Of a DNA stretch of 64,000 nucleotides, positions 1-64,000 are shown one piece after another. The DNA is taken from NCBI RefSeq assembly GCF_003177035.1, contig NZ_CP029488.1, positions 2,604,001-2,668,000 on the forward strand, in the 5' to 3' direction. Position 1 is the first letter of the stretch, and the number at the start of each line of letters is the position of its first letter. The stretch is from Salinisphaera sp. LB1 (GTDB lineage: Bacteria > Pseudomonadota > Gammaproteobacteria > Nevskiales > Salinisphaeraceae). A model generated the notes under the pieces. It searched no databases and had not been told where the DNA came from. It was given only the letters and a program-made list of their open reading frames with translations. Made by a program: the position numbers and the translations under genes.

Positions 1-2
1 GC

Positions 3-968
3 ATGGAGCCCGACGATATCGCGCACCTGGTGGCCGAGCATCGCGCCGTGCTCGATGCCATGCACGAAGGCGTGATCGTGCGCGACGCAACCGGCCGGGT
101 ACGGCTGGTCAATCCGGCGGCACGGCGGCTGCTGGAGGCCGCGGCGGCGCGTGGCCCGGCGGTGGGCGATATCATGGACGACCCGCGGCGCAACGCCGGG
201 CGGCGGGGCCAGAACGTGGATCTCGATCTGGAGATTGGCGGCCGGCGTTTTCTGGGCAGTCTGAGGCCGATGGGCGCGACATCCCCGGCCGGCAGTGTGG
301 TCACCTTCCGCGACAGCCGTGAATTGCAGCGTCTCGGCGAGGAGTTGACCGGGGTGCGCCGCTATGCCCGGGCGCTGCGCGCGACCACGCACGATTTCAA
401 GAATAAGCTGCACGTGATCCTGGGGCTCACCCAGGCCGGCGATGTGGCCACGCTGTCCGGTTACGTACGCGAGTTGGTGGACTTGCGCGCGGCGGCCACC
501 GAATCGCTGGTCGAGCGGGTGGCCGAGCCGATTCTGGCCGGTTTTCTGATCGGCAAGCAGAACGAGGCCCGCGAACAGGCGATCGATCTGCGCATCGCGG
601 TCGACGCGGTCATTCCGCCCGCCGCGGCCGATTACGATCTGCACGGGCTGGTGACGATTATCGGCAACGTGCTCGACAATGCCTTCGAGGCGACGGCCGG
701 GTGCGCGGCGCCGGTGGTGGCGCTCACCCTGGCGCTGGAGGCCGATATGCTGGCCGTGGTCGTGCAGGACAACGGCCACGGTATGGCCGCGGAGTTGCTC
801 GATCGTGCCCGCGAGGCCGGGGTGTCGTCCAAGGGGGCACAACGCGGCCTCGGGCTGCATCTGGTGGAAACCCGGCTGGCGGCGGTCGGCGGCTCGCTTG
901 CGATCTATTCCGAACCCGATCGCGGCACACTGGTCGAGATCACTTGCCCATACCGGGGGGCGGTATGA
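3..968 (+). CDS. CitA/DcuS-like sensor histidine kinase, C-terminal part (5' end outside window)
   Basis: This is the cytoplasmic half of a two-component sensor kinase of the CitA/DcuS type. The reading frame is open to the window edge. Full family members have about 540 residues, so the periplasmic sensor and membrane segments most likely lie upstream. Residues 1-105 form a PAS domain (begins MEPDDIAHLVAEHRAVLDAM). The phospho-acceptor region THDFKNKLHVILGL around His130 is the hallmark H-box of this family. The ATPase domain has the N-box (IIGNVLDNAFEA), the DNGHGM G-box and a GLGLHLV box. The stop codon overlaps the start of the response regulator by four bases (ATGA), so the two are co-translated. 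Family knowledge suggests sensing of a di- or tricarboxylate, but the ligand domain is not visible. An importer for quaternary amines follows, so control of that importer is possible but unproven. Confidence 0.85.
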   Translation: MEPDDIAHLVAEHRAVLDAMHEGVIVRDATGRVRLVNPAARRLLEAAAARGPAVGDIMDDPRRNAGRRGQNVDLDLEIGGRRFLGSLRPMGATSPAGSVVTFRDSRELQRLGEELTGVRRYARALRATTHDFKNKLHVILGLTQAGDVATLSGYVRELVDLRAAATESLVERVAEPILAGFLIGKQNEAREQAIDLRIAVDAVIPPAAADYDLHGLVTIIGNVLDNAFEATAGCAAPVVALTLALEADMLAVVVQDNGHGMAAELLDRAREAGVSSKGAQRGLGLHLVETRLAAVGGSLAIYSEPDRGTLVEITCPYRGAV

Positions 969-1684
969 ACGTGCTGATTGTCGAGGATGACCCGATGGTC
1001 GGCCAGCTCAACGCCGCCTATCTGGCACGCGTGGCGGGCATGCGCCTGATCAGCCGCTGCAGCGATGTGGTCAGCGCCCTGGCCGTGCTGGAACGGGAAA
1101 CGATCGATCTGGTGCTGCTCGATGTATACCTCGGTCGCCGCAGCGGACTGGAGGTGGCGGAATGGCTCTACGTGCACCGGCCCGAGGTGGATATCGTGCT
1201 CATCACCGCCGCCAGCGAACCGCAAACCGTACGCGCGGCCCGGCGTCTGGGCGTGACGGATTATCTCATCAAACCCTTCACCTTCGAGCGGTTCGCCGAC
1301 GCGATCGACGCCGCGCGCCGGCGCCGTCACGCGCTCAAGGATCTGGCCGGGCCGGTCGATCAGCGCGCGCTGGATGCGTTGTTCCGGACCCGTTCGCGCC
1401 CGAGCCTGCGCGCCGACGAGCTGCCCAAGGGGCTGACCGCGCGAACGCTCGCCCAGATCGCGGCCGCGCTGCTGGTGGTCGGCCCCGAGAGTTTTGCCAC
1501 CGAGGCGGTGACCGAACGCACCGGCATGTCCCGGGTATCGGTACGCAAGTATCTGCGGTATCTGGTGTCCTGCGACATCCTCGACGAGACCTTCGCCTAC
1601 GGCCAGATCGGCCGGCCGGCGTTCGCTTATCGTTGCCTGGATCGCCGCGCACTGGAACGTATGGCCGGAATCGGCGACGATTGA
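965..1684 (+). CDS. CitB/DcuR-like response regulator
   Basis: This is the partner regulator of the preceding kinase, 239 residues. The start is the ATG overlapping the kinase stop (MNVLIVEDDP). A longer upstream reading of the same frame lies inside the kinase gene and is not needed. The receiver domain spans residues 1-120, with acidic pocket D8/D9, phospho-acceptor Asp53 (LVLLDVYLG), Thr81 and Lys103 (LIKPF). The C-terminal half contains a helix-turn-helix (TERTGMSRVSVRKYLRYL) of the CitB/DcuR type, followed by the conserved FAYG..GRP-ayRY-like tail. It should bind DNA as a dimer after phosphorylation and activate transport or metabolism genes. The immediately downstream ABC importer is a candidate target by position only. 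Confidence 0.87.
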   Translation: MNVLIVEDDPMVGQLNAAYLARVAGMRLISRCSDVVSALAVLERETIDLVLLDVYLGRRSGLEVAEWLYVHRPEVDIVLITAASEPQTVRAARRLGVTDYLIKPFTFERFADAIDAARRRRHALKDLAGPVDQRALDALFRTRSRPSLRADELPKGLTARTLAQIAAALLVVGPESFATEAVTERTGMSRVSVRKYLRYLVSCDILDETFAYGQIGRPAFAYRCLDRRALERMAGIGDD

Positions 1685-1783
1685 TTGCATCCTTATGACT
1701 ATGAAACCGCGTATGTCGATAGCGGTTGCACCGCGCGCGCCTCGATTGCAATTTCGACTGTCTGCTTTTTGCCGGATCGCCTC

Positions 1784-2866
1784 TTGATCGAATTCTCTTC
1801 TGTCACCAAACGATTTCCGGATGGCACGGTCGCGGTCGATTCGCTTGACCTGACCATGGCCACTGGCGAGCTCACTGTACTGGTCGGCCCGTCGGGCTGT
1901 GGCAAGACCACCTCGCTGCGCATGATCAACCGGCTGGATGAAGCCAGCGAAGGCACCATCGCGGTCGACGGCCAGGATGTCCGCTCGCGCAGCCTCACCG
2001 ACCTGCGTCGTGGCATGGGGTACGTCATGCAGCATTCCGGGCTGTTCCCGCACCGCACGATCGGCGACAACATCGCGACCGTGCCGCGTCTGCTCGGGTG
2101 GGGCAAGAAACGCATCGCCGCGCGTGTGGACGAACTGATCGACACGGTCGGGCTGGACGCCGACATGGTCGCGCGCTATCCGCACCAGCTCTCCGGCGGG
2201 CAGCAGCAGCGCGTGGGCGTGGCCCGCGCGCTGGCCGCCGATCCGCCGATCATGCTCATGGACGAGCCGTTCGCCGCGGTCGACCCGATTGTGCGCAAGC
2301 GGCTGCAGGACGAATTCCTGGCGCTGCAGGAACGCCTCGGCAAGACCATCGTCTTCGTCACCCACGACATCGACGAAGCCATTCGCCTGGGCGATCGCAT
2401 AGCGGTGTTCGGCGAGGGCGGGCATCTGGCTCAGTTCGCCACCCCGGATGCGCTGCTGGCGTCGCCGCAAAGCGACTTCGTGGTGGATTTTCTCGGCGCC
2501 GAGCCGCAGCTCAAGCGGTTGTCGTTGATCAGTGCGAGCCGTGCCACGCCGATCGAGGCGCCGATCATTGCGCGCGGCGCCGATGCCGAGACCGCAGTCC
2601 GGGCGAGCCGGCAGGCGGGTACCGACTGGGTGCTGGTGCTTGACGACGAACGGCGCGTTGCCGGCTGGCACCGGGTCGCGGCCTATCGCGCCGACACCAC
2701 GCGCCCCGCCGAGCGTTTCGATGCGACCGTGGCCGCCCACGAGACGCTGCGCGCCGCGCTCGGCGCGCTGGTGCTCGCGCCGCTCGGTGTGGTGGCACGC
2801 CTCGACGGTGCCGGCCGCTTCGACGGTCTGCTCGACCAGTCCAGCCTGAACCGGGCACTGTGTTGA
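1784..2866 (+). CDS. Quaternary-amine (glycine betaine/choline type) ABC transporter ATPase, OpuCA/ProV-like
   Basis: This is the ATP-hydrolysing subunit of an osmolyte importer, about 360 residues. Homology begins at [12 protein letters not shown], so a TTG start at 1784 is chosen; an upstream TTG at 1685 would add an unrelated tail. The Walker A motif [10 protein letters not shown]-loop, signature [15 protein letters not shown], Walker [14 protein letters not shown] and switch His (VTHDIDEA) are all present. After residue 240 a poorly conserved region of about 110 residues has the size and look of the CBS pair found in OpuCA, which in that family senses ionic strength. The end overlaps the first permease by seven bases, so translation is coupled. 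The order ATPase-permease-permease-binding protein is that of OpuC/OsmV-type systems. Confidence 0.88.
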
Positions 2867-3504
2867 TCCGCTGGGACTGGATCGGCCGCCACGCCGACGA
2901 CATCCTGGCCCAGCTCATCCAGCACGTGGAGCTGACCGGCCTGGCACTTTTGTTCGGTTTCGCCATCGCCTTCCCGCTGGCGCTGGCCGCGATCCGCTGG
3001 CCGCGCCTGTACGGCCCGTCACTGGCGGTGACCGGGATATTGTTCACTGTGCCCTCGCTGGCGTTGTTCATCCTGCTGATTCCGTTCACCGGGCTGTCGA
3101 TGGCGACATCGCTGATCGGATTGACGATCTATACGCTGCTGATCCTGTTCCGCAATATCGTGGAGGGTCTGCGGGGTGTGCCCTTCGACGTACGCGAGGC
3201 CGCCAGGGCGCTCGGGTATTCGCGCACGCGCCAGTTGCTGACCGTCGAACTGCCGATCGCGCTGCCGGTGATCATGGCCGGCCTGCGCATCGCGGCCATC
3301 ACCACCATCGGCCTGGTCACGGTGACCGCACTGATCGGGCAGGGCGGGCTCGGCCGGCTGTTCATCTCCGGCTTCACCCTGCATTTCACGACGCCGCTGC
3401 TGGTGGGCTTCGTGCTCTCGATCGCGTTGGCGGTGGCGGTCGATCTGTCGCTCGCCGGGCTGTTGTGGCTGATCACGCCCTGGAACCGGGGGCGGCGCGC
3501 ATGA
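2860..3504 (+). CDS. Quaternary-amine ABC transporter permease (OpuCB/OsmW-like)
   Basis: This is a membrane subunit of the importer, about 214 residues, with five to six hydrophobic segments. It starts at GTG 2860 or TTG 2863 within the end of the ATPase gene. The EAA loop is visible around residues 105-125 (VREAARALGYSRTRQLLTVELPIALPVI), the contact site for the ATPase. The segment AITTIGLVTVTALIGQGGLGRLF is characteristic of OpuCB/OpuCD permeases. The stop overlaps the ATG of the second permease (ATGA). Confidence 0.88.
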   Translation: MLIRWDWIGRHADDILAQLIQHVELTGLALLFGFAIAFPLALAAIRWPRLYGPSLAVTGILFTVPSLALFILLIPFTGLSMATSLIGLTIYTLLILFRNIVEGLRGVPFDVREAARALGYSRTRQLLTVELPIALPVIMAGLRIAAITTIGLVTVTALIGQGGLGRLFISGFTLHFTTPLLVGFVLSIALAVAVDLSLAGLLWLITPWNRGRRA

Positions 3505-4265
3505 GCGGCGCGGGCGTGGTCTGGCGTCTCGCGCTGGTGGCGGCGCTGTCCTGTCTGGTGGTGGGCTCGGCGTCGGCGCTGGGCCTGGAGGAAGGCGGTA
3601 GCGCGAATATCGTCGGCCAGGTCTGGCACTGGTTTGTCGACCCGACGCATTGGCAGGGCGTGGACGGCCTGCCGCATCGGATCGGCCAGCACATCGGTTA
3701 CGTCGCGGTCTCGACCGTGATCGCCGCGGCGCTCGCGCTGCCGGTCGGCATCGGGCTCGGCCACTACGGCCGGGGCGGGCTCATCGCGATCAATATCGCC
3801 AATATCGGCCGCGCGATCCCGTCTTTCGGGTTGATCATTCTGATGTTCCTGCTGGTAGGCTTCGGTGTGATCCCCGTGCTCGTCGCGCTGGTAGCCCTCG
3901 CCATTCCGCCGATGGTCACCAACAGCTATGTCGGCATGCAGTCGGTCGATCCGGCGGTGCGGCAATCGGCGGCCGCGCTGGGCCTGACTCGTTGGCAACG
4001 CCTGTGGCAGGTCGAACTGCCGATTGCGCTGCCGTTGATCATGGCCGGGGTTCGAACCTCCGCCGTACAGGTCATGTCCACCGCCACGCTCGCGGCCTAT
4101 GTCGGCCTTGGGGGCCTCGGGCGTTATCTCATCGACGGCCTGGCCCAGCAACAACTCGCCCAGGTGGTCGGCGGCGCGATCGTGGTGGCGGTGCTCGCCG
4201 TGCTGACCGAGGCCAGCCTGGCCGGTTTGCAGAAACTGGTGCAGTCGCCGGGACTGGTGCGCTGA
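3501..4265 (+). CDS. Quaternary-amine ABC transporter permease (OpuCD/OsmY-like)
   Basis: This is the second permease, 254 residues from the ATG that overlaps the preceding stop. It begins with a hydrophobic segment (LALVAALSCLVVG), then an extra loop, then the conserved permease core. The EAA-like loop reads VRQSAAALGLTRWQRLWQVELP, and the later segment VMSTATLAAYVGLGGLGRYLI matches the family. It is longer than the first permease by an N-terminal membrane anchor, as in the OsmW/OsmY pair. Both permeases should form the heterodimeric channel served by the same ATPase and binding protein. Confidence 0.88.
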   Translation: MSGAGVVWRLALVAALSCLVVGSASALGLEEGGSANIVGQVWHWFVDPTHWQGVDGLPHRIGQHIGYVAVSTVIAAALALPVGIGLGHYGRGGLIAINIANIGRAIPSFGLIILMFLLVGFGVIPVLVALVALAIPPMVTNSYVGMQSVDPAVRQSAAALGLTRWQRLWQVELPIALPLIMAGVRTSAVQVMSTATLAAYVGLGGLGRYLIDGLAQQQLAQVVGGAIVVAVLAVLTEASLAGLQKLVQSPGLVR

Positions 4266-4334
4266 GGGTGTGGCGTGGTGCCACACATCTGTCATGATCG
4301 ATCGAGGGCATTTACACGAATGGAAAAACAACAC

Positions 4335-5216
4335 ATGAAGAAACTGTCACTCCTGCTGGCCTGTGCGCTGGCGACCGGGTTCATCGCCGGTGAGGCTTCG
4401 GCGGCCAGCAAACCGGTGGTCGTGGGCTCGACCAACTTCACCGAACAGCTGGTTCTCGCCAATATCTATACCGACGTACTCGAAGCGCGCGGCGTGACAG
4501 TGAAGAAACGGCTCAACCTGGGCTCGCGCGAAGTCGTGTTCCCGGCGCTGAAATCCGGCGAGCTGGATGTGCTGCCCGAATATTCGGGCGCGCTGCTGGG
4601 CTTTCTCACCAACGGCAAGTCCAAGGCGCACAAGCAGGCCGCGGTGCTCAAGGCGCTGCGACAAAACCTGCCCAAGGGCATCGTCGCCCTGAAGGCCTCG
4701 TCGGCGCAGGACAAGGACGGCCTGGTGGTCACCCCGGCCACCGCCCGCAAATATCATCTCAAGACGATCGCCGACCTCAAGCCGGTGGCCGGCCAGCTCA
4801 CGTTCGGCGGCCCGCCCGAGGCCAAAACGCGCTATGTCGGCGTGCCGGGTCTCAAGCAGGTCTACGGCGTGCAGTTCAAGAACTTCCGGGCGCTGGATGC
4901 CGGTGGACCGCTCACCCAGAGCGCACTGGCCAGCGGTGCGATCGACGTGGCACGCATGTTCACCACCCAGGGCGTGATTTCGGATCGCGGCTGGGTCCTG
5001 CTCAAGGACAACAAGAACCTCGTGCCGGCGCAGAACATCCTGCCGGTCGCCCGCAAGGCGATACTCACACCGAAGATTCGCAAGGCGCTGAATGATGTCT
5101 CGGCGCAGCTGACCACCGAAGACCTCCAGCGCATGAACCAGCGGGTCAGCGTGAAGCACGACGACCCGGAAACCGTCGCCGAAGACTGGGTGAAACAGCA
5201 CCATCTCGGCCAGTAG
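4335..5216 (+). CDS. Quaternary-amine ABC transporter substrate-binding protein (OpuCC/OsmF-like)
   Basis: This periplasmic binding protein has 293 residues from the chosen ATG, with a clear signal peptide (MKKLSLLLACALATGFIAG, cleavage near EASA-AS). An in-frame ATG at 4320 would add five residues. The mature part begins with KPVVVGSTNFTEQLVLANIY, the usual opening of OpuAC-domain osmolyte-binding proteins, and contains the Glu-Tyr-Ser-Gly stretch (LPEYSGALLGF) seen in this clade. It follows the two permeases after a 69-base gap and completes the importer. The substrate (glycine betaine, choline, carnitine or similar) cannot be read from the sequence. Confidence 0.87.
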   Translation: MKKLSLLLACALATGFIAGEASAASKPVVVGSTNFTEQLVLANIYTDVLEARGVTVKKRLNLGSREVVFPALKSGELDVLPEYSGALLGFLTNGKSKAHKQAAVLKALRQNLPKGIVALKASSAQDKDGLVVTPATARKYHLKTIADLKPVAGQLTFGGPPEAKTRYVGVPGLKQVYGVQFKNFRALDAGGPLTQSALASGAIDVARMFTTQGVISDRGWVLLKDNKNLVPAQNILPVARKAILTPKIRKALNDVSAQLTTEDLQRMNQRVSVKHDDPETVAEDWVKQHHLGQ

Positions 5217-5338
5217 TGTCGCAGGGGCTGGCCGCGCGCATTGTTGCGGCGGCCCTTGACCCGGAATAACGATCCGACCGGCTGTCGCCAACGGCCGGCT
5301 GGTCGGCTAACGGGCCGCCGGTACGGTGCGTTAAACTT

Positions 5339-5932
5339 TTGCGGCCGACTGTGCGCCGTTGGTGGCCGCGAAAGAGCTGGGTTTTCGCGCAGCAAGCACT
5401 GGACGTCCGGTTGGAGCGCCAGGGGGCCTGGGCGGCGATATACGACAACGTGGTGATCGGCCCGGGTTCCGACGCCGACGTGCCGGCCTGCGCGGTCTTG
5501 CCGCCCGGACATTTATCGCACGCTGTGCGTCGAACCCGGGGCGCCGCAACGGTGGGCGGCTACAAAACCGAAAGCAAACACGAGCGCTGCGGGTCGGATG
5601 CCGCGCTCGGCGAGCGCATCAGCATGGGTCCGGACCGTTTCTTCGACGGCGGCCGTTTCGAGCCCGGCGTGCCGTTGGACGGCTTCGGCGCACCGCGCGC
5701 CTTTGCCGCGATGCAGGCGGTGTGCGGCGCGGTGTCCATGGCCTCGGGCTTCACCATCACGTATGAGTTGTTGTTCATCGAACGGGTGATCGTGGCCATC
5801 GCCGGGGTGTCGCTCGTGCTCGGCATCCCGCATGTCGCGCAGCGACTCAATGCCGAGGAAGTCGATACGGCCGACATAGGCGAATTATTTTCGTTTATTG
5901 GCGTTCATTCGAGGACGGTTTTCTTCCACTGA
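5339..5932 (+). CDS. Hypothetical protein (uncertain), in the 5217-5946 gap
   Basis: This is the only reading frame in the 730-base gap with codon use like the real neighbours: from about 5440 onward third positions are mostly G or C. It would give up to 197 residues, but I see no good ribosome-binding site and the first 40 residues look non-coding, so the true start may be internal. The C-terminal part holds one hydrophobic stretch (RVIVAIAGVSLVLGIP), possibly a membrane helix. I do not recognise it. It could be a decayed gene. The rest of the gap, 5217-5338, shows nothing I can name. Confidence 0.3.
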   Translation: MRPTVRRWWPRKSWVFAQQALDVRLERQGAWAAIYDNVVIGPGSDADVPACAVLPPGHLSHAVRRTRGAATVGGYKTESKHERCGSDAALGERISMGPDRFFDGGRFEPGVPLDGFGAPRAFAAMQAVCGAVSMASGFTITYELLFIERVIVAIAGVSLVLGIPHVAQRLNAEEVDTADIGELFSFIGVHSRTVFFH

Positions 5933-5946
5933 GGCTCGACTCGCGA

Positions 5947-6858
5947 TCAACCGGTAGCGCCCGGCTCGGCCGCCGCTGCGTCGAGGGTCTGTTCGACCAG
6001 GGCCGTAAACGCATCGAAGGCCGGATGCTGGACGCTCGGGGAGCGATGAATTTCCAGTACCGCCTCCGGTAATTGCGGCAGGCCGGCTTTTTCGCCCAGC
6101 GTGTGCCAGCCCGGCGGCAGAGTGCGCCGGCCGGTGATCGTCACCGCGCGGCCTTGATCGACCGCCACACGCAGGCCGGTCGGGCTCTGGCTCGTATAGT
6201 CGATCTGCCATGTTCGGCCGATACGCGTGAGGGCTTCCAGCGCCCGGCGGCGGTAGGCGCATTGCTCGGGGAACAGCGCCAGCGGTACCGGCTGGTCGGG
6301 AACGAGTTCGAAATCGCGGTGGGCGGCCCAGACCAGGGTTTCGGTGCCCACGCGTCGGGCGGTGCTGGCCGCCGAGTGCTGCACCGTGAGCACGAGATCC
6401 AGCGCGCCGGCCTCGAGTTGTTCGATGAGTTCGGTCGACATGCGGCAATGAATATGCGGGCGGACCGCCGGATGCGAGGCCGCGAAGGCGCGCAGCACCT
6501 GTGGCAACCAGGTTTCCGCGTAGTCCTCGGGCAGGCCGAAACGGAGCGTGGTCGGTTGGGCGGACGGCCCGACCGCACTGACGGCCTCGCGCTGGAGTTG
6601 CAACAGGCGCCGGGCGTAGACCAGAAAAGTCTGGCCGTCGGCGGTCAGGGCCAGCTGGCGGCTGGTGCGGTGCAGCAGCCGCGTGTTGAGTCGGGTCTCG
6701 AGCGTGCGGATTCGCAGGCTGACCGTGGACTGCGTCTTGTGCAGGTACTGACCGGCCGAGGTGAAGCCGCCGGTTTCGGCAACCGCCACGAAGGCGGCGA
6801 GCAGGTCGCTGTCGAGCACCGCTGCCGGCGATCCATGAGGCTCACCGATGGAATCCAT
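5947..6858 (-). CDS. LysR-family transcriptional regulator
   Basis: This is a DNA-binding regulator of 303 residues from the chosen ATG (MDSIGEPHGS), which has GAG at ribosome-binding distance; another ATG at 6900 would add 14 residues. The N-terminal winged helix-turn-helix is clear (LLAAFVAVAETGGFTSAGQYLHKTQSTVSLRIRTLE), followed by the effector-binding domain (TLRFGLPEDYAETWLP opens it). It is divergent from the oxygenase gene at 6977 with 118 bases between. This is the classic arrangement in which a LysR protein controls the neighbouring catabolic operon in response to a pathway substrate. The ligand is unknown. Confidence 0.88.
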   Translation of the reverse strand: MDSIGEPHGSPAAVLDSDLLAAFVAVAETGGFTSAGQYLHKTQSTVSLRIRTLETRLNTRLLHRTSRQLALTADGQTFLVYARRLLQLQREAVSAVGPSAQPTTLRFGLPEDYAETWLPQVLRAFAASHPAVRPHIHCRMSTELIEQLEAGALDLVLTVQHSAASTARRVGTETLVWAAHRDFELVPDQPVPLALFPEQCAYRRRALEALTRIGRTWQIDYTSQSPTGLRVAVDQGRAVTITGRRTLPPGWHTLGEKAGLPQLPEAVLEIHRSPSVQHPAFDAFTALVEQTLDAAAAEPGATG

Positions 6859-6976
6859 TGGAATAACTCGTTTCTCAAATCGATCGATGGCTCTCAGCAT
6901 AAGTCAGGTCGGCGCGCCGGGTCATTGCGGCGCGGCTGGCCGACGGATTTACAGTGCATGATCGAGAGAGGAAAGC
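6859..6976. promoter_or_regulatory. Divergent LysR control region
   Basis: These 118 bases separate the LysR gene from the 6977 oxygenase and must hold both promoters and the LysR operator. A strong ribosome-binding site (GAGAGGAAAGC) precedes the ATG at 6977. TACAGT near 6951 is a possible -10 for the rightward promoter. No convincing -35 was found, so individual elements are not placed. Confidence 0.5.
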
Positions 6977-7870
6977 ATGAGCGAAGCAGCCGTGGTCCTG
7001 GCCGATGCCGAACGGACTGATCTGAGCGATCTGGTGGATACCGAACGCTATCCGCTCGCGGATTTCGCCGGGTCGCGCATGCAAGACGTGATCGAGCGCG
7101 TGCGCGCCGATCTGGACGCCGACGGTTGCGCGGTGCTGCGTGGCTTCATGCGCGCCGATGCGCTGGCACGGGCACGTGCCGAGGGCCGTCAGCTGGCGCA
7201 AAAGACTTTCTATTCCAGCGCCCGGGTCAATGCCTGGTTCACCCGCGACGATCCGAGCCTGGACGAGAGCGATCCGCGGCGCATCTTCATGGATCGCACC
7301 AGCGGTTTCGTGACCCGCGACATGATTCCGGCAGATATGGTGATCCAGCAGCTCTATGTCTCGCCAGCAATGAAGCGGCTGGTCGCAGCCTGTATCGGTG
7401 AGGCGGAAGTCTTCGAGTATGCCGACCCCTTCGCGGGGCTGGTGCAGAACGTGTTGCCGCCGGGCACCTGCCAGCCGTGGCATTACGACACCAACGAGTA
7501 CATCGTCACCATGATGACCGAAAAACCGGACATCGGCGGCGAGTTCCAGTACTGCCCGAATATCCGCTCTGCGGCCGGCGAGAACTACGGCCGCGTGGGT
7601 GCGGTAATCCGCGGCGAGGATACCGACACGCCCAAGACGCTACGCCTGGAGCCGGGCGATCTGCAGCTGTTCAAGGGCCGTTATTCGCTGCATCGCGTGA
7701 CCGAGGTCGGCGGCGAGCGCCAGCGCCATACCGCGATCTTCGCCTATTCGCAGCAGCCCGGCGTGGTCGGCCGGCTGGAGCGCACTCGCCAGCTCTACGG
7801 GCGGGTGTCCGAAGCCCATATCCGGGCCGAACGCGAGCGCGTGGAGCGCGCCGACGGGCTGCTCGACTGA
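6977..7870 (+). CDS. Fe(II)/2-oxoglutarate-dependent oxygenase (HalD/BesD-like fold family, hydroxylase-type metal site)
   Basis: This non-heme iron oxygenase has 297 residues. The facial triad is visible as His169-x-Asp171 (QPWHYDTNE) and His239 (YSLHRVTEV), with Arg250 eleven residues later as the likely 2-oxoglutarate binder. The conserved stretch LEPGDLQLFKGRYSLH is typical of the broad group that pipelines sometimes label HalD/BesD-like. Halogenases of that group have Gly in place of the first Asp; here it is Asp, so hydroxylation or oxidative cleavage is more likely than halogenation. It is the first gene of a presumed operon with an M24-fold protein, a second oxygenase and an osmolyte-binding protein, so a small zwitterionic amine or amino-acid derivative is a plausible substrate (inference). 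Confidence 0.75.
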   Translation: MSEAAVVLADAERTDLSDLVDTERYPLADFAGSRMQDVIERVRADLDADGCAVLRGFMRADALARARAEGRQLAQKTFYSSARVNAWFTRDDPSLDESDPRRIFMDRTSGFVTRDMIPADMVIQQLYVSPAMKRLVAACIGEAEVFEYADPFAGLVQNVLPPGTCQPWHYDTNEYIVTMMTEKPDIGGEFQYCPNIRSAAGENYGRVGAVIRGEDTDTPKTLRLEPGDLQLFKGRYSLHRVTEVGGERQRHTAIFAYSQQPGVVGRLERTRQLYGRVSEAHIRAERERVERADGLLD

Positions 7871-7929
7871 AGGACGCGGCCGACCGCGAACGATCACCGG
7901 CCCGCCGGGCCGCGAAGCGACGAGACGAT

Positions 7930-9189
7930 ATGACGACGACTGTTCTCCAGGACAACGGCATCCGCCCGCCGACCCACGCGCCCGAGCTGTGCGAGCCGAC
8001 CCCCGCCGAGATCGAACAGATCCTGCGCGACCGGCTGGCCGCGACCCGGGCCCAGCTCAAGGCGCGGGACATCGTGGCGGCAGTCCTGTTCGACCCGACT
8101 CATGTGCGCTACGCCACCGGCTCGCGCAATATGCAGGTCTATTCGGCCCGCAACCCGGCGCGCTATGCTTTCGTGCCGGCGGAGGGGCCGGTGGTACTGT
8201 TCGAGTTCTCCGGCTGTGAGCATTTGGCCGCCCATCTGCCGACGGTCGACGAGATCCGGCCGGCGACCGCGATCTCGTATTATTTCTGCGACGACCATCT
8301 AAAGCAGACCACCCAGGCCTGGGCCGACGAGATCGACCGCCTGGTGCGCGACTGCGGCGGCAGCGAGGGCGATCAGGTCGCCATCGAGAGTGCCACCTCG
8401 CATGCGGCCTTCGCCCTGGTCGAGCGCGGTTGGCGGATCCGTGACGCCCAGGTGCCGCTGGAGCGGGCGCGGGCGATCAAGGTGCCCAACGAGATCAAGA
8501 TGATCCGCAGCTCGCTGCGTGCGGTCGAGACCGGCGTGCGCAAGCTCGAAGCCGCGATCCGGCCGGGTGCGACCGAGAACGAGGTCTGGTCGAATCTGCA
8601 CCAGCACATCATCGCCACCGACGCCGACTACGTCGAAACCCGGCTGATGAATTCCGGGCCGCGCACCAACCCCTGGTTCCAGGAATGCTCGGACCGGGTG
8701 ATGCAGGCCGGCGAGCTGGTGGCGCTGGATACCGACGTGGTTGGCCGCTACGGCTACTACGCGGATTTCTCGCGCACCTTCCTCTGTGGCGACCAGCCGG
8801 CCACGGCCGCGCAACGGGATCTGTATCGCATGGCCTACGACCAGATCCAGACCAACATGGCCGGCATCGCGCCCGGCGTATCGTTCAAGGAATATGCCGA
8901 GCGGGCCTGGCAGATCCCGCCGGCCTATAAGGCCCGCCGCTACTTCGCGCTCGCCCATGGCGTGGGCATGACCGGCGAATATCCCTACATCGTTCATCGC
9001 GAGGATATCGATGACAAGGGCTACGATGGCGTGATGCAGCCCGGCATGACCCTGTGCGTGGAAAGCTTTATCGGCCACGAGGATGGCGGCGAGGGCGTCA
9101 AACTCGAACAACAGCTCTATATCCGCGACGATGGCGAGGTCGAACTGCTGTCCGACTACCCCTTCGATGCGCGCCTGCTGGATCGCTGA
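7930..9189 (+). CDS. M24-family (pita-bread fold) protein closely related to DddP
   Basis: The protein has 419 residues from the ATG at 7930; the frame is open further upstream but that part lies inside the preceding gene. The M24 family includes aminopeptidase P, creatinase, ectoine hydrolase DoeA and the DMSP lyase DddP. Segments such as DPTHVRYATGSRNMQ, NSGPRTNPWFQEC and the ending SDYPFDARLL resemble DddP most. The six metal ligands read as D267, D269, D279, H343, E378 and E393; their spacing equals that of DddP as I recall it (295, 297, 307, 371, 406, 421). The catalytic Asp of DddP (about 377) falls on Gly349 here (HGVGMTGEYP), so DMSP cleavage is doubtful. It likely acts on the cluster's common substrate, perhaps by C-N or C-S bond cleavage (inference). 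Confidence 0.8.
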   Translation: MTTTVLQDNGIRPPTHAPELCEPTPAEIEQILRDRLAATRAQLKARDIVAAVLFDPTHVRYATGSRNMQVYSARNPARYAFVPAEGPVVLFEFSGCEHLAAHLPTVDEIRPATAISYYFCDDHLKQTTQAWADEIDRLVRDCGGSEGDQVAIESATSHAAFALVERGWRIRDAQVPLERARAIKVPNEIKMIRSSLRAVETGVRKLEAAIRPGATENEVWSNLHQHIIATDADYVETRLMNSGPRTNPWFQECSDRVMQAGELVALDTDVVGRYGYYADFSRTFLCGDQPATAAQRDLYRMAYDQIQTNMAGIAPGVSFKEYAERAWQIPPAYKARRYFALAHGVGMTGEYPYIVHREDIDDKGYDGVMQPGMTLCVESFIGHEDGGEGVKLEQQLYIRDDGEVELLSDYPFDARLLDR

Positions 9190-9257
9190 AGCGCGCGCTC
9201 CATCCATCGCTGCGTCCCGGCTACAACGGGCTGCAGCACAAGCCCGATGCGAACCCC

Positions 9258-10259
9258 ATGAGCCAAACCCTGATCCCCCACATCGATTTGACGCCGCTGC
9301 TTGCCGACCAGTCCGGGCGGGGCGGGACGATCGCCGCCATCGTCGACGCGGCCTGCGATTCCGGCTTCATGAGCGTCGGTATCGCGCCGGACCAGTTGCA
9401 TCTCGCCGACGATATCCACGCCCGGCTGCTGCGCTTCTTCGAACTCGACGAAACCCACAAGCAGCAGCTCGCCCGGCACAAGTTCGTAGCCGCCAATCGC
9501 AATGTCTATCGCGGCTACTTTCCGCCCCAGGACGAAGACCCGACCTGGAAGGAAGGCATCGATCTCGGCCCGGACATCGCCCACCCCGAGCGCGCCGATA
9601 CGCAAAGCGGCGATCCGCTGCGCGAGCCGACGCCGCGGCCAGCGGAATCGGCGCTGCCGGGCTGGGCGGACGATGTGGCGACTTACTACCGTGCCATGGA
9701 AAATCTGGGCGGCGTGATTGCCGGCGCGCTGGCCGAAGGCCTGGCCATCGACCGCGACAACCTGTTGCGGCCATTCGATCACGGCAACTCGACGCTGCGG
9801 CTGATCCATTATCCCGAACGCCCGGCCGCGACGCTGGATGCCATGCCCGCGGTCGATGGCCACGGCGATAAGCGGCGCTGGCTGGTCGGCGTGCCGCACT
9901 GCGACAACGGCTTCATCACGCTGCTCTGGCAGGACCGGGTCGGCGGGCTGCAGGTGCGCATGCCGGACGGTGCCTGGGAGGACGTGCCGCCGCGCGAGAA
10001 TGCCTTGGTGGTCAACTTCGGCCGGTTGCTGGCCGATTGGTCGGGCGGGCGCATCCAGGCCACCGAGCATCGTATCGTCGGCGGAACCCGTTCGCGGCAT
10101 TCGATCCCGTTCTTCTTCGAGCCGGCGATCGATGCGTATATCGCAGCCCCCGATGCGGTGGGTGACGGCGGCTATGTCTACGGCGACCGACTGTGGGAGC
10201 GCATGCAGGAATTCGTGGAATTCCAGGGCCTGGAACGCACGCCGGTCACCGAAGCCTGA
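9258..10259 (+). CDS. Isopenicillin-N-synthase-like Fe(II)/2-oxoglutarate oxygenase
   Basis: This second oxygenase, of a different family, has 333 residues from ATG 9258 (MSQTLIPHIDLTP, the usual family opening). The DIOX_N region covers residues 1-130. The catalytic core has His214-x-Asp216 (VPHCDNGFITLL), His271 (ATEHRIVGG) and the Arg280-x-Ser282 pair (SRHSIPFFF) for 2-oxoglutarate. Bacterial relatives include hydroxylases and gibberellin- or ethylene-type enzymes, so the reaction cannot be named. It follows the M24 gene after 68 bases on the same strand, and the two probably form one transcript with 6977. Two unrelated 2-oxoglutarate oxygenases in one operon suggest two successive oxidations of one compound. 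Confidence 0.82.
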   Translation: MSQTLIPHIDLTPLLADQSGRGGTIAAIVDAACDSGFMSVGIAPDQLHLADDIHARLLRFFELDETHKQQLARHKFVAANRNVYRGYFPPQDEDPTWKEGIDLGPDIAHPERADTQSGDPLREPTPRPAESALPGWADDVATYYRAMENLGGVIAGALAEGLAIDRDNLLRPFDHGNSTLRLIHYPERPAATLDAMPAVDGHGDKRRWLVGVPHCDNGFITLLWQDRVGGLQVRMPDGAWEDVPPRENALVVNFGRLLADWSGGRIQATEHRIVGGTRSRHSIPFFFEPAIDAYIAAPDAVGDGGYVYGDRLWERMQEFVEFQGLERTPVTEA

Positions 10260-10566
10260 ACGCGCCGGGGCATGCGGCAATCCCAGTGGCCGGCGCGCCA
10301 CGTGCTCGCGGACGAGGCCAGTTTCTCGCCGAATATCGATGGGCATGGGTCTGGGGTCTACAGGCGTGGCCGAGCTTGCCGGCCGTGCTTATCGTGCGAA
10401 CCCGTTCGATCCGCACGCGTCGCAGAAGCCGGGCCGGCACGAACGCGCGCCGCGTCGGTCGGCTATGGTTGGATAGGTTCTGACTTGCAACGAGCCCCGG
10501 TTGGTCTGGAAGGCGGATGACCGGCCGTGAGCTGTTCGTATCGAAAAACGAGAAAGGGAGTCGACG
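10260..10566. other. Intergenic region before the ProX-like gene
   Basis: No gene is supported in these 307 bases. Short open frames run through it but lack coding character. The last 20 bases contain a strong ribosome-binding site (AAAGGGAG) for the gene at 10567. No clear terminator or promoter was recognised. Confidence 0.5.
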
Positions 10567-11532
10567 ATGAATAAACGATTCATGAACCGCGGTATCGCGG
10601 GGCTATTGCTGGTTACGGCCGCGATGCTGGCCTGTTCGCCGCTGGCGCTGGCCGCACAGTCCGGATCGGGCGAGACGGTAAAAATCGGCATGCCGCCGTG
10701 GCCGGGGGTGACCATCAAGAGCCAGGTGGTCGGCGAGATCCTCAAGCCGCTCGGCTACGACGTTAAGTTCGTCAAGGCCAGCGCGCCGATCGTCTATCTC
10801 AGCCTGTCGCAGGGGCGGGTGGACGTGAATCTGTCGGCCTGGTCGCCGGGGCAGGCTTCCAGCTTCATGCCCTATGTCAAGAAGGGCAAGATCGTGAAGC
10901 TCGGCGAAAACCTGACCGGTGCCACCTCCGGTTTCGCTGTACCAAAATTCATGGTCAAGCAGGGGCTGACCAGCGATCGCCAGCTCGCGCAGTATGCCGA
11001 CAAGTTCAATTCGACCATACACTGCATCGAGCCCGGCAGCGGCGCCAACAATATCGTCCAAAAAGCCATCAAGAATAATATCTACGGTCTGGGCGACTGG
11101 CACATGGCCCATAGCAGCACCGCTGCCATGCTCGCCGAGGCCAAGCGGGCGATCGACCACCACAAGCCGATCGTGTTCTGTGGCTGGCAGCCGCACTGGA
11201 TGACGGTCGCGCTGGACATGCATATCCTCAAGGATCCGAAGAGCCTCTGGGGCCCGCATGGCGGCCACAGCCAGGTGCTGACGCTGGCCAGCTCGGCGTT
11301 CGTCAAGCGCGATCCGAACCTGACGCGTTTCTTCCGGCAGTTCCAGGTCGACTCGGACACGCAGAGCCAGTGGGTCTATGAGTCGAGCTACAAGAATCAG
11401 GATCACCAGCAGGTCGCCGACCGCTGGATCGGTTCGCATCTGAAGCAAGTTGCCGGCTGGCTGGACGGGGTGAAGACGGCCGACGGCAAACCCGCAGCGG
11501 CCGTGCTGCGGGCCCACTTCAAGCAACAATAG
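10567..11532 (+). CDS. ProX-like osmolyte-binding protein of an ABC transporter
   Basis: This periplasmic binding protein has 321 residues, an N-terminal signal peptide (about 28 residues, ending near LALAAQSG) and an OpuAC-type domain starting VKIGMPPWPGVTIKSQVV. The WPG/W and aromatic residues (SAWSPGQ, FCGWQPHW) are those expected to form the cation-pi cage for a trimethylammonium or dimethylsulfonium head group. The ribosome-binding site is strong. No ATPase or permease follows, so it either works with another importer, such as the one at 1784-4265, or with genes elsewhere. Its position after the oxygenase/M24 genes suggests that this cluster takes up and breaks down a betaine-like compound. 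Confidence 0.85.
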   Translation: MNKRFMNRGIAGLLLVTAAMLACSPLALAAQSGSGETVKIGMPPWPGVTIKSQVVGEILKPLGYDVKFVKASAPIVYLSLSQGRVDVNLSAWSPGQASSFMPYVKKGKIVKLGENLTGATSGFAVPKFMVKQGLTSDRQLAQYADKFNSTIHCIEPGSGANNIVQKAIKNNIYGLGDWHMAHSSTAAMLAEAKRAIDHHKPIVFCGWQPHWMTVALDMHILKDPKSLWGPHGGHSQVLTLASSAFVKRDPNLTRFFRQFQVDSDTQSQWVYESSYKNQDHQQVADRWIGSHLKQVAGWLDGVKTADGKPAAAVLRAHFKQQ

Positions 11533-12080
11533 GCCCTCGATCGACACAGCCGCGGGGCGGCGCATGCCGCCTCGCGCGACCCGAAGGGCCGGCGTCTGCC
11601 TGAATATATACCAGCGCCCGCCGTAACCCGTTGCCACTCGCCCGGGGTGAGGCGCCGTGTGAGACGGCAAGCGGCTGTGACCCGGCTTTGGTCTTTAATT
11701 TGAACGGTAAAACTGGCGCCCGGCTGGATTATTCGCCGACGTTGCCGGCTCACCCTTCGGGCCGGTGCGGTTGACGCCGCCCCGTTCGGATGCGCGCTGC
11801 GCATCCGTCGAACCACGCTTGTTCATCTGTCGCTGGTTCGAATATTAGTTGGATAGGCCATTGCTAGAGCCCGCCTTTCGGCGAGCCCTAGCAATGGCGC
11901 GCCCGGCTGGATTATTCGCCGGCCGTGCCGGCTCACCCTTCGGGCCGGTGCGGCTGACGCCGCCCCGTTCGGATGCGCGCTGCGCATCCGTCGAACCAGG
12001 CTTATTCATCTGTCGCTGGTTCGAATACTGGTTGGATAGGCCATTGCTAGAGCCCGCCTTTCGGCGAGCCCTAGCAATGG
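11533..12080. other. Non-coding region downstream of tRNA-Arg, largely repeats
   Basis: This 548-base stretch holds no supported gene. Its right two-thirds consist of two 183-bp tandem copies listed separately. The left part (11533-11715) shows nothing I recognise. Confidence 0.6.
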
Positions 12081-12081
12081 C
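11716..12081 (-). repeat. Two tandem 183-bp repeats carrying the 3' end of tRNA-Arg
   Basis: Two copies, 11716-11898 and 11899-12081, are nearly identical, and the next 183-bp step (12082) is the 3' end of tRNA-Arg itself. On the minus strand each junction reads as the last 15 bases of the tRNA acceptor end plus CCA, followed by the same hairpin that lies behind the real tRNA. Each copy also contains a T-arm-like stretch in the opposite orientation (CGCTGGTTCGAAT on the plus strand) and the GATGCGCGCTGCGCATC palindrome. The pattern could come from repeated unequal duplication or from successive insertions at the tRNA end. Confidence 0.85.
12039..12080 (-). terminator. Hairpin immediately 3' of tRNA-Arg
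   Basis: The arms CCATTGCTAGGGCTCGCC and its near-complement, with a GAAA-type loop, form an almost perfect stem of about 19 bp with two G-U pairs. It starts right at the encoded CCA end. There is no long T-run, so it may be a processing or termination structure. The same hairpin is repeated at 11858-11898. Confidence 0.55.
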
Positions 12082-12153
12082 GCGCCCGGCTGGATTCGAA
12101 CCAGCGACCAACGGCTTAGAAGGCCGTTGCTCTATCCCCTGAGCTACGGGCGC
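12078..12153 (-). tRNA. tRNA-Arg (anticodon TCT)
   Basis: The minus strand folds into a complete cloverleaf: acceptor GCGCCCG/CGGGCGC, D-arm GCTC..GAGC, anticodon stem ACGGC/GCCGT with loop CTTCTAA (anticodon TCT), and T-arm GCTGG-TTCGAAT-CCAGC, then G and an encoded CCA. It reads AGA codons, which are rare in this GC-rich genome. Such minor tRNA genes are common integration sites, and accessory genes follow on its upstream side. Confidence 0.95.
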
Positions 12154-12227
12154 GAAACCGCGCGAGGCGGCGCCCATTGTGCCAGTCGCCCAGGATCGGC
12201 ACTAGCGTTAGCCTTGTCCAATGACAC

Positions 12228-12330
12228 ATGAGCCTGAGCGAAGCGCGACATTCCAGGGGGAGATGAGCCCGCCGCCTGACTGACGCCATCACCTGGACTG
12301 CTCAGGCTCATCTCTGGATTGGAAAATACT
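12228..12330. repeat. Dispersed repeat copy A with 12-bp inverted ends
   Basis: Positions 12271-12330 match 21141-21200 with about four differences in 60. Copy A is also flanked by an inverted pair, ATGAGCCTGAGC at 12228-12239 and GCTCAGGCTCAT at 12300-12311. This looks like the remains of a small non-coding mobile element or a shared transposon end. The surrounding 12154-12399 has no supported gene. Confidence 0.6.
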
Positions 12331-12399
12331 GGCGCGACCGAGGGCTGAAACCGAGGTATTGCGTCGGTAGCACTATTACCCTGCATTCGCGTGCTTAGA

Positions 12400-13089
12400 T
12401 TAGACGTTCCTCAAGGCTTGCGCCGTTTCTCTGAGAATGCGTTCACTACGCACATCGTTTTGCTCCGACAGAGTTATAATATCCTCGGCCAGTGACTCGA
12501 CAAAGACGTCTAGCGCCGCAGATACTGCCAGGGCTTGACCTTCACTTCGGCCGATGGCTAGGGAGTATTCGCTCAAACCTGAACGAGCGGCGACGGCCGA
12601 AACCGTTGCTTCAGCCATTCCCCCGAGTTCGGTGATGCGCTTGGCGATTCGCTCGCTCTCGAGGGCGGCTGTTTTGTTGATCTCCTTCAGCCATGTTTTG
12701 AGTGCGATAGCATTCGCACCTTTGATGTTCCAAATCGCTTGAATCGCCTGGCGCTCCAGATCAATACAATCTGCCAGGCTCTGATTCAACAGCTTGGATA
12801 TTTCGGCCCGCCGCTTGCACTGCGATTCTTCGGCGCCGGGATCGAGATTCTCACTGCGTTTCGCCGGATTAGCGTCGGGGCCCCCGCCGTGGGTTGCATT
12901 CGGCGTTGCCGCTGGGTCGACAGTCGCGCCGGTGCCGGGAAACAGATGCTCCATATCGGCATACAGGTGCTGCATCAACTGCGGCGCCGTTTCCGAGCGG
13001 GCAGGCAGCGATCCGGCTTCGTCGTCTTTCGTTGTCTGATTCATGTCGGCGTGCGACATGGTGTTTTGTGTGCGTGGGCTATTGACCAT
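12400..13089 (-). CDS. Dps/ferritin-like protein without ferroxidase residues
   Basis: The protein has 229 residues with a well-placed ribosome-binding site (GGAG). Residues 95-225 align with Dps: the signature around WNIKGANAIALKTWL corresponds to the E. coli segment containing His51 and His63, and ITELGGMAEATV to the following helix. The first 90 residues are an extra polar tail rich in Pro, Asn and charged residues. At the shared ferroxidase positions I read Ile119, Lys131, Lys135, Glu146 and Lys150 in place of His51, His63, Asp67, Asp78 and Glu82, so the iron site is lost. It may keep the cage or dimer fold and a DNA-binding or structural role. It stands alone, transcribed away from the small genes at 13351-14583. 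Confidence 0.7.
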   Translation of the reverse strand: MVNSPRTQNTMSHADMNQTTKDDEAGSLPARSETAPQLMQHLYADMEHLFPGTGATVDPAATPNATHGGGPDANPAKRSENLDPGAEESQCKRRAEISKLLNQSLADCIDLERQAIQAIWNIKGANAIALKTWLKEINKTAALESERIAKRITELGGMAEATVSAVAARSGLSEYSLAIGRSEGQALAVSAALDVFVESLAEDIITLSEQNDVRSERILRETAQALRNV

Positions 13090-13350
13090 CTGAATCTCCG
13101 TTTGCTGGGATGGAGCGAACAGGCAAGATGCTTCTCGGGACGAAGCTGTGAAAAATCAGTACGCTTGATAAAATCAGGCGTTATGGTTCTATTTTGATTT
13201 CGGACACGTGACCTGGCAGCAATAGAGTCGCCCACGTATGGGCGCAGCCCGTGCGTCGCTGTTTTATTGGGCGCGAGAATCCATTGATTCGTTCGTCTGC
13301 GCCAACTGACACGCGCATATTATTTCGACCTGATGCGGCTTGAAGGAAGC

Positions 13351-13746
13351 TCAAGGCTGCCCTGGCTTGAGGGACGGCTTGACACGAGCCAATGTTCGAG
13401 CGGAAGAGCCGCCGGTAGCTGTGGATGCTATAGGTGCCGGAAACAACGCGTGAGGATCTCCAGCAAGCCATAACATATGGTCAACAGGTAAGGTGCAAGC
13501 GGTGGGCAGGTAACGCCGCATAAAGCTGAAATCGACGACCGATTGCGGCGAAATATAAATATCGACGCTGCCGTCTGCGCGCGGAACAAACCAAAGCGCC
13601 ATGCCTTCCGGTTTGCCGGCTTGCAGGTAGCATCGTTCGAACAGCAGCTTCAATGGTTTGTGTGCCTCGCCCATCAGATGGCCGGCATCCAGATGGATGT
13701 GATACCAGCGTGTATTAATCGACAAGGAAGCACCACTGTGCGCCAT
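13351..13746 (-). CDS. Uncharacterised small protein, paralogue family member 1
   Basis: The protein has 131 residues; an AGGTG sequence sits at ribosome-binding distance from the ATG. I do not recognise the family. Residues 14-75 match the proteins at 14188-14583 and 20008-20541: an H/P-I/L start, a helix ending in YLQAGKPEGM, then a strand pattern W....R.DGSVDIYISPQSVV. The C-terminal 50 residues are low-complexity and not shared. The shared part looks like a compact alpha/beta domain of about 65 residues. No membrane segment or signal peptide is seen. Confidence 0.6.
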   Translation of the reverse strand: MAHSGASLSINTRWYHIHLDAGHLMGEAHKPLKLLFERCYLQAGKPEGMALWFVPRADGSVDIYISPQSVVDFSFMRRYLPTACTLPVDHMLWLAGDPHALFPAPIASTATGGSSARTLARVKPSLKPGQP

Positions 13747-13916
13747 GGCTACACCTGAACACTTCTGATTTGTTAATGATTGTGTCTTTGCGAATAAGCT
13801 CTGCGTAGGCTGACTTTTACTTGTCCCGTATGGGGTAAACCCCAGTAATGCGTTATCCGACGACGGGTGTTGCCAAAACAGGTTCTACGGCTTTCGTGAT
13901 TCGTCGGTCGGCGCGG

Positions 13917-14195
13917 CTATGACTTTGTGACTTCCAGCGTCCGGTAACCACAGGCCCGGCAGAAGACCGCGCGGCCGTCGGGGAAGACCAACTCTTCGGT
14001 AAATCGGTGGCCACAGTCCGGGCAGGGCACATCGCAGCGCCGAGCCACCGGCTGTGTTGTGGTTATCGCGCCTCGATAGGCCCGCCAGGCGTCGACGGGG
14101 GCGTCCGATGCGGCCTGTTTGCGCCAGTACGTGCGTTCGCGGGCGGTGCAATGACCCCACCAAGCGCGGACGTGGGCGTCGTATTCATCAGTCAT
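13917..14195 (-). CDS. Small zinc-ribbon protein
   Basis: The protein has 92 residues from ATG 14195 (MTDEYDAHVRAWW), which overlaps the end of the upstream gene 14188-14583 by eight bases, so the two are probably translated together. The C-terminal half has a CPDCGHRF...FCRACGYRTL zinc ribbon (two CxxC knuckles about 20 residues apart). The N-terminal half is helical and rich in Trp, Arg and Ala. Function is unknown. Zinc ribbons of this size often bind nucleic acid or partner proteins. Confidence 0.65.
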   Translation of the reverse strand: MTDEYDAHVRAWWGHCTARERTYWRKQAASDAPVDAWRAYRGAITTTQPVARRCDVPCPDCGHRFTEELVFPDGRAVFCRACGYRTLEVTKS

Positions 14196-14583
14196 GCCGT
14201 TTGCCCGTGGTGGGGTTAGGAACGCGTCCGGCTGTCGTCGGGACGGTGGGTTCATCGCTGGCGTCGGCCAGCCAAGCACGCTGGGCGCTCACTCGCGGCA
14301 CTGAAACACTGGGCGGGTCGCACGGCCGGCCGCGATGGGTCTTGAGCAGTCCGCTGCAGACCGTCACTGCGCTGGGTGGGAAATACAACGCCGCGCCGCC
14401 GTCAGCCGTGAACGCAAGACAAAACACCATACCGGATCGACAGTGCGCCTCCAGATACGTACGTTCGACGCGAAGTCTGATGCGATCGTAATCGCCGTGG
14501 AGTAATTGCGTTTCGGTCAGAGGAATCCGATACCGGTGAGCTACGGCATGGCCACGTAACCTCGGCGTACCGAGTTTCGTCAT
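14188..14583 (-). CDS. Uncharacterised small protein, paralogue family member 2
   Basis: The protein has 131 residues. Its central part (HRYRIPLTETQLL through RTYLEAHCRSGM to GGAALYFPPSAV) matches the proteins at 13351-13746 and 20008-20541. It is the most divergent of the three, losing the Trp after GM. It overlaps the zinc-ribbon gene downstream. No ribosome-binding site is obvious at the chosen ATG. I cannot assign a function. Confidence 0.55.
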   Translation of the reverse strand: MTKLGTPRLRGHAVAHRYRIPLTETQLLHGDYDRIRLRVERTYLEAHCRSGMVFCLAFTADGGAALYFPPSAVTVCSGLLKTHRGRPCDPPSVSVPRVSAQRAWLADASDEPTVPTTAGRVPNPTTGKRHD

Positions 14584-14728
14584 CTAATCGCGTTTGGCTT
14601 GAGAGTCGGATTATAGGGTCGCGTAACGGCGCCAACGCGTGAACCCGGTCTTTTACTAGGGGGCGTTTGTGAAGTTCCTAGATATCAGGGCCGCGAACGC
14701 ACGGGAAACGCGACCGGCGGCACCCACA

Positions 14729-15133
14729 TCACTCACAGGGCCTTGTGCGGTATCGATCCATCACATCCATGGCGTTGGACACGTGGGCGAGTAGAGTGTC
14801 CGGATCGTACGGTTTGCGTAGAAAAGCCAGCGCGCCTTCCTCTAGCGCACGCTGTCGATAGGCTGGATCATCATTGGCGCTTACGATGATCACCGGTGCC
14901 TTGATCAGGCGTTTGTTGAGTTCGCACTGCAGCGCCAAACCGCTCATGCCGCCGAGGTGAATATCCAGCAATAGACAGTAGCGCCTTTCCGGCAGGCGAT
15001 GCGCTAATAGCTCTTCGGCCGAAATGAAGCGTCTGCAGCCATAGCCTGCGGACAGCAGCAGCGCTTCGACTGCCTCGCTTGCTTGAGTATCATCTTCCAC
15101 CACAATGACTGTGGATGATTCGGATGTATTCAT
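14729..15133 (-). CDS. Stand-alone receiver-domain response regulator (FixJ/CheY-like)
   Basis: The protein has 134 residues from ATG 15133 (MNTSESSTVIVVEDD); a longer form would add an unlikely hydrophobic tail. It has the acidic pair EDD, phospho-acceptor Asp in CLLLDIHLGGMSGL, Ser in IIVSAND and Lys in FLRKPYD: a complete receiver with no output domain. It lies near the large CheB-CheR-PAS-kinase gene (same strand, downstream of it), so it is a likely phosphorylation partner. A broken FixJ-type DNA-binding domain lies between them on the other strand. Confidence 0.82.
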   Translation of the reverse strand: MNTSESSTVIVVEDDTQASEAVEALLLSAGYGCRRFISAEELLAHRLPERRYCLLLDIHLGGMSGLALQCELNKRLIKAPVIIVSANDDPAYRQRALEEGALAFLRKPYDPDTLLAHVSNAMDVMDRYRTRPCE

Positions 15134-15308
15134 GCTGGAATTATCGTGCTGAATGGGCAAACCTAAGGTGATTCTGGGGTTATATATTGGCGGTATCCAA
15201 TATAAATGCCATAGTGACAATCACATCCTGAATGTAGCGATTACCCTTATAGGGTGGTGGCTAGACATCATGGATTGGCCCTTGAATGTGGCTCTGCGTG
15301 GAAACCTC

Positions 15309-15345
15309 CCCGTCCTCAACGTAACCCATGAGCGTTGAGGATGGG
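15309..15345. other. Strong intergenic hairpin
   Basis: Arms CCCGTCCTCAACG and CGTTGAGGATGGG (one G-T pair) with an 11-base loop form a 13-bp stem. It lacks a T-run, so it is not a standard terminator. It sits in the gene-free part 15134-15439, which otherwise shows nothing recognisable. It may be the end structure of a lost insertion sequence or a REP-like element. Confidence 0.5.
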
Positions 15346-15439
15346 CAGGTCACTGCATGGCGTCCAGGTGAAAATACGCTTTATACAACGCGGTCGAGCG
15401 AGCTAGCTTAGTGATTCACGCACTCACGTAAAGTCCAGC

Positions 15440-15690
15440 GAGGTGAACCGCCCCGGGAACGCTGTCGACTGCAGGACTATCAGCAACAGGTCACAATCCG
15501 GGCGCGCCGGGGCGTGCTCTGACGCGTGAAACCGATGTGCTCGAGGGGCGAAGGCCATTCCAACAAGGGCATGGCACGGATTGCGGGTATCAGTCCGAAA
15601 ACGGTCGAGCGGCACCGCGGCAACGTCATGGCCAAGGTGCATGCCGGCTCGATACCCGAACGGGTATGCATGTCCATCGCGGCCCGCTAG
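15440..15690 (+). pseudogene. Broken FixJ-type response regulator, linker and LuxR-type HTH
   Basis: Plus-strand frames contain, in order, a FixJ-like linker (RERCRLQDYQQQVTIRARRG), the opening of the HTH (LTRETDVLEGRRPF, from 15519) and the rest of the HTH (NKGMARIAGISPKTVERHRG up to the stop at 15690). These pieces align with FixJ C-terminal domains but lie in different frames, which requires at least two frameshifts. The receiver domain is missing upstream. This is a relic of a regulator that probably once worked with the adjacent kinase. Confidence 0.75.
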
Positions 15691-15761
15691 GCGGTAGGCG
15701 GACCCGCGGTCTCAGCAACAAGTCATCAGCCACTGATGCGACTGGCCTTTGGCGCGTACCA

Positions 15762-18700
15762 TCAGCCTTGTTTGTCGTCGCTCACCGTCAGCGGCAGGTC
15801 GAAGATGAAGGTGGCGCCTTCCCCCAGACGAGATTCGGCCCAAAGTTCGCCGTCGTGCCAGTTGATCACGGTGCGGCTGATGGCCAGACCCATGCCCATA
15901 CCCTTGAGCTTGGTCGAATGGAATGAATCGAAGATTGCGCTGATCTGATTCGGAGGGATGCCTTCGCCGGTATCGCTGACGGTGACCCGTACATGCGCAT
16001 CATCCGGCTGTTCGGTGGTGACGCGCAACGTGCGGCGGTCCTCGTCGACGGTTTCCATGGCGTCGAGCGCGTTGCGGATCAGGTTGATCAGGACCTGTTC
16101 GATCTGTACCGGATGGCCGGTCAGCGTCGGTATTGATGCATGGGTGGCCACCCGCATGTCGACGTTCATGCGGTTGGCGTTCGACTCCATTAATGCCGTG
16201 GCCTGGCGCACCAGTTCGTTGATATCGATCTTTTCGTTCCCGGTTTCCTGCCGGCCGACGAGGCCACGGGTCTGCTCGATGATATCGCCCGCGAGCTGGA
16301 CCTGCTCGGCAATCCGGCGCACGATTTCCGTGGTTGCGTCGGCGGGTTTGCCGGCATGCAGCATGCGTGTAAGCGCGCCCGCATAATTGCCGATCGCGCT
16401 CAGCGGCTGGCCCATGTCGTGGGCCAGGGTGCTGGCCATTTCGCCGAGCGTAGCCATGCGCTGTATGTAGATCAGGCGTTTTTCCTCTTCCGGGCCCACT
16501 TCGCCTCGGCGTTCGGGATCGTTGATATCCGCCATGAGAATATACAGACCGACCACGTCCTGATCTTGATGATGGGGGACCAGGCTTACGTGCAATAGTC
16601 GCTTGTCTTGCTGGGTCTGGTTCCATTGCAGCTGACAGTGGGTGGTTCTGCCCGCCAGGGCGGAGTCCAGATACGGCGCCAGCGCGCGATAGGCCCGATT
16701 GCCAAGCGCCTGTGCGAGCGTGACGCCCGGCTCGGTGGCTTCAAACCATTGGCGCTGAGCCGCGTTGGAAAAACACACCACTCGATCCGTATCGATATAG
16801 GTGATGAGCGTAGGCAGCGCATCGGCCAGCAGCTGAAGTTGCCACTGGGCATGGCGCACGCGCGAATCGACATACTTGAGATCGGTGATATCGCGGTCGA
16901 TACCGACCCAGCGCGCGGTGCCGAAGGCTCTTTCCTCGACCAGTCGGCCGTGACTCGCGAACCAGCGGATACTGCCGTCCCGGTGCCGGATGCGGTACTG
17001 CAGGCCCTCGTCGGCCGCTCCGCCCTGGAAAGGTATCTTGTCGACGAAGGCCTTCCGGTCCTCAGGCAGTACGCGTTCCTGCCAGGCCTGAAGTGAATTG
17101 GCGAGCTGGCGGTCCTCGAAACCCATCAGCCGTTTCAGGCGCGGCGACATATAGATTTGATCGGGCAGGGCGCCGGGATTGTCCGGGTCGACCTGCATTT
17201 CCCACATGCCGCCGTTGATCGCGTCCATGGCGAGATCCAGGCGTTGCTCGCTGGCCTGCGACGTCAGCAAGGCGCGCTTGAGGTCGGTGATGTCGGTGAA
17301 CGTGATCACCACCCCGTCGATGCTGTTGTCGCGGGTGCGATAGGGCAAGACCCGGCGTAGATACCAGCGGTCGTTTTCGGCCTGCACCTCGCGTTCGCGT
17401 ACCGATAATTCCGAGATGACCTCATCGGCGTCGCTGACCAGGTCCGGGTCGCTGAACTTCATCGTGATGTCGGTCAGCGGGCGGCCGATATCGGAATTGA
17501 TCAGGCTCAGCAACTGCTTGATGGCCGGCGTAAAACGCTTGATGCACAGAGTCCGGTCGAGAAACAGAGTGGCGATCTGGGTGCCTGAGAACAGATTGCT
17601 CAGGTCGTTATGGGCCCGTTCCAGTTCGTCGACCTTGGCTTCCAGCTCGCTGTTGACCGTAATCAGTTCCTCGTTTAGCGACTGCAGTTCCTCCTTGGAT
17701 GTTTCCAACTCTTCGTTGGTGGACTGCAGCTCCTCGTTCATCGACATGACTTCTTCGCTGGAGCTCTTCAGGTCCTCGTTGGCGGCCTCCAGCGCCCGAA
17801 TGGTGCTGGTGAGCTCAGCCCGGGTGTCTTCCAGCTCCTCGCCGAGTTGGCGTTCGACGTCGCTCTGGTAGGCGTTCTTGTGCTGGTTTGAGGCCGCTCG
17901 TTGCACACGCTCGAAGGTCACCAGAACGAGGCCGCGAGCGGTGGACGGTTCCTTGATCGGACGGGCGCGGATATTAAGCAGGTTTCCCCCATGGCGGCCT
18001 TCGAGCGTGGACGTCACCTCGTTCGGGTGACCTTCGGTGAAGGCACGATGGGTGACCGCCCGCACATGGCTGCGAAATGGCTCACGCACCATATCGACGA
18101 TGTTGAGCGAGGACTGGCCGAACGGCAGGTTGAAGTAATCGTCAGTGGGCCCGTAGCTGCATAGGATATCCAGCGCCCGATTGACCAGTACCGCTGCGGG
18201 CACGTGATCGCGAAGCAGCACGTCGCGCGCGATATTCTCTACGGTATCCGGGCGGCCCGAAGCATGCGCGGCTGTCGGTTTCAGGTTGTGGGCGCTGTCG
18301 CCATAAAACACTTGCGGTATTCGGCCCCGCTGATCGGGACCCATGCGACGGAACAGCCGGCTGCCGTTGACAACCGGCTCGAACAGATCGACTTGGCCGC
18401 TGAGCGTTTCCGAATTGCCGAGGAACAGAAAACCGTCTGACTTGAGCGCGAAATGAAAGGTCGAAATGACCTGCTTCTGGGTCTCGGGCTTGAGATACAT
18501 CAGCAGATTGCGGCAGCTGATCAGATCCAGCCGCGAAAAAGGGGGGTCATCAATGAGGTTCTGCGAAGTGAACACGATCTGTTCGCGTATCACCCGCTTG
18601 ATCTGGTACTGGCTGTCGACCTTGTCGAAGAAACCGCGCAAGCGCTGGTCGCCGATATCCTCGCGTATCGATTCCGGATAGAGGCCGGTGCGCGCGACAT

Positions 18701-19802
18701 CCAGCGCGGCCCGGTCGATATCGCTGGCGAAGATGGTATAGCGGAAATCCTTGCCGCTGGCCTGGATGGCCTCGGACACGAGGATGGCGATCGAATAGGC
18801 TTCCTCGCCGGTCGCACAGCCCGGCACCCAGATGCGTAGCGGGTACTCGACGCTGCGCTCTTTCAGCAGTGGCTGGATCGCGTGCTCTTCGAGTGTTTTG
18901 TAGGTCGCGGGTTCGCGGAAGAAATCGGTGACGCTGATCAGAAAATCCTGCGTCAGGCGGGCGCGTTCGTCGCTCTCTTCCTTGAGTCGCTCGATGTAGC
19001 CGTCGACCGTATGGATCGCCGCCAGCCCCATGCGCCGCAGAATTCGGCGCTTGAGCATGCGCGGCTTGTAGCAGGCGAAGTGGTCTCGGCTGTTGTACTG
19101 GCGCAACAGCTTGAGGATCGAATCAAGCTGCTCGGCGGTAATCGAGTTCTCGGTGTCATCTTTGCCGTCGGCGGGCCGTGGGCCGTGCATCCGAGTGGAG
19201 TTGAGCCGCAGATGATTAGTCAGCGGCTCGATTAGATCGACGGTATCGCGCACGAAATCGAGTACCGACGTCTGGATCGCCGCGCGCGGCATGCCGTCGT
19301 GTTCGGCGTTGTCGGGATTCTGGGCCATGGTGAGCCCGCCGCTGGCCTTGATTGCCTTGATGCCGAGCGCGCCGTCGCTGCCAGAGCCGGACAGGATAAT
19401 ACCGATCGCCTCGCTGCCGCGTGCCTCGGCAAGTTTGCGAAAGAAACGGTCGATGACCGTGGGCACGGTTTCGTGCGAAACGCTGCGGTGCAGTTTCAGC
19501 AGGTCGTCCTCGATGCCAAGATCATGGCCGGCGGGCATGACATAAACACGATCGGCTTGCAGCGCCATATTGTCTTCGATGGTCACCACCGGCAGCGTCG
19601 TCGCGCGGGCCAGCAGTTCAGGCAGCTGCGAAACATGCGAAGGCGCCAGGTGCTGGACGACCACGAAAGCCGCGCCCGTTTCGGCTGGCATGTGCGCCAG
19701 TAGTGCCGAAACCTGTTCGAGACCACCGGCCGATGCGCCGATGGCGACCACCGGGACATGCGTATTCGTTCCGGTGTCCCGCTCGGACGCGATCTCTGTC
19801 AT
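15762..19802 (-). CDS. CheB-CheR-PAS-histidine kinase multidomain protein
   Basis: This 1346-residue cytoplasmic signalling protein joins two chemotaxis modification enzymes to a kinase. Residues 15-200 are a CheB methylesterase domain (Ser24 in IGASAGG; QHLAPSH; GSGSDG). Residues 220-500 are a CheR methyltransferase (CYKPRMLKRRILRRM; SVTDFFREP; VPGCATGEEAYS). A long coiled coil follows, with Glu/Asn-rich heptads around residues 650-730 and PAS domains on either side. The kinase part is FixL-like: phospho-acceptor His1128 in TLAHDMGQPLSAIGNYAGA, then N, G1 and G2 boxes (NLIRNALDAME, DTGEGIPP, GMGLAIS). No receptor or flagellar genes are nearby. A stand-alone receiver downstream is the likely partner. 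The start Met is well placed but its ribosome-binding site is weak. Confidence 0.9.
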   Translation of the reverse strand: MTEIASERDTGTNTHVPVVAIGASAGGLEQVSALLAHMPAETGAAFVVVQHLAPSHVSQLPELLARATTLPVVTIEDNMALQADRVYVMPAGHDLGIEDDLLKLHRSVSHETVPTVIDRFFRKLAEARGSEAIGIILSGSGSDGALGIKAIKASGGLTMAQNPDNAEHDGMPRAAIQTSVLDFVRDTVDLIEPLTNHLRLNSTRMHGPRPADGKDDTENSITAEQLDSILKLLRQYNSRDHFACYKPRMLKRRILRRMGLAAIHTVDGYIERLKEESDERARLTQDFLISVTDFFREPATYKTLEEHAIQPLLKERSVEYPLRIWVPGCATGEEAYSIAILVSEAIQASGKDFRYTIFASDIDRAALDVARTGLYPESIREDIGDQRLRGFFDKVDSQYQIKRVIREQIVFTSQNLIDDPPFSRLDLISCRNLLMYLKPETQKQVISTFHFALKSDGFLFLGNSETLSGQVDLFEPVVNGSRLFRRMGPDQRGRIPQVFYGDSAHNLKPTAAHASGRPDTVENIARDVLLRDHVPAAVLVNRALDILCSYGPTDDYFNLPFGQSSLNIVDMVREPFRSHVRAVTHRAFTEGHPNEVTSTLEGRHGGNLLNIRARPIKEPSTARGLVLVTFERVQRAASNQHKNAYQSDVERQLGEELEDTRAELTSTIRALEAANEDLKSSSEEVMSMNEELQSTNEELETSKEELQSLNEELITVNSELEAKVDELERAHNDLSNLFSGTQIATLFLDRTLCIKRFTPAIKQLLSLINSDIGRPLTDITMKFSDPDLVSDADEVISELSVREREVQAENDRWYLRRVLPYRTRDNSIDGVVITFTDITDLKRALLTSQASEQRLDLAMDAINGGMWEMQVDPDNPGALPDQIYMSPRLKRLMGFEDRQLANSLQAWQERVLPEDRKAFVDKIPFQGGAADEGLQYRIRHRDGSIRWFASHGRLVEERAFGTARWVGIDRDITDLKYVDSRVRHAQWQLQLLADALPTLITYIDTDRVVCFSNAAQRQWFEATEPGVTLAQALGNRAYRALAPYLDSALAGRTTHCQLQWNQTQQDKRLLHVSLVPHHQDQDVVGLYILMADINDPERRGEVGPEEEKRLIYIQRMATLGEMASTLAHDMGQPLSAIGNYAGALTRMLHAGKPADATTEIVRRIAEQVQLAGDIIEQTRGLVGRQETGNEKIDINELVRQATALMESNANRMNVDMRVATHASIPTLTGHPVQIEQVLINLIRNALDAMETVDEDRRTLRVTTEQPDDAHVRVTVSDTGEGIPPNQISAIFDSFHSTKLKGMGMGLAISRTVINWHDGELWAESRLGEGATFIFDLPLTVSDDKQG

Positions 19803-19875
19803 TTATGGGCTCAAATACGTCGTCGATTGGCTATAACGGCATCATACAACGATCATCGCGTGCCGATACATCATA

Positions 19876-19906
19876 TAAAAATGGCCTCCGTCAATTGGCG
19901 GAGGCC
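19876..19906 (-). terminator. Rho-independent terminator
   Basis: On the minus strand, stem GGCCTCCG/CGGAGGCC with an 8-base loop is followed by ATTTTTAT. It lies after the gene at 20008-20541 and just before the kinase gene, and so separates their transcripts. Confidence 0.75.
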
Positions 19907-20007
19907 ACCGGGTGCACTCTCCAAGGGGGGTGAGAGAGTGCGGCCCTGGGAAGACGAGCGGTTACCGGGGCCCTGGTTGAGAACGCAGGCGGTAACCGTC
20001 GGGCTGC

Positions 20008-20541
20008 TTACAGCCTGAAGTCTTCCCGTGCCCGGCCCGGATGGGGTAGTTCCCAGGCGCAGGCGAATCGGCGGACGAAAGGGGCTAGATCGAGCGTACC
20101 GAAAAATGACGGCCCGTATCCCCCTAGGCCCTCGAATTGGCGAACCGAGCGGTAGTGGTAGCGGGCGGGCACGTAGCGCCGGCAGCGGGCGGCCCGTTGG
20201 GTGGCGATTGGTTGTCGGTGTGCCGACGTGCTGGGCTGGTAATGGTGTCCGGCGACCAACACCACCGGCTCGACCGGCGCCGGCGAATCGGCGGCCTGAT
20301 AACGGCTCAGCCAAGCGCCGACATGCGCGACGGCGGCCGGGGAGATATAGACATCCACACCGGTGTCCCGCCGCCGTGTCATCCACAGATTCATGCCATG
20401 GGGCCGCTCGGCACGCAGATAGAGCGCGTGGAAAACCAGAATCATGTATTCGTGTTCTTGCCGCTCGATCTCGGCGTCGCCGATATGAACACGCTGCCAG
20501 CCGGCGCGGCCGTTGCTGTCCGGTTGCGGTTGCTCGTCCAT
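20008..20541 (-). CDS. Uncharacterised protein, paralogue family member 3
   Basis: The protein has 177 residues. The first 90 contain the shared domain of the family seen at 13351 and 14188 (HALYLRAERPHGMNLWM, then TGVDVYISPAAVA), with closer similarity to member 1. It has an extra C-terminal region rich in Arg, Tyr and Phe (YHYRSVRQFEGLGGYG) not present in the others. It is followed by a clear terminator. Function is unknown. Three copies within 7 kb suggest local duplication or repeated acquisition with this accessory region. Confidence 0.6.
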   Translation of the reverse strand: MDEQPQPDSNGRAGWQRVHIGDAEIERQEHEYMILVFHALYLRAERPHGMNLWMTRRRDTGVDVYISPAAVAHVGAWLSRYQAADSPAPVEPVVLVAGHHYQPSTSAHRQPIATQRAARCRRYVPARYHYRSVRQFEGLGGYGPSFFGTLDLAPFVRRFACAWELPHPGRAREDFRL

Positions 20542-20649
20542 GGCCTAATTCCGGATTCCTGTATGGCTTGATTCGACCATGAAGCGCACGCCCGGTACGA
20601 TTGGGCAGGGCCCCTGCCTGGATAGGGGAAAACACTCGAAGGCGATTTG

Positions 20650-21134
20650 CAGAGAAGGTATGCCGAAGAGCAAACGCCGCGGATGCATAGGTCGCCCCTT
20701 CTCTGCGTGCGGTCACGCCGCGTCCGGATTTGGCGTTAACATCGGCCACCTTCCGGGAAGTCCAGGCCGCGCGCCAGCGCGGCTTCGACCACGGCCCGGC
20801 CCAGCGGGTGCTCAGAGACCGCTTTTTACCGCAGCGATCAGCGCCAGCACGGCATCGTTGTCGCCGTCCAGGCTTTTGATAGGGCGCACCGCCGGCCGTT
20901 CATCGGTGAGGGGTGGCGCATGTCGAGCACTATCGTATCGAGGTTGCGCAGCGCCTGAAAAGTCTCCCCAATGCGCATTAAAATGCCTATTTCGGCGGTC
21001 CCGCCGGCGCCGCGTACGATCGGCAGCGGCGACGAGGTGCCGACCGCGCCAGGGTAGCGCATCACCCGCGTCCGCCAGCGCGGCGAACACCGCCCGTTGA
21101 TAGTCGGGAGCCGCACCAATACAGCAAGGCCCAA
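20650..21134 (-). pseudogene. Heavy-metal P-type ATPase fragment, frameshifted
   Basis: Minus-strand frames give successive pieces of a CopA-like pump: SSPLPIVRGAGGTAEIGILM and RIGETFQALRNLDTIVLD (the helix before and up to the phosphorylation site, where DKTGT has been lost), TDERPAVRPIKSLDGDND, then in another frame SEHPLGRAVVEAALARGLDF, then NAKSGRGVTARREG. At least two frameshifts and both ends are missing. The 5' side of the relic abuts a dispersed 60-bp repeat (21141-21200). Outside the relic, 20542-20649 and 21201-21420 hold nothing I recognise. Confidence 0.75.
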
Positions 21135-21140
21135 ACAACG

Positions 21141-21200
21141 GCCGCCTGACTGACGCCTTTACATGGATTGCTCAGGCTCATCTCTGGATTGGAAAATACT
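21141..21200. repeat. Dispersed repeat copy B
   Basis: This 60-bp copy matches 12271-12330 with about four differences and lies seven bases from the broken P-type ATPase. Only one of the inverted end motifs (GCTCAGGCTCAT) is present here. Confidence 0.6.
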
Positions 21201-21420
21201 GCGTTATTGCCGTCGTGTGTGCCCACCCCGGGCTGCCCTGTAAAGTCGAGCTTCGTAAGAGGATTCCGGGTCGCCAGACGGCCTCGCGTGAAGCGGCAAC
21301 CGGCGCCGGGCTGCCTGTCAAATGAGCGGGCATGGGTGTCTTGGTGGCAGCAGCACGACGGCGGTGGGCCGTCACCGAGCGGCCCGTTCATGCAGTGTTG
21401 CCACACGAGCGAGACAAGCG

Positions 21421-21449
21421 TTGTACAAACAGGACAACGCCGCTAGAAT
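21421..21449 (+). promoter_or_regulatory. Probable sigma-70 promoter for the tRNA-His/tRNA-Lys operon
   Basis: TTGTAC at 21421-21426 and TAGAAT at 21444-21449 are separated by 17 bases. Transcription would start near 21456, about 40 bases before tRNA-His. Confidence 0.55.
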
Positions 21450-21495
21450 ACGCAGCTCGCGACGAGGGTATGCCCTCTTCGCGGCATCAGACGAT

Positions 21496-21572
21496 GGTGG
21501 GCGTAGCTCAGTTGGTAGAGCCCTGGATTGTGATTCCAGTCGTCGTGGGTTCGAGTCCCATCGTCCACCCCA
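21496..21572 (+). tRNA. tRNA-His (anticodon GTG)
   Basis: Cloverleaf with acceptor GTGGGCG/CGTCCAC, D-arm GCTC..GAGC, anticodon stem CTGGA/TCCAG with loop TTGTGAT (anticodon GTG), T-arm GTGGG-TTCGAGT-CCCAT, discriminator C and encoded CCA. The extra 5' G (position -1) typical of histidine tRNA is present at 21496. Confidence 0.95.
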
Positions 21573-21588
21573 CTGTCTGATGCGATAC

Positions 21589-21666
<78 letters not shown>

Positions 21667-21681
21667 TTTAGTATTAGAAAC

Positions 21682-21726
21682 AGCCGTTTAGCAAATTCTA
21701 CGGAAAATGCTAAGCGGCTTTTCTTT
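21682..21726 (+). terminator. Rho-independent terminator after tRNA-Lys
   Basis: Stem AGCCGTTTAGCA/TGCTAAGCGGCT (one G-T pair) with a 14-base loop, followed by TTTTCTTTT. It lies inside the element and replaces the tRNA operon's own terminator, now found beyond attR. Confidence 0.85.
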
Positions 21727-22425
21727 TGCGCGTTCTACGCGGGTGCTACGTTTGAAGCGTGTTAAACATGCGATAACGAAATGGTTCAGGCCCCATTCTT
21801 ACCTATGCCCAATCGCACGACGCGCGCGACTATCGCGCTTTCCCAAGGCGGGGGCGCCGCAGATATCGGCGCTAGCCTAAGCTACCTGGAACAATTCGAC
21901 TGCGGAAAGCTCGTGGTAGTTGATTCGGGTCTGGAGGCCTGTGCCGCTTCTACGGAGCGCGCGGGGCCTCGCTTGGCGTGTGGTACCCGAAGCTTGACTC
22001 CGAGATTCCTAGTCGGAATTGTCCGCGTGCGCACAACGCGTTTTAATTCTAGGCGGTGTGCCGTGCGAAGCCTCGCTTATCTTTCTCAAGCGCATCGAAG
22101 GTAACGGTAATAAAGGCGCGAATGGCTGTGGGCAAATGCTCCGCGCCTCAAAATCTCTCGAAACTTCTCCCCTATTGGTTCGTGATTCAAATCCATCACG
22201 GCCCCGCCAAGGCGCTCTTACATTAGCGGATTTAAAGCCCAACAGCCGGAAGCTATTGCTGTGTTGCCGTGCGTAAGGACGCGCTCAGGAGTGGTAACGC
22301 GAAGCCCTCTTCTTACCCTATGACTTAGGACGGGCTCGGCCCCGATTCTGATGTGCGCTACGTGCAGCAGGAGAAGACGGTATCAGTTATGGTCGGTACT
22401 CGAGGAGCAATGACCGGGTCTACCT
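21727..22425. other. Gene-poor left end of the element
   Basis: About 700 bases lie between the terminator and hamA. One open frame of 107 codons (21781-22104) lacks coding character. A degenerate tRNA-Lys-end copy lies at 22174-22209. A strong GAGGAG at 22402-22407 sits two bases before an ATG opening a 16-codon frame (22410-22460) that overlaps the hamA start; hamA's own ATG has no close ribosome-binding site. Confidence 0.45.
22174..22209 (+). repeat. Degenerate internal copy of the tRNA-Lys 3' end
   Basis: ATTGGTT, then TTCAAATCCATCACGGCCCC and GCCA, follows the order of the attL core (ATTGGTT..TTCGAGTCTTACACGGCCCACCA) with scattered changes and one-base gaps. It is about 510 bases inside attL and lacks the rest of a tRNA. 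It is probably an older or foreign attachment-site copy. Confidence 0.5.
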
Positions 22426-23423
22426 ATGAGTATCGAGGGGGCGTGGCTAGCGGAGCTTGAAACATCGTTAGCCCTTAGTAGCAGGAGCGTCGATGCCTTT
22501 CATGCACGACTGACCGAGCATGCGTACGAATGGCCTTACGGTGACAGTAAGGTTAACGCACGCTTCTACTACCTAACGTTTCGAGATGGGCTGCCAACGG
22601 CTGAGGAATTTTTAATCTATATCTCTCAGCAAATTGTACAGTTTTGCATACCTTATGAAGAGCGTTGGGAAGCTCTGCAGAAAGCTTATGTTGAAGGCGA
22701 CTCAGCTTATACGACCGAGTTAACGCATAAAGCCAGAGATCTATTTGTCAAAGCGCGTAAGGAAGGAAAGAGCACAAGCGGTGAACCTGCCGAATTGATC
22801 TTATTTCTCATTTTAGAATCCGTGCTAAAAGCCCCGCAGATAGCTTGTAAGATGTATCTAAAAACATCACAGAATGTGCCAGTTCATGGCGCTGACAGTG
22901 TGCATGTTGGCTATGATTCGGAAAGCGACCAATTGCTGATGTATTGGGGAGAATCTAAGTTATATGGCGATCTTCTAGGCGGTATTCATGCTATAAGCAG
23001 TTCGATATCGGAGTTTGTGAAAAGCAACGACGGGAAAAGCGGTAAATCGCGCGATATCGAAATAATAAACGACCACTTTAGTTTGTCCGGCGACGGAAAT
23101 AGCGATCTAAAGGAAAGAGTTTTAGATTACTTCGACCCATATAGCCCAAAGAGCAACGAGCGAAGAGATGTATACGCGTGTCTCGAATGCTTCGACTTGC
23201 CGCTATACGAGCAGCTGAAAGGTCTATCGCCCGAGCAGGCAGAACATGTTTTTCAACAAGAATTTCAAAAAAAATAGAATCTGCTTGCAGTAGTTTTCGT
23301 AAACGCCTAAAAGCTAACGATATAGAGAATCTAGAGTTTCATTTTTTCCTTATTCCATTTGAGTCAGTGCAGAAATTCCGTGATCAGTTTCTTGCAGAAA
23401 TAGGTTTGCCCGCGCCATGTTGA
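22426..23423 (+). CDS. hamA: HamA, nuclease subunit of Hachiman defence, needs a -1 frameshift
   Basis: This DUF1837 (HamA) protein belongs to the Hachiman anti-phage system, in which HamA is a PD-(D/E)XK-type nuclease held by the HamB helicase. The first frame gives 283 residues and stops at 23275. The family core is clear: Gly119-Glu120 before a hydrophobic helix, KMYLKTSQNVPVHGADSVHV with Asp157, and Glu176-Ser-Lys178 (YWGESKLY). The stop follows a run of eight A's (23267-23274); a -1 shift there continues IESACSSFRKRLKANDIENL...FFLIPFESV for 49 more residues, making 332, and ends at 23423, overlapping the hamB ATG by seven bases. The extension looks like the true family C-terminus. Either frameshifting/slippage occurs or the gene is damaged by one lost A. 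Confidence 0.82.
23267..23277 (+). promoter_or_regulatory. A8 slippery site followed by a stop codon in hamA
   Basis: CAA AAA AAA TAG in the first frame: eight A's directly before the stop. Backward slippage by one base gives CAA AAA AAA ATA GAA and the long frame. A-runs of this length support -1 ribosomal shifts and RNA-polymerase slippage in bacteria; I did not find a clear stimulating hairpin within 20 bases downstream. Confidence 0.55.
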
Positions 23424-25984
23424 ACGAGCTTGCAACTCGTATTTGGGCCCATGAGTCATTCCATCGCGATTACACGGCTGCGATTTCGCAAGGAATCGTA
23501 AGTTCGCAGCCGCTTTCCCTGACTACAGACGTCAGTTCATTAAGTGAAACAGTGATCGCAAACTTATTACAAGCTGCGGCCGTTTTTGCCAAGTCGACTT
23601 CGATGGAACACCGTGAGGCTGCCTATCGTATTGCTACTAGCCTTTTATGGTCGAATAGTGAGGAGTTCGATCGTATCGGTGATATTAGTACCATCATTTT
23701 GGGTCGGCTCGGAAATTTTGCGGTGCTGCAAACACTATTAAAAGATGTTGGCGACAAAGCGCTAGCTAGAATTCCGTCGTCGCTTTGGTATGAGATCCAG
23801 GCGCATCAAGGTAGAAATACAGTCCAAATAGCCGGACGGAGTGCTGTTGCTCTGACAGGCTTTCAGCGAGATATATGGGAAGCGTTAAAAGACAATGACG
23901 CTGTTTGTATAAGTGGCCCTACGTCTTCCGGAAAGTCGTTCGTTGTACAAGGCTATTTATTGGCACGATCGGAAAATGCAAGGGGGTTCACTGCGGTCTA
24001 TTTAGTGCCGAGTAGAGCTTTAATCTCTCAAGTTTCAAGCGATCTGAGAGCGCTTAGTAGAAAACTAGAGATAGCCGATCTAGATATCTACACGATCTCT
24101 GAGCCTAATCTAGATACCTCTAAATCCTGTATCTATGTTTTAACTCAAGAAAGGCTACAGCTGCTTCGAGCGAATTACCCGCGCGAGGTGGAGCCGGATG
24201 TCGTCATTGTGGACGAGGCGCACAGTCTTGCCGAAGGTGATCGAGGAACGCTCTTAGAGTCCGTGCTACAGGATTTGGCGGCAACCAGTAACGGCGACTC
24301 GAAGCCGCAGTTCATCTTCGGGGCGCCGTTGACCAAAAACCTTGAGATTTATGGAAATCTCCTTGGTATCGATTCAATAAAAAATATACAGACGATCGAA
24401 TCCCCTGTTGCTCAAAACCTGCTGTTGGTAGAGGGTGAGGAATCCGCCGTCAAAGTCGACCTTTGGGTCGATGGCCGAAGACTCTCAATAGATCGAGTTG
24501 AATCAGATATTTCGAACTTTAGCGAAAACGAGAAGCTCGCGTGGGCTAGTAGTCAATTTGGTGACGGTCAACAATCGTTAATCTACGCGGGTGGTCAGGC
24601 GAAAGCAGAAAAAATTGCAAAAAAAATAAAAGAAAAAATTCGCGGCGCGAACACAGCTACTATTGACGAATTAGATGAGTTGAGCAGCTTAGTTCGTAAT
24701 TATATTCATCCGAGATACTCCATCGTGGATTGTCTGCCTTACGGTGTGGCGTATCATTATGGACGTATGCCAGCGGTCCTTCGCCGCAATGTGGAGCGGC
24801 TATTTAAAGAAGGCCATATACGCTATTTAGTTTGTACTAGCACGCTATTGCAAGGCGTGAATCTTCCTGCGCGCAATATTTTCATGATCAATCCAACTAA
24901 AGGTCGGGATTATAAAACTCATGAAAATATCCCACTTAGTAATCACGACTTTTGGAACCTGGTTGGGCGAGCTGGGCGGCTGGGTAAGGAGTTCGAAGGT
25001 AATGTCTATCTAATAGATTACGGCTCTTGGCGCGAGAAGGCGCTTGAAGGTGATAGAGAGGCTGCTTTAATTCCAGCGATGCAACAGAGCCTTTCGAATT
25101 CGCATGCAGAGATTGCGGAGTTTATTGAAAATCGCAGCTTATCGGAGGGGCCAGCGCAGGAGGTAGAGGTAACAGCTGCCAAACTGTTCAACGATTATCG
25201 TCAAGGGCGACTCGAGAGAACATTTGAGCTTTACGGCGATGATTTGACCTCAAGCGACAAGGAGCGTTTGTCTGTAGGCTTAAGGCAACTAGATAAGCTG
25301 GTAACGCTTCCTCTAGAAATTACCGGTAGGCATTCGAGCATTTCGGCACTCCGGCAACAGCGGATGTATGATTATATAGTGCGCCGAGCGGACCGTGTAG
25401 GTTTGGATCAGCTCGTTCCCCCACATCCACATTCTAGTAACGCTTATAATTCGTGTCTAAGACTTATTAAACGCTTTAATAATTATTTCGAAGGTCTGCC
25501 TAAAGCAGATAGGTCGCATACCTTTTTTGCGACGCTGGCACTTAAGTGGATGCGAGGAGAAAGCCTTCGACGGATTCTCGATGAAGCCATTAGACGGGCT
25601 CCGGAGCGTAATCCTGACACTGTGATCAGAGAGTCGCTTACTCAGATTGAAAATCGACTGCGCTTTCGCTTCGTAAAGTATGTCAATTGTTACGCCGATC
25701 TCATACGATTCTATCTTTCAGAACGAAATCGGGGCGCCGAAGCAGAAAGAATTCCGCCATTTGGGCTTTTTTTGGAGCTCGGTGCAAGTAATAAAACGAT
25801 GATAAACATGATTTCACTAGGTCTGACACGCACGGCTGCGAAAGTAGTATCGGACGAAATAAATGATTCTAGATTAGAAAGGGGGGAGTGCGTCGCGGCT
25901 CTAGGGCGATTCCTTGCAGAAAATGGGTCAGTTCCGTCGTTAATACGGTATGAGATCGAAGAGGTCATTCGTGGAACGCGATAA
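23417..25984 (+). CDS. hamB: HamB, helicase subunit of Hachiman defence
   Basis: This superfamily 2 DNA helicase has 855 residues and a start overlapping the frameshifted end of hamA. Residues 1-140 are a family-specific N-terminal domain. Walker A is GPTSSGKS (167-174) and the DEAH box is at 266-269 (VVIVDEAHSL). The second helicase domain shows YHYGRMP, CTSTLLQGVNLPARN and the arginine-finger motif LVGRAGRLGKEF, as in Ski2-like enzymes. The C-terminal 300 residues are helical and specific to HamB. Family knowledge: HamB loads on DNA ends or damaged DNA and releases HamA, which then destroys DNA. Codons ending in A or T are frequent (AAA, TTA, GAT), unlike the GC-rich neighbours, which indicates acquisition by transfer. 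Confidence 0.9.
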   Translation: MLNELATRIWAHESFHRDYTAAISQGIVSSQPLSLTTDVSSLSETVIANLLQAAAVFAKSTSMEHREAAYRIATSLLWSNSEEFDRIGDISTIILGRLGNFAVLQTLLKDVGDKALARIPSSLWYEIQAHQGRNTVQIAGRSAVALTGFQRDIWEALKDNDAVCISGPTSSGKSFVVQGYLLARSENARGFTAVYLVPSRALISQVSSDLRALSRKLEIADLDIYTISEPNLDTSKSCIYVLTQERLQLLRANYPREVEPDVVIVDEAHSLAEGDRGTLLESVLQDLAATSNGDSKPQFIFGAPLTKNLEIYGNLLGIDSIKNIQTIESPVAQNLLLVEGEESAVKVDLWVDGRRLSIDRVESDISNFSENEKLAWASSQFGDGQQSLIYAGGQAKAEKIAKKIKEKIRGANTATIDELDELSSLVRNYIHPRYSIVDCLPYGVAYHYGRMPAVLRRNVERLFKEGHIRYLVCTSTLLQGVNLPARNIFMINPTKGRDYKTHENIPLSNHDFWNLVGRAGRLGKEFEGNVYLIDYGSWREKALEGDREAALIPAMQQSLSNSHAEIAEFIENRSLSEGPAQEVEVTAAKLFNDYRQGRLERTFELYGDDLTSSDKERLSVGLRQLDKLVTLPLEITGRHSSISALRQQRMYDYIVRRADRVGLDQLVPPHPHSSNAYNSCLRLIKRFNNYFEGLPKADRSHTFFATLALKWMRGESLRRILDEAIRRAPERNPDTVIRESLTQIENRLRFRFVKYVNCYADLIRFYLSERNRGAEAERIPPFGLFLELGASNKTMINMISLGLTRTAAKVVSDEINDSRLERGECVAALGRFLAENGSVPSLIRYEIEEVIRGTR

Positions 25985-26006
25985 CTACAGCGCTCGTTGC
26001 GTACAG

Positions 26007-27749
26007 TTATTTCCACGAGTCCAAGTGCTCACGGCTTCGCCGTTGCGCTAACGCCGCGCGCTGGAATTCGTTAAGGAAATCGCGTTTGAGATTTCCCGTT
26101 ACGGGTTCGGCCCGGATTCCGGTAGCTCCGCTTCCCGTTACGTTACGCCCGAACTGCTCGGCGTTGTCCCCGTTACGACTCTCGCCGCTTGGTTGGTATT
26201 CGATTATCCAGCGGACCGGGCGCGTCGTATACGTAACGCCGAAGGCGTCGAGGTAGGCCCGCTGTTTGGTTTCGCCATAACGGCCGCATTCGGTATCGGC
26301 TGCGTAACGAACATGGGCGGGTCGCGCGCTGGCCTTAACGGCTGCGCCGCCCATGAGTTCCATGTAACGAGCGTAGTCGCCCTCATCGGCGGCTTTGCGC
26401 AGCGCTTCGGCCTTTGGGTTGCCTTCAATCTCGTTACGTATACGGCGCAGTTCGCGCCACGGCCCGATAGCGGGCGTGCCCATAAACTGAAACTGTCGAA
26501 TACCCCATTGCGACGCCCAAGCCCGGACGCGCTGGGCCGCGTCCTTCGGATCGGTTTCTAAGCCCACTTGTTGCCCGTCTGAATCGAGCGTCGCCGCGTA
26601 ATCGAGCCCGTGCCCGTCCATGCCTTTCGAGATGTATTTTGCGATATAGCCGGTTGCCGAGCCGCGCTGGGGGTCAATCGCTTGAATATCGCAGGCGCGC
26701 TCTTGCCGCGCTCGGTCCGTGGACCCGGCGACGAAGTAGACGGTGAGCATGCGCCGTAACAAGTCGGCTTGCGCCGGATCGACGAAAAGCAGGACGTGCC
26801 AGTGGGGTGTCCCGTCGTGGTGGGGTTCGGCGACCCGTAGGCCATACGCGTTAATCGATGCTCGCTTGAGCTTCGCGCGAAACTTCTTCCACTGCGCCAT
26901 CAACCATTCCTGACCTTCGCGGGGTGTGACGTGCTGACCATCGCCGGGTTCGAGCGATTTGGAATGGACGGCGTGCAACTCGGGCGGGGTGGTGATCGAT
27001 GCGAATAGCGCGACATCGCCTCGGGCCTCTGCGTAGCGCTCGATCCCATTGATACGCCCCATCATCTCGTTGCGGCGAATGCTGGGATTGCTCAGGCCTT
27101 TGTCGGCGATCTCAGCAAGGCTGAATTCCTCGCCGGTTTCGCAGACCGCCATCGTGTCATTCAGAGCGCGGGCGTTGCTTTCTTGGCGGCCGATATAACG
27201 CTGGAAGCCGTATTCGCTGATATACAGGCCGGCGCGTTTATGAACGAGCCCAAATGAGCGCGCTTGCTGCTCGTGTTTGCGGCCGTGAATCTTGTGCAAC
27301 TGATTACGCCACCAGCCCTCATCGCGCATGCGCTCGATACAGCCGAACAGGGTGCGATTACGGTTCGGCGTGGGCGGAACCAGACCGAAACGCGAGACCA
27401 CGCCGTGACCGGCGGCGTAGGTTGCCATTTCATCACCGTTGACGCGGCGCATGCTCTGCTCGCACTCGTGGCTACGGCGCTTTGCGAAGGCTCGAATATC
27501 GTCGCCGGTCGCACTCGGCGGCAGAAGCCCTTGTGACGCTTCGACGAATTCCCGCAACTGGATGTTGGCGGGCCGCATCGGGTTCGGCCGGCCTTGGTCA
27601 CGTTCTGCGTGATAGGTGCGCCGATGCTGTTCGGCCAGTGCGTTCGCGACCGGAACGGGTTGGGAGTCTAGTTGTTTCCGTAACCAAATCCGCCCGTCGG
27701 CCGGGATTTCCCGCGCTGACAACCCGCTAACGTATTCGATGACGCTCAT
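26007..27749 (-). CDS. Phage GPA-type HUH replication endonuclease
   Basis: This rolling-circle replication initiator related to P2 gene A protein has 580 residues (P2 A has about 760). The metal-binding HUH motif is His316-Trp-His318 (GTPHWHVLLF), preceded by a conserved YGLRVAEPHHDG. The two active tyrosines are Tyr368 and Tyr372 (GYIAKYISK). The end is rich in charged residues. It should nick the element's own origin and let it replicate after excision. The start overlaps the stop of the next upstream gene by four bases (ATGA), so it sits at the end of a small operon. It is convergent with hamB, with only 22 bases between stops. Confidence 0.87.
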   Translation of the reverse strand: MSVIEYVSGLSAREIPADGRIWLRKQLDSQPVPVANALAEQHRRTYHAERDQGRPNPMRPANIQLREFVEASQGLLPPSATGDDIRAFAKRRSHECEQSMRRVNGDEMATYAAGHGVVSRFGLVPPTPNRNRTLFGCIERMRDEGWWRNQLHKIHGRKHEQQARSFGLVHKRAGLYISEYGFQRYIGRQESNARALNDTMAVCETGEEFSLAEIADKGLSNPSIRRNEMMGRINGIERYAEARGDVALFASITTPPELHAVHSKSLEPGDGQHVTPREGQEWLMAQWKKFRAKLKRASINAYGLRVAEPHHDGTPHWHVLLFVDPAQADLLRRMLTVYFVAGSTDRARQERACDIQAIDPQRGSATGYIAKYISKGMDGHGLDYAATLDSDGQQVGLETDPKDAAQRVRAWASQWGIRQFQFMGTPAIGPWRELRRIRNEIEGNPKAEALRKAADEGDYARYMELMGGAAVKASARPAHVRYAADTECGRYGETKQRAYLDAFGVTYTTRPVRWIIEYQPSGESRNGDNAEQFGRNVTGSGATGIRAEPVTGNLKRDFLNEFQRAALAQRRSREHLDSWK

Positions 27750-28027
27750 GGCTTCGTGTCCGTTTTGGTACGGGCAGCGTCGAACGCGCGCCGTGCCTCG
27801 TAGCAGGCCTTGAGATCGCGGGCCAGCTGTTCGACTGCTTCGAATGACAGATAGACGGCCGACGCGTGTTGGCCGGTCGCATCCGCCAGCGTCAATCGAA
27901 CCGGGTGGCTGGTCGTGTTCCAGGCTTCCGTCTTGACGCTGGCGTTATGCCGGTCGAACACGCCACCCGAGGCGAGCAGTTCGGGCTGGATTGGATCGGC
28001 GGCTTGTTCGCCTGCTGGACGACTCAT
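27746..28027 (-). CDS. Hypothetical protein of the element
   Basis: The protein has 93 residues, translationally coupled to both neighbours by four-base overlaps (with the HTH gene upstream and the replication gene downstream). It contains VRLTLADATGQHASAVYLSFEAVEQLARDLKACYEARR, a short beta-alpha arrangement. I do not recognise it. Its fixed place before the replication gene suggests a role in replication or copy control (inference). Confidence 0.6.
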   Translation of the reverse strand: MSRPAGEQAADPIQPELLASGGVFDRHNASVKTEAWNTTSHPVRLTLADATGQHASAVYLSFEAVEQLARDLKACYEARRAFDAARTKTDTKP

Positions 28028-28224
28028 GCCGACACCTGGTGCATGCTGTCGTCGATGAACTTCGCGACATCCGCAGCGCGGTAACGCACCCAGCGGCCGC
28101 GTTTGACGTAGGGCAGGGGATAACGCTTTTCACAGCGCCAGACCGCGAGCGTGTGAGCGGTTACGCCGAGTAATTCGGCGGCTTGCTCCGACGTGAGTAG
28201 GGCGGGGACTTCGTATTTATTCAT
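28024..28224 (-). CDS. AlpA/excisionase-like helix-turn-helix protein
   Basis: The protein has 66 residues from ATG 28224 (MNKYEVPALLTSEQAAELL); a GTG at 28257 would add 11. It is a MerR-like winged HTH (SEQAAELLGVTAHTLAVWRCEKRYPLPYVKRGRWVRYRAADVAKFID) found in excisionases and AlpA regulators of P4-like elements. It probably controls excision and the downstream replication genes. The stop overlaps the next gene by four bases. The 108 bases upstream (28225-28332) probably hold the promoter. Confidence 0.8.
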   Translation of the reverse strand: MNKYEVPALLTSEQAAELLGVTAHTLAVWRCEKRYPLPYVKRGRWVRYRAADVAKFIDDSMHQVSA

Positions 28225-28332
28225 CGTGGTGAGGTTGGGCTGTTGAACCTTCACCACTAAGGCTAGATGCGCGCCGTCGTCCGGAGACGCGTGTATTTTT
28301 AATCCCCTATGCGACTAAATTACTCGCCTACC

Positions 28333-29028
28333 CTAGACTCGCAGTCGGTCGCGCAGTGCTCTCGCGATCGCATCGGCTTGCAGCGGCGCGGCATCGCCGG
28401 GCCGATAATTCGGTGCCCACTCCTCGGGATGGGATGCCAGATGTCTGGAGAGCGTGGATATCTTCGCTGAGCCGTCCGGGTGGGCGAAGGTTCGAGGCTT
28501 TTGGCGCACCAGCCTTTGCGCGGCATCCGCAGCGGCTCGCCGCTTTTGTTCATTGCGCACTTGATTGCCATGCGGCGCTTCGGGTTCGCCGGGCTCGGCA
28601 TCGAAAGCGGCTTTCAAGTCTTGTGGAATCGCGAGTTCCTTGTTTTCCGCAACCACGACCGCCTGTCTAGCATCAACGCGCGTTTTTGCCTTGCGGAAGC
28701 GCGGTTGCTGTCCAACCGGCTGAAGCGAGACTCCAAGGCAGCTTTCGAGCAATCGCCGCATCCGCAGAAGTTCGGCATTGAGTGTTTCTTGCCCCTGTCG
28801 ATACATCCCGCGTCGCGGGTCACAGGCGCAGAGCAGTAGTGCGCATTCTTCGATCGTCCATGTGTCGCGAAGCGCATATTCGAGGCAGATTGCGCTGAAG
28901 CGCGGCGGGTATGCTTTGTTTTGTGGCGCCGCGGCTTCCTCGCGCGCCGCTTGCTGAAATCTCGCCGCTGCCTGTTCCGCCATGACTTGTGCGGGGTCTT
29001 TGTTGTCGGGGTCGCTAGTGCTGCCCAT
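28333..29028 (-). CDS. Hypothetical protein of the element
   Basis: The protein has 231 residues; its ATG directly follows the integrase stop (TAA-ATG). A hydrophobic, Cys-containing middle part (CLEYALRDTWTIEECALLLCACDP) is flanked by charged, Ala- and Gln-rich regions. It has no recognised domain. It is probably co-transcribed with the integrase. Confidence 0.6.
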   Translation of the reverse strand: MGSTSDPDNKDPAQVMAEQAAARFQQAAREEAAAPQNKAYPPRFSAICLEYALRDTWTIEECALLLCACDPRRGMYRQGQETLNAELLRMRRLLESCLGVSLQPVGQQPRFRKAKTRVDARQAVVVAENKELAIPQDLKAAFDAEPGEPEAPHGNQVRNEQKRRAAADAAQRLVRQKPRTFAHPDGSAKISTLSRHLASHPEEWAPNYRPGDAAPLQADAIARALRDRLRV

Positions 29029-30312
29029 TTAAGCGTCTGCCGTTGATGATTGGTCGTTATCGGTAATGGATGCTGAGCGTCTGATACGGCCGGTGCTGAG
29101 CATGAAGTCTGTGATTTTCTGCATTGGGTCGCGCAGCCGCTCGATCTCGATCGAGACGTAATCGCGCGTGATCGGGTGGCCGCCAATCTCGTGATTCACT
29201 AAGGCGCTGAGTGCATAGGTTGGCACGCCGAGCCGCTCCGCCGTGGTCACGAACGTTCGGCGAAGGTCATGTATACGAAAGGTCACCCCGGATTCCTTGA
29301 CGATCCGTTGCTGCTGATAGCGGGGTTCGGTGAAATGGCCCGCGCGACCGCTGCCGGGGAAGACAAAGGGCGTACCTGCCAATGCCGCGTCTGTTTCGTG
29401 CGCCTTTCGCCGGGCTTCAAGCAGATCGATCAGGTAGTCCGATAACGGGAGCGTGTGATCCTTGTGATTCTTCGTATCGAGGGCGGTCAGCGTGCGCTCG
29501 TGGAAATTGACGCAATCCCAGCGCAGCGACAAACCTTCGGTGCGCCGCAGCCCGGTCAAGATCAAGAGCGCGAAGTAATCGCCGGCCGTCTGCGACGCCG
29601 TGCCCCAAGGCTCGGCGCGCAGCGTGTTCACCGCGTTGAACCATGCCGGCAAATCGTGCGCCTTGATATAAGTCTTGCGCGGCGCCGGCTTGCGCCATGC
29701 CCGCACCTTCGACAGTCGCTTGGCGGGATTGACGGGCAGGGTTGAATTGCCGTCGTCGTCTTCGAACAAGCCTTCGGCGAAGTTCCACAGTGCGCGCAGT
29801 GTGCGCATTACTTGGTCGGCGTACGGGTTGCCAGAGTCGGCGGCGAGTTTGGCGTGTCGATCGACCGCCATGCGGCCGTTGATCTCGACCAGCGGCTTTT
29901 TCGTCCAGTCCTTCAAGCCGACTTCGATATTCTGGCGATAGCCCTTAACCGTGGTGGCTTTCAGGTTGTGACGCTCGATATAGAGTTCGAGCGCATCGCC
30001 GAGGGTGAAGCGCTGAGAATCGGCTTTCTGCTTCTCCGCGTGCGGGTCCACGCCTTCGGCGATCTGTGCCGAGACGATCGCGGCTTTTTTCTTCGCCATA
30101 GCGGGCGGCATATCCGGATAGCGACCGAGTGTCAGCCGTCGGCCGCCGCGCCCCTTGATGCGCTTTTGCATCTGCCAGCTTTTCGAGCCCTTGTCTGTGA
30201 CGACCAGACGCAGGCCCGGTACAGTCCGGTCGGCGTAGCTTGCGCGCTTGCCGGGTGGCGCGTCGGGAAGGGCGTCGATCGTGCGTTTCGTGAAGCTGAT
30301 TTGTTCGGTCAT
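29029..30312 (-). CDS. int: Tyrosine recombinase integrase (P4-like)
   Basis: The protein has 427 residues. The N-terminal DUF4102-type arm-binding domain (FTKRTIDALPDAPPGK...YADRTVPGLRL) and SAM-like core-binding domain (105-200) precede the catalytic domain. Catalytic residues: Arg256 (TGLRRTEG), His348 and Arg351 (IHDLRRTF), His374 and Tyr385 (TRDYVSIEIERLRDPMQ). It lies next to attR and reads away from it, the usual layout for elements inserted in tRNA genes. It catalyses insertion and excision at the 46-bp tRNA-Lys core. Confidence 0.93.
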   Translation of the reverse strand: MTEQISFTKRTIDALPDAPPGKRASYADRTVPGLRLVVTDKGSKSWQMQKRIKGRGGRRLTLGRYPDMPPAMAKKKAAIVSAQIAEGVDPHAEKQKADSQRFTLGDALELYIERHNLKATTVKGYRQNIEVGLKDWTKKPLVEINGRMAVDRHAKLAADSGNPYADQVMRTLRALWNFAEGLFEDDDGNSTLPVNPAKRLSKVRAWRKPAPRKTYIKAHDLPAWFNAVNTLRAEPWGTASQTAGDYFALLILTGLRRTEGLSLRWDCVNFHERTLTALDTKNHKDHTLPLSDYLIDLLEARRKAHETDAALAGTPFVFPGSGRAGHFTEPRYQQQRIVKESGVTFRIHDLRRTFVTTAERLGVPTYALSALVNHEIGGHPITRDYVSIEIERLRDPMQKITDFMLSTGRIRRSASITDNDQSSTADA

Positions 30313-30499
30313 TGGGGCCTCGCTTGGGAACCAATGCCGCGCATCAATCGATAGTCAATTGGTTAGCCGGTGCTACGATGCGCGTGCATTTTGCGGCATT
30401 GAGCGTAGCACGCGTGAACTACGAACAACCAACAAGTCGTTGATGTATATAGCTTAGTGAAGTTTCGTGAATCAATTGGTATGGACGGTGTGGTTGTCC

Positions 30500-30545
30500 C
30501 TTAATCAATTGGTTGTAAGTTCGAGTCTTACACGGCCCACCAATT
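30500..30545 (+). repeat. attR: 46-bp direct repeat of the tRNA-Lys 3' end
   Basis: Identical to 21621-21666. One base outside the match (C instead of T at 30499) marks the left limit. It lies 188 bases from the integrase start. Confidence 0.92.
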
Positions 30546-30552
30546 CCTGAAA

Positions 30553-30586
30553 AACGCTGGCGAGTTCTCTTGCTGGCGTTTTTTTT
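30553..30586 (+). terminator. Original tRNA-Lys terminator, now beyond attR
   Basis: AACGC TGGCGAG-TTCT-CTTGCTG GCGTT with several G-T pairs, then eight T's. It lies just outside the element on the chromosome side, where the tRNA operon would have ended before insertion. Confidence 0.75.
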
Positions 30587-30672
30587 GCCCGCTCCTGGCC
30601 GAGAGGGTTGTGTGCGCTTGAATGCGGCGCGACTGATCCCATCTCCTGAGCGTTACGCTATTGAGGAGATGA

Positions 30673-31668
30673 GTGTTGGAAACACGCGAGATCAACAGCG
30701 AAGGGTTATCGGCGTCGCGGATCGGTCTGGGCACCTGGGCGATCGGCGGCTGGAAATGGGGCGGCACGGACGAGGCCGAGTCCATTCGCACGATTCAGAG
30801 CGCGCCCGATCGGGGCGTGACGCTCATCGATACCGCCCCGGTGTACGGCTTCGGTCGATCCGAAGAGATTGTCGGCAAGGCCGTTGATAAAGGCGGGATT
30901 CGCGACCAGGTCGTGATCGCCACGAAATGCGCGCTGGAATGGGACGATGATGGCGGCGTACAGCGTAATGCGACCAAGCAGCGCATCTTCAAGGAAGTGG
31001 ACGATTCCCTGCGTCGCTTGCGCACGGATGTGATCGACGTGTTGCAGGTGCACTGGCCGGATCCGCTGGTCGATGCCCGCGAAACCGCGGAGGCCATGGT
31101 CGAGTTGAAGGCGGCCGGCAAGATCCGTGCGATTGGTGTTTCCAATTTCTCGCCCGAGCAGATGGACGCATTCTCGGAGGTCGCGCCGATCGACGTGGCG
31201 CAGAACCCGTACAACCTGTTCGAGCGCCAGATCGACCGGGACGTGCTGCCCTGGGTGCGCGAGCACGACACGCGTCTGCTGGCCTACGGCGCGCTCTGCC
31301 GTGGTCTGTTGTCCGGCCGGATGCACGCGGATCGCGAGTTTCCGGGCGACGATCTGCGCAACAGCGATCCGAAATTCCAGCAGCCGCGCTTCGATCAGTA
31401 CCTGGCCGCGGTGGATGCGCTCGACAAGTTCGCGCAGGAGCACTACAACAAGCGGGTGCTGGATCTGGCGATCCGCTGGGTGCTCGATCAATACGACCAT
31501 GCGTTCGCCCTGTGGGGCGCGCGTACGCCGGATCAAATGGATGCCGTGGCCAATGTGCCAGGATGGCATCTGGATCCCGACGCGCGCGAAGAAATCGGTC
31601 GCATCGTCGATACGCACGTCACCGATCCGGTCGGCCCCGAATTCATGGCGCCGCCGGCGCGCGACTGA
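30673..31668 (+). CDS. Aldo/keto reductase
   Basis: This NADPH-dependent carbonyl reductase has 331 residues and a TIM barrel. The start is GTG 30673 or TTG 30676 behind a strong GAGGAG. The catalytic tetrad can be read as Asp (LIDTAPVYG), Tyr (VYGFGRSEE), Lys (VIATKCALEW) and His (LQVHWPD). Cofactor binding is indicated by AIGVSNFSPEQM. It belongs to the general-stress type (YhdN/Tas-like) of the family; the substrate is unknown. It sits alone between the element and tig. Confidence 0.88.
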   Translation: MLETREINSEGLSASRIGLGTWAIGGWKWGGTDEAESIRTIQSAPDRGVTLIDTAPVYGFGRSEEIVGKAVDKGGIRDQVVIATKCALEWDDDGGVQRNATKQRIFKEVDDSLRRLRTDVIDVLQVHWPDPLVDARETAEAMVELKAAGKIRAIGVSNFSPEQMDAFSEVAPIDVAQNPYNLFERQIDRDVLPWVREHDTRLLAYGALCRGLLSGRMHADREFPGDDLRNSDPKFQQPRFDQYLAAVDALDKFAQEHYNKRVLDLAIRWVLDQYDHAFALWGARTPDQMDAVANVPGWHLDPDAREEIGRIVDTHVTDPVGPEFMAPPARD

Positions 31669-31793
31669 ATAAAAAAAACGGATCGGGTACGCCCGGTTTG
31701 GGCCGGGTTGCTATACTGGCCGGTCAACCGGGCGGTGCGTGTCGGCGCGCTGCCCGTTCATACGCTCAAAATAGAATCGATTCGAGGTAGTTG

Positions 31794-33119
31794 ATGGACG
31801 TCTCCGTAGAAAACCCCGGTGGCCTGAAACGGCGTCTGAAGGTCCAGATCCCGGCCGACCGCGTGAACACCGCGGTGGATGAGAAGGTCAAGCGGGTGGG
31901 CCAGCATGCGCGGATCCCGGGGTTTCGTCCGGGCAAGGCGCCCACCAAGGTGCTGTATCAGCGTTACGGTGCCCAGGCACGCCAGGAAGCGGTCAGCGAG
32001 CTGATCCAGAGCACCTATCCGGAAGCGGTCGAGAAGTCCGAGCTCAACCCGGCGGGGCAGCCGGAGATCGAGCTGGATGCCTTCGAGGAAGACGGCCCGC
32101 TGTCGTTCACGGCCAATATCGAGGTCTATCCCGAGATCGAGCTCAAGGGTCTGGATTCGATCACGGTCGAAAAGCCGGTCGCTGAAGTGACCGATGCCGA
32201 GGTCGACAAGACGCTCGATCGTATTCGGGACCAGAACAAGAGCTGGGAAGAGGTCGAGCGCGAATCGGCCGACGGCGATCAGGTCGTGGTCGATTACGTC
32301 GGCCGCATCGATGGTGAAGCCTTCGAAGGCGGCACCGGCAACGATATCGAGATCACGCTGGGCGAGGAACAGTTCCTGCCCGACATGGAGCGTGCGATGG
32401 TCGGCCGCAAGCCGGGCGAGGAGTTCCAGGTCGATGTGGCCTTCCCGGAGGACTACGGCGCCGAGGATCTGGCGGGCAAGACCGCGACCTTCGACGTGAC
32501 CGTCAAGGCCGTCAAGGAAGCCAAGCCAGCCGAAGTCGACGAAGCGTTCATCAAGCAGATGGGCATCGAGGAAGGTACCTTGGAGGCGCTGCGAGACAAG
32601 ATTCGCGAGTCGCTTGAGCAGGAGGTCAAGCACGCCATCGATACCAGCGTGAAGACCCAGACCATGGATGCGCTGTACGAGGCGAACCCGATCGATGTGC
32701 CCGAGTCGATGGTGGCCCAGGAAATCGATCGCATGCGCAAGGAAGCGATGCAGCGCATGCCCGAGGAGATGCAGGGCAACGAGGAACAGGCCAAGCAGCT
32801 GCTGCCCGATGACGCGCTGCGTGAACAGGCGACCAAGCGCGTCGCGCTCGGTCTGCTGATCGCCGAAGTGATCTCGGAGAAGGAACTTGAGCTGGATCAG
32901 GACAAGGTCGCCGAGAAGATGGACGAGATCGCGGCCGGTTACGGCGACCAGGCCGAGGCGGTGAAGAACTACTATCAGCAGAACCCGCAACTGATGCAGG
33001 GTCTGCAGGCGATGGTCATGGAGCAGCAGGTCGTCGATGATCTGCTGGCCAATGCCACCATCACCGAAAAGGACACGGAGCTCGACGAGCTTCTCAATGC
33101 CAATCGGCAGCAGGGCTGA
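31794..33119 (+). CDS. tig: Trigger factor
   Basis: This ribosome-associated chaperone and peptidyl-prolyl isomerase has 441 residues. It has a GAGG ribosome-binding site six bases before the ATG. The N-terminal ribosome-binding domain contains GFRPGKAP (signature GFRxGKxP, residues 43-50), the FKBP-type domain spans about 150-245 ([19 protein letters not shown]), and a helical C-terminal chaperone domain follows. It is the first gene of the tig-clpP-clpX-lon series that handles folding and turnover of proteins. Confidence 0.96.
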
Positions 33120-33160
33120 TTTTCCGGCTCTGTCTGCCAACGCAAGGAAAGCGAATCGTT

Positions 33161-33799
33161 ATGGCAGAACATGACAGCATGCAGACCCAGAACCTGGGTC
33201 TGATCCCGATGGTCATTGAACAGACGGCTCGTGGTGAGCGGTCTTTCGATATCTACTCGCGCCTGCTCAAGGAGCGGGTGATCTTCTGTGTCGGGCCGGT
33301 CGACGATCACATGGCCAATCTGATCGTCGCGCAGCTGTTGTTCCTTGAGTCGGACAACCCGGACAAGGACATCCAGCTGTACATCAACTCGCCGGGCGGC
33401 GCGGTAACGGCGGGTCTGTCGATCTACGACACGATGCAGTTCATCAAGCCCGACGTGGCCACGATGTGCCTAGGCCAGGCGGCGAGCATGGGGGCGGTAC
33501 TGATGGCCGCGGGTGCGGCCGGCAAGCGTTACTCGCTGCCGCATTCGCGGGTAATGATGCATCAGCCCTCCGGCGGGTTTCAGGGCCAGCAATCGGATAT
33601 CGAGATCCATGCCCGCGAGATCATGCATGCCCGCGAGCGGCTGAACCAGATCCTGGCCGACCACACCGGTCAGCCACTGGACAAGATTCAGCGCGATACC
33701 GAGCGCGATTTCTTCATGAGCGCCAGGGAAGCGGTGGAATACGGCGTCATCGACGACGTGCTCACCTCGCGTGCGGCCTTGGCCGAGAAGTCTGGCTAA
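33161..33799 (+). CDS. clpP: ATP-dependent Clp protease proteolytic subunit
   Basis: This serine protease subunit has 212 residues and forms the 14-mer barrel fed by ClpX. The catalytic triad is Ser109 (GQAASMGA), His134 (MMHQPSGG) and Asp183 (RDTERDFF). The N-terminal 15 residues ([15 protein letters not shown]) match the propeptide region of proteobacterial ClpP. An AAGGAAAG ribosome-binding site precedes the ATG. It lies 41 bases after tig and is probably co-transcribed. Confidence 0.97.
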
Positions 33800-33854
33800 G
33801 CCATTTCACGTTAGATGCCGAGCGCCGTTCGTCAAGAGCGGCACTCGGTAACGT

Positions 33855-33868
33855 GACAAATATTTGTC
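33855..33868. promoter_or_regulatory. 14-bp perfect palindrome upstream of clpX
   Basis: GACAAATATTTGTC, in the 124-base gap between clpP and clpX. An imperfect hairpin (CCGAG..CTCGG arms, 33818-33848) precedes it. It could be an operator or part of a clpX promoter. Confidence 0.35.
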
Positions 33869-33923
33869 GGGTATGTCATATGTAAGGCAACTCGACAGGC
33901 TCACCTCAACGAGGTCACGACCC

Positions 33924-35201
33924 ATGGCAGACAACGGCAACAACGAAAGCGGCGCCAAGGAGAACTCCGGCCGGACGCTGCATTGCTCGTTCTGCGGCAA
34001 GAGCGAACACGAGGTTCGCAAGCTGATTGCAGGCCCCTCCGTGTTCATCTGCGATGAATGCGTGGATCTGTGCAACGACATCATGCGCGAGGAACTGGCG
34101 AGCAAGCCGGCCAAGAAAGGCCTGCCGAGCCCCCAGGAAATCCGGCGTGTGCTCGATGACTATGTCATCGGCCAGGAATCGGCCAAGAAGATTCTTGCCG
34201 TGGCGGTGTACAACCACTACAAGCGGTTGAATGCCGAGGCGGCCGAGGACGAGGTCGAGCTGCAGAAATCGAATATTCTGATGATCGGCCCGACCGGCTG
34301 CGGCAAGACGCTGCTGGCCGAGACGCTGGCGCGCATGCTGGATGTGCCGTTCGCGATTGCCGACGCCACCACGCTGACCGAAGCGGGTTACGTGGGCGAG
34401 GATGTCGAGAACATCATCCAGAAGTTGCTGCAGAAGTGCGACTACGATGTGGACAAGGCCCAGCGCGGCATCGTCTATATCGACGAAATCGACAAGATTT
34501 CGCGCAAGTCGGAGAACCCGTCGATCACGCGCGACGTCTCCGGCGAAGGCGTGCAGCAGGCGCTGCTCAAGCTGATCGAGGGCACCACCGCCTCGATTCC
34601 GCCGCAGGGCGGGCGCAAGCATCCGCAGCAGGAATTCCTGCAGGTCGACACCTCGGGCATCCTGTTCATCTGCGGCGGCGCCTTCGCCGGGCTGGACCAG
34701 ACCATCCAGCAGCGCGAAGGGCGCTCGGGCATCGGCTTCTCGGCCGAGGTCAAGGGTCAGGCCGACAAGCGGAGCCTGGGTGCGATGCTCAAGACGGTCG
34801 AGCCGGAGGATCTGGTCAAGTACGGCCTGATTCCGGAGTTCGTCGGTCGTCTGCCGGTGGTCGCTACGCTCGAGGAGCTGGACGAGACGGCGCTCATTTC
34901 GATCCTGCGCGAGCCCAAGAATGCGCTCACCAAGCAGTACGCCAAGCTGTTCGAGATGGAGAACTGCGAGCTGGAACTGCGAGAGGACGCGCTCAAGGCG
35001 ATCGCACATCGGGCGATGGAGCGCAAGACCGGCGCGCGCGGCCTGCGCACGATTCTCGAGTCGATACTGCTCGACGTGATGTACGAACTGCCGGCGATGG
35101 AAAATGTGTCGAAGGTTGTCGTCGACGACGCCGTGGTCAAGGGCGATGCCCAGCCCTACATCGTCTACGAAAACGCCGAGGCCGAGCGTGCCGGTGCCTA
35201 G
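33924..35201 (+). CDS. clpX: ATP-dependent Clp protease ATP-binding subunit ClpX
   Basis: This AAA+ unfoldase has 425 residues and delivers substrates to ClpP. The start ATG 33924 follows GAGG at nine bases. The zinc-binding domain uses Cys21, Cys24, Cys43 and Cys46 ([19 protein letters not shown]). Walker A is GPTGCGKT, Walker [11 protein letters not shown], and the pore loop GYVGEDVE is intact. The ClpP-contact loop (IGF in [10 protein letters not shown]) is present. The context with clpP and lon is the standard one. Confidence 0.97.
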
Positions 35202-35249
35202 TAGCTAGATATTGAGGCGTGCCGCCGGCCCGGGCGATTGAAAACGCGC

Positions 35250-35291
35250 CGGCCGGCCACACCATTAATGCAAATTCACAGTGGCCGGCCG
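35250..35291. other. GC-rich hairpin in the clpX-lon gap
   Basis: CGGCCGGCCAC and GTGGCCGGCCG are perfectly complementary (11 bp) around a 20-base AT-rich loop. No T-run follows directly. It may act as a terminator for clpX or affect lon leader folding. Confidence 0.4.
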
Positions 35292-35326
35292 CTCTCGCCG
35301 GCCGCTTTATATCAGCGAGGGCCCGC

Positions 35327-37714
<2,388 letters not shown>

Positions 37715-37758
37715 ACCAGGCCGTATACTCGCGCCCCGATTCCCGCGCTAAGCCTTTA

Positions 37759-37788
37759 TTGACGCTGGAATCGGGGCCTTGGTATAAA
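37759..37788 (+). promoter_or_regulatory. Sigma-70 promoter for hupB
   Basis: TTGACG (37759-37764) and TATAAA (37783-37788) are separated by 18 bases, giving a 5' leader of about 135 bases before hupB. Confidence 0.7.
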
Positions 37789-37929
37789 GCCCGCTTGCGG
37801 TCGGGCAGCGCCGCGGCAGTGGCCATGCCCGAAGCACTTGCAGTGAACGCGCGGCTGGGCCAGCGTGAACGGCGGGTTCGATGGATGGACCGGTCGAAAC
37901 TCTCTCACTCCTTAAGGGGATGCTTAGTT

Positions 37930-38202
37930 ATGAATAAAACTGAACTCGTCGATGCCGTCGCCGCGGACGCGGATCTTTCCAAGGCCGATGCTTCGCGCGC
38001 CGTCGACGCCATGATCGACTCGGTCACCGACGCTCTGAAAAAGGGCGACAAGGTGTCGCTGGTGGGCTTTGGTGTGTTTTCCGTGCGCGAGCGTGCCGCT
38101 CGCCAGGGCCGTAATCCCAAGACCGGTCAGTCGATCCAGATCCCGGCGGGTAAAACACCTGGATTTAAGGCTGGTAAAGCTCTGAAGGATGCTGTAAACT
38201 AG
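37930..38202 (+). CDS. hupB: DNA-binding protein HU-beta
   Basis: This small nucleoid protein has 90 residues and bends DNA as a dimer. It starts at [30 protein letters not shown]; the DNA-binding arm [30 protein letters not shown] carries the Arg-Asn-Pro-Lys tip. AAGGGGA lies nine bases before the ATG. The gene follows lon, as in most Gammaproteobacteria. Confidence 0.96.
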
Positions 38203-38245
38203 CGCGTCTTCGCAGGGTGATGAGGACGTCCTCGACACCTTGGAA

Positions 38246-38321
38246 GGGTGCTTAGCTCAGTTGGTAGAGCGTCGCCCTTACAAGGCGAATGTCGGCGGTT
38301 CGAATCCGTCAGCACCCACCA
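38246..38321 (+). tRNA. tRNA-Val (anticodon TAC)
   Basis: Acceptor GGGTGCT/AGCACCC, anticodon stem GCC/GGC-type with loop CTTACAA (anticodon TAC), T-arm GGCGG-TTCGAAT-CCGTC, A, CCA encoded. It lies 43 bases after hupB. Confidence 0.95.
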
Positions 38322-38335
38322 GACAATAAGTCAAT

Positions 38336-38412
38336 GGAGCGGTAGTTCAGCTGGTTAGAATGCCGGCCTGTCACGCCGGAGGTCGCGGGTTCGAGTCCCG
38401 TCCGCTCCGCCA
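38336..38412 (+). tRNA. tRNA-Asp (anticodon GTC)
   Basis: Acceptor GGAGCGG/CCGCTCC, anticodon loop CTGTCAC (anticodon GTC), T-arm GCGGG-TTCGAGT-CCCGT, G, CCA encoded. It lies 14 bases after tRNA-Val, so the two share a transcript. Confidence 0.95.
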
Positions 38413-38446
38413 TAAGTCTGCTACTCGGCCACGCCGATCAGACCGC

Positions 38447-38477
38447 GAAAGGCGCTCTTAGGGAGCGCCTTTTTTTT
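38447..38477 (+). terminator. Rho-independent terminator after tRNA-Val/tRNA-Asp
   Basis: Stem GGCGCTC/GAGCGCC with loop TTAGG followed by eight T's. Confidence 0.88.
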
Positions 38478-38646
38478 GCGCCCGGCACGGGCCGCTACTG
38501 GAAGGGTATGGCCTCGCGTGCGCCGGCCATAGTGAACGAAGTCAAGCGCAGCGGCGCGCGGATGCGCAAATCCCTCGCAGTAGGCACAATGCCGGGATCG
38601 CCGGCGCGAGCCGGTCATCGTATCCGTCCGACGAGCCGAATTACCT

Positions 38647-40548
38647 ATGCTGCAGAAGATTCGAGATGGGGCCAGTGGGCCCTTGGCATATATTGTCGTA
38701 GCCGTGATCGCGGTGGTGTTCGGGGTCTGGGGCATCGGCTCCTACTTCACACCGTCGTCTGACCCGGTAGTGGCCAGCGCTGACGGCACCAACATCACGC
38801 ATTCGCAGTTGCGGCAGGCGGTCAACCAGCGCTATCAGCGATTGCGCCAGATGATGGGCAACCATTTCGATTCCAGCATGTTTCCGCGGGACAAGGTGCG
38901 CCAGAACGTGCTCGACAACATGATCGACCAGGCGGTCATGGTGCATTACGCGAAAGCCAAGGGGTATCGCGTAACCGATGCCAATCTGCTGGCCGAGATC
39001 CGAAGCAATCCGCAATTTCAGGAGAACGGGAAGTTCTCCGCCCAGCGCTACAAGGCGTTGCTCTCGCAGGCCGGCGTCCCGCCCGGCCAGTACGAAGCGA
39101 GGCTGCGTCAGGGCATGATGGGCGATCAGGTGCGCCAGATCGTGGCTGCCAGCGCGTTTGCCGCGCCGCCGGAAGTCGATGTCGCCTACCGACGGGTGAA
39201 CGAGCAGCGTAAAGTGCAAGTGCTCACCGTCGATTCATCGGCCTATAGCGATCAGGTGACCGTCGACGACAAGGCGATCCAGTCGTATTACGACAAGCAT
39301 CCGAAACAGTTCATGCGCCCGCCACGGGTCAAGCTGGCCTATGTTTCGCTGGATGCAGACAAGCTGTCACCGCCGAAACCGGATCAGGCGACGCTGAAGC
39401 AGCTGTATCAGGCACACAAGAACGAGTTCGGTACGCCGGCCAAGCGCAGTGCGGACGAGATCCGTATCCCGATCGGCAAGGATGATGCCAAGGCCCGTCA
39501 GACGGTGCAGGCAGTGATCGCGGCCGCGAAAAAGGGACAGTCGCTGAAACAGATCGCCGCAGCGACCGATGGCGCCCAGTTCCAGCAGATTGATGCGCAG
39601 ACGAAGTCGGCCTTGCCTGACCCCGTGGGCGCGGCGCTGTTCGGTCTAAAGCAGGGCGCGTTGTCGGGCCCGGTCCGTGGTGACCAGGCATGGTACGTTC
39701 TGCGGGCCACTTCGATCACGCCGGCCAAGACGCCGGACTTCAATAATCCGACGGTGCAGGCGCGTCTGAAGGCGATGGCGACCCGGAAGGCGCGGGCGAA
39801 GGCGTTCCGCAAGAAGTCGGATACGTTGGACGATCTCGCCTACCAGGCCCCCAACGGGCTGAAGACGATATCCGACAAGCTCGGTCTGACGATTCAGCAC
39901 ACGGGTTGGATCACTCGCCATAACGGTGGGTCCGGGCTGGGTCAGTATGCCGCCGTGCGCAAGGCCGCATTTTCGGATGCCGTGCTCAAGGATCACCTCA
40001 ACAGCAAGGTGATCGACCTGGGCCAGCAGCGGCATGTCGTGCTGCGGGTGGCCGACCATCAGGGCGCGCAACGCAAGCCGTTGGCCGAGGTTCGCGACAA
40101 GATCCGCCAGCGTCTCGTGGCGCAGGAGAGTCAGCAGCGGGCGGAGAAGGCGGCTCAGCAGGCGATGGCGCAGGCACGGCAGGGCAAGCCGTTGGCGCAG
40201 ATTGCGAAGGACACCCAGGGCGCCAAGCTGACACAGCCTGGTTTCGTCGGGCGGCATGACAATACGCTCGATCCGTCGGTACTCAGTGCCGCTTTCGATA
40301 TTCCGTTCGACAACAAATCCGGCAGCGCGCAGTACCGGGTCGTGTCCACCGATAGCGGCCAGGCCGCGCTGGTCGCCGTCCTGGCGAGCCGCGTGGAAAG
40401 CAGCGGTTCCAAGCAGGGCGGCGGTTCCCAGCGCAAGCAGATTGCGCAGCAGCAGAGCGGCTATAACGCCAGCCTCGAATACAGTGCGCTCGATCATTAT
40501 CTGCGCAAGCGCGCGGACGTCGAGATTCACAAGAGCGCGATGAACTGA
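38647..40548 (+). CDS. ppiD: Peptidyl-prolyl isomerase D / SurA-N-domain periplasmic chaperone
   Basis: This membrane-anchored periplasmic folding factor has 633 residues. It has a short cytoplasmic start (MLQKIRDGASGPLAY), one membrane helix (residues 13-33, IVVAVIAVVFGVWGIGSYF) and a SurA-like N-domain (ADGTNITHSQLRQAVNQRY; NVLDNMIDQAVMVHYA). The parvulin domain in the middle (about 230-350) is weakly conserved, as in other inactive PpiD proteins. It helps newly secreted proteins near the translocon. It follows hupB and the two tRNAs and is convergent with fabI. Confidence 0.92.
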   Translation: MLQKIRDGASGPLAYIVVAVIAVVFGVWGIGSYFTPSSDPVVASADGTNITHSQLRQAVNQRYQRLRQMMGNHFDSSMFPRDKVRQNVLDNMIDQAVMVHYAKAKGYRVTDANLLAEIRSNPQFQENGKFSAQRYKALLSQAGVPPGQYEARLRQGMMGDQVRQIVAASAFAAPPEVDVAYRRVNEQRKVQVLTVDSSAYSDQVTVDDKAIQSYYDKHPKQFMRPPRVKLAYVSLDADKLSPPKPDQATLKQLYQAHKNEFGTPAKRSADEIRIPIGKDDAKARQTVQAVIAAAKKGQSLKQIAAATDGAQFQQIDAQTKSALPDPVGAALFGLKQGALSGPVRGDQAWYVLRATSITPAKTPDFNNPTVQARLKAMATRKARAKAFRKKSDTLDDLAYQAPNGLKTISDKLGLTIQHTGWITRHNGGSGLGQYAAVRKAAFSDAVLKDHLNSKVIDLGQQRHVVLRVADHQGAQRKPLAEVRDKIRQRLVAQESQQRAEKAAQQAMAQARQGKPLAQIAKDTQGAKLTQPGFVGRHDNTLDPSVLSAAFDIPFDNKSGSAQYRVVSTDSGQAALVAVLASRVESSGSKQGGGSQRKQIAQQQSGYNASLEYSALDHYLRKRADVEIHKSAMN

Positions 40549-40626
40549 TGCGCGCCAGCGCGGTCGCGCTGGTGTGGCGGTCGGCGCGTCGCCGGATCAA
40601 CCGCCGACGCCTTCCGATCCCGTAAC

Positions 40627-40660
40627 AAAAAAGGCCGCATCCTCGTGATGGGGCCTTTTC
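40627..40660. terminator. Bidirectional terminator between ppiD and fabI
   Basis: AAAAAAGGCC.CAT and ATG.GGCCTTTT arms around CCTCGTG; A-run on one side and T-run on the other serve both convergent genes. Confidence 0.8.
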
Positions 40661-40685
40661 AAGGCGGCAATGTCGTCGCGCCGGG

Positions 40686-41474
40686 CTATTCCTCGTCGAT
40701 CCGGCTCATGCCCATCACGCGGTAGCCGGCGTCCACGTAAATGACCTCGCCGGTAATGCCCGAGGCGAGATCGGAGCCGAGGAAGGCCGCGGCGTTACCG
40801 ATCTCTTCCTGGGTGACGTTGCGCTTGAGCGCGGCGCTGTCGCGCGCGTAGTTCAGCATCGTGCGGAAGCCGCTGATGCCCGAGGCCGCCAGGGTCTTGA
40901 TCGGCCCGGCGGAAATGGCGTTGACCCGTACGCCCCGAGGGCCCAGATCTGCGGCGATGAAGCGCATGTTCGACTCCAGGCTCGCCTTGGCCGGGCCCAT
41001 CACGTTGTAGCCCGGCATGACGCGGTCGCTGCCGAGATACGTCAGGGTGATCAGCGAGGCCTTGTCCGACAGCATTGGGCGGGCCGCCTTGGCCAGTGCC
41101 GCGAAGCTGTAGGCGCTGATGTCGTGTGCGATACGCGAGGCGTCCCGCGAAATGCTGTCCAGATAGCCGCCGGACAGCGCTTCGCGCGGCGCGAAGCCGA
41201 TGGCATGGACGAGGATGTCCAGGCGGTCCCAATGGTTGCCCAGCGCGGTGAACAGCGCCTCGATCTGCGCATCCTCGGCCACATCGAGCGGCAGCACGGC
41301 CACGGCGCCCAGCGCCTCGCCCATCTTTTCCACGCGAGGCTTGAGTTTGTCACCCTGATAGGTCAGTACCAGCTCCGCGCCCTGTTCGCGCATCGCACTG
41401 GCGATGCCGTAGGCGATCGATCGTTCGCTGGCCAAGCCCGTGATCAAGGCTTTTTTGCCGTCAAGAAACCCCAT
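40686..41474 (-). CDS. fabI: Enoyl-[acyl-carrier-protein] reductase (NADH) FabI
   Basis: This enzyme carries out the last reduction of the fatty-acid elongation cycle; 262 residues, equal to E. coli FabI in length and numbering. The catalytic residues are Tyr146, Tyr156 and Lys163 (TYLGSDRVMPGYNVMGPAKA). The NADH-binding start MGFLDGKKALITGLASERSIAYGIA is typical. AGGAGAAGGC precedes the ATG. Downstream on the same strand there is no further gene; upstream lies mltD, transcribed in the same direction with 48 bases between. Confidence 0.96.
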   Translation of the reverse strand: MGFLDGKKALITGLASERSIAYGIASAMREQGAELVLTYQGDKLKPRVEKMGEALGAVAVLPLDVAEDAQIEALFTALGNHWDRLDILVHAIGFAPREALSGGYLDSISRDASRIAHDISAYSFAALAKAARPMLSDKASLITLTYLGSDRVMPGYNVMGPAKASLESNMRFIAADLGPRGVRVNAISAGPIKTLAASGISGFRTMLNYARDSAALKRNVTQEEIGNAAAFLGSDLASGITGEVIYVDAGYRVMGMSRIDEE

Positions 41475-41522
41475 GCCTTCTCCTGGATTCGTGTTGTATG
41501 GCTATCGTACCGGGCCGGGATA

Positions 41523-43241
41523 TCAGCCGGATACCTCGGGCTGCAGACGCAGCCGTTCGCCGGGCTGAATGGTCGCGCCCGAATTCATGTCGTTGAGGCT
41601 GCGCAGCGTGTTGACCTGCATCGAGAAGCGATTCGCGATCGACCACAGCGAGTCGCCCGGTTCTACTTCGTAGTAACTCGGTAGCGGGGCGGGGCCATCC
41701 ACGGCGATGGTAGAGCCCGGTTGGAGCGGCGTGCCCTTGTCCATGCGGTTCCAACGGCGCAGCTGCTTGACCGTCACATTGTTGGCCTGGGCGATCGACC
41801 ACAGCGAGTCACCCGAGTGAACCACGACCGTGCTCGGTGCCGGCGGCTTGGCCGAGCCGGGGATACGGATCTTCTGCCCCGGTCGCAGGGTCGCCACGGA
41901 GGCGCCGTTGGCCCGCTTGAGGCTCGCCACGCTGACGCTGTAGCGGCGGGCGATGTGCCAGAGCGTATCGCCGGACTGCACCACGTAGGTCTGGGCCGGC
42001 TCGGCCGGCGGCGCCGACTCATGCGAGCCGGGGCGCGGCACGGTCAGCGACTGGCCGATACGGATGCGATTGCTGTGCAGATTGTTGGCCTGGCGTAGCG
42101 CGGCCACGCTGACGCCGTAGTGTTGTGCCAGCTGGCTCAGCGAGTCGCCGCGCCGAACCACGTGGGTGCGATGATCGATCAAGTGGCTCGGATTGATACG
42201 GGCGAGCTTGCTGCGAAACGCCGAGGCCTTGGCCGCCGGCACGAGCAGTTCATCGTGGCCGCCCGGTTCGCTGGCCCAGCGCCGCATGCCGGGATTGAGC
42301 CGGCGCAGCTTTTTCTCGGAAATGCCGAGCATGTGCGCGGCGACTTGCATCGAGGTCTGGCCGGGCAGCTTCACCACGCGCGTGCGCGGCGCGTTGGCCA
42401 GGGTGGGCCAGTTCACGCCAAAGCGTGCTGGCGTCATCATGATCCGGCGCAGTGCGAGCAGTTGCGGCACGTACTGGGTGGTTTCGTCGGGCAGATCCAG
42501 ATCCCAATAGTCCGTGGGCTTGTGGTGCGCCCGGGCCTCGGCAATGGCGTTGTCCACGCGGCCCGGCCCGGCGTTGTAGGCCGCCAGGGCCAGCAGCCAG
42601 TCGCCGTCGTAGCGCTGATGCAGCGACTGCAGATAATTCAGCGCGGCCTCGGTCGAGGCGATCGGGTCGTCGCGGCCGTCGTACCACCAGTCGCGCGGCA
42701 GGCTCATGTGGTCGGCGGTTCCCGGCATGAACTGCCACAGGCCGCTGGCGCCGACATAGGACTTGGCCGACGGGTTGTAGCCGCTCTCCACGATCGGCAG
42801 CAGGGCGATCTCGGTCGGCATGCCGCGTTTTTCGACCTGGTGGACCACATGCCACAGAAACGGCTTCGCGCGCCGCAGTGCGTGGCTCAGATGGCTGGTG
42901 TGGGTCGCATAATACTGTGTCCATACGCGCACCGACCGGCGCTCGTCGTTGGGATCGAGCTTGAAGCCGGCGCGAATCTTCGACCACAGATCCTGGCTGG
43001 GCGCCGGCCATTTGTGCGGCACATAATTCTGGCGCGCCACCGGGGCTTCATAGGTCGTGGTCTTGTCGTCGTCATGACCTTGGTCGGCGGTTTTTTTCAG
43101 CGTCTTGGCGGCCGCGGCAGGCACCGTGGAAGGCCGGTCGCCAGCCTGCGTCGGGTTCGTGTCCGCATCGCCATGCGGCGTCGTCGCGCAGCCACTGACG
43201 ATGCCGGCCAGGAACAGGCAGCCCAGTATCGGTCGAACCAT
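41523..43241 (-). CDS. mltD: Membrane-bound lytic murein transglycosylase D
   Basis: This peptidoglycan-cleaving lipoprotein has 572 residues from the chosen ATG. The lipobox is visible (LFLAGIVSGC, Cys near residue 17). A possible start at 43292 overlaps the gloB stop and has a GGAAAG site, but would bury the signal. The SLT domain (about 150-270) has the catalytic Glu in LPIVESGYNPSAKSYVGASG, with LWQFMPGTA and LAAYNAGPGRV. Four LysM repeats follow at the C-terminus (YVVQSGDTLWHIARRYSVSV is the second); E. coli MltD has two to three. It lies directly after gloB on the same strand. Confidence 0.93.
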   Translation of the reverse strand: MVRPILGCLFLAGIVSGCATTPHGDADTNPTQAGDRPSTVPAAAAKTLKKTADQGHDDDKTTTYEAPVARQNYVPHKWPAPSQDLWSKIRAGFKLDPNDERRSVRVWTQYYATHTSHLSHALRRAKPFLWHVVHQVEKRGMPTEIALLPIVESGYNPSAKSYVGASGLWQFMPGTADHMSLPRDWWYDGRDDPIASTEAALNYLQSLHQRYDGDWLLALAAYNAGPGRVDNAIAEARAHHKPTDYWDLDLPDETTQYVPQLLALRRIMMTPARFGVNWPTLANAPRTRVVKLPGQTSMQVAAHMLGISEKKLRRLNPGMRRWASEPGGHDELLVPAAKASAFRSKLARINPSHLIDHRTHVVRRGDSLSQLAQHYGVSVAALRQANNLHSNRIRIGQSLTVPRPGSHESAPPAEPAQTYVVQSGDTLWHIARRYSVSVASLKRANGASVATLRPGQKIRIPGSAKPPAPSTVVVHSGDSLWSIAQANNVTVKQLRRWNRMDKGTPLQPGSTIAVDGPAPLPSYYEVEPGDSLWSIANRFSMQVNTLRSLNDMNSGATIQPGERLRLQPEVSG

Positions 43242-43281
43242 GTTGGTTCGGAAGCGCGGCCCGAGCCGCGCGCAAGAGTTA

Positions 43282-44058
43282 TCAGATCGCATCTTTCCAG
43301 TCGCGCAAAGCCCCAAAAATGTCCCCCGGTGCCTCAAGCTGCCGCCCGGCATGCTGGCTTGCCGCCGCCCGGACGCCTGCGTCATCCCAGCGCAGGAAGG
43401 GGTTGATTCGCTTTTCCTCGGCCAGCGACCCCGGCAGACTGGGCCGACCCTCGGCCCTGAGCGCATCGACCAACTCGATCGCGGCAGCGATCTCAGGGTT
43501 GTCCGGCTCGACCGTCTTCGCAAAGGCCAGGTTCTTCTGTGTGTATTCGTGGCCCCCGTAGACGCGCGTACTGTCCGGCAGCGCCTTCAGGCGCGCCAGC
43601 GAGCGGTGCATCTGCTCGTGTGTGCCCTCGAACACACGACCGCATCCGGCGCGAAACAGGGCGTCGCCCGCCAATAATATATCTTGGCTTACGTACGCGA
43701 TGTGACCGAGCGTATGCCCGGGCACGTCAATGACCTCGAATGTTGCGCCGAGACAATCCAGCGTGAAGCGATCGCCGCCGTTTACCCGGTGATCGATGTG
43801 CCCGATCTTGTCGGCTTCCCCGGCCGGGCCGTAGACGGGCGCCGGATGTGCGGTCAGCAGCCGTGCCAGGCCGCCGACGTGATCGCCGTGGTGATGCGTG
43901 ATCAGATACGCGCCCACCTCGAGCCCGTATGCCGCGAGATGATCGGCCACCGGTTGGGCCGCGCCGGGATCGACCACAGCGACGGTCCGGCTATCGCCGG
44001 CCGCGATGATCCAGATATAATTGTCCGACAGTGCGGGTACAGCGTTGACTTCAAGCAT
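43282..44058 (-). CDS. gloB: Hydroxyacylglutathione hydrolase (glyoxalase II)
   Basis: This metal enzyme hydrolyses S-lactoylglutathione in methylglyoxal detoxification; 258 residues. The metallo-beta-lactamase motif is complete: His55, His57, Asp59, His60 (LITHHHGDHVGG), then GHTLGHIAY and YGGHEYTQKN. The C-terminal glutathione-binding domain includes NPFLRWDD. It is divergent from the methyltransferase at 44094 with only 35 bases between. Confidence 0.95.
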   Translation of the reverse strand: MLEVNAVPALSDNYIWIIAAGDSRTVAVVDPGAAQPVADHLAAYGLEVGAYLITHHHGDHVGGLARLLTAHPAPVYGPAGEADKIGHIDHRVNGGDRFTLDCLGATFEVIDVPGHTLGHIAYVSQDILLAGDALFRAGCGRVFEGTHEQMHRSLARLKALPDSTRVYGGHEYTQKNLAFAKTVEPDNPEIAAAIELVDALRAEGRPSLPGSLAEEKRINPFLRWDDAGVRAAASQHAGRQLEAPGDIFGALRDWKDAI

Positions 44059-44093
44059 CGCCGAATGTTGCCAACGGCCTGAGGCAAAATCAA

Positions 44094-44837
44094 TTGTTTC
44101 GATTCGTCGCCGATGATGCGCAGGCCGCGCGGGCCTGGTTCGAATCGCCCGTCGCCGAGCCGTGGCGCGAACAGGAGACGGCGTTACTGGCCGACGTGCT
44201 GCCCGGCCTGACGGGCTATCGTTGTATCCAGATCGGCGCCCCCACCGTCGCGCCGGAAGCCTGCGAGCGCGTGGGAACCCTGCGCCTGTGGCGGGCGGAT
44301 GTCGCTCCCGGTCCGGATGTCGATATACGCATCGATGGCCAGAATCTGCCCTGGGCCAGCGGTAGTGTCGATGCCCTGATTCTGGTCCACGGACTCGAGC
44401 TGTGCGCGGAGCCGCCGGCGCTGATTCGGGAATGCGTGCGCGTGCTGAGTCCGCGTGGCCAGCTGGTCTGTCTGGTGTTCAACCCGCTGTCGCCCTGGGC
44501 GCAGACCCAGGGGCTTCGCCGCGCTCACACGCGTTTTCTGCCGCGCTCGATTCCCCCGCGTGCTGCGCGCCTGGCGGATTGGCTGCGTCTGCTCGACTTC
44601 GAGCCTACGGATTGCTGGCGTTACGGGCCGGCGTTCCCCTGGTTCGGCCGCCGTTGGCAGGCGGGCGCGGATTCGCGCTGGTTGGCGCCGCTGGCCTGGG
44701 CGGCGCCGGCTTATGCGATCGTCGCGCGTCGGCGCGCCATGCGACGCATCCCGCCGTCCGGCCGGCGCCTGTTGGCGCGCCAGCGTGAACGCGATTTGGC
44801 GCCTAGCCCGGCGGCTGGGCTACCATCGCGTTCATGA
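44094..44837 (+). CDS. SAM-dependent methyltransferase
   Basis: The protein has 247 residues from a TTG start. It is a class I methyltransferase of the type regularly found upstream of rnhA in Gammaproteobacteria. [27 protein letters not shown] is the conserved acidic-loop region, followed by [25 protein letters not shown]. The usual N-terminal SAM motif GxGxG is degenerate, as in this subfamily. The target is unknown. The stop overlaps the rnhA ATG (ATGA). Confidence 0.82.
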
Positions 44838-45280
44838 CCAAGACTGTGACCATCTATACGGACGGTGCCTGCCGTGGCAATCCGGGGCCCGGAGGCTGGG
44901 GCGCGTTGTTGTCGTATGGCGAGCGCAACCGCGAACTGTGCGGCGGCGAACCGAGAACGACCAACAATCGCATGGAGCTCATGGCCGCGATCGAGGCCCT
45001 CAACGCCTTGTCGCGCCCGTGTCGCGTCGAGCTGTATACCGATTCCAACTACGTGCGCCAAGGCATTACCCAATGGATGCGCAACTGGAAAAAGAACGGC
45101 TGGAAGACGGCGGCCCGGAAGCCGGTCAAGAACGCCGAACTCTGGCGTGCGCTCGACGAAGCCTGCCAGCGTCACGAGATCGAATGGCACTGGGTCAAGG
45201 GCCATGCGGGCGATCCCGGTAACGAGGCGGCGGATGCGCTGGCCAACCGCGGTATCGATGAAATGGCCGTATCCGGCTGA
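44834..45280 (+). CDS. rnhA: Ribonuclease HI
   Basis: It removes RNA from RNA-DNA hybrids; 148 residues. All active-site residues match E. coli positions: Asp10 ([17 protein letters not shown]), Glu48 ([11 protein letters not shown]), Asp70 (YTDSNYV), His124 and Asp134 (GNEAADALA). Translation is coupled to the upstream methyltransferase; dnaQ follows after 126 bases. Confidence 0.97.
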
Positions 45281-45406
45281 GCCGGCATCGGGTCATGTTT
45301 CATCCCGTTCGCGAGTGATCGCGGATAAGCGCCGCACGCCGGCTGGCGCGGGTCTCGCCGAGGCCGATCGCGCCCCTAGTTCGAATAGCAGCAGCGGAAG
45401 AAAACG

Positions 45407-46126
45407 ATGCGACAGATTGTGCTCGATACGGAAACGACCGGGATGGATCCGCAGGCGGGGCATCGCATCATCGAGATCGGTTGTGTGGAAATGGTCAGCC
45501 GGCGGCTGACCGGTAACGACCTGCACATCTATCTGCACCCGGACCGCGAGATCGACCAGGGCGCGATCGACGTGCACGGCATTACGCTGGAATTTCTGGC
45601 CGACAAGCCCCGTTTCGCCGAGATCGGCGACCGCCTGGCCGAGTATCTGGCCGATGCGGAGCTGATCATCCACAACGCGCCGTTCGATCTCGCCTTCCTG
45701 AACAAGGAACTATCGGATTTCGATCCGCAGCACCGGAAGCTGGAAGAGGTCAGCCCGATCATCGATACCTTGGTCGAGGCACGCCAGATGTTCCCCGGCC
45801 AGCGCAACAGTCTGGATGCGCTGTGCAAGCGCTTCGAGATCGATAACTCCAACCGCGAGCTGCACGGCGCGCTGCTCGACGCCCAATTGCTGGCGGATGT
45901 GTATCTGCGCATGACTGGCGGTCAGATCGATATCGCGCTTGCCGCCGAGGACGACAGCGAAGGCCAGCAGATCGCCAGCGCCGGCCTGGCGACGTATCTC
46001 GATGCCGGCCGCCGCCCGCGGGTGCAGCGTGCCAGCGACGACGAGCACGCTGCCCACGAGCAATATCTCGACATGCTGGCCAGGGCCAGCGGCGATCAAT
46101 GCCTGTGGCGCACGCTCGACAGCTGA
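45407..46126 (+). CDS. dnaQ: DNA polymerase III epsilon subunit (3'-5' exonuclease)
   Basis: This proofreading subunit has 239 residues. DnaQ exonuclease motifs: Asp7 and Glu9 (VLDTETTGMDP), Asp in IIHNAPFDLAFLNKEL, and the His-Asp pair in LHGALLDAQLLADVYLRMTGGQ. The C-terminal tail should bind the polymerase alpha subunit. The rnhA-dnaQ order is conserved in Gammaproteobacteria. It is convergent with the antiporter operon. Confidence 0.96.
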   Translation: MRQIVLDTETTGMDPQAGHRIIEIGCVEMVSRRLTGNDLHIYLHPDREIDQGAIDVHGITLEFLADKPRFAEIGDRLAEYLADAELIIHNAPFDLAFLNKELSDFDPQHRKLEEVSPIIDTLVEARQMFPGQRNSLDALCKRFEIDNSNRELHGALLDAQLLADVYLRMTGGQIDIALAAEDDSEGQQIASAGLATYLDAGRRPRVQRASDDEHAAHEQYLDMLARASGDQCLWRTLDS

Positions 46127-46190
46127 GCCGGCACGCCGCCGGCCCGGTGCCCCGGGGCTCGTCGCACGGCTGGATGCGCGGGTGCAGGCC

Positions 46191-47897
46191 CTACGCGTAG
46201 TACAGCAGCAGATAGAGCGCCAGCAGGGCGGTCACCCAGAGCAGCATGACGCCGGTTGTCCAGGTGCGGGCCATCACGCCGCGGGCGCCGAACGTTTGTT
46301 GCAGGCGCTGGCGCGCGCCGTCGAGTCCGGCGACACCGATTCGGCCGGCCTGGTCGCGAAGCCGCATCAGCGCGAACCGGGTCGCCGATACGGTTGCCGG
46401 CAGCGCGCGCCGGTAGAGCCAGTCGGTGTCGATGTTCAGCCCGCGGACCTCGGGCGGGTACAGGCCGCCCCGGAACAGCACCACGAAGGCCAGGGCCGCA
46501 AACAGCAGCAACTGTAACTGGTTGACGACATGCGCCGTCGTGTACGGCGAATAATCCACGTCGAACGGCAGGATCGCGTACAACGGGGCCGGATAGACGC
46601 CGATGCCGATGCACAGGGCCGCCGTGATCGCCATCGCCGCCAGCATGTTGAACGGCGCTTCCTTGACGCGATAACCGGCGTCGTGGGCAAAGAACGAGAA
46701 GAACGGCACCTTGATGCCCGAATGGTCGAGCACGCCGGCCGAGGCGACCAGCAGGGCGCTCCAGGCGATCCAGTGGTGCTGCGCCGCGGCTGCGCTGAGG
46801 ATCATGGATTTGGTGACGAAGCCGGAGAACAACGGAAACGCCGAGATCGACATCGAGCCGACGATGCAGAACGCGGCGGTCCAGGGCATGGATTTGTACA
46901 GCCCGCCGAGTTCGCTCGCCTTGACCGTGCCCACGCGGTAGAGCACCGCGCCCATGCTCATGAACAGCAGGCCCTTGTAGAGGATATGCGCGAAGGCATG
47001 CGCGGCCGTCCCGTCGAGCGCCAGGGGCGTACCGATGCCGATGCCCACGACCATGAAACCGAGCTGGTTGTTGAGACTGTAGGCCAGCACCCGGCGCAGA
47101 TCGTTTTCGATCACGGCGAAGAAGATCGGGAAGATCGTCATCACGGCGCCGATCGTGATCAGCATCTCGGTGCCGGCATAGCCGCGCGCCAGCGCGTAGA
47201 TCGCCAGCTTGGTGGTATAGATCGACAACACGACCGTGCCGGTCGGCGTCGACTCGGGATAGGCGTCCTGCACCCAGTTGTGCAGCAGCGGAAAGGCCGC
47301 CTTGATACCGAAGGCGAGAAAGATCAGCCAGCCGCCGGCCACGTCGAGCCCGAGATGATCGAAGGCGGTGGATCCGGTCTGGCGATAGTGGACGATGGTG
47401 CCGACCATCAACAGCAGGCCGGACACCACCTGGATGACCAGATAGCGCAGGCCGACGATATGGGCGCGCACACTGCGCCGTGCCCAGATCAGAAAGACGG
47501 ACGAGATCGCCGTGGCTTCCCAGAAAATGAATAGCGTGACCAGGTCGCCGGCCAGTACCGCGCCCACGGCGGCGCCGGCATACACCAGCGAGGCGACATG
47601 CTGTACCCGATCGTCGACGTGCAGGGCATAGAGCCCGGTCAGAAACGAGCCGATGATGAAGATCGTCGCCCAGAGGCGCGACAGCCCGTCGACACGCAAC
47701 AGGGTCAGATCGAAGCCGAACAGCGAAATCTGACCGTGTGCCCCCGCCGGCAGCGCCCACAGCAGCACCAGGGCGAGCACCGGCACTGCGAGCAGCCACA
47801 CGCTCTGGAGCAGGCGCGGTGTGGCCGCCAGCACCACCCCGGCGGCCATCAGCAGGAGGGCGGGGCTGGCGATGGCGTGGCCCAGCCATTCAGTCAT
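46191..47897 (-). CDS. Mrp-type antiporter ND-like subunit, third copy
   Basis: This membrane protein of the NuoL/M/N-MrpA/D fold has 568 residues, about 14 helices, and is the last gene of the operon. The key Glu is in FIFWEATAISSVFL and the key Lys pair in GIKAAFPLLHNWVQDAYPESTP and TTKLAIYALARGY. It has an extra C-terminal soluble part of about 60 residues after the last helix. The start overlaps the stop of the small gene 47890-48201. It should move protons or sodium as part of a multi-subunit antiporter. Confidence 0.87.
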   Translation of the reverse strand: MTEWLGHAIASPALLLMAAGVVLAATPRLLQSVWLLAVPVLALVLLWALPAGAHGQISLFGFDLTLLRVDGLSRLWATIFIIGSFLTGLYALHVDDRVQHVASLVYAGAAVGAVLAGDLVTLFIFWEATAISSVFLIWARRSVRAHIVGLRYLVIQVVSGLLLMVGTIVHYRQTGSTAFDHLGLDVAGGWLIFLAFGIKAAFPLLHNWVQDAYPESTPTGTVVLSIYTTKLAIYALARGYAGTEMLITIGAVMTIFPIFFAVIENDLRRVLAYSLNNQLGFMVVGIGIGTPLALDGTAAHAFAHILYKGLLFMSMGAVLYRVGTVKASELGGLYKSMPWTAAFCIVGSMSISAFPLFSGFVTKSMILSAAAAQHHWIAWSALLVASAGVLDHSGIKVPFFSFFAHDAGYRVKEAPFNMLAAMAITAALCIGIGVYPAPLYAILPFDVDYSPYTTAHVVNQLQLLLFAALAFVVLFRGGLYPPEVRGLNIDTDWLYRRALPATVSATRFALMRLRDQAGRIGVAGLDGARQRLQQTFGARGVMARTWTTGVMLLWVTALLALYLLLYYA

Positions 47898-48201
47898 GGT
47901 CGTGCTCCCGGCCGATGCTGTCCTCGAGATCGGCTTCGTCCGGATCGGCTTCGCCGTAGTAGTTCTCGCTCCGGCGCAGCAGCGGGCGCAGGGCCCGGGC
48001 CGAGAGCACGATGAAACAATAGGCGGCGAAGCCGGTCATCGGATAGAAGCCGAACCAGCCGTCGAAGCCGAAATGCGGATGCTTGGCGTAGAACCATTCC
48101 GCGATCAGCAATGCCAGGCAGGACAGGGCCAGCACGCCGATGATCGCGTTGATCACCGCCGCTCGCTCGAACAGACCGGGCCGGGGATTTCGTTTGTTCA
48201 T
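47890..48201 (-). CDS. Small membrane protein in the antiporter operon
   Basis: The protein has 103 residues with two hydrophobic stretches (INAIIGVLALSCLALLIAEWFY and YPMTGFAAYCFIVLSARAL) and an acidic end (ADPDEADLEDSIGREHDHD). It overlaps both neighbours by four to eight bases, so it is an integral part of the operon. I do not recognise a classical Mrp subunit; small extra subunits at this place are seen in similar antiporter clusters. Probably an accessory membrane subunit. Confidence 0.75.
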   Translation of the reverse strand: MNKRNPRPGLFERAAVINAIIGVLALSCLALLIAEWFYAKHPHFGFDGWFGFYPMTGFAAYCFIVLSARALRPLLRRSENYYGEADPDEADLEDSIGREHDHD

Positions 48202-49661
48202 GCGCCGGCTCCGAGTGCCGTGTCGACGAAATCGATGATCGGGTGGGCGGCAAAGAACAACACGATGCAGCCGGCCGCCGTCAGGCAAAGCGGGATGACG
48301 CAGGCGGCCGGCGCTTCGGTGACGGTCTCGGGGATGTTGTCGCCGCGCAGGAAGAAGGCGCGCGCCGGAATATCGAGCAGGTAGATGATGTTGAGCAGTG
48401 AGGACAGGGCCAGCACGCCCAGAAACGCATATTCCTCGATGCCGGCGGAACCGCTCATCAGAAACCACTTGCTCCAGGCGCCACCCATCGGCGGCAGGCC
48501 GATCAACGACAGCGCCGCGATGGTGAACGCGGTGAAGGTTAGCGGCATGGCGCGCCCCAGCCCGTTCAACTGGCTGACGTATTTGCGATGCGCGGCGGTG
48601 TAGATCGCGCCGGCGCAGAAGAACAGGGTGATCTTGCCGAAGGCATGGGTGATGATATGCAACGAGCCGCTGACCGCGCCGAGCTGGGTCGCCAGCGCGC
48701 TGCCCAGCACGATGTACGACAGCTGGCCGATGGTGGAGTAGGCCAGCCGCTTCTTGAGATTGTCGCAGTAGATCGCGATCACCGAGGCCAGGATGATGGT
48801 GATCGACGCCAGCCACAGGAACGGCTCGGTCGCGCTGGTCTTGAGCGCATAGTCCAGGCCGAAGATATAGACCGTGATCTTGAGCACGGTGAACACGCCG
48901 GCCTTGACCACGGCCACCGCGTGCAACAGGGCCGAAACCGGTGTCGGCGCCACCATCGCTGCGGGTAGCCAGCGATGCACGGGCATGACCGCGGCCTTGC
49001 CGATACCGAATACGAACAGCGCATACAGTGCCATTGCGCCCTTCGGGCCGAGGCCCGTGTTGGCGAGAATGCCGCCGTGCGTGAAATCCAGCGTGCCGGC
49101 GAGCAGGTAGGTGATCACGATCGCCGGCAGGAACAGGCCGATCGACGTGGTCAGCAGAATACCGAGATAGATCCGCCCGCCAACGCGCGACTCGGCATCC
49201 CCGTGGTGGGTGACCAGCGGATAGGTCACCAGCGTCATCATCTCGTAGAACACGAATAACGTGAGCAGATTGCCTGCGAAGGCGATGCCGATCGCCGCCG
49301 AGATTGCCAGCGCGAAACAGACGAAGAAACGCGTCTGGTGCGCCTCGCGATTGCTGCGCATGTAGCCGGCCGCGTAGAACGTGGTCAACGGCCAGAGCGT
49401 GGCCGCAACCAGCGCGAAGACCAGGCCGAGCGGCTCCAGCGTGAAGGTGAAATCCAACCCCGGCAGAATCGAGAACAGGGTGACGCTCGGCCGCTGGCCG
49501 GCGCCGATCGGCCCGACCAGACGGATGGCGCCGATCAGCAGCGCCACCCCGGTGGCGATACTCACGCTCTCGCGCAGATTCGGCCAGCGCCCGGCGGCGG
49601 CAACCGCCAGCGCCATGAGCGCCGGCCAGGCGACGAGTACAGCCAACCAGAGCCCGCTCAC
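48198..49661 (-). CDS. Mrp-type antiporter ND-like subunit, second copy (MrpA N-part/NuoL-like)
   Basis: The protein has 487 residues and about 14 helices. The motif VHRWLPAAMVAPTPVSALLH with VVKAGVF after it is that of MrpA and NuoL rather than MrpD. The Glu in FVFYEMMTLVTYPLV is present. Together with the DUF4040 protein encoded at 52082 it would make up the equivalent of a split MrpA. It overlaps its neighbours by four bases on each side. Confidence 0.86.
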   Translation of the reverse strand: MSGLWLAVLVAWPALMALAVAAAGRWPNLRESVSIATGVALLIGAIRLVGPIGAGQRPSVTLFSILPGLDFTFTLEPLGLVFALVAATLWPLTTFYAAGYMRSNREAHQTRFFVCFALAISAAIGIAFAGNLLTLFVFYEMMTLVTYPLVTHHGDAESRVGGRIYLGILLTTSIGLFLPAIVITYLLAGTLDFTHGGILANTGLGPKGAMALYALFVFGIGKAAVMPVHRWLPAAMVAPTPVSALLHAVAVVKAGVFTVLKITVYIFGLDYALKTSATEPFLWLASITIILASVIAIYCDNLKKRLAYSTIGQLSYIVLGSALATQLGAVSGSLHIITHAFGKITLFFCAGAIYTAAHRKYVSQLNGLGRAMPLTFTAFTIAALSLIGLPPMGGAWSKWFLMSGSAGIEEYAFLGVLALSSLLNIIYLLDIPARAFFLRGDNIPETVTEAPAACVIPLCLTAAGCIVLFFAAHPIIDFVDTALGAGA

Positions 49662-51154
49662 GTGTCACCGCCCAGCAGTGCAGCGGCGGCGCGCCGTGTG
49701 GCGTCGAGTTCCGGCGTCGCGTGCAGCCCGATCGCGATATTGAGCGCGATCAGCCCCCAGGTCGCGATCTGCATGGCGATCGGCGCCTCGCCGCGCTCGA
49801 GTTGCGGTGCGCGCGCATCGCGGGGCCGGAAATACAGCGCCTCGACCACCTTGCCGATATAGATCACGGCCAGCAGCGAAGCCAACAGCACCAGGGCGGC
49901 GAGCCCGTAGTGGCCTGCGGCGATCAGTGCGGAAAGCAGGGCCCACTTGCTGATGAAACCGGCGGTGGCCGGCACCCCGATCAGGCTCAGCCCGCCGACC
50001 ACGAAAGCGGCCGAGGTCAGCGGCATCGCCCGGCCCAGGCCGGCCAGATCATTGATCGACGTCGTCCGTGTACGCCAGGCCATCGCCCCAATCGCCATGA
50101 ACAGCGCACCCTTGATCAGCCCGTGGTTGACGATATGCACCAGCGAAGCCGACAACCCGCCGGCACTGGCCAGCGCGAACCCGGTCACGATGTAGCCCAT
50201 CTGCGCGATGCTCGACCAGGCCAGCAATCGCTTGACGTCAGTCTGGAATATGGCGGCCACCGACGCCGCGATCATCGCGATCGCGGACAGCCCGAGCAGC
50301 ACCTGGTTCAACGGCAGCTGGCCGAAGGCGTAGCCTGCGCCGAACACGGTGAACACGAACCGCATCAGGGCATATACCGCGACCTTGGTGCTGGTGGCGG
50401 CAATGAACGCGGTGACCGAAGAGGGGGCATAGGTATAGGCGTTGGGCAGCCAGATATGGGCCGGAAACAGTGCGGCCTTCAGGCTCAGACCGACCACGAT
50501 GAACGCCAGCGCGGCCTGGGCGGTGCGCGTGTCGTAAACGGCCGGCAGGCGCTGGGCGAGATCGGCCATGTTCAGGGTGCCGGTCATCATGTAGGCGAGT
50601 CCGATGCCGATCAGCAGAAACGTGCCGCCGACCGTGCCCATGATCAGGTACTGGAACGCCGACAGCAGTGCCCGTCGCCGGGCGCCCATGGCGATCAGCG
50701 CATAGGATGACAACGAGGAAATCTCAAGAAACACGAACAGGTTGAAAGCATCGCCCGTGACCGTGATGCCGATCAGCCCGGTCAGACAGGCGAGCAGCAA
50801 CGCATAGACGAGATACAGGCGCTCGTGCTCGATCTCGCGGGCGAGGCTGGAACGGGCATAGACCGCGCTGGCCGCGGCCATGCCCGCTACCAGCAGCAGT
50901 ACCACCGCATTGAAGGCATCGACCACCAGTTCGATCCCGAAGGGCGGCGCCCAGCCGCCGATGGCGTAATCGATCGGCCCGTCGGCGCGCACCCGTACGA
51001 ACAGGGTGCAGGCCATCGCGAAGACCAGCCAGGTCACCACCAGATAGAGCATCCAGGCGGCGCCGGCGCGATGCGCGAGCACGACCACGGGCACCGCGAG
51101 CAGCGGCACGACCACGACCAGGATCGGCAGCTGGGAAAGAAGAGGGTCGATCAT
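49658..51154 (-). CDS. mrpD: Mrp-type antiporter subunit D
   Basis: The protein has 498 residues and about 14 helices. Key residues: Glu in FVFLEISSLSSYALIA, Lys in GLSLKAALFPAHIWLPNAYTYAPSSV and in ATSTKVAVYALMRF. It is the best match to MrpD/MnhD among the three ND-like proteins and directly follows mrpC, the standard order. It overlaps mrpC and the second ND-like gene by four bases. Confidence 0.9.
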   Translation of the reverse strand: MIDPLLSQLPILVVVVPLLAVPVVVLAHRAGAAWMLYLVVTWLVFAMACTLFVRVRADGPIDYAIGGWAPPFGIELVVDAFNAVVLLLVAGMAAASAVYARSSLAREIEHERLYLVYALLLACLTGLIGITVTGDAFNLFVFLEISSLSSYALIAMGARRRALLSAFQYLIMGTVGGTFLLIGIGLAYMMTGTLNMADLAQRLPAVYDTRTAQAALAFIVVGLSLKAALFPAHIWLPNAYTYAPSSVTAFIAATSTKVAVYALMRFVFTVFGAGYAFGQLPLNQVLLGLSAIAMIAASVAAIFQTDVKRLLAWSSIAQMGYIVTGFALASAGGLSASLVHIVNHGLIKGALFMAIGAMAWRTRTTSINDLAGLGRAMPLTSAAFVVGGLSLIGVPATAGFISKWALLSALIAAGHYGLAALVLLASLLAVIYIGKVVEALYFRPRDARAPQLERGEAPIAMQIATWGLIALNIAIGLHATPELDATRRAAAALLGGDT

Positions 51155-51648
51155 TGCGGCCGGCGTTCCTCGGGTTCGGCGCCGTCGTCGCGACCGGTCG
51201 GGGCGTGCGGTTCGGCGGCCCGGGCCGCGCGGGATCGCGCCGCTTCCTCGGCCTGTTCGATATCCTGGGTCGCAAAATCGGCGGCCAGGACATCGTCTTC
51301 CTCGATCGATCCGTAGGCCTCGTGGATGCGTACGATCAGCGCCAGCCCGAGCGCGGTGGTGGATACGCCCACCACGATCGCCGTAAGGATCAGCACCTGC
51401 GGCAGCGGGTGGGCATAGACCGCATGGTCGCCCTGGGGGCCGTCAAGGAGAATGGGGGCGGTGGCGCCGTGAATCTTGCCCATGCTGATGTACAGGATGA
51501 ACACCGAGGTCTGGAACACATTGAGCCCGATCAGCTTTTTGACTAGGTTGTCGTGTGCGATCACGGTATAGAAGCCGATCATCATCAAGGCGATGACGAC
51601 CCAGTAGTTGAACAACCCCGGCGCGGTGTCGGTGAAAAACGCGGTCAT
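51151..51648 (-). CDS. mrpC: Mrp-type antiporter subunit C
   Basis: This NuoK-like protein has 165 residues with three helices (NYWVVIALMMIGFYTVIA; LIGLNVFQTSVFILYISM; LPQVLILTAIVVGVSTTALGLAL). The C-terminal 50 residues are an extra charged tail rich in Ala, Glu and Arg. The start overlaps mrpB by four bases. Confidence 0.92.
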   Translation of the reverse strand: MTAFFTDTAPGLFNYWVVIALMMIGFYTVIAHDNLVKKLIGLNVFQTSVFILYISMGKIHGATAPILLDGPQGDHAVYAHPLPQVLILTAIVVGVSTTALGLALIVRIHEAYGSIEEDDVLAADFATQDIEQAEEAARSRAARAAEPHAPTGRDDGAEPEERRPQ

Positions 51649-52079
51649 TCGTCGGACTCCCGTACCCGGCCACGCCCGGCGAATACATAGAAGATCGCGA
51701 TCATGATGCTGGCGACGGTCAGCCCGACGCCGAATTCCACGATCAGCAACCCGTAATGCTGGCCGTGCACGGGATCGTGGGCGAGTTGATCGTAGTCCAG
51801 GAAGTTGCCACCGGCCAGCATCGTGGCCACCCCCGTGCCGCCGTAGATCAGTACGCCCAGGGACGCACCGATGCGCAGCGCGGTCGGCGGGATGGCAGCG
51901 CGTGCGGCCTCCACGCCGAAGATCAGGCCGTAAAGGATGATGGCGCTGGCGAAGATCACCCCCGCCTGGAATCCGCCGCCCGGGCTGTAGTCGCCGTGGA
52001 ACTGTACGTAGAGCGCAAAGATCAGGATCGGCGGGATGATGAGCTGCGCGACCACCCGCAGCACGGTGTGCTCGCGCAT
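51645..52079 (-). CDS. mrpB: Mrp-type antiporter subunit B
   Basis: The protein has 144 residues and four helices. HGDYSPGGGFQAGVIFASAIIL is the MnhB signature. It is followed by mrpC with a four-base overlap and preceded by the DUF4040 gene after two bases. Confidence 0.92.
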   Translation of the reverse strand: MREHTVLRVVAQLIIPPILIFALYVQFHGDYSPGGGFQAGVIFASAIILYGLIFGVEAARAAIPPTALRIGASLGVLIYGGTGVATMLAGGNFLDYDQLAHDPVHGQHYGLLIVEFGVGLTVASIMIAIFYVFAGRGRVRESDE

Positions 52080-52081
52080 GA

Positions 52082-52639
52082 CTACGCCTTGTCCGAACGG
52101 GGGGCGCGCCGGCTGCGGCCGAGCAGGAGCAGCACGCCGAGGCCGGCGGTGAATACCACGGCGGTTTCGCCGAGGGTGTCGTAGCCGCGGTAGCTGCCCA
52201 GCACCGCCGTGACCGTGTTCGGCACGTCGACCTCCTGCTGTTCGGCCACCAGGTACTTATGCCGCAGCGGATGCGTCTGTACCGGGGTGTCGGCAGCGCC
52301 GAAGTGGGGCATGTCGAGACTGGCATAGACCAGCGTCGCACCGGTGGTGAGGGTTACCACCAGGCCGATGATCTGGCGTGAGGCCTTGACCGGCTTCTCG
52401 CGCGCCCGGGTCAGGCCGAAGGTGGCCAGAAACAGCACCGTGGTCACACCCGCGCCCACCGCCGCTTCGGTGAGCGCCACATCCGGCGCGTCGAGCAGCG
52501 TGAACAGGCTGGCCGACAGCAGGCTGTACAGCCCGGTCAGCATGGCCACCGGGAACAGATGCCGCATGGCCGCCAGCGCCAGGGCGACCGTCACCAGAAA
52601 CACCAGCAGCCCGTAGTTGAGCAGGATCTCGGTGGTCAT
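52082..52639 (-). CDS. DUF4040/MbhD-type antiporter subunit (equivalent of the MrpA C-terminal part)
   Basis: The protein has 185 residues from ATG 52639; it overlaps the mrpG stop by four bases. The first 90 residues form the MbhD/DUF4040 domain (AMLTGLYSLLSASLFTLLDAPDVALTEAAVGAGVTTVLFLATF). The rest resembles MbhE (NTVTAVLGSYRGYDTLGETAVVFTAGLGVLLLL). In standard Mrp systems both parts are fused at the end of the large MrpA; here they are a separate gene. Confidence 0.88.
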   Translation of the reverse strand: MTTEILLNYGLLVFLVTVALALAAMRHLFPVAMLTGLYSLLSASLFTLLDAPDVALTEAAVGAGVTTVLFLATFGLTRAREKPVKASRQIIGLVVTLTTGATLVYASLDMPHFGAADTPVQTHPLRHKYLVAEQQEVDVPNTVTAVLGSYRGYDTLGETAVVFTAGLGVLLLLGRSRRAPRSDKA

Positions 52640-52956
52640 CCGGCATCTTCCCTGTCGCAATCCGACCGGACGCCGTCGTGGCGCGCGGCGCGGGCCAGGG
52701 CATGGGTCGCCGTCGGGCTGGTGATCAACAGGAAAAAGACGATCAGCACCAGCTTGGCGGTGGTCAGCCCGAGACCGGCCTGTACCATCAAGCCGGTCAA
52801 TACCAGCAGCATGCCGCCGGTATCCGCGACCGAGGCGGCATGGATCCGGGTGAACAGATCGGGCATGCGCAGCATGCCGAAACCGCTGATCACGCAGGCC
52901 AGCGAACCGGCCACAATCAATACCCAGCTCGCGATATCGGCGATTCCGTTCAGCAT
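52636..52956 (-). CDS. mrpG: Mrp-type antiporter subunit G
   Basis: The protein has 106 residues and three helices. GMLRMPDLFTRIHAASVADTGG is the MnhG signature. It ends with a charged cytoplasmic tail. The stop overlaps the start of the DUF4040 gene. Confidence 0.93.
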   Translation of the reverse strand: MLNGIADIASWVLIVAGSLACVISGFGMLRMPDLFTRIHAASVADTGGMLLVLTGLMVQAGLGLTTAKLVLIVFFLLITSPTATHALARAARHDGVRSDCDREDAG

Positions 52957-52986
52957 GTCATCCCTTGCGCCGTTCGGGCGAACCGT

Positions 52987-53274
52987 TTACACATCGGATT
53001 GATCCGTCTTGTCGCCGGCCCAGCCGAGATCGCCGTACTGCATGAACTTGAGTACGGCCACGGTGCCGATGAAATTGATCAGGGCGTAGGTCAGTGCCAG
53101 ATCGAGAAACTCTGGGCGCCCGGTGAAAAAGCCCAGTATCGCGATCAACAACACGGTCTTGGTACCGAACAGATTGATGGCCAGGATGCGGTCATAGACG
53201 GTCGGCCCGGCCAGCACACGTATCAATACCAGGAGCATGGTCACGGCCACGCCTGCAAGTCCCGCGATGAACAT
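52987..53274 (-). CDS. mrpF: Mrp-type antiporter subunit F
   Basis: The protein has 95 residues from ATG 53274 (MFIAGLAGVAVTMLL), the form that fits the family; a TTG at 53316 would add 14. LIRVLAGPTVYDRILAINLFGTKTV is the MnhF signature. No good ribosome-binding site is visible for either start. Confidence 0.88.
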   Translation of the reverse strand: MFIAGLAGVAVTMLLVLIRVLAGPTVYDRILAINLFGTKTVLLIAILGFFTGRPEFLDLALTYALINFIGTVAVLKFMQYGDLGWAGDKTDQSDV

Positions 53275-53344
53275 CAGTGTCGGGTAACGTCGGGTCGCGC
53301 CCGGCAGGCGCTGCAATCGTAAAGGGTATCGGCGCGGTCGGACA

Positions 53345-53824
53345 CTAGTCTGGCCCGCCTTCCAAGCGGGCGACCCGACCGGCCATGGTGCCGGCCTCGA
53401 TATCCGCGGCGCCCTCCCGGGTCAGGGTATGAACGATTGCCTCGCCGTTTTCCAGGCCCACGGTGACCGTGCCCGGCGTCAGCGTGATGGAATTGGCCAG
53501 GATCGCCTGGCCGAGTGGGGCCAGGGGGCGGGTGTTGATAACCACCGTCCGCGGCGAGATCGCACGGTGCCCGATCAGCAGACGCCCGGCGACATCCAGG
53601 TTGGAACGCAGGATCTGGAGCCCGAGCCAGGCCGCGTAGCCGGGCAGCCGCGGCAACAGTTCGAGCGGCACCGATTCGGCGTCGATCAGCCGCAATCGCC
53701 GGCAGAGGGCGACGGTGAAGACACAGGACGCCGCGCCGAGCGCCAGCGTGAGCGGCGCATAGTGCCCGGAAAGCAGGAGCCAGAGAATGACCAGGCCGGC
53801 AGCCAGGCCGAGCAGATGACGCAC
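53345..53824 (-). CDS. mrpE: Mrp-type antiporter subunit E
   Basis: The protein has 159 residues and two helices, the first gene of the operon. The conserved core LANSITLTPGTVTVGLENGEAIVHTL is the MnhE signature. The operon order is E-F-G-DUF4040-B-C-D-ND2-small-ND3. Such complexes exchange Na+ or K+ for protons and give salt and alkali tolerance. Confidence 0.92.
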   Translation of the reverse strand: MRHLLGLAAGLVILWLLLSGHYAPLTLALGAASCVFTVALCRRLRLIDAESVPLELLPRLPGYAAWLGLQILRSNLDVAGRLLIGHRAISPRTVVINTRPLAPLGQAILANSITLTPGTVTVGLENGEAIVHTLTREGAADIEAGTMAGRVARLEGGPD

Positions 53825-53879
53825 GGCTATCCCTCGATACGATAACGATAAAAGACGTTACAAAAGCCCATGCAGGGGG

Positions 53880-54617
53880 TCAATTCGTGTCCCGTGCAGC
53901 CTTTGCGGCCAGGGCCTTGCGGCGGCGATAGGCGACAAGCGCGATAATTGCGCTAACCACCACCAGTCCGGCCGAAATCATCAGCTGGGTACTGTCGATC
54001 AACTGCTCGGGCGAGAAACTTTTGCGCTTGAGCAGCTTGGGCAGGTTCACGGTGGCACCGAACGATACGAAGGTAACCATCGGCGGCAGCATGCCGAGCA
54101 CGCTGCCAGCGGTGTACGACAGCCACGGCACCCGCAGCAGCCCGCATGCATAGTTGACCAGATCGAAGGGCAGGAACGACGCGCGCAGCACGAGCACGGT
54201 GGGAAACGCCTGTTCTACGAGCAGGCGCCGGAAAGCGGCGATCCGTGGGTTGCGGTCGGAATGCTCGTCCCCGTCGACATCCCGGCGGAAGAACCGGGCC
54301 AGCAGATAGGCGGTCTGCGCGGACGCGTTCTCGCCAAGCAGGCCGAAGATCAGCCCCGGAATGAAGCCGAACAGGCTTCCGCCGGCGATGGTCAGCCACA
54401 TGGCGGGAAAGAAGGTCAAGGGCCGCAGCGCATAGATGAGGATGTAGACTACCGGCGCGATCGGATTGTTCACCACGTAGTCATAGATCAGCCGCATGAT
54501 CTCGCGTACGGTCAGGCCCTGTTGCCAGACCCAGACGACAAGACCGACCAGCACGACCACCCAGATCAGACCCATGATCAGGCGGAGATGGCGGCGGCGC
54601 GTACGAGATGCACTCAT
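53880..54617 (-). CDS. TVP38/TMEM64-family (VTT domain) membrane protein
   Basis: The protein has 245 residues and about six helices. The VTT/DedA-like core is seen in LRPLTFFPAMWLTIAGGSLFG..GLIFGLLGE, then LVLRASFLPFDLVNYACGLLRVPWLSYTAGSVLGMLP. Relatives act in lipid transport or membrane maintenance; the exact role is unknown. Its start overlaps the upstream methyltransferase stop by four bases. Confidence 0.88.
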   Translation of the reverse strand: MSASRTRRRHLRLIMGLIWVVVLVGLVVWVWQQGLTVREIMRLIYDYVVNNPIAPVVYILIYALRPLTFFPAMWLTIAGGSLFGFIPGLIFGLLGENASAQTAYLLARFFRRDVDGDEHSDRNPRIAAFRRLLVEQAFPTVLVLRASFLPFDLVNYACGLLRVPWLSYTAGSVLGMLPPMVTFVSFGATVNLPKLLKRKSFSPEQLIDSTQLMISAGLVVVSAIIALVAYRRRKALAAKAARDTN

Positions 54618-55546
54618 GGCTTGTCGGCACTGGCGGTGATCAGACGAAAATACGGCGGCTGGCGTTCTCGACTCCGCGCCGCGCAGTCACGCACCGTCAG
54701 GCCTGCCTGCTCGAGCCAGGCTCGGATCTGGGCCGGGGTGAAGCCGAGATTGACGTGATCGTAGGCCGCCACTGTGGCCTCGTGTTCGTGTTGCGCGATG
54801 GTGGCGACCACCAGCCGCCCGCCGGGGCGCAGCACGCGGGCCCCTTCCGCGAGCGCTGTCGCGGGATGTGCACTATAGCTCAAGGCGTGCAGCATAAACA
54901 CCTGATCGAATACGCCGTCTGCCCAGGGCAGGGCATGCATGTCGCCGATTTCGAAACCCACATTGGGCTGCTCGGCCAGCCGGTGGCGCGCGGCGTCGAT
55001 TACGGCCGCACTCAGGTCGAGGCAGGTGAAGTGTCGCGCGCGGGAGCTGAGCAGTTCGGCCAGCACGCCGTCCCCGGAGCCGACATCCAGTACGTCGCCC
55101 AGGTCGAGTAGCTCGATCATCGAGCGGCTGACGGCCTCCCAGGTCCGGCCGGGTGAATACTGGCGTTCCATGCGGCCGGCGACCGATTCGGCCCAGCTGC
55201 CGCGGTTGGTGCGACGACGCACGATCTCGGTGGCGCGCTCGCGGTCCTGGGCCAGCTGCGCGTCGTCGATGCGCTCGGATAGCAGACCCCAGAGCGGGCG
55301 CAGATCGCGCGGCCAGCGTGTGGCATCGACGGTGTAACGATTGCCGCCGCCCAGGCCGCCGTCAACCACCAGGCCGGCCTCGCGCAGCCGGGCCAGATGG
55401 CTCGAAATCCGGCTCTGCGTAAGCTGCGTGACCGAGGTCAATTCGGCCACGCTCAGCGGCTCGTGTCCGAGCAGTAGCAACAAGCGCAGCCGGGTCGGCT
55501 CGGCGAGCAGCCGAAGAAGCTGGGAACTGTCGTTGAGATCGAGCAT
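54614..55546 (-). CDS. ArsR-type HTH fused to a SAM-dependent methyltransferase
   Basis: The protein has 310 residues. Residues 1-80 are an ArsR-like winged helix (LLRLLAEPTRLRLLLLLGHEPLSVAELTSV; SRISSHLARLREAGLV). From about 150 a class I methyltransferase follows (VLDVGSGDGVLAELL; HALPWADGVFDQVFMLHALSY; GARVLRPGGRLVVATI). This fusion is known in proteobacteria, often next to methionine/SAM-cycle genes, but not here. It is coupled to the VTT protein gene. No arsenic genes are nearby. Confidence 0.88.
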   Translation of the reverse strand: MLDLNDSSQLLRLLAEPTRLRLLLLLGHEPLSVAELTSVTQLTQSRISSHLARLREAGLVVDGGLGGGNRYTVDATRWPRDLRPLWGLLSERIDDAQLAQDRERATEIVRRRTNRGSWAESVAGRMERQYSPGRTWEAVSRSMIELLDLGDVLDVGSGDGVLAELLSSRARHFTCLDLSAAVIDAARHRLAEQPNVGFEIGDMHALPWADGVFDQVFMLHALSYSAHPATALAEGARVLRPGGRLVVATIAQHEHEATVAAYDHVNLGFTPAQIRAWLEQAGLTVRDCAARSRERQPPYFRLITASADKP

Positions 55547-55586
55547 GGCGTGAATTCAGCGCACCGGTGGGACGCAGCGAGCATCC

Positions 55587-55617
55587 AATAAAAAGGCCGC
55601 TCCTGGTGAGCGGCCCC
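55587..55617 (-). terminator. Rho-independent terminator of the phasin gene
   Basis: On the minus strand GGCCGCTC/GAGCGGCC with a five-base loop is followed by TTTTTATT. It lies 22 bases after the phasin stop. Confidence 0.85.
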
Positions 55618-55638
55618 ATCAGCACTCGAGCCGGCGGA

Positions 55639-56763
55639 TCAGGTGCTGGACGATTCCGATCCGCTGCCGCTGCTGGAGCCGGTCGCGTCATTCGACGAAC
55701 CGTTGGTACTCGGCGACGGGGCCTTCTTGGACGCGGGTGTAGAACGCTTCGTGGCCGAGGTCTTGCGGCTCGCGGACTTAGCGCGCGTCGCCTCCGATTG
55801 GGTGCTCGACGTGCTTTTTTTCGTGCCCGTGGTCTTGGCGCTGCTGCCGGCGCGCTTCGTGGTCTTCTTGGCACCGCTGCCGGACGTGCCCGTGCTGGCG
55901 CGCTTGGCGCTCGTCTTCTTGGGCGAACTCTTGCGGGTGGACGTCTTGGCGCTGGACGTCTTGCCCGAGGCGGTCTTGGACGACGACGATTTCGACGTGG
56001 ACGACTTGGTCGTCCCCGACTTCGTCTTGCTGCCGGTCGCGGACGCGGCCTTGGTCTTGGATTGCGTGCCGCTGGTGGCGGCGCTGGCGCGCGCAGTCGT
56101 CGATTGGCGGGTCGAGGACGATGCGGCGCTCTTGCGGGTCTTGCCCTGGGGCGAACGGCTGCGTTTTCGGGCCGTGCTGCGGCCGGTCGTGGCGCTGCTG
56201 GCGCTCGCGCTGTCGGCGGCGGGTGCCGCTGCGTCAGGCGCGCTGTCGCCGGTGTTGTCAGCCGCCGAACGGACGTTGGCTTCGGCCGGGTCCAGCGTCT
56301 GATTCACTGTGTCCTGTATGGGCTGCGCGTGGCGGCTTGCCTCGGCGCGCGCTTTTTCGGCCGCACGCGCTGCTGCCTGCTGGGCGGCCTCGCTCATCTG
56401 CTCGGCCCGGGTGTCGGTGCCGCTCAGGTTCTCCCGAATCTGGGTCGAGACTTCGCGCCGCGTATTCTCCAGAATCGACAGGCTCTGACGTGCGTTCGAC
56501 AGGATGCGATCCATCGTGTCCTGCAGCAACTGCACCTGGGCCATCGCGAGATCGCGCGGCGCGCCGCCGTGCTTGAGTGTCTGCAGGCTGGTCAGCGCCT
56601 GTTCGTAGTGCGTCCTGATCGCGGACAACTCGTGTTCGGCGAGCTGCTCGATACCGTCGTAGATCGCCTTGTTGGCCGACGTCAGCGCCCCGGTGTAGTT
56701 GCGTCGCAGCGAATCGATGTCGCTGCGGATCTGCGTGATTGGATTCTTCTTCGAACGCGCCAT
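55639..56763 (-). CDS. Phasin-family protein with a long histone-like C-terminal tail
   Basis: The protein has 374 residues. Residues 1-150 form a helical phasin-type domain with heptads (ALTSANKAIYDGIEQLAEHEL; LQDTMDRILSNARQSLSILEN), which coats polyhydroxyalkanoate granules. Residues 165-374 are almost only Ser, Thr, Ala, Lys and Arg with short SK/TK/KKT repeats, like the histone H1-like tail of Pseudomonas PhaF, which ties granules to DNA. The tail here is Ser/Thr-rich instead of Ala/Pro-rich. No PHA synthase gene is in the window. A plus-strand open frame of 404 codons opposite it is a by-product of the repeats. Confidence 0.8.
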   Translation of the reverse strand: MARSKKNPITQIRSDIDSLRRNYTGALTSANKAIYDGIEQLAEHELSAIRTHYEQALTSLQTLKHGGAPRDLAMAQVQLLQDTMDRILSNARQSLSILENTRREVSTQIRENLSGTDTRAEQMSEAAQQAAARAAEKARAEASRHAQPIQDTVNQTLDPAEANVRSAADNTGDSAPDAAAPAADSASASSATTGRSTARKRSRSPQGKTRKSAASSSTRQSTTARASAATSGTQSKTKAASATGSKTKSGTTKSSTSKSSSSKTASGKTSSAKTSTRKSSPKKTSAKRASTGTSGSGAKKTTKRAGSSAKTTGTKKSTSSTQSEATRAKSASRKTSATKRSTPASKKAPSPSTNGSSNDATGSSSGSGSESSST

Positions 56764-56912
56764 GATAAAAAACGCCCATAATCCAGCGGATGAAGCGCTA
56801 GATAATCATGCTCGCCGATGAGTGTCAAAAAGCGGCGGTCGCTCGCATGGCGCGCGCGATCGCAGCGGCGGTAAAACGCGTTACCAAAAGTGTGAATGCC
56901 GTTGTGGCGCGG

Positions 56913-56933
56913 TTGACAATACGCTAGCGTATT
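56913..56933 (+). promoter_or_regulatory. Consensus -35 (TTGACA) overlapping a 16-bp palindrome upstream of fadB
   Basis: TTGACA at 56913-56918 runs into AATACGCTAGCGTATT (56918-56933), a perfect 16-bp palindrome that fills the promoter spacer. A repressor bound there would block RNA polymerase. It is not the E. coli FadR consensus; a TetR-type fatty-acid regulator is possible. A clear -10 at the right distance is not seen. Confidence 0.55.
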
Positions 56934-56956
56934 GAGCCAGGTTTTCACGACAAACC

Positions 56957-56984
56957 AGACCCCGGGCGGCGCCGCCCGGGGTCT
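56957..56984 (+). promoter_or_regulatory. 28-bp perfect palindrome in the fadB leader
   Basis: AGACCCCGGGCGGC followed directly by its reverse complement, then TTCATTCGTTTATT. In RNA this gives a very stable hairpin 27 bases before the fadB ATG. It may be a terminator or attenuator in the leader. Confidence 0.6.
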
Positions 56985-57011
56985 TCATTCGTTTATTGGA
57001 GCGTGTAATCC

Positions 57012-60387
<3,376 letters not shown>

Positions 60388-60408
60388 ACATATCGACGCT
60401 CGCAGGAG

Positions 60409-60433
60409 GAAGCCGGCCTTCGGGCCGGCTTTT
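60409..60433 (+). terminator. Rho-independent terminator after fadA
   Basis: Stem AGCCGGCC/GGCCGGCT with loop TTCG and a short T-run, 21 bases after the fadA stop. Confidence 0.82.
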
Positions 60434-60511
60434 CGACCGCGCGAACGGCCACAGACCGTCGCGCCGGCCTATGCTTTGTTTCCGGGGTGCCAGGTCTTAT
60501 AGTGATGGGCC

Positions 60512-61492
60512 ATGGAGCGTTTGCGAACATATCGGGGCCGGCGTTGGCGCGGCATCGTGGGGCTGGCGGTTGTGTTGTCGGCCCTCGCTGTTGTGGCGGG
60601 CCTGCCATGCAATGCCGAGGCCAGCCAACCGGCGCTCGATCTGCCGGTGTCCATGCCCGCCAGTGCCAAGACGCTGGCCTCGACCCGTTCGAAAAAAACC
60701 TATCCGTTGATCGTGGGCCGAATCGTTCAGCTTGGCGGCATCCCCGGCAACATTTCCGCCGTGCGCACCGTCGACGGTACGGCCATGCGGCGGACGTTCG
60801 TCGTCCCCGGCGCGAGCTCGGCCAAGGCGCTGGCGGCCACGCTTGTGCAGCGACTGACCCAGGCCGGGTTCGAGCCGTTGTTTTCCTGCCACGGCGCGAC
60901 CTGCGGGCCCCATTTTCAGAAGGTCTCTCCCGGTTATCGCGCCGCCCCCGCGCATTTCGACGGGCCGCTGGCCGGCCAGGTTTATCGTGCGCTGCGGCGG
61001 CCCAGTGCGAACGGCGATGAATACGTTGCCCTGCAGATCGCGCCGGACGACGCTGCGCTGGCGGTCCAGTTCGATGTGGCGCGCTCGCAACCGCGTGAAG
61101 TGGGGGCGATCTCGGTCGACGCGGCCGAAATGGCGCGCCAGCTCACGCAAACCGGCCATGTCGCGCTGCACGGTATATTTTTCGGCACCGACAGCGACCG
61201 TATCAAGCCGGAATCGCGCTCGATGGTCGATCAGATCGCCAAGCTGCTCAAGAACAAGCCCAAACTTCGACTGTTGGTGGTCGGCCATACCGACAACCGG
61301 GGCAGTTTCGCCTATAACCAGGCCCTGTCGGAACGCCGGGCGAAGGCCGTGGTCCAGGCCCTGGTCAAGCAGCACGGCATCGACCCGGCGCGGCTCAAAC
61401 CCGTGGGCGTGAGTTATGCGGCGCCGAGCGCGAGCAACGCCACCGCGGCAGGTCGGGCCAAGAACCGTCGTGTCGAGCTCGTGCCCTGGTGA
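60512..61492 (+). CDS. OmpA-family protein with a DUF4892-like N-terminal region
   Basis: This exported protein has 326 residues, with a signal sequence (IVGLAVVLSALAVVAGLPCNAEA; a Cys near residue 33 could also make it a lipoprotein). The middle part (residues 40-200, YPLIVGRIVQLGGIPGNIS) resembles DUF4892. The C-terminal OmpA domain binds peptidoglycan (FFGTDSDRIKPESRSMVDQI; VVGHTDNRGSFAYNQALSERRAKAV; GRAKNRRVEL). It anchors the envelope. It is convergent with tonB. Confidence 0.85.
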   Translation: MERLRTYRGRRWRGIVGLAVVLSALAVVAGLPCNAEASQPALDLPVSMPASAKTLASTRSKKTYPLIVGRIVQLGGIPGNISAVRTVDGTAMRRTFVVPGASSAKALAATLVQRLTQAGFEPLFSCHGATCGPHFQKVSPGYRAAPAHFDGPLAGQVYRALRRPSANGDEYVALQIAPDDAALAVQFDVARSQPREVGAISVDAAEMARQLTQTGHVALHGIFFGTDSDRIKPESRSMVDQIAKLLKNKPKLRLLVVGHTDNRGSFAYNQALSERRAKAVVQALVKQHGIDPARLKPVGVSYAAPSASNATAAGRAKNRRVELVPW

Positions 61493-61585
61493 CGCCGCGC
61501 GCCATGGTTCATATGCCGCCGGCCCTTGTTCGGGGTGTCAGTCCCGCTCATCGATAGCCCGCGTGCGGCGTTGTCGTGCCGGGCC

Positions 61586-62470
61586 CTAATGCAGCTTGAA
61601 CACGATCGGGATGATCAGTTCCAGCCGATTGCGCTGCGCGGCGGCCGGCATCGGCGGCAATGGACGCGAGGCCGCCAGCATCCGGCGAGCGGCGGCATCC
61701 AGCGCCGGCGATCCGGAGGAGGCGGCAATCCGGCTTTCCAGCACCTTGCCATCGGCATCGATGGCGAGAAAGAGTTTGACCGTGCCCTGCGTATGGTTCT
61801 GTCTTGCCTGGTCCGGATAATGCTTATGCTGGCCCAGCCACGCGCGTAGCTTGGCGATGTAGGCATCGGTAGCCTGCTCGCGGTTGCCGTAGGCACCTTG
61901 GCGGCTGCCCCCGGCCGGCTGGGTGGCATCGCGCGCCGTGACTTGCTGCGCCGGTGCGGTATCCGAAAGCGTCTGTTGTGGTGTGACCGATAGCGCGGGC
62001 GCGATCGCGGGCGGCCCGGTAGCATCGCTCGGGCCGACATCGGATGCCTGTGAAGCCGGTGCCGCGGCTACTTCGGGCGCCTCCGATGTCGCTTCGGGCG
62101 GGCTCGGTTCCGCCGCGGCGACGGCCTCGCCCTGATCACTCGGCGCATTGCCGATGGCGGGCGTGACCGGGTTGGCGGCTTCGATCGGCGCGTTCGGTGC
62201 GGTAACGCTGTCGGCCGTCGGCGCAGATGATGCCGATGCGCTGGTCGTGCGGCCGGCTTCGCGGCTGTTGTCGTGCAGTTGCTCGATCGGCATGTCCTTG
62301 ATGCTGGGCGGCGTGGTGTCCAACTTATCGAGCGACACCGTCACGCCGCGCGAGGTTTTCGACGAGGGTGTCGGTGGGGAGGGCGACCAGATCAGCAGTG
62401 CGATCACCAGCGTATGAAGCAGCGTCGCCCAGCCGATCGCGATCAGCCATTGCCGGCGGGAAATCCGCAT
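61586..62470 (-). CDS. tonB: Energy transducer TonB
   Basis: The protein has 294 residues: an N-terminal helix (WLIAIGWATLLHTLVIALLIW, with the Ser/His-type residue His19), a long Ala/Pro/Ser-rich spacer across the periplasm (about 40-200), and a C-terminal TonB domain (YPDQARQNHTQGTVKLFLAI; LESRIAASSGSPALDAAARRML). It passes proton-motive force to outer-membrane receptors. The ATG overlaps the stop of the upstream exbD (TAATG). Confidence 0.92.
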   Translation of the reverse strand: MRISRRQWLIAIGWATLLHTLVIALLIWSPSPPTPSSKTSRGVTVSLDKLDTTPPSIKDMPIEQLHDNSREAGRTTSASASSAPTADSVTAPNAPIEAANPVTPAIGNAPSDQGEAVAAAEPSPPEATSEAPEVAAAPASQASDVGPSDATGPPAIAPALSVTPQQTLSDTAPAQQVTARDATQPAGGSRQGAYGNREQATDAYIAKLRAWLGQHKHYPDQARQNHTQGTVKLFLAIDADGKVLESRIAASSGSPALDAAARRMLAASRPLPPMPAAAQRNRLELIIPIVFKLH

Positions 62471-62889
62471 TATCCGCGGGTTGATTGGGTCACGAGCCGC
62501 AGGCGATGGGCGCCGGCCGCCCGCAAGACGTGCATCATCTTCACGACTCGACTCGTGGCCAGGCCGGCGTCGGCGCGCAGGCGGATCGGCGTGTTCGGCC
62601 GCCGTTGCAGCCGTTGCCGGACCGCTTTTTCCAGCGCGTCCTCCTGAATCGGCTGATCGTTCAGGGCCACGCGACCGCCGGTTGCCAGCGAGATTTCGAT
62701 GCCCTGTTGGTCCACGGGGGTCGGGCTGGTCGAGTGGGGCGGCTTGACGCCCAGCGGCGAGGGTGTGGCCAGTTGGCCGGCGAGCATGAAGAAAATCAGC
62801 AGCAGGAAAACCACATTGGTCAGCGGCAATACCGCATCGTCCAGGCGTGCGGCCATGGAGGTCGAGCGACGGGCGCGCTGAAAACGCAT
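62470..62889 (-). CDS. exbD: ExbD-type biopolymer transport protein, second copy
   Basis: The protein has 139 residues with one membrane helix carrying the essential Asp (ARLDDAVLPLTNVVFLLLIFFMLAGQL: the Asp normally in LIDVVF is replaced in part, reading LTNVVF) and a periplasmic domain. The Asp of the usual PLIDVVF motif is Asn here, while the other ExbD copy keeps it. It is coupled to tonB. Confidence 0.85.
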   Translation of the reverse strand: MRFQRARRSTSMAARLDDAVLPLTNVVFLLLIFFMLAGQLATPSPLGVKPPHSTSPTPVDQQGIEISLATGGRVALNDQPIQEDALEKAVRQRLQRRPNTPIRLRADAGLATSRVVKMMHVLRAAGAHRLRLVTQSTRG

Positions 62890-63335
62890 CAGGACGAGTG
62901 CCCGCCGGCCCGGGCCGTGGCGTCCATCAGTGAAATATGCTGGACGCCGGCCTGCGACAGCGCATCCAGCACATGCACGGTGTCCTGCAGTGTGACGCCG
63001 TCGGCCGATCGGACCAGCACGCGGCGGCCCGGGTGCCTGCGCCGCGCCGCTGTCACCCGGGCGATCAGCTTTTTCATCGGCATATAGTGGCCCGCGAAGC
63101 GGACGCCGTCCGTGCGCACCTCGACCAGCAGGGCACCTTCGATGCCGTGGGCATGCGCGCTTCCCGAGGCGGTATCCAGCGTGATCCGGTGCTCGTCGGT
63201 GAAGTTATAGGCGAGCATGAAGAATAGCAGCAGGATGAACACCACATCGATCAGCGGCGTCAGGCCGATGAGCCGCGCGCGGCGGCGTCGGCCGGCGCTG
63301 CTAAATGACGGGGCGGCGATAGACGAAGGGTTCAT
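62889..63335 (-). CDS. exbD: ExbD-type biopolymer transport protein, first copy
   Basis: The protein has 148 residues from ATG 63335 (MNPSSIAAPSF); a longer frame overlapping exbB further is unlikely. The helix LIGLTPLIDVVFILLLFFMLAYNF keeps the proton-carrying Asp. The periplasmic domain follows, ending VQHISLMDATARAGGHSS. It overlaps the end of exbB by 35 bases and the next exbD by one base. Confidence 0.88.
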   Translation of the reverse strand: MNPSSIAAPSFSSAGRRRRARLIGLTPLIDVVFILLLFFMLAYNFTDEHRITLDTASGSAHAHGIEGALLVEVRTDGVRFAGHYMPMKKLIARVTAARRRHPGRRVLVRSADGVTLQDTVHVLDALSQAGVQHISLMDATARAGGHSS

Positions 63336-64000
63336 CGGTATCGATATCCGGTTCGGTATCGGGCTGCGACGGATCGAGTATGAAAATACGCGTGACGATG
63401 CTATCCATCTCCTGGGCCTGGCGATCAATAAGGCGTTCGAACCAGTTCACCGCAACCATGACCGGCATGGCCACCCCCAGACCGACGGCGGTGGTCAGCA
63501 GCGCCTGCCAGATGCCGCCGGAGAGCAGCGCCGGGTTGACCTGGTTGCCCGCGGCCTGGAGCGCCTGGAATGCCTCGATCATGCCGAGCACGGTGCCGAA
63601 CAGGCCGAGCAGCGGCGAGAGCGATGCGATGACTTCGAGCGTGCGCAGATGCGAGCGGAGTTCCTCGAGGATATCGGCGCCGTATTGCATGATCTCTTCG
63701 CGTATCCGGGCTTCGGGCAGGCTTTGACGCGCCTTGAGCTCCAGCGTGCGCCGGGCCACCCGGGCCACCGGGCTGCGCGAGCGCCGCGTCGCGGCCAGCG
63801 CCGCGGGCGCATTGCCGGTTCGGTAGAGCGAGAGTGCCTCGCGTGCCGAGCGGAAGTCGCTGATCCCGGCGGTGCGGAACTGCATCAGCTTGGCCACGAT
63901 GATCGTGATCGCGACGATCGATATCAGCGCCAGAAGAATCACGACCGGGCCGCCGACAAGCAGTTTGTCGTTGAGGTGGTTGAGCAGTTCGACTAGATTT
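63301..64000 (-). CDS. exbB: ExbB/TolQ-family proton channel protein, 5' end outside window
   Basis: The reading frame runs to the window edge (NLVELLNHLNDKLLVGGPVV precedes the GTG at 63942), so the start lies beyond 64000. Visible are the first membrane helix (VILLALISIVAITIIVAKL), a cytoplasmic loop, and the two conserved helices (LSPLLGLFGTVLGMIEAFQAL; ALLTTAVGLGVAMPVMVAVNWF) with the Thr-rich proton path. It works with ExbD and TonB. The order exbB-exbD-exbD-tonB is one operon. Confidence 0.9.
   Translation of the reverse strand, partial: NLVELLNHLNDKLLVGGPVVILLALISIVAITIIVAKLMQFRTAGISDFRSAREALSLYRTGNAPAALAATRRSRSPVARVARRTLELKARQSLPEARIREEIMQYGADILEELRSHLRTLEVIASLSPLLGLFGTVLGMIEAFQALQAAGNQVNPALLSGGIWQALLTTAVGLGVAMPVMVAVNWFERLIDRQAQEMDSIVTRIFILDPSQPDTEPDIDTDEPFVYRRPVI

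What the first reader, a model, noticed from the sequence alone, without database searches (positions are those of the whole stretch)
23267..23423. hamA is split by an A8 run: programmed -1 frameshift, slippage, or recent decay
The first frame ends right after eight A's. The -1 frame continues for 49 codons with family-like sequence (FRKRLKANDIENL, FFLIPFESV), and its stop overlaps the hamB ATG by seven bases, as expected for a coupled full-length gene. A nuclease under slippage control would be produced in a long and a short form in a fixed ratio, a possible way to limit toxicity.
Basis: partly seen in the sequence, partly recalled or inferred. Interest (0 to 1): 0.85.

Follow-up and report, generated by a model that had tools for sequence, protein, structure and literature searches.

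The report
Defence nuclease gene split at A8
A bacterial anti-phage nuclease gene is out of frame at a run of eight A's near its end, most likely through an ordinary small deletion or a sequencing slip rather than a designed control switch, although a little full-length protein could still be made by slippage.

Summary
hamA (22426-23277, 283 codons) stops right after an A8 run (23267-23274). The -1 frame carries the missing HamA C-terminus (49 codons), whose stop overlaps the hamB start by 7 bases. It is one Hachiman hamA gene with one frame break: the tail alone matches the ends of PADLOC HamA models (best 8e-10). In 85 of 94 loci with a hit the tail lies in the same frame as the rest, and no intact homologue examined ends at residue 283. 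In a confident homologue model the lost part is half a helix, a strand and the last helix, so the 283-residue form is probably non-functional.

Programmed frameshifting is not supported: no homologue has more than six A's at the joint (0 of 85), no downstream structure or Shine-Dalgarno-like stimulator was found, and a run of eight or more is expected from codon usage in about 22% of draws. Best reading: a recent slippage indel; close rival, a sequencing or assembly error, not separable without reads. Leaky bypass at A8 is plausible from published work, so the gene may be turned down rather than dead. hamAB is cargo of an 8.9-kb integrated element.

The parts
22426..23277 (+). hamA, zero frame: 283 codons, then TAG; holds the invariant D157, E176, K178
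   Evidence: Pfam HamA 3e-43, PADLOC HamA 3e-65, invariant columns
23267..23274 (+). A8 run where the frame changes
   Evidence: sequence
23274..23423 (+). missing HamA C-terminus in the -1 frame, 49 codons and TGA
   Evidence: PADLOC HamA model ends, 8e-10; profile match 267-324, 6e-13; conserved F308, P311, R319
23417..25984 (+). hamB, DEAD-box helicase, 855 aa, one open frame
   Evidence: PADLOC HamB 8e-237 over 2-849
21614..21666 (+). left direct repeat of the element, in the 3' part of tRNA-Lys(CTT) 21589-21663
30493..30545 (+). right direct repeat of the element (96% identical over 53 nt)
26007..27749 (-). Phage_GPA replication initiator of the element
   Evidence: Pfam 1.5e-68, phrog_91
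28024..28257 (-). HTH_17 regulator, excisionase-like
29029..30312 (-). tyrosine integrase of the element

Best explanation
hamA is a single Hachiman nuclease gene whose frame was broken recently by a slippage indel in an A-run; it is not a programmed frameshift. Zero-frame translation gives a 283-residue HamA that keeps the catalytic D-ExK residues but lacks half a helix, a strand and the last helix of the fold, so it is probably unstable. Translation also ends 139 bases before the hamB start, which probably lowers HamB too, because hamB usually starts where hamA ends. As the break sits in A8, RNA polymerase or ribosome slippage should still give a small share of full-length HamA, and replication slippage could switch the gene back. 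Shown: one gene, one break, open hamB, tail conserved in the family. Inferred: that the break is in the organism and not in the assembly, loss of function, leaky bypass, lower hamB translation.
For: The tail is the HamA end. 85 of 94 loci with a hit, and L036, have it in frame; eight of eight other hit genomes in a phylum sample of 398 have one continuous match. Six of 93 other loci carry otherwise broken hamA genes, so loss is not rare. hamB is open over 855 codons and the only break seen in the operon is this one. Runs of eight or more A are expected here in about 22% of draws. The sampled assembly shows no general homopolymer trouble: 43 runs of six or seven lie inside genes open on both sides. 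Published: 8A indels are frequent and partly bypassed in E. coli (PMC3812077, passages). GeneTack's authors see frameshifts near a 3' end as more likely indels (PMC3711429 section 29).
Against: A sequencing or assembly error gives the same picture; the same authors expect homology-validated singletons to be sequencing errors rather than indels (PMC3711429 section 29). No run of eight lies in a called native gene of the sample, so quality at that length is tested only by hamB's in-frame A8. No second inactivating change is seen, which an older dead gene would have.
Confidence: 0.47

Rival explanations
1. Sequencing or assembly error: hamA is intact in the organism and the A-run is miscounted in the record.
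For: A-runs are the typical place for such errors (general knowledge). hamB is intact, the element has clean direct repeats, and the tail keeps all the family's near-invariant residues. Authors of a survey of 1106 genomes expect homology-validated singletons to be errors (PMC3711429 section 29).
Against: One contig, 99.97% complete. In 464 kb, A/T runs of 6, 7, 8, 9 number 68, 26, 9, 1, a plain decline. 43 of 136 runs of six or more lie inside genes that stay open. Four of 17 run-bearing same-strand junctions, read by eye, are pairs of different genes.
Confidence: 0.36
2. Selected slippage: A8 makes a short and a full-length HamA in a set ratio, by RNA polymerase or ribosome slippage, to hold the nuclease low.
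For: Phase A_AAA_AAA then stop; published precedent tssM1 with A11, about 20% frameshifting and both forms needed (PMC4256274, abstract and section 7). Hachiman expression is mildly toxic (PMC12278908, passages). A 101-nt stretch around the run folds at z -2.26, 5 of 200 shuffles as good, one of four stretches tried.
Against: 0 of 85 homologues have more than six A's at the joint. Downstream folds z -0.02 and 0.17; no Shine-Dalgarno-like word in the 25 nt upstream. A_AAA_AAA is much less shift-prone than A_AAA_AAG in E. coli (PMC5009743, passages). E. coli RNA polymerase inserted at an A7 in only 0.39% (PMC6260861, passages), and avoidance of A/T runs is evident at nine in many genomes, not eight (PMC1088944, passages). 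The short form lacks part of the fold.
Confidence: 0.1
3. The 283-residue HamA is itself the working protein and the tail is dispensable.
For: The catalytic residues, and the HamB-contact regions named for E. coli HamA (30-63, 102-117, 159-199; PMC12278908 section 6 part 1), would lie before the break.
Against: P311 in 85 of 85 and R319 in 84 of 85 homologues chosen for reaching the tail. The tail region is part of solved HamA folds and is matched in the chain 9wh1.
Confidence: 0.05

Closest known systems
Hachiman HamAB (E. coli ECOR31; PMC12278908)
   Same: Nuclease plus Ski2-like helicase operon, D-ExK residues, fold match to 8vx9 and 8vxy
   Different: hamA is out of frame here at A8; the solved HamA includes the C-terminal region
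Citrobacter rodentium tssM1 transcriptional slippage (PMC4256274)
   Same: Gene interrupted after a poly-A run, with a conserved C-terminal part in another frame
   Different: A11 rather than A8; shown by experiment, seen also in Yersinia; here neither conserved nor tested
M.HaeIII indels in an 8A repeat bypassed in E. coli (PMC3812077)
   Same: One-base indel in a run of eight A's of a DNA-acting enzyme gene
   Different: Laboratory drift, methyltransferase; function after bypass was measured
dnaX -1 frameshifting (named in PMC5009743)
   Same: A-rich slippery site giving two products
   Different: A_AAA_AAG, more shift-prone; its stimulators (recalled: upstream Shine-Dalgarno, downstream stem-loop) were not seen here
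Frame-broken R-M genes of Streptococcus thermophilus (PMC11514479)
   Same: Defence genes inactivated, perhaps temporarily, by frameshifts
   Different: R-M rather than Hachiman; seen through methylomes

Membership tests
Hachiman (HamA/HamB) | HamA (DUF1837) sequence family | tested here: met
   Pfam HamA 3e-43, PADLOC HamA 3e-65; tail 8e-10
Hachiman (HamA/HamB) | hamB helicase next to hamA | tested here: met
   PADLOC HamB 8e-237
Hachiman (HamA/HamB) | D-ExK catalytic residues | tested here: met
   D157, E176, K178 are invariant in A1
Hachiman (HamA/HamB) | complete HamA in one frame | tested here: not met
   tail in the -1 frame
Programmed -1 ribosomal frameshift | slippery heptamer in the right phase | tested here: met
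   A_AAA_AAA then TAG
Programmed -1 ribosomal frameshift | stimulatory structure or Shine-Dalgarno-like element | tested here: not met
   downstream z -0.02 and 0.17; no such word in 25 nt upstream
Programmed -1 ribosomal frameshift | site conserved among homologues | tested here: not met
   0 of 85 have more than six A's at the joint; nearest about 47% identical
Transcriptional slippage gene (tssM1 type) | long A-run before an early stop, rest in another frame | tested here: inconclusive
   A8, shorter than the A11 and 9A cases cited
Transcriptional slippage gene (tssM1 type) | heterogeneous mRNA and both proteins | not testable with these tools
   needs RNA or protein data
Phase-variable homopolymer gene | run length varies between isolates and switches the frame | not testable with these tools
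   one genome per species held; none of 84 other genomes of the order has hamA
Pseudogene by recent indel | single break, rest intact, homologues intact | tested here: met
   a sequence error is not excluded

The most novel reading that the evidence does not exclude
HamA is made in two forms by slippage at A8, an abundant short form and a rare full-length nuclease, and hamB translation depends on the same slippage through the stop-start overlap, so a mobile element keeps an abortive-infection nuclease and its helicase at a low, coupled level.
Probability: 0.08. Interest if true: 0.65.

Novelty: new member of a known kind. Interest (0 to 1): 0.25.

Why it matters
Mainly a caution: an annotation would list a complete-looking HamA of 283 aa and count the Hachiman system as active although its nuclease lacks a conserved part of its fold. 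If slippage does restore it, this would be a natural case of a defence nuclease held low by frame leakage, open to a simple reporter test.

Tried and rejected
Single-protein scans of the genome and viral collections found no relative; the alignment found 122 in genomes, of which the best 80 were kept, and 5 in viral contigs. Phage records: no match. Plasmids: 35 records, all under 60% identity, of which I fetched five. Solved structures by sequence gave AbpA-like chains, not HamAB; HamAB came up by fold. NCBIfam: no HamA model matched.

An independent tail gene was considered: starts in that frame are GTG 23178 and ATG 23187 inside hamA, then GTG 23367 and TTG 23406; the match to the HamA end makes it unneeded. 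The stem enclosing A8 has the wrong geometry for a downstream stimulator. The frame-switch scan of 464 kb gave 114 candidates; I looked at a few and at four of the 17 run-bearing junctions, and draw no error count from it. In one search my tail read-out is wrong for the minus-strand loci L133, L134 and L137; one search is used instead. L036 was counted as not full by a bookkeeping slip; one search shows its full tail. My own codon model did not call hamA or hamB as genes, being trained on the GC-rich host.

Literature: searches. Papers seen: PMC12278908 (outline, section 6 part 1 of 3, passages), PMC3711429 (abstract, sections 17 and 29), PMC4256274 (abstract, section 7), PMC6149199 (abstract only, not used), passages of PMC1088944, PMC5009743, PMC3812077, PMC6260861, PMC11514479. 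The search for Hachiman with frameshift listed nine papers; I looked into one, PMC11514479, whose frameshift passages concern R-M systems. I make no claim that nothing is in print. On checking, I lowered the real-indel reading to 0.47 (from 0.5) and raised error to 0.36 (from 0.33), because PMC3711429 leans to error more than I had first written.

Full report
Check of the observation. The A8 run is at 23267-23274. Frame 0 of hamA (ATG 22426) ends at TAG 23275-23277 after 283 codons. The -1 frame from 23274 runs 49 codons to TGA 23421-23423. hamB starts at ATG 23417, a 7-base overlap.

One gene, one break. The frame-0 part matches Pfam HamA (3e-43) and PADLOC HamA (3e-65, model 15-253 of 314). 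The 49-residue tail alone matches ten PADLOC HamA models at E up to 1, the best at 8e-10 over model 270-312 of 314; in Pfam it stays under the cut-off (0.12 alone, 0.0017 with seven more residues). A profile of 63 homologues finds this genome twice, at model 8-304 reading through stops and at 267-324 in the other frame (6e-13). Eight other genomes of the 398 sampled from the phylum have a match; each is one continuous match that reaches model 314-325. Set against the Azospirillum homologue by eye, the two parts meet without a gap.

Do homologues end at residue 283? I examined 95 loci: five from the genome search (the window's own included), five of 35 plasmid records, 80 of 122 genome-collection relatives and five viral contigs. 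L005 gave no hit, leaving 94. In 85 (82 distinct proteins) the main ORF runs into the tail. Of the other nine, one is the window; L036 is in fact full length; L088 runs off its contig; L022 has an in-frame stop, L077 a deletion with a frame change, L010 broken hamA and hamB, L070 a fused end, L073 and L049 are truncated (these readings are mine). So no intact HamA examined ends at 283, and hamA loss is not rare (6 of 93 other loci). In the 85, P311 is present in 85, R319 in 84, F308 in 79, and the window's tail has all three; the 85 were chosen for reaching the tail, so these figures describe the tail when present. None has more than six A's at the joint. The nearest relatives are about 47% identical, so recent conservation of A8 cannot be tested.

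What the short form lacks. A model of the Brocadia homologue L012 (44% identical to the window's frame-0 protein) has mean pLDDT 91.9. Window residue 283 falls on L012 residue 278, inside helix 264-292; beyond lie strand 299-307 and helix 310-320. The best solved matches are 8zue (Z 19.9, rmsd 3.9, 269 aligned), 8vx9 (Z 14.4, rmsd 6.2, 235) and 8vxy (Z 12.2, rmsd 6.0, 226), Hachiman entries whose aligned ranges end at model residue 323, 324 and 314; FokI and MspJI follow at Z 4.8 and 4.7, which may be only a common arrangement. In E. coli HamAB the named HamA contacts with HamB are 30-63, 102-117 and 159-199, and the mutated active-site pair is 138/140 (PMC12278908 section 6 part 1). Inference: the tail completes the nuclease fold rather than the HamB contact, and a 283-residue HamA is probably unstable.

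Effect on hamB. hamA and hamB overlap in 53 of 77 loci where hamB was found (85 searched, 8 not found) and lie within 30 bases in 17 more; 7 have wider gaps. 35 of the 77 have a Shine-Dalgarno-like word within 16 nt of the hamB start; the window has none. Termination 139 bases upstream would therefore probably lower HamB. This is inference.

Programmed or not. For: A_AAA_AAA followed by a stop suits -1 slippage, and Citrobacter tssM1 is a published interrupted gene rescued at A11, with about 20% frameshifting and a needed ratio of forms (PMC4256274, abstract and section 7). Against: no conservation of the run; downstream folds at z -0.02 and 0.17; no Shine-Dalgarno-like word in the 25 nt upstream; A_AAA_AAA is much less shift-prone than A_AAA_AAG in E. 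coli (PMC5009743, passages); avoidance of A/T runs is evident at nine in many genomes (PMC1088944, passages). A 101-nt stretch around the run folds at z -2.26 (5 of 200 shuffles as good), one of four stretches tried, with A8 inside the enclosed loop; a 150-nt stretch gives z 1.37. The run is unremarkable: with the operon's own codon usage about 22% of draws of this peptide give at least eight A's.

Error or mutation. The genome is one 4.14-Mb contig, 99.97% complete. In 464 kb (window plus 20 stretches) A/T runs of 6, 7, 8 and 9 number 68, 26, 9 and 1, and G/C runs of 6 number 32. Of these 136 runs, 43 lie more than 60 bases inside called genes that stay open. Of 17 runs beside two same-strand genes, four read by eye are ordinary pairs of different genes. 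No run of eight lies in a called native gene, so the test is weak at that length; hamB's in-frame A8 (24619) is the one comparison inside a gene. GeneTack's authors expect homology-validated singleton frameshifts to be sequencing errors rather than indels, but cases near a 3' end to lean to indels (PMC3711429 section 29); this break is at codon 283 of about 332. I put a real indel at 0.47 and an error at 0.36.

Leaky rescue. In M.HaeIII, indel formation and bypass both rose with repeat length, and indels in the 8A repeat were highly tolerated (PMC3812077, passages). E. coli RNA polymerase inserted at an A7 at 0.39%, and the same paper calls its bypass ability relatively low (PMC6260861, passages). 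If the break is real, a low level of full-length HamA is likely. Hachiman expression is mildly toxic (PMC12278908, passages), so such a state could be tolerated or favoured; nothing here shows selection for it.

Surroundings. hamAB (47% GC against 60-62% on either side) is cargo of an element bounded by 53-nt direct repeats, the left one in tRNA-Lys(CTT), spaced 8,879 bases, with an integrase, an excisionase-like HTH, a 231-aa ORF and a Phage_GPA replication initiator. None of the 84 other genomes of the order searched has hamA, so the operon probably came with the element. A same-genus genome has a related integrase-GPA element (L128) and a GPA gene beside a PM2-type P2 coat protein gene (L127).

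Verdict. It is ordinary in kind: a defence gene broken, or miscounted, at a homopolymer, with a plausible but untested leak.

Noticed in passing
window 21614-30545: hamAB is the low-GC cargo of an 8.9-kb integrated element at tRNA-Lys(CTT) with 53-nt direct repeats, integrase, HTH and Phage_GPA initiator.
   Followed up: partly
L128 and L127 (unnamed same-genus genome G002): L128 holds a related integrase-ORF-GPA element (GPA 60% identical) with a match to the tRNA-Lys repeat; L127 holds a GPA gene beside a PM2-type P2 coat protein and a packaging-ATPase-like gene, so the hamAB element may be related to, or a satellite of, corticovirus-like proviruses. The virus link is inference.
   Followed up: partly
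window 25997-26049: A 53-nt stretch at the end of the GPA gene is 94% identical to L128 391-443, far above the rest (about 65%), perhaps a conserved DNA site.
   Followed up: no
window 24619-24626: hamB has its own A8 run, in frame, a second possible slippage spot; resampled codons give a run this long in 8.5% of draws.
   Followed up: partly
L010 3106-6683: An E. coli record (CP061270.1) has hamA and hamB both broken beside an integrase and genes annotated as phage polarity suppression and ogr/Delta-like, which recalls P4-type satellites.
   Followed up: no
PDB 9wh1, 8zue: The HamA profile, tail included, matches the C-terminal domain of 9wh1 (2e-15) and weakly that of 8zue (0.12), both named anti-bacteriophage protein A.
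   Followed up: no
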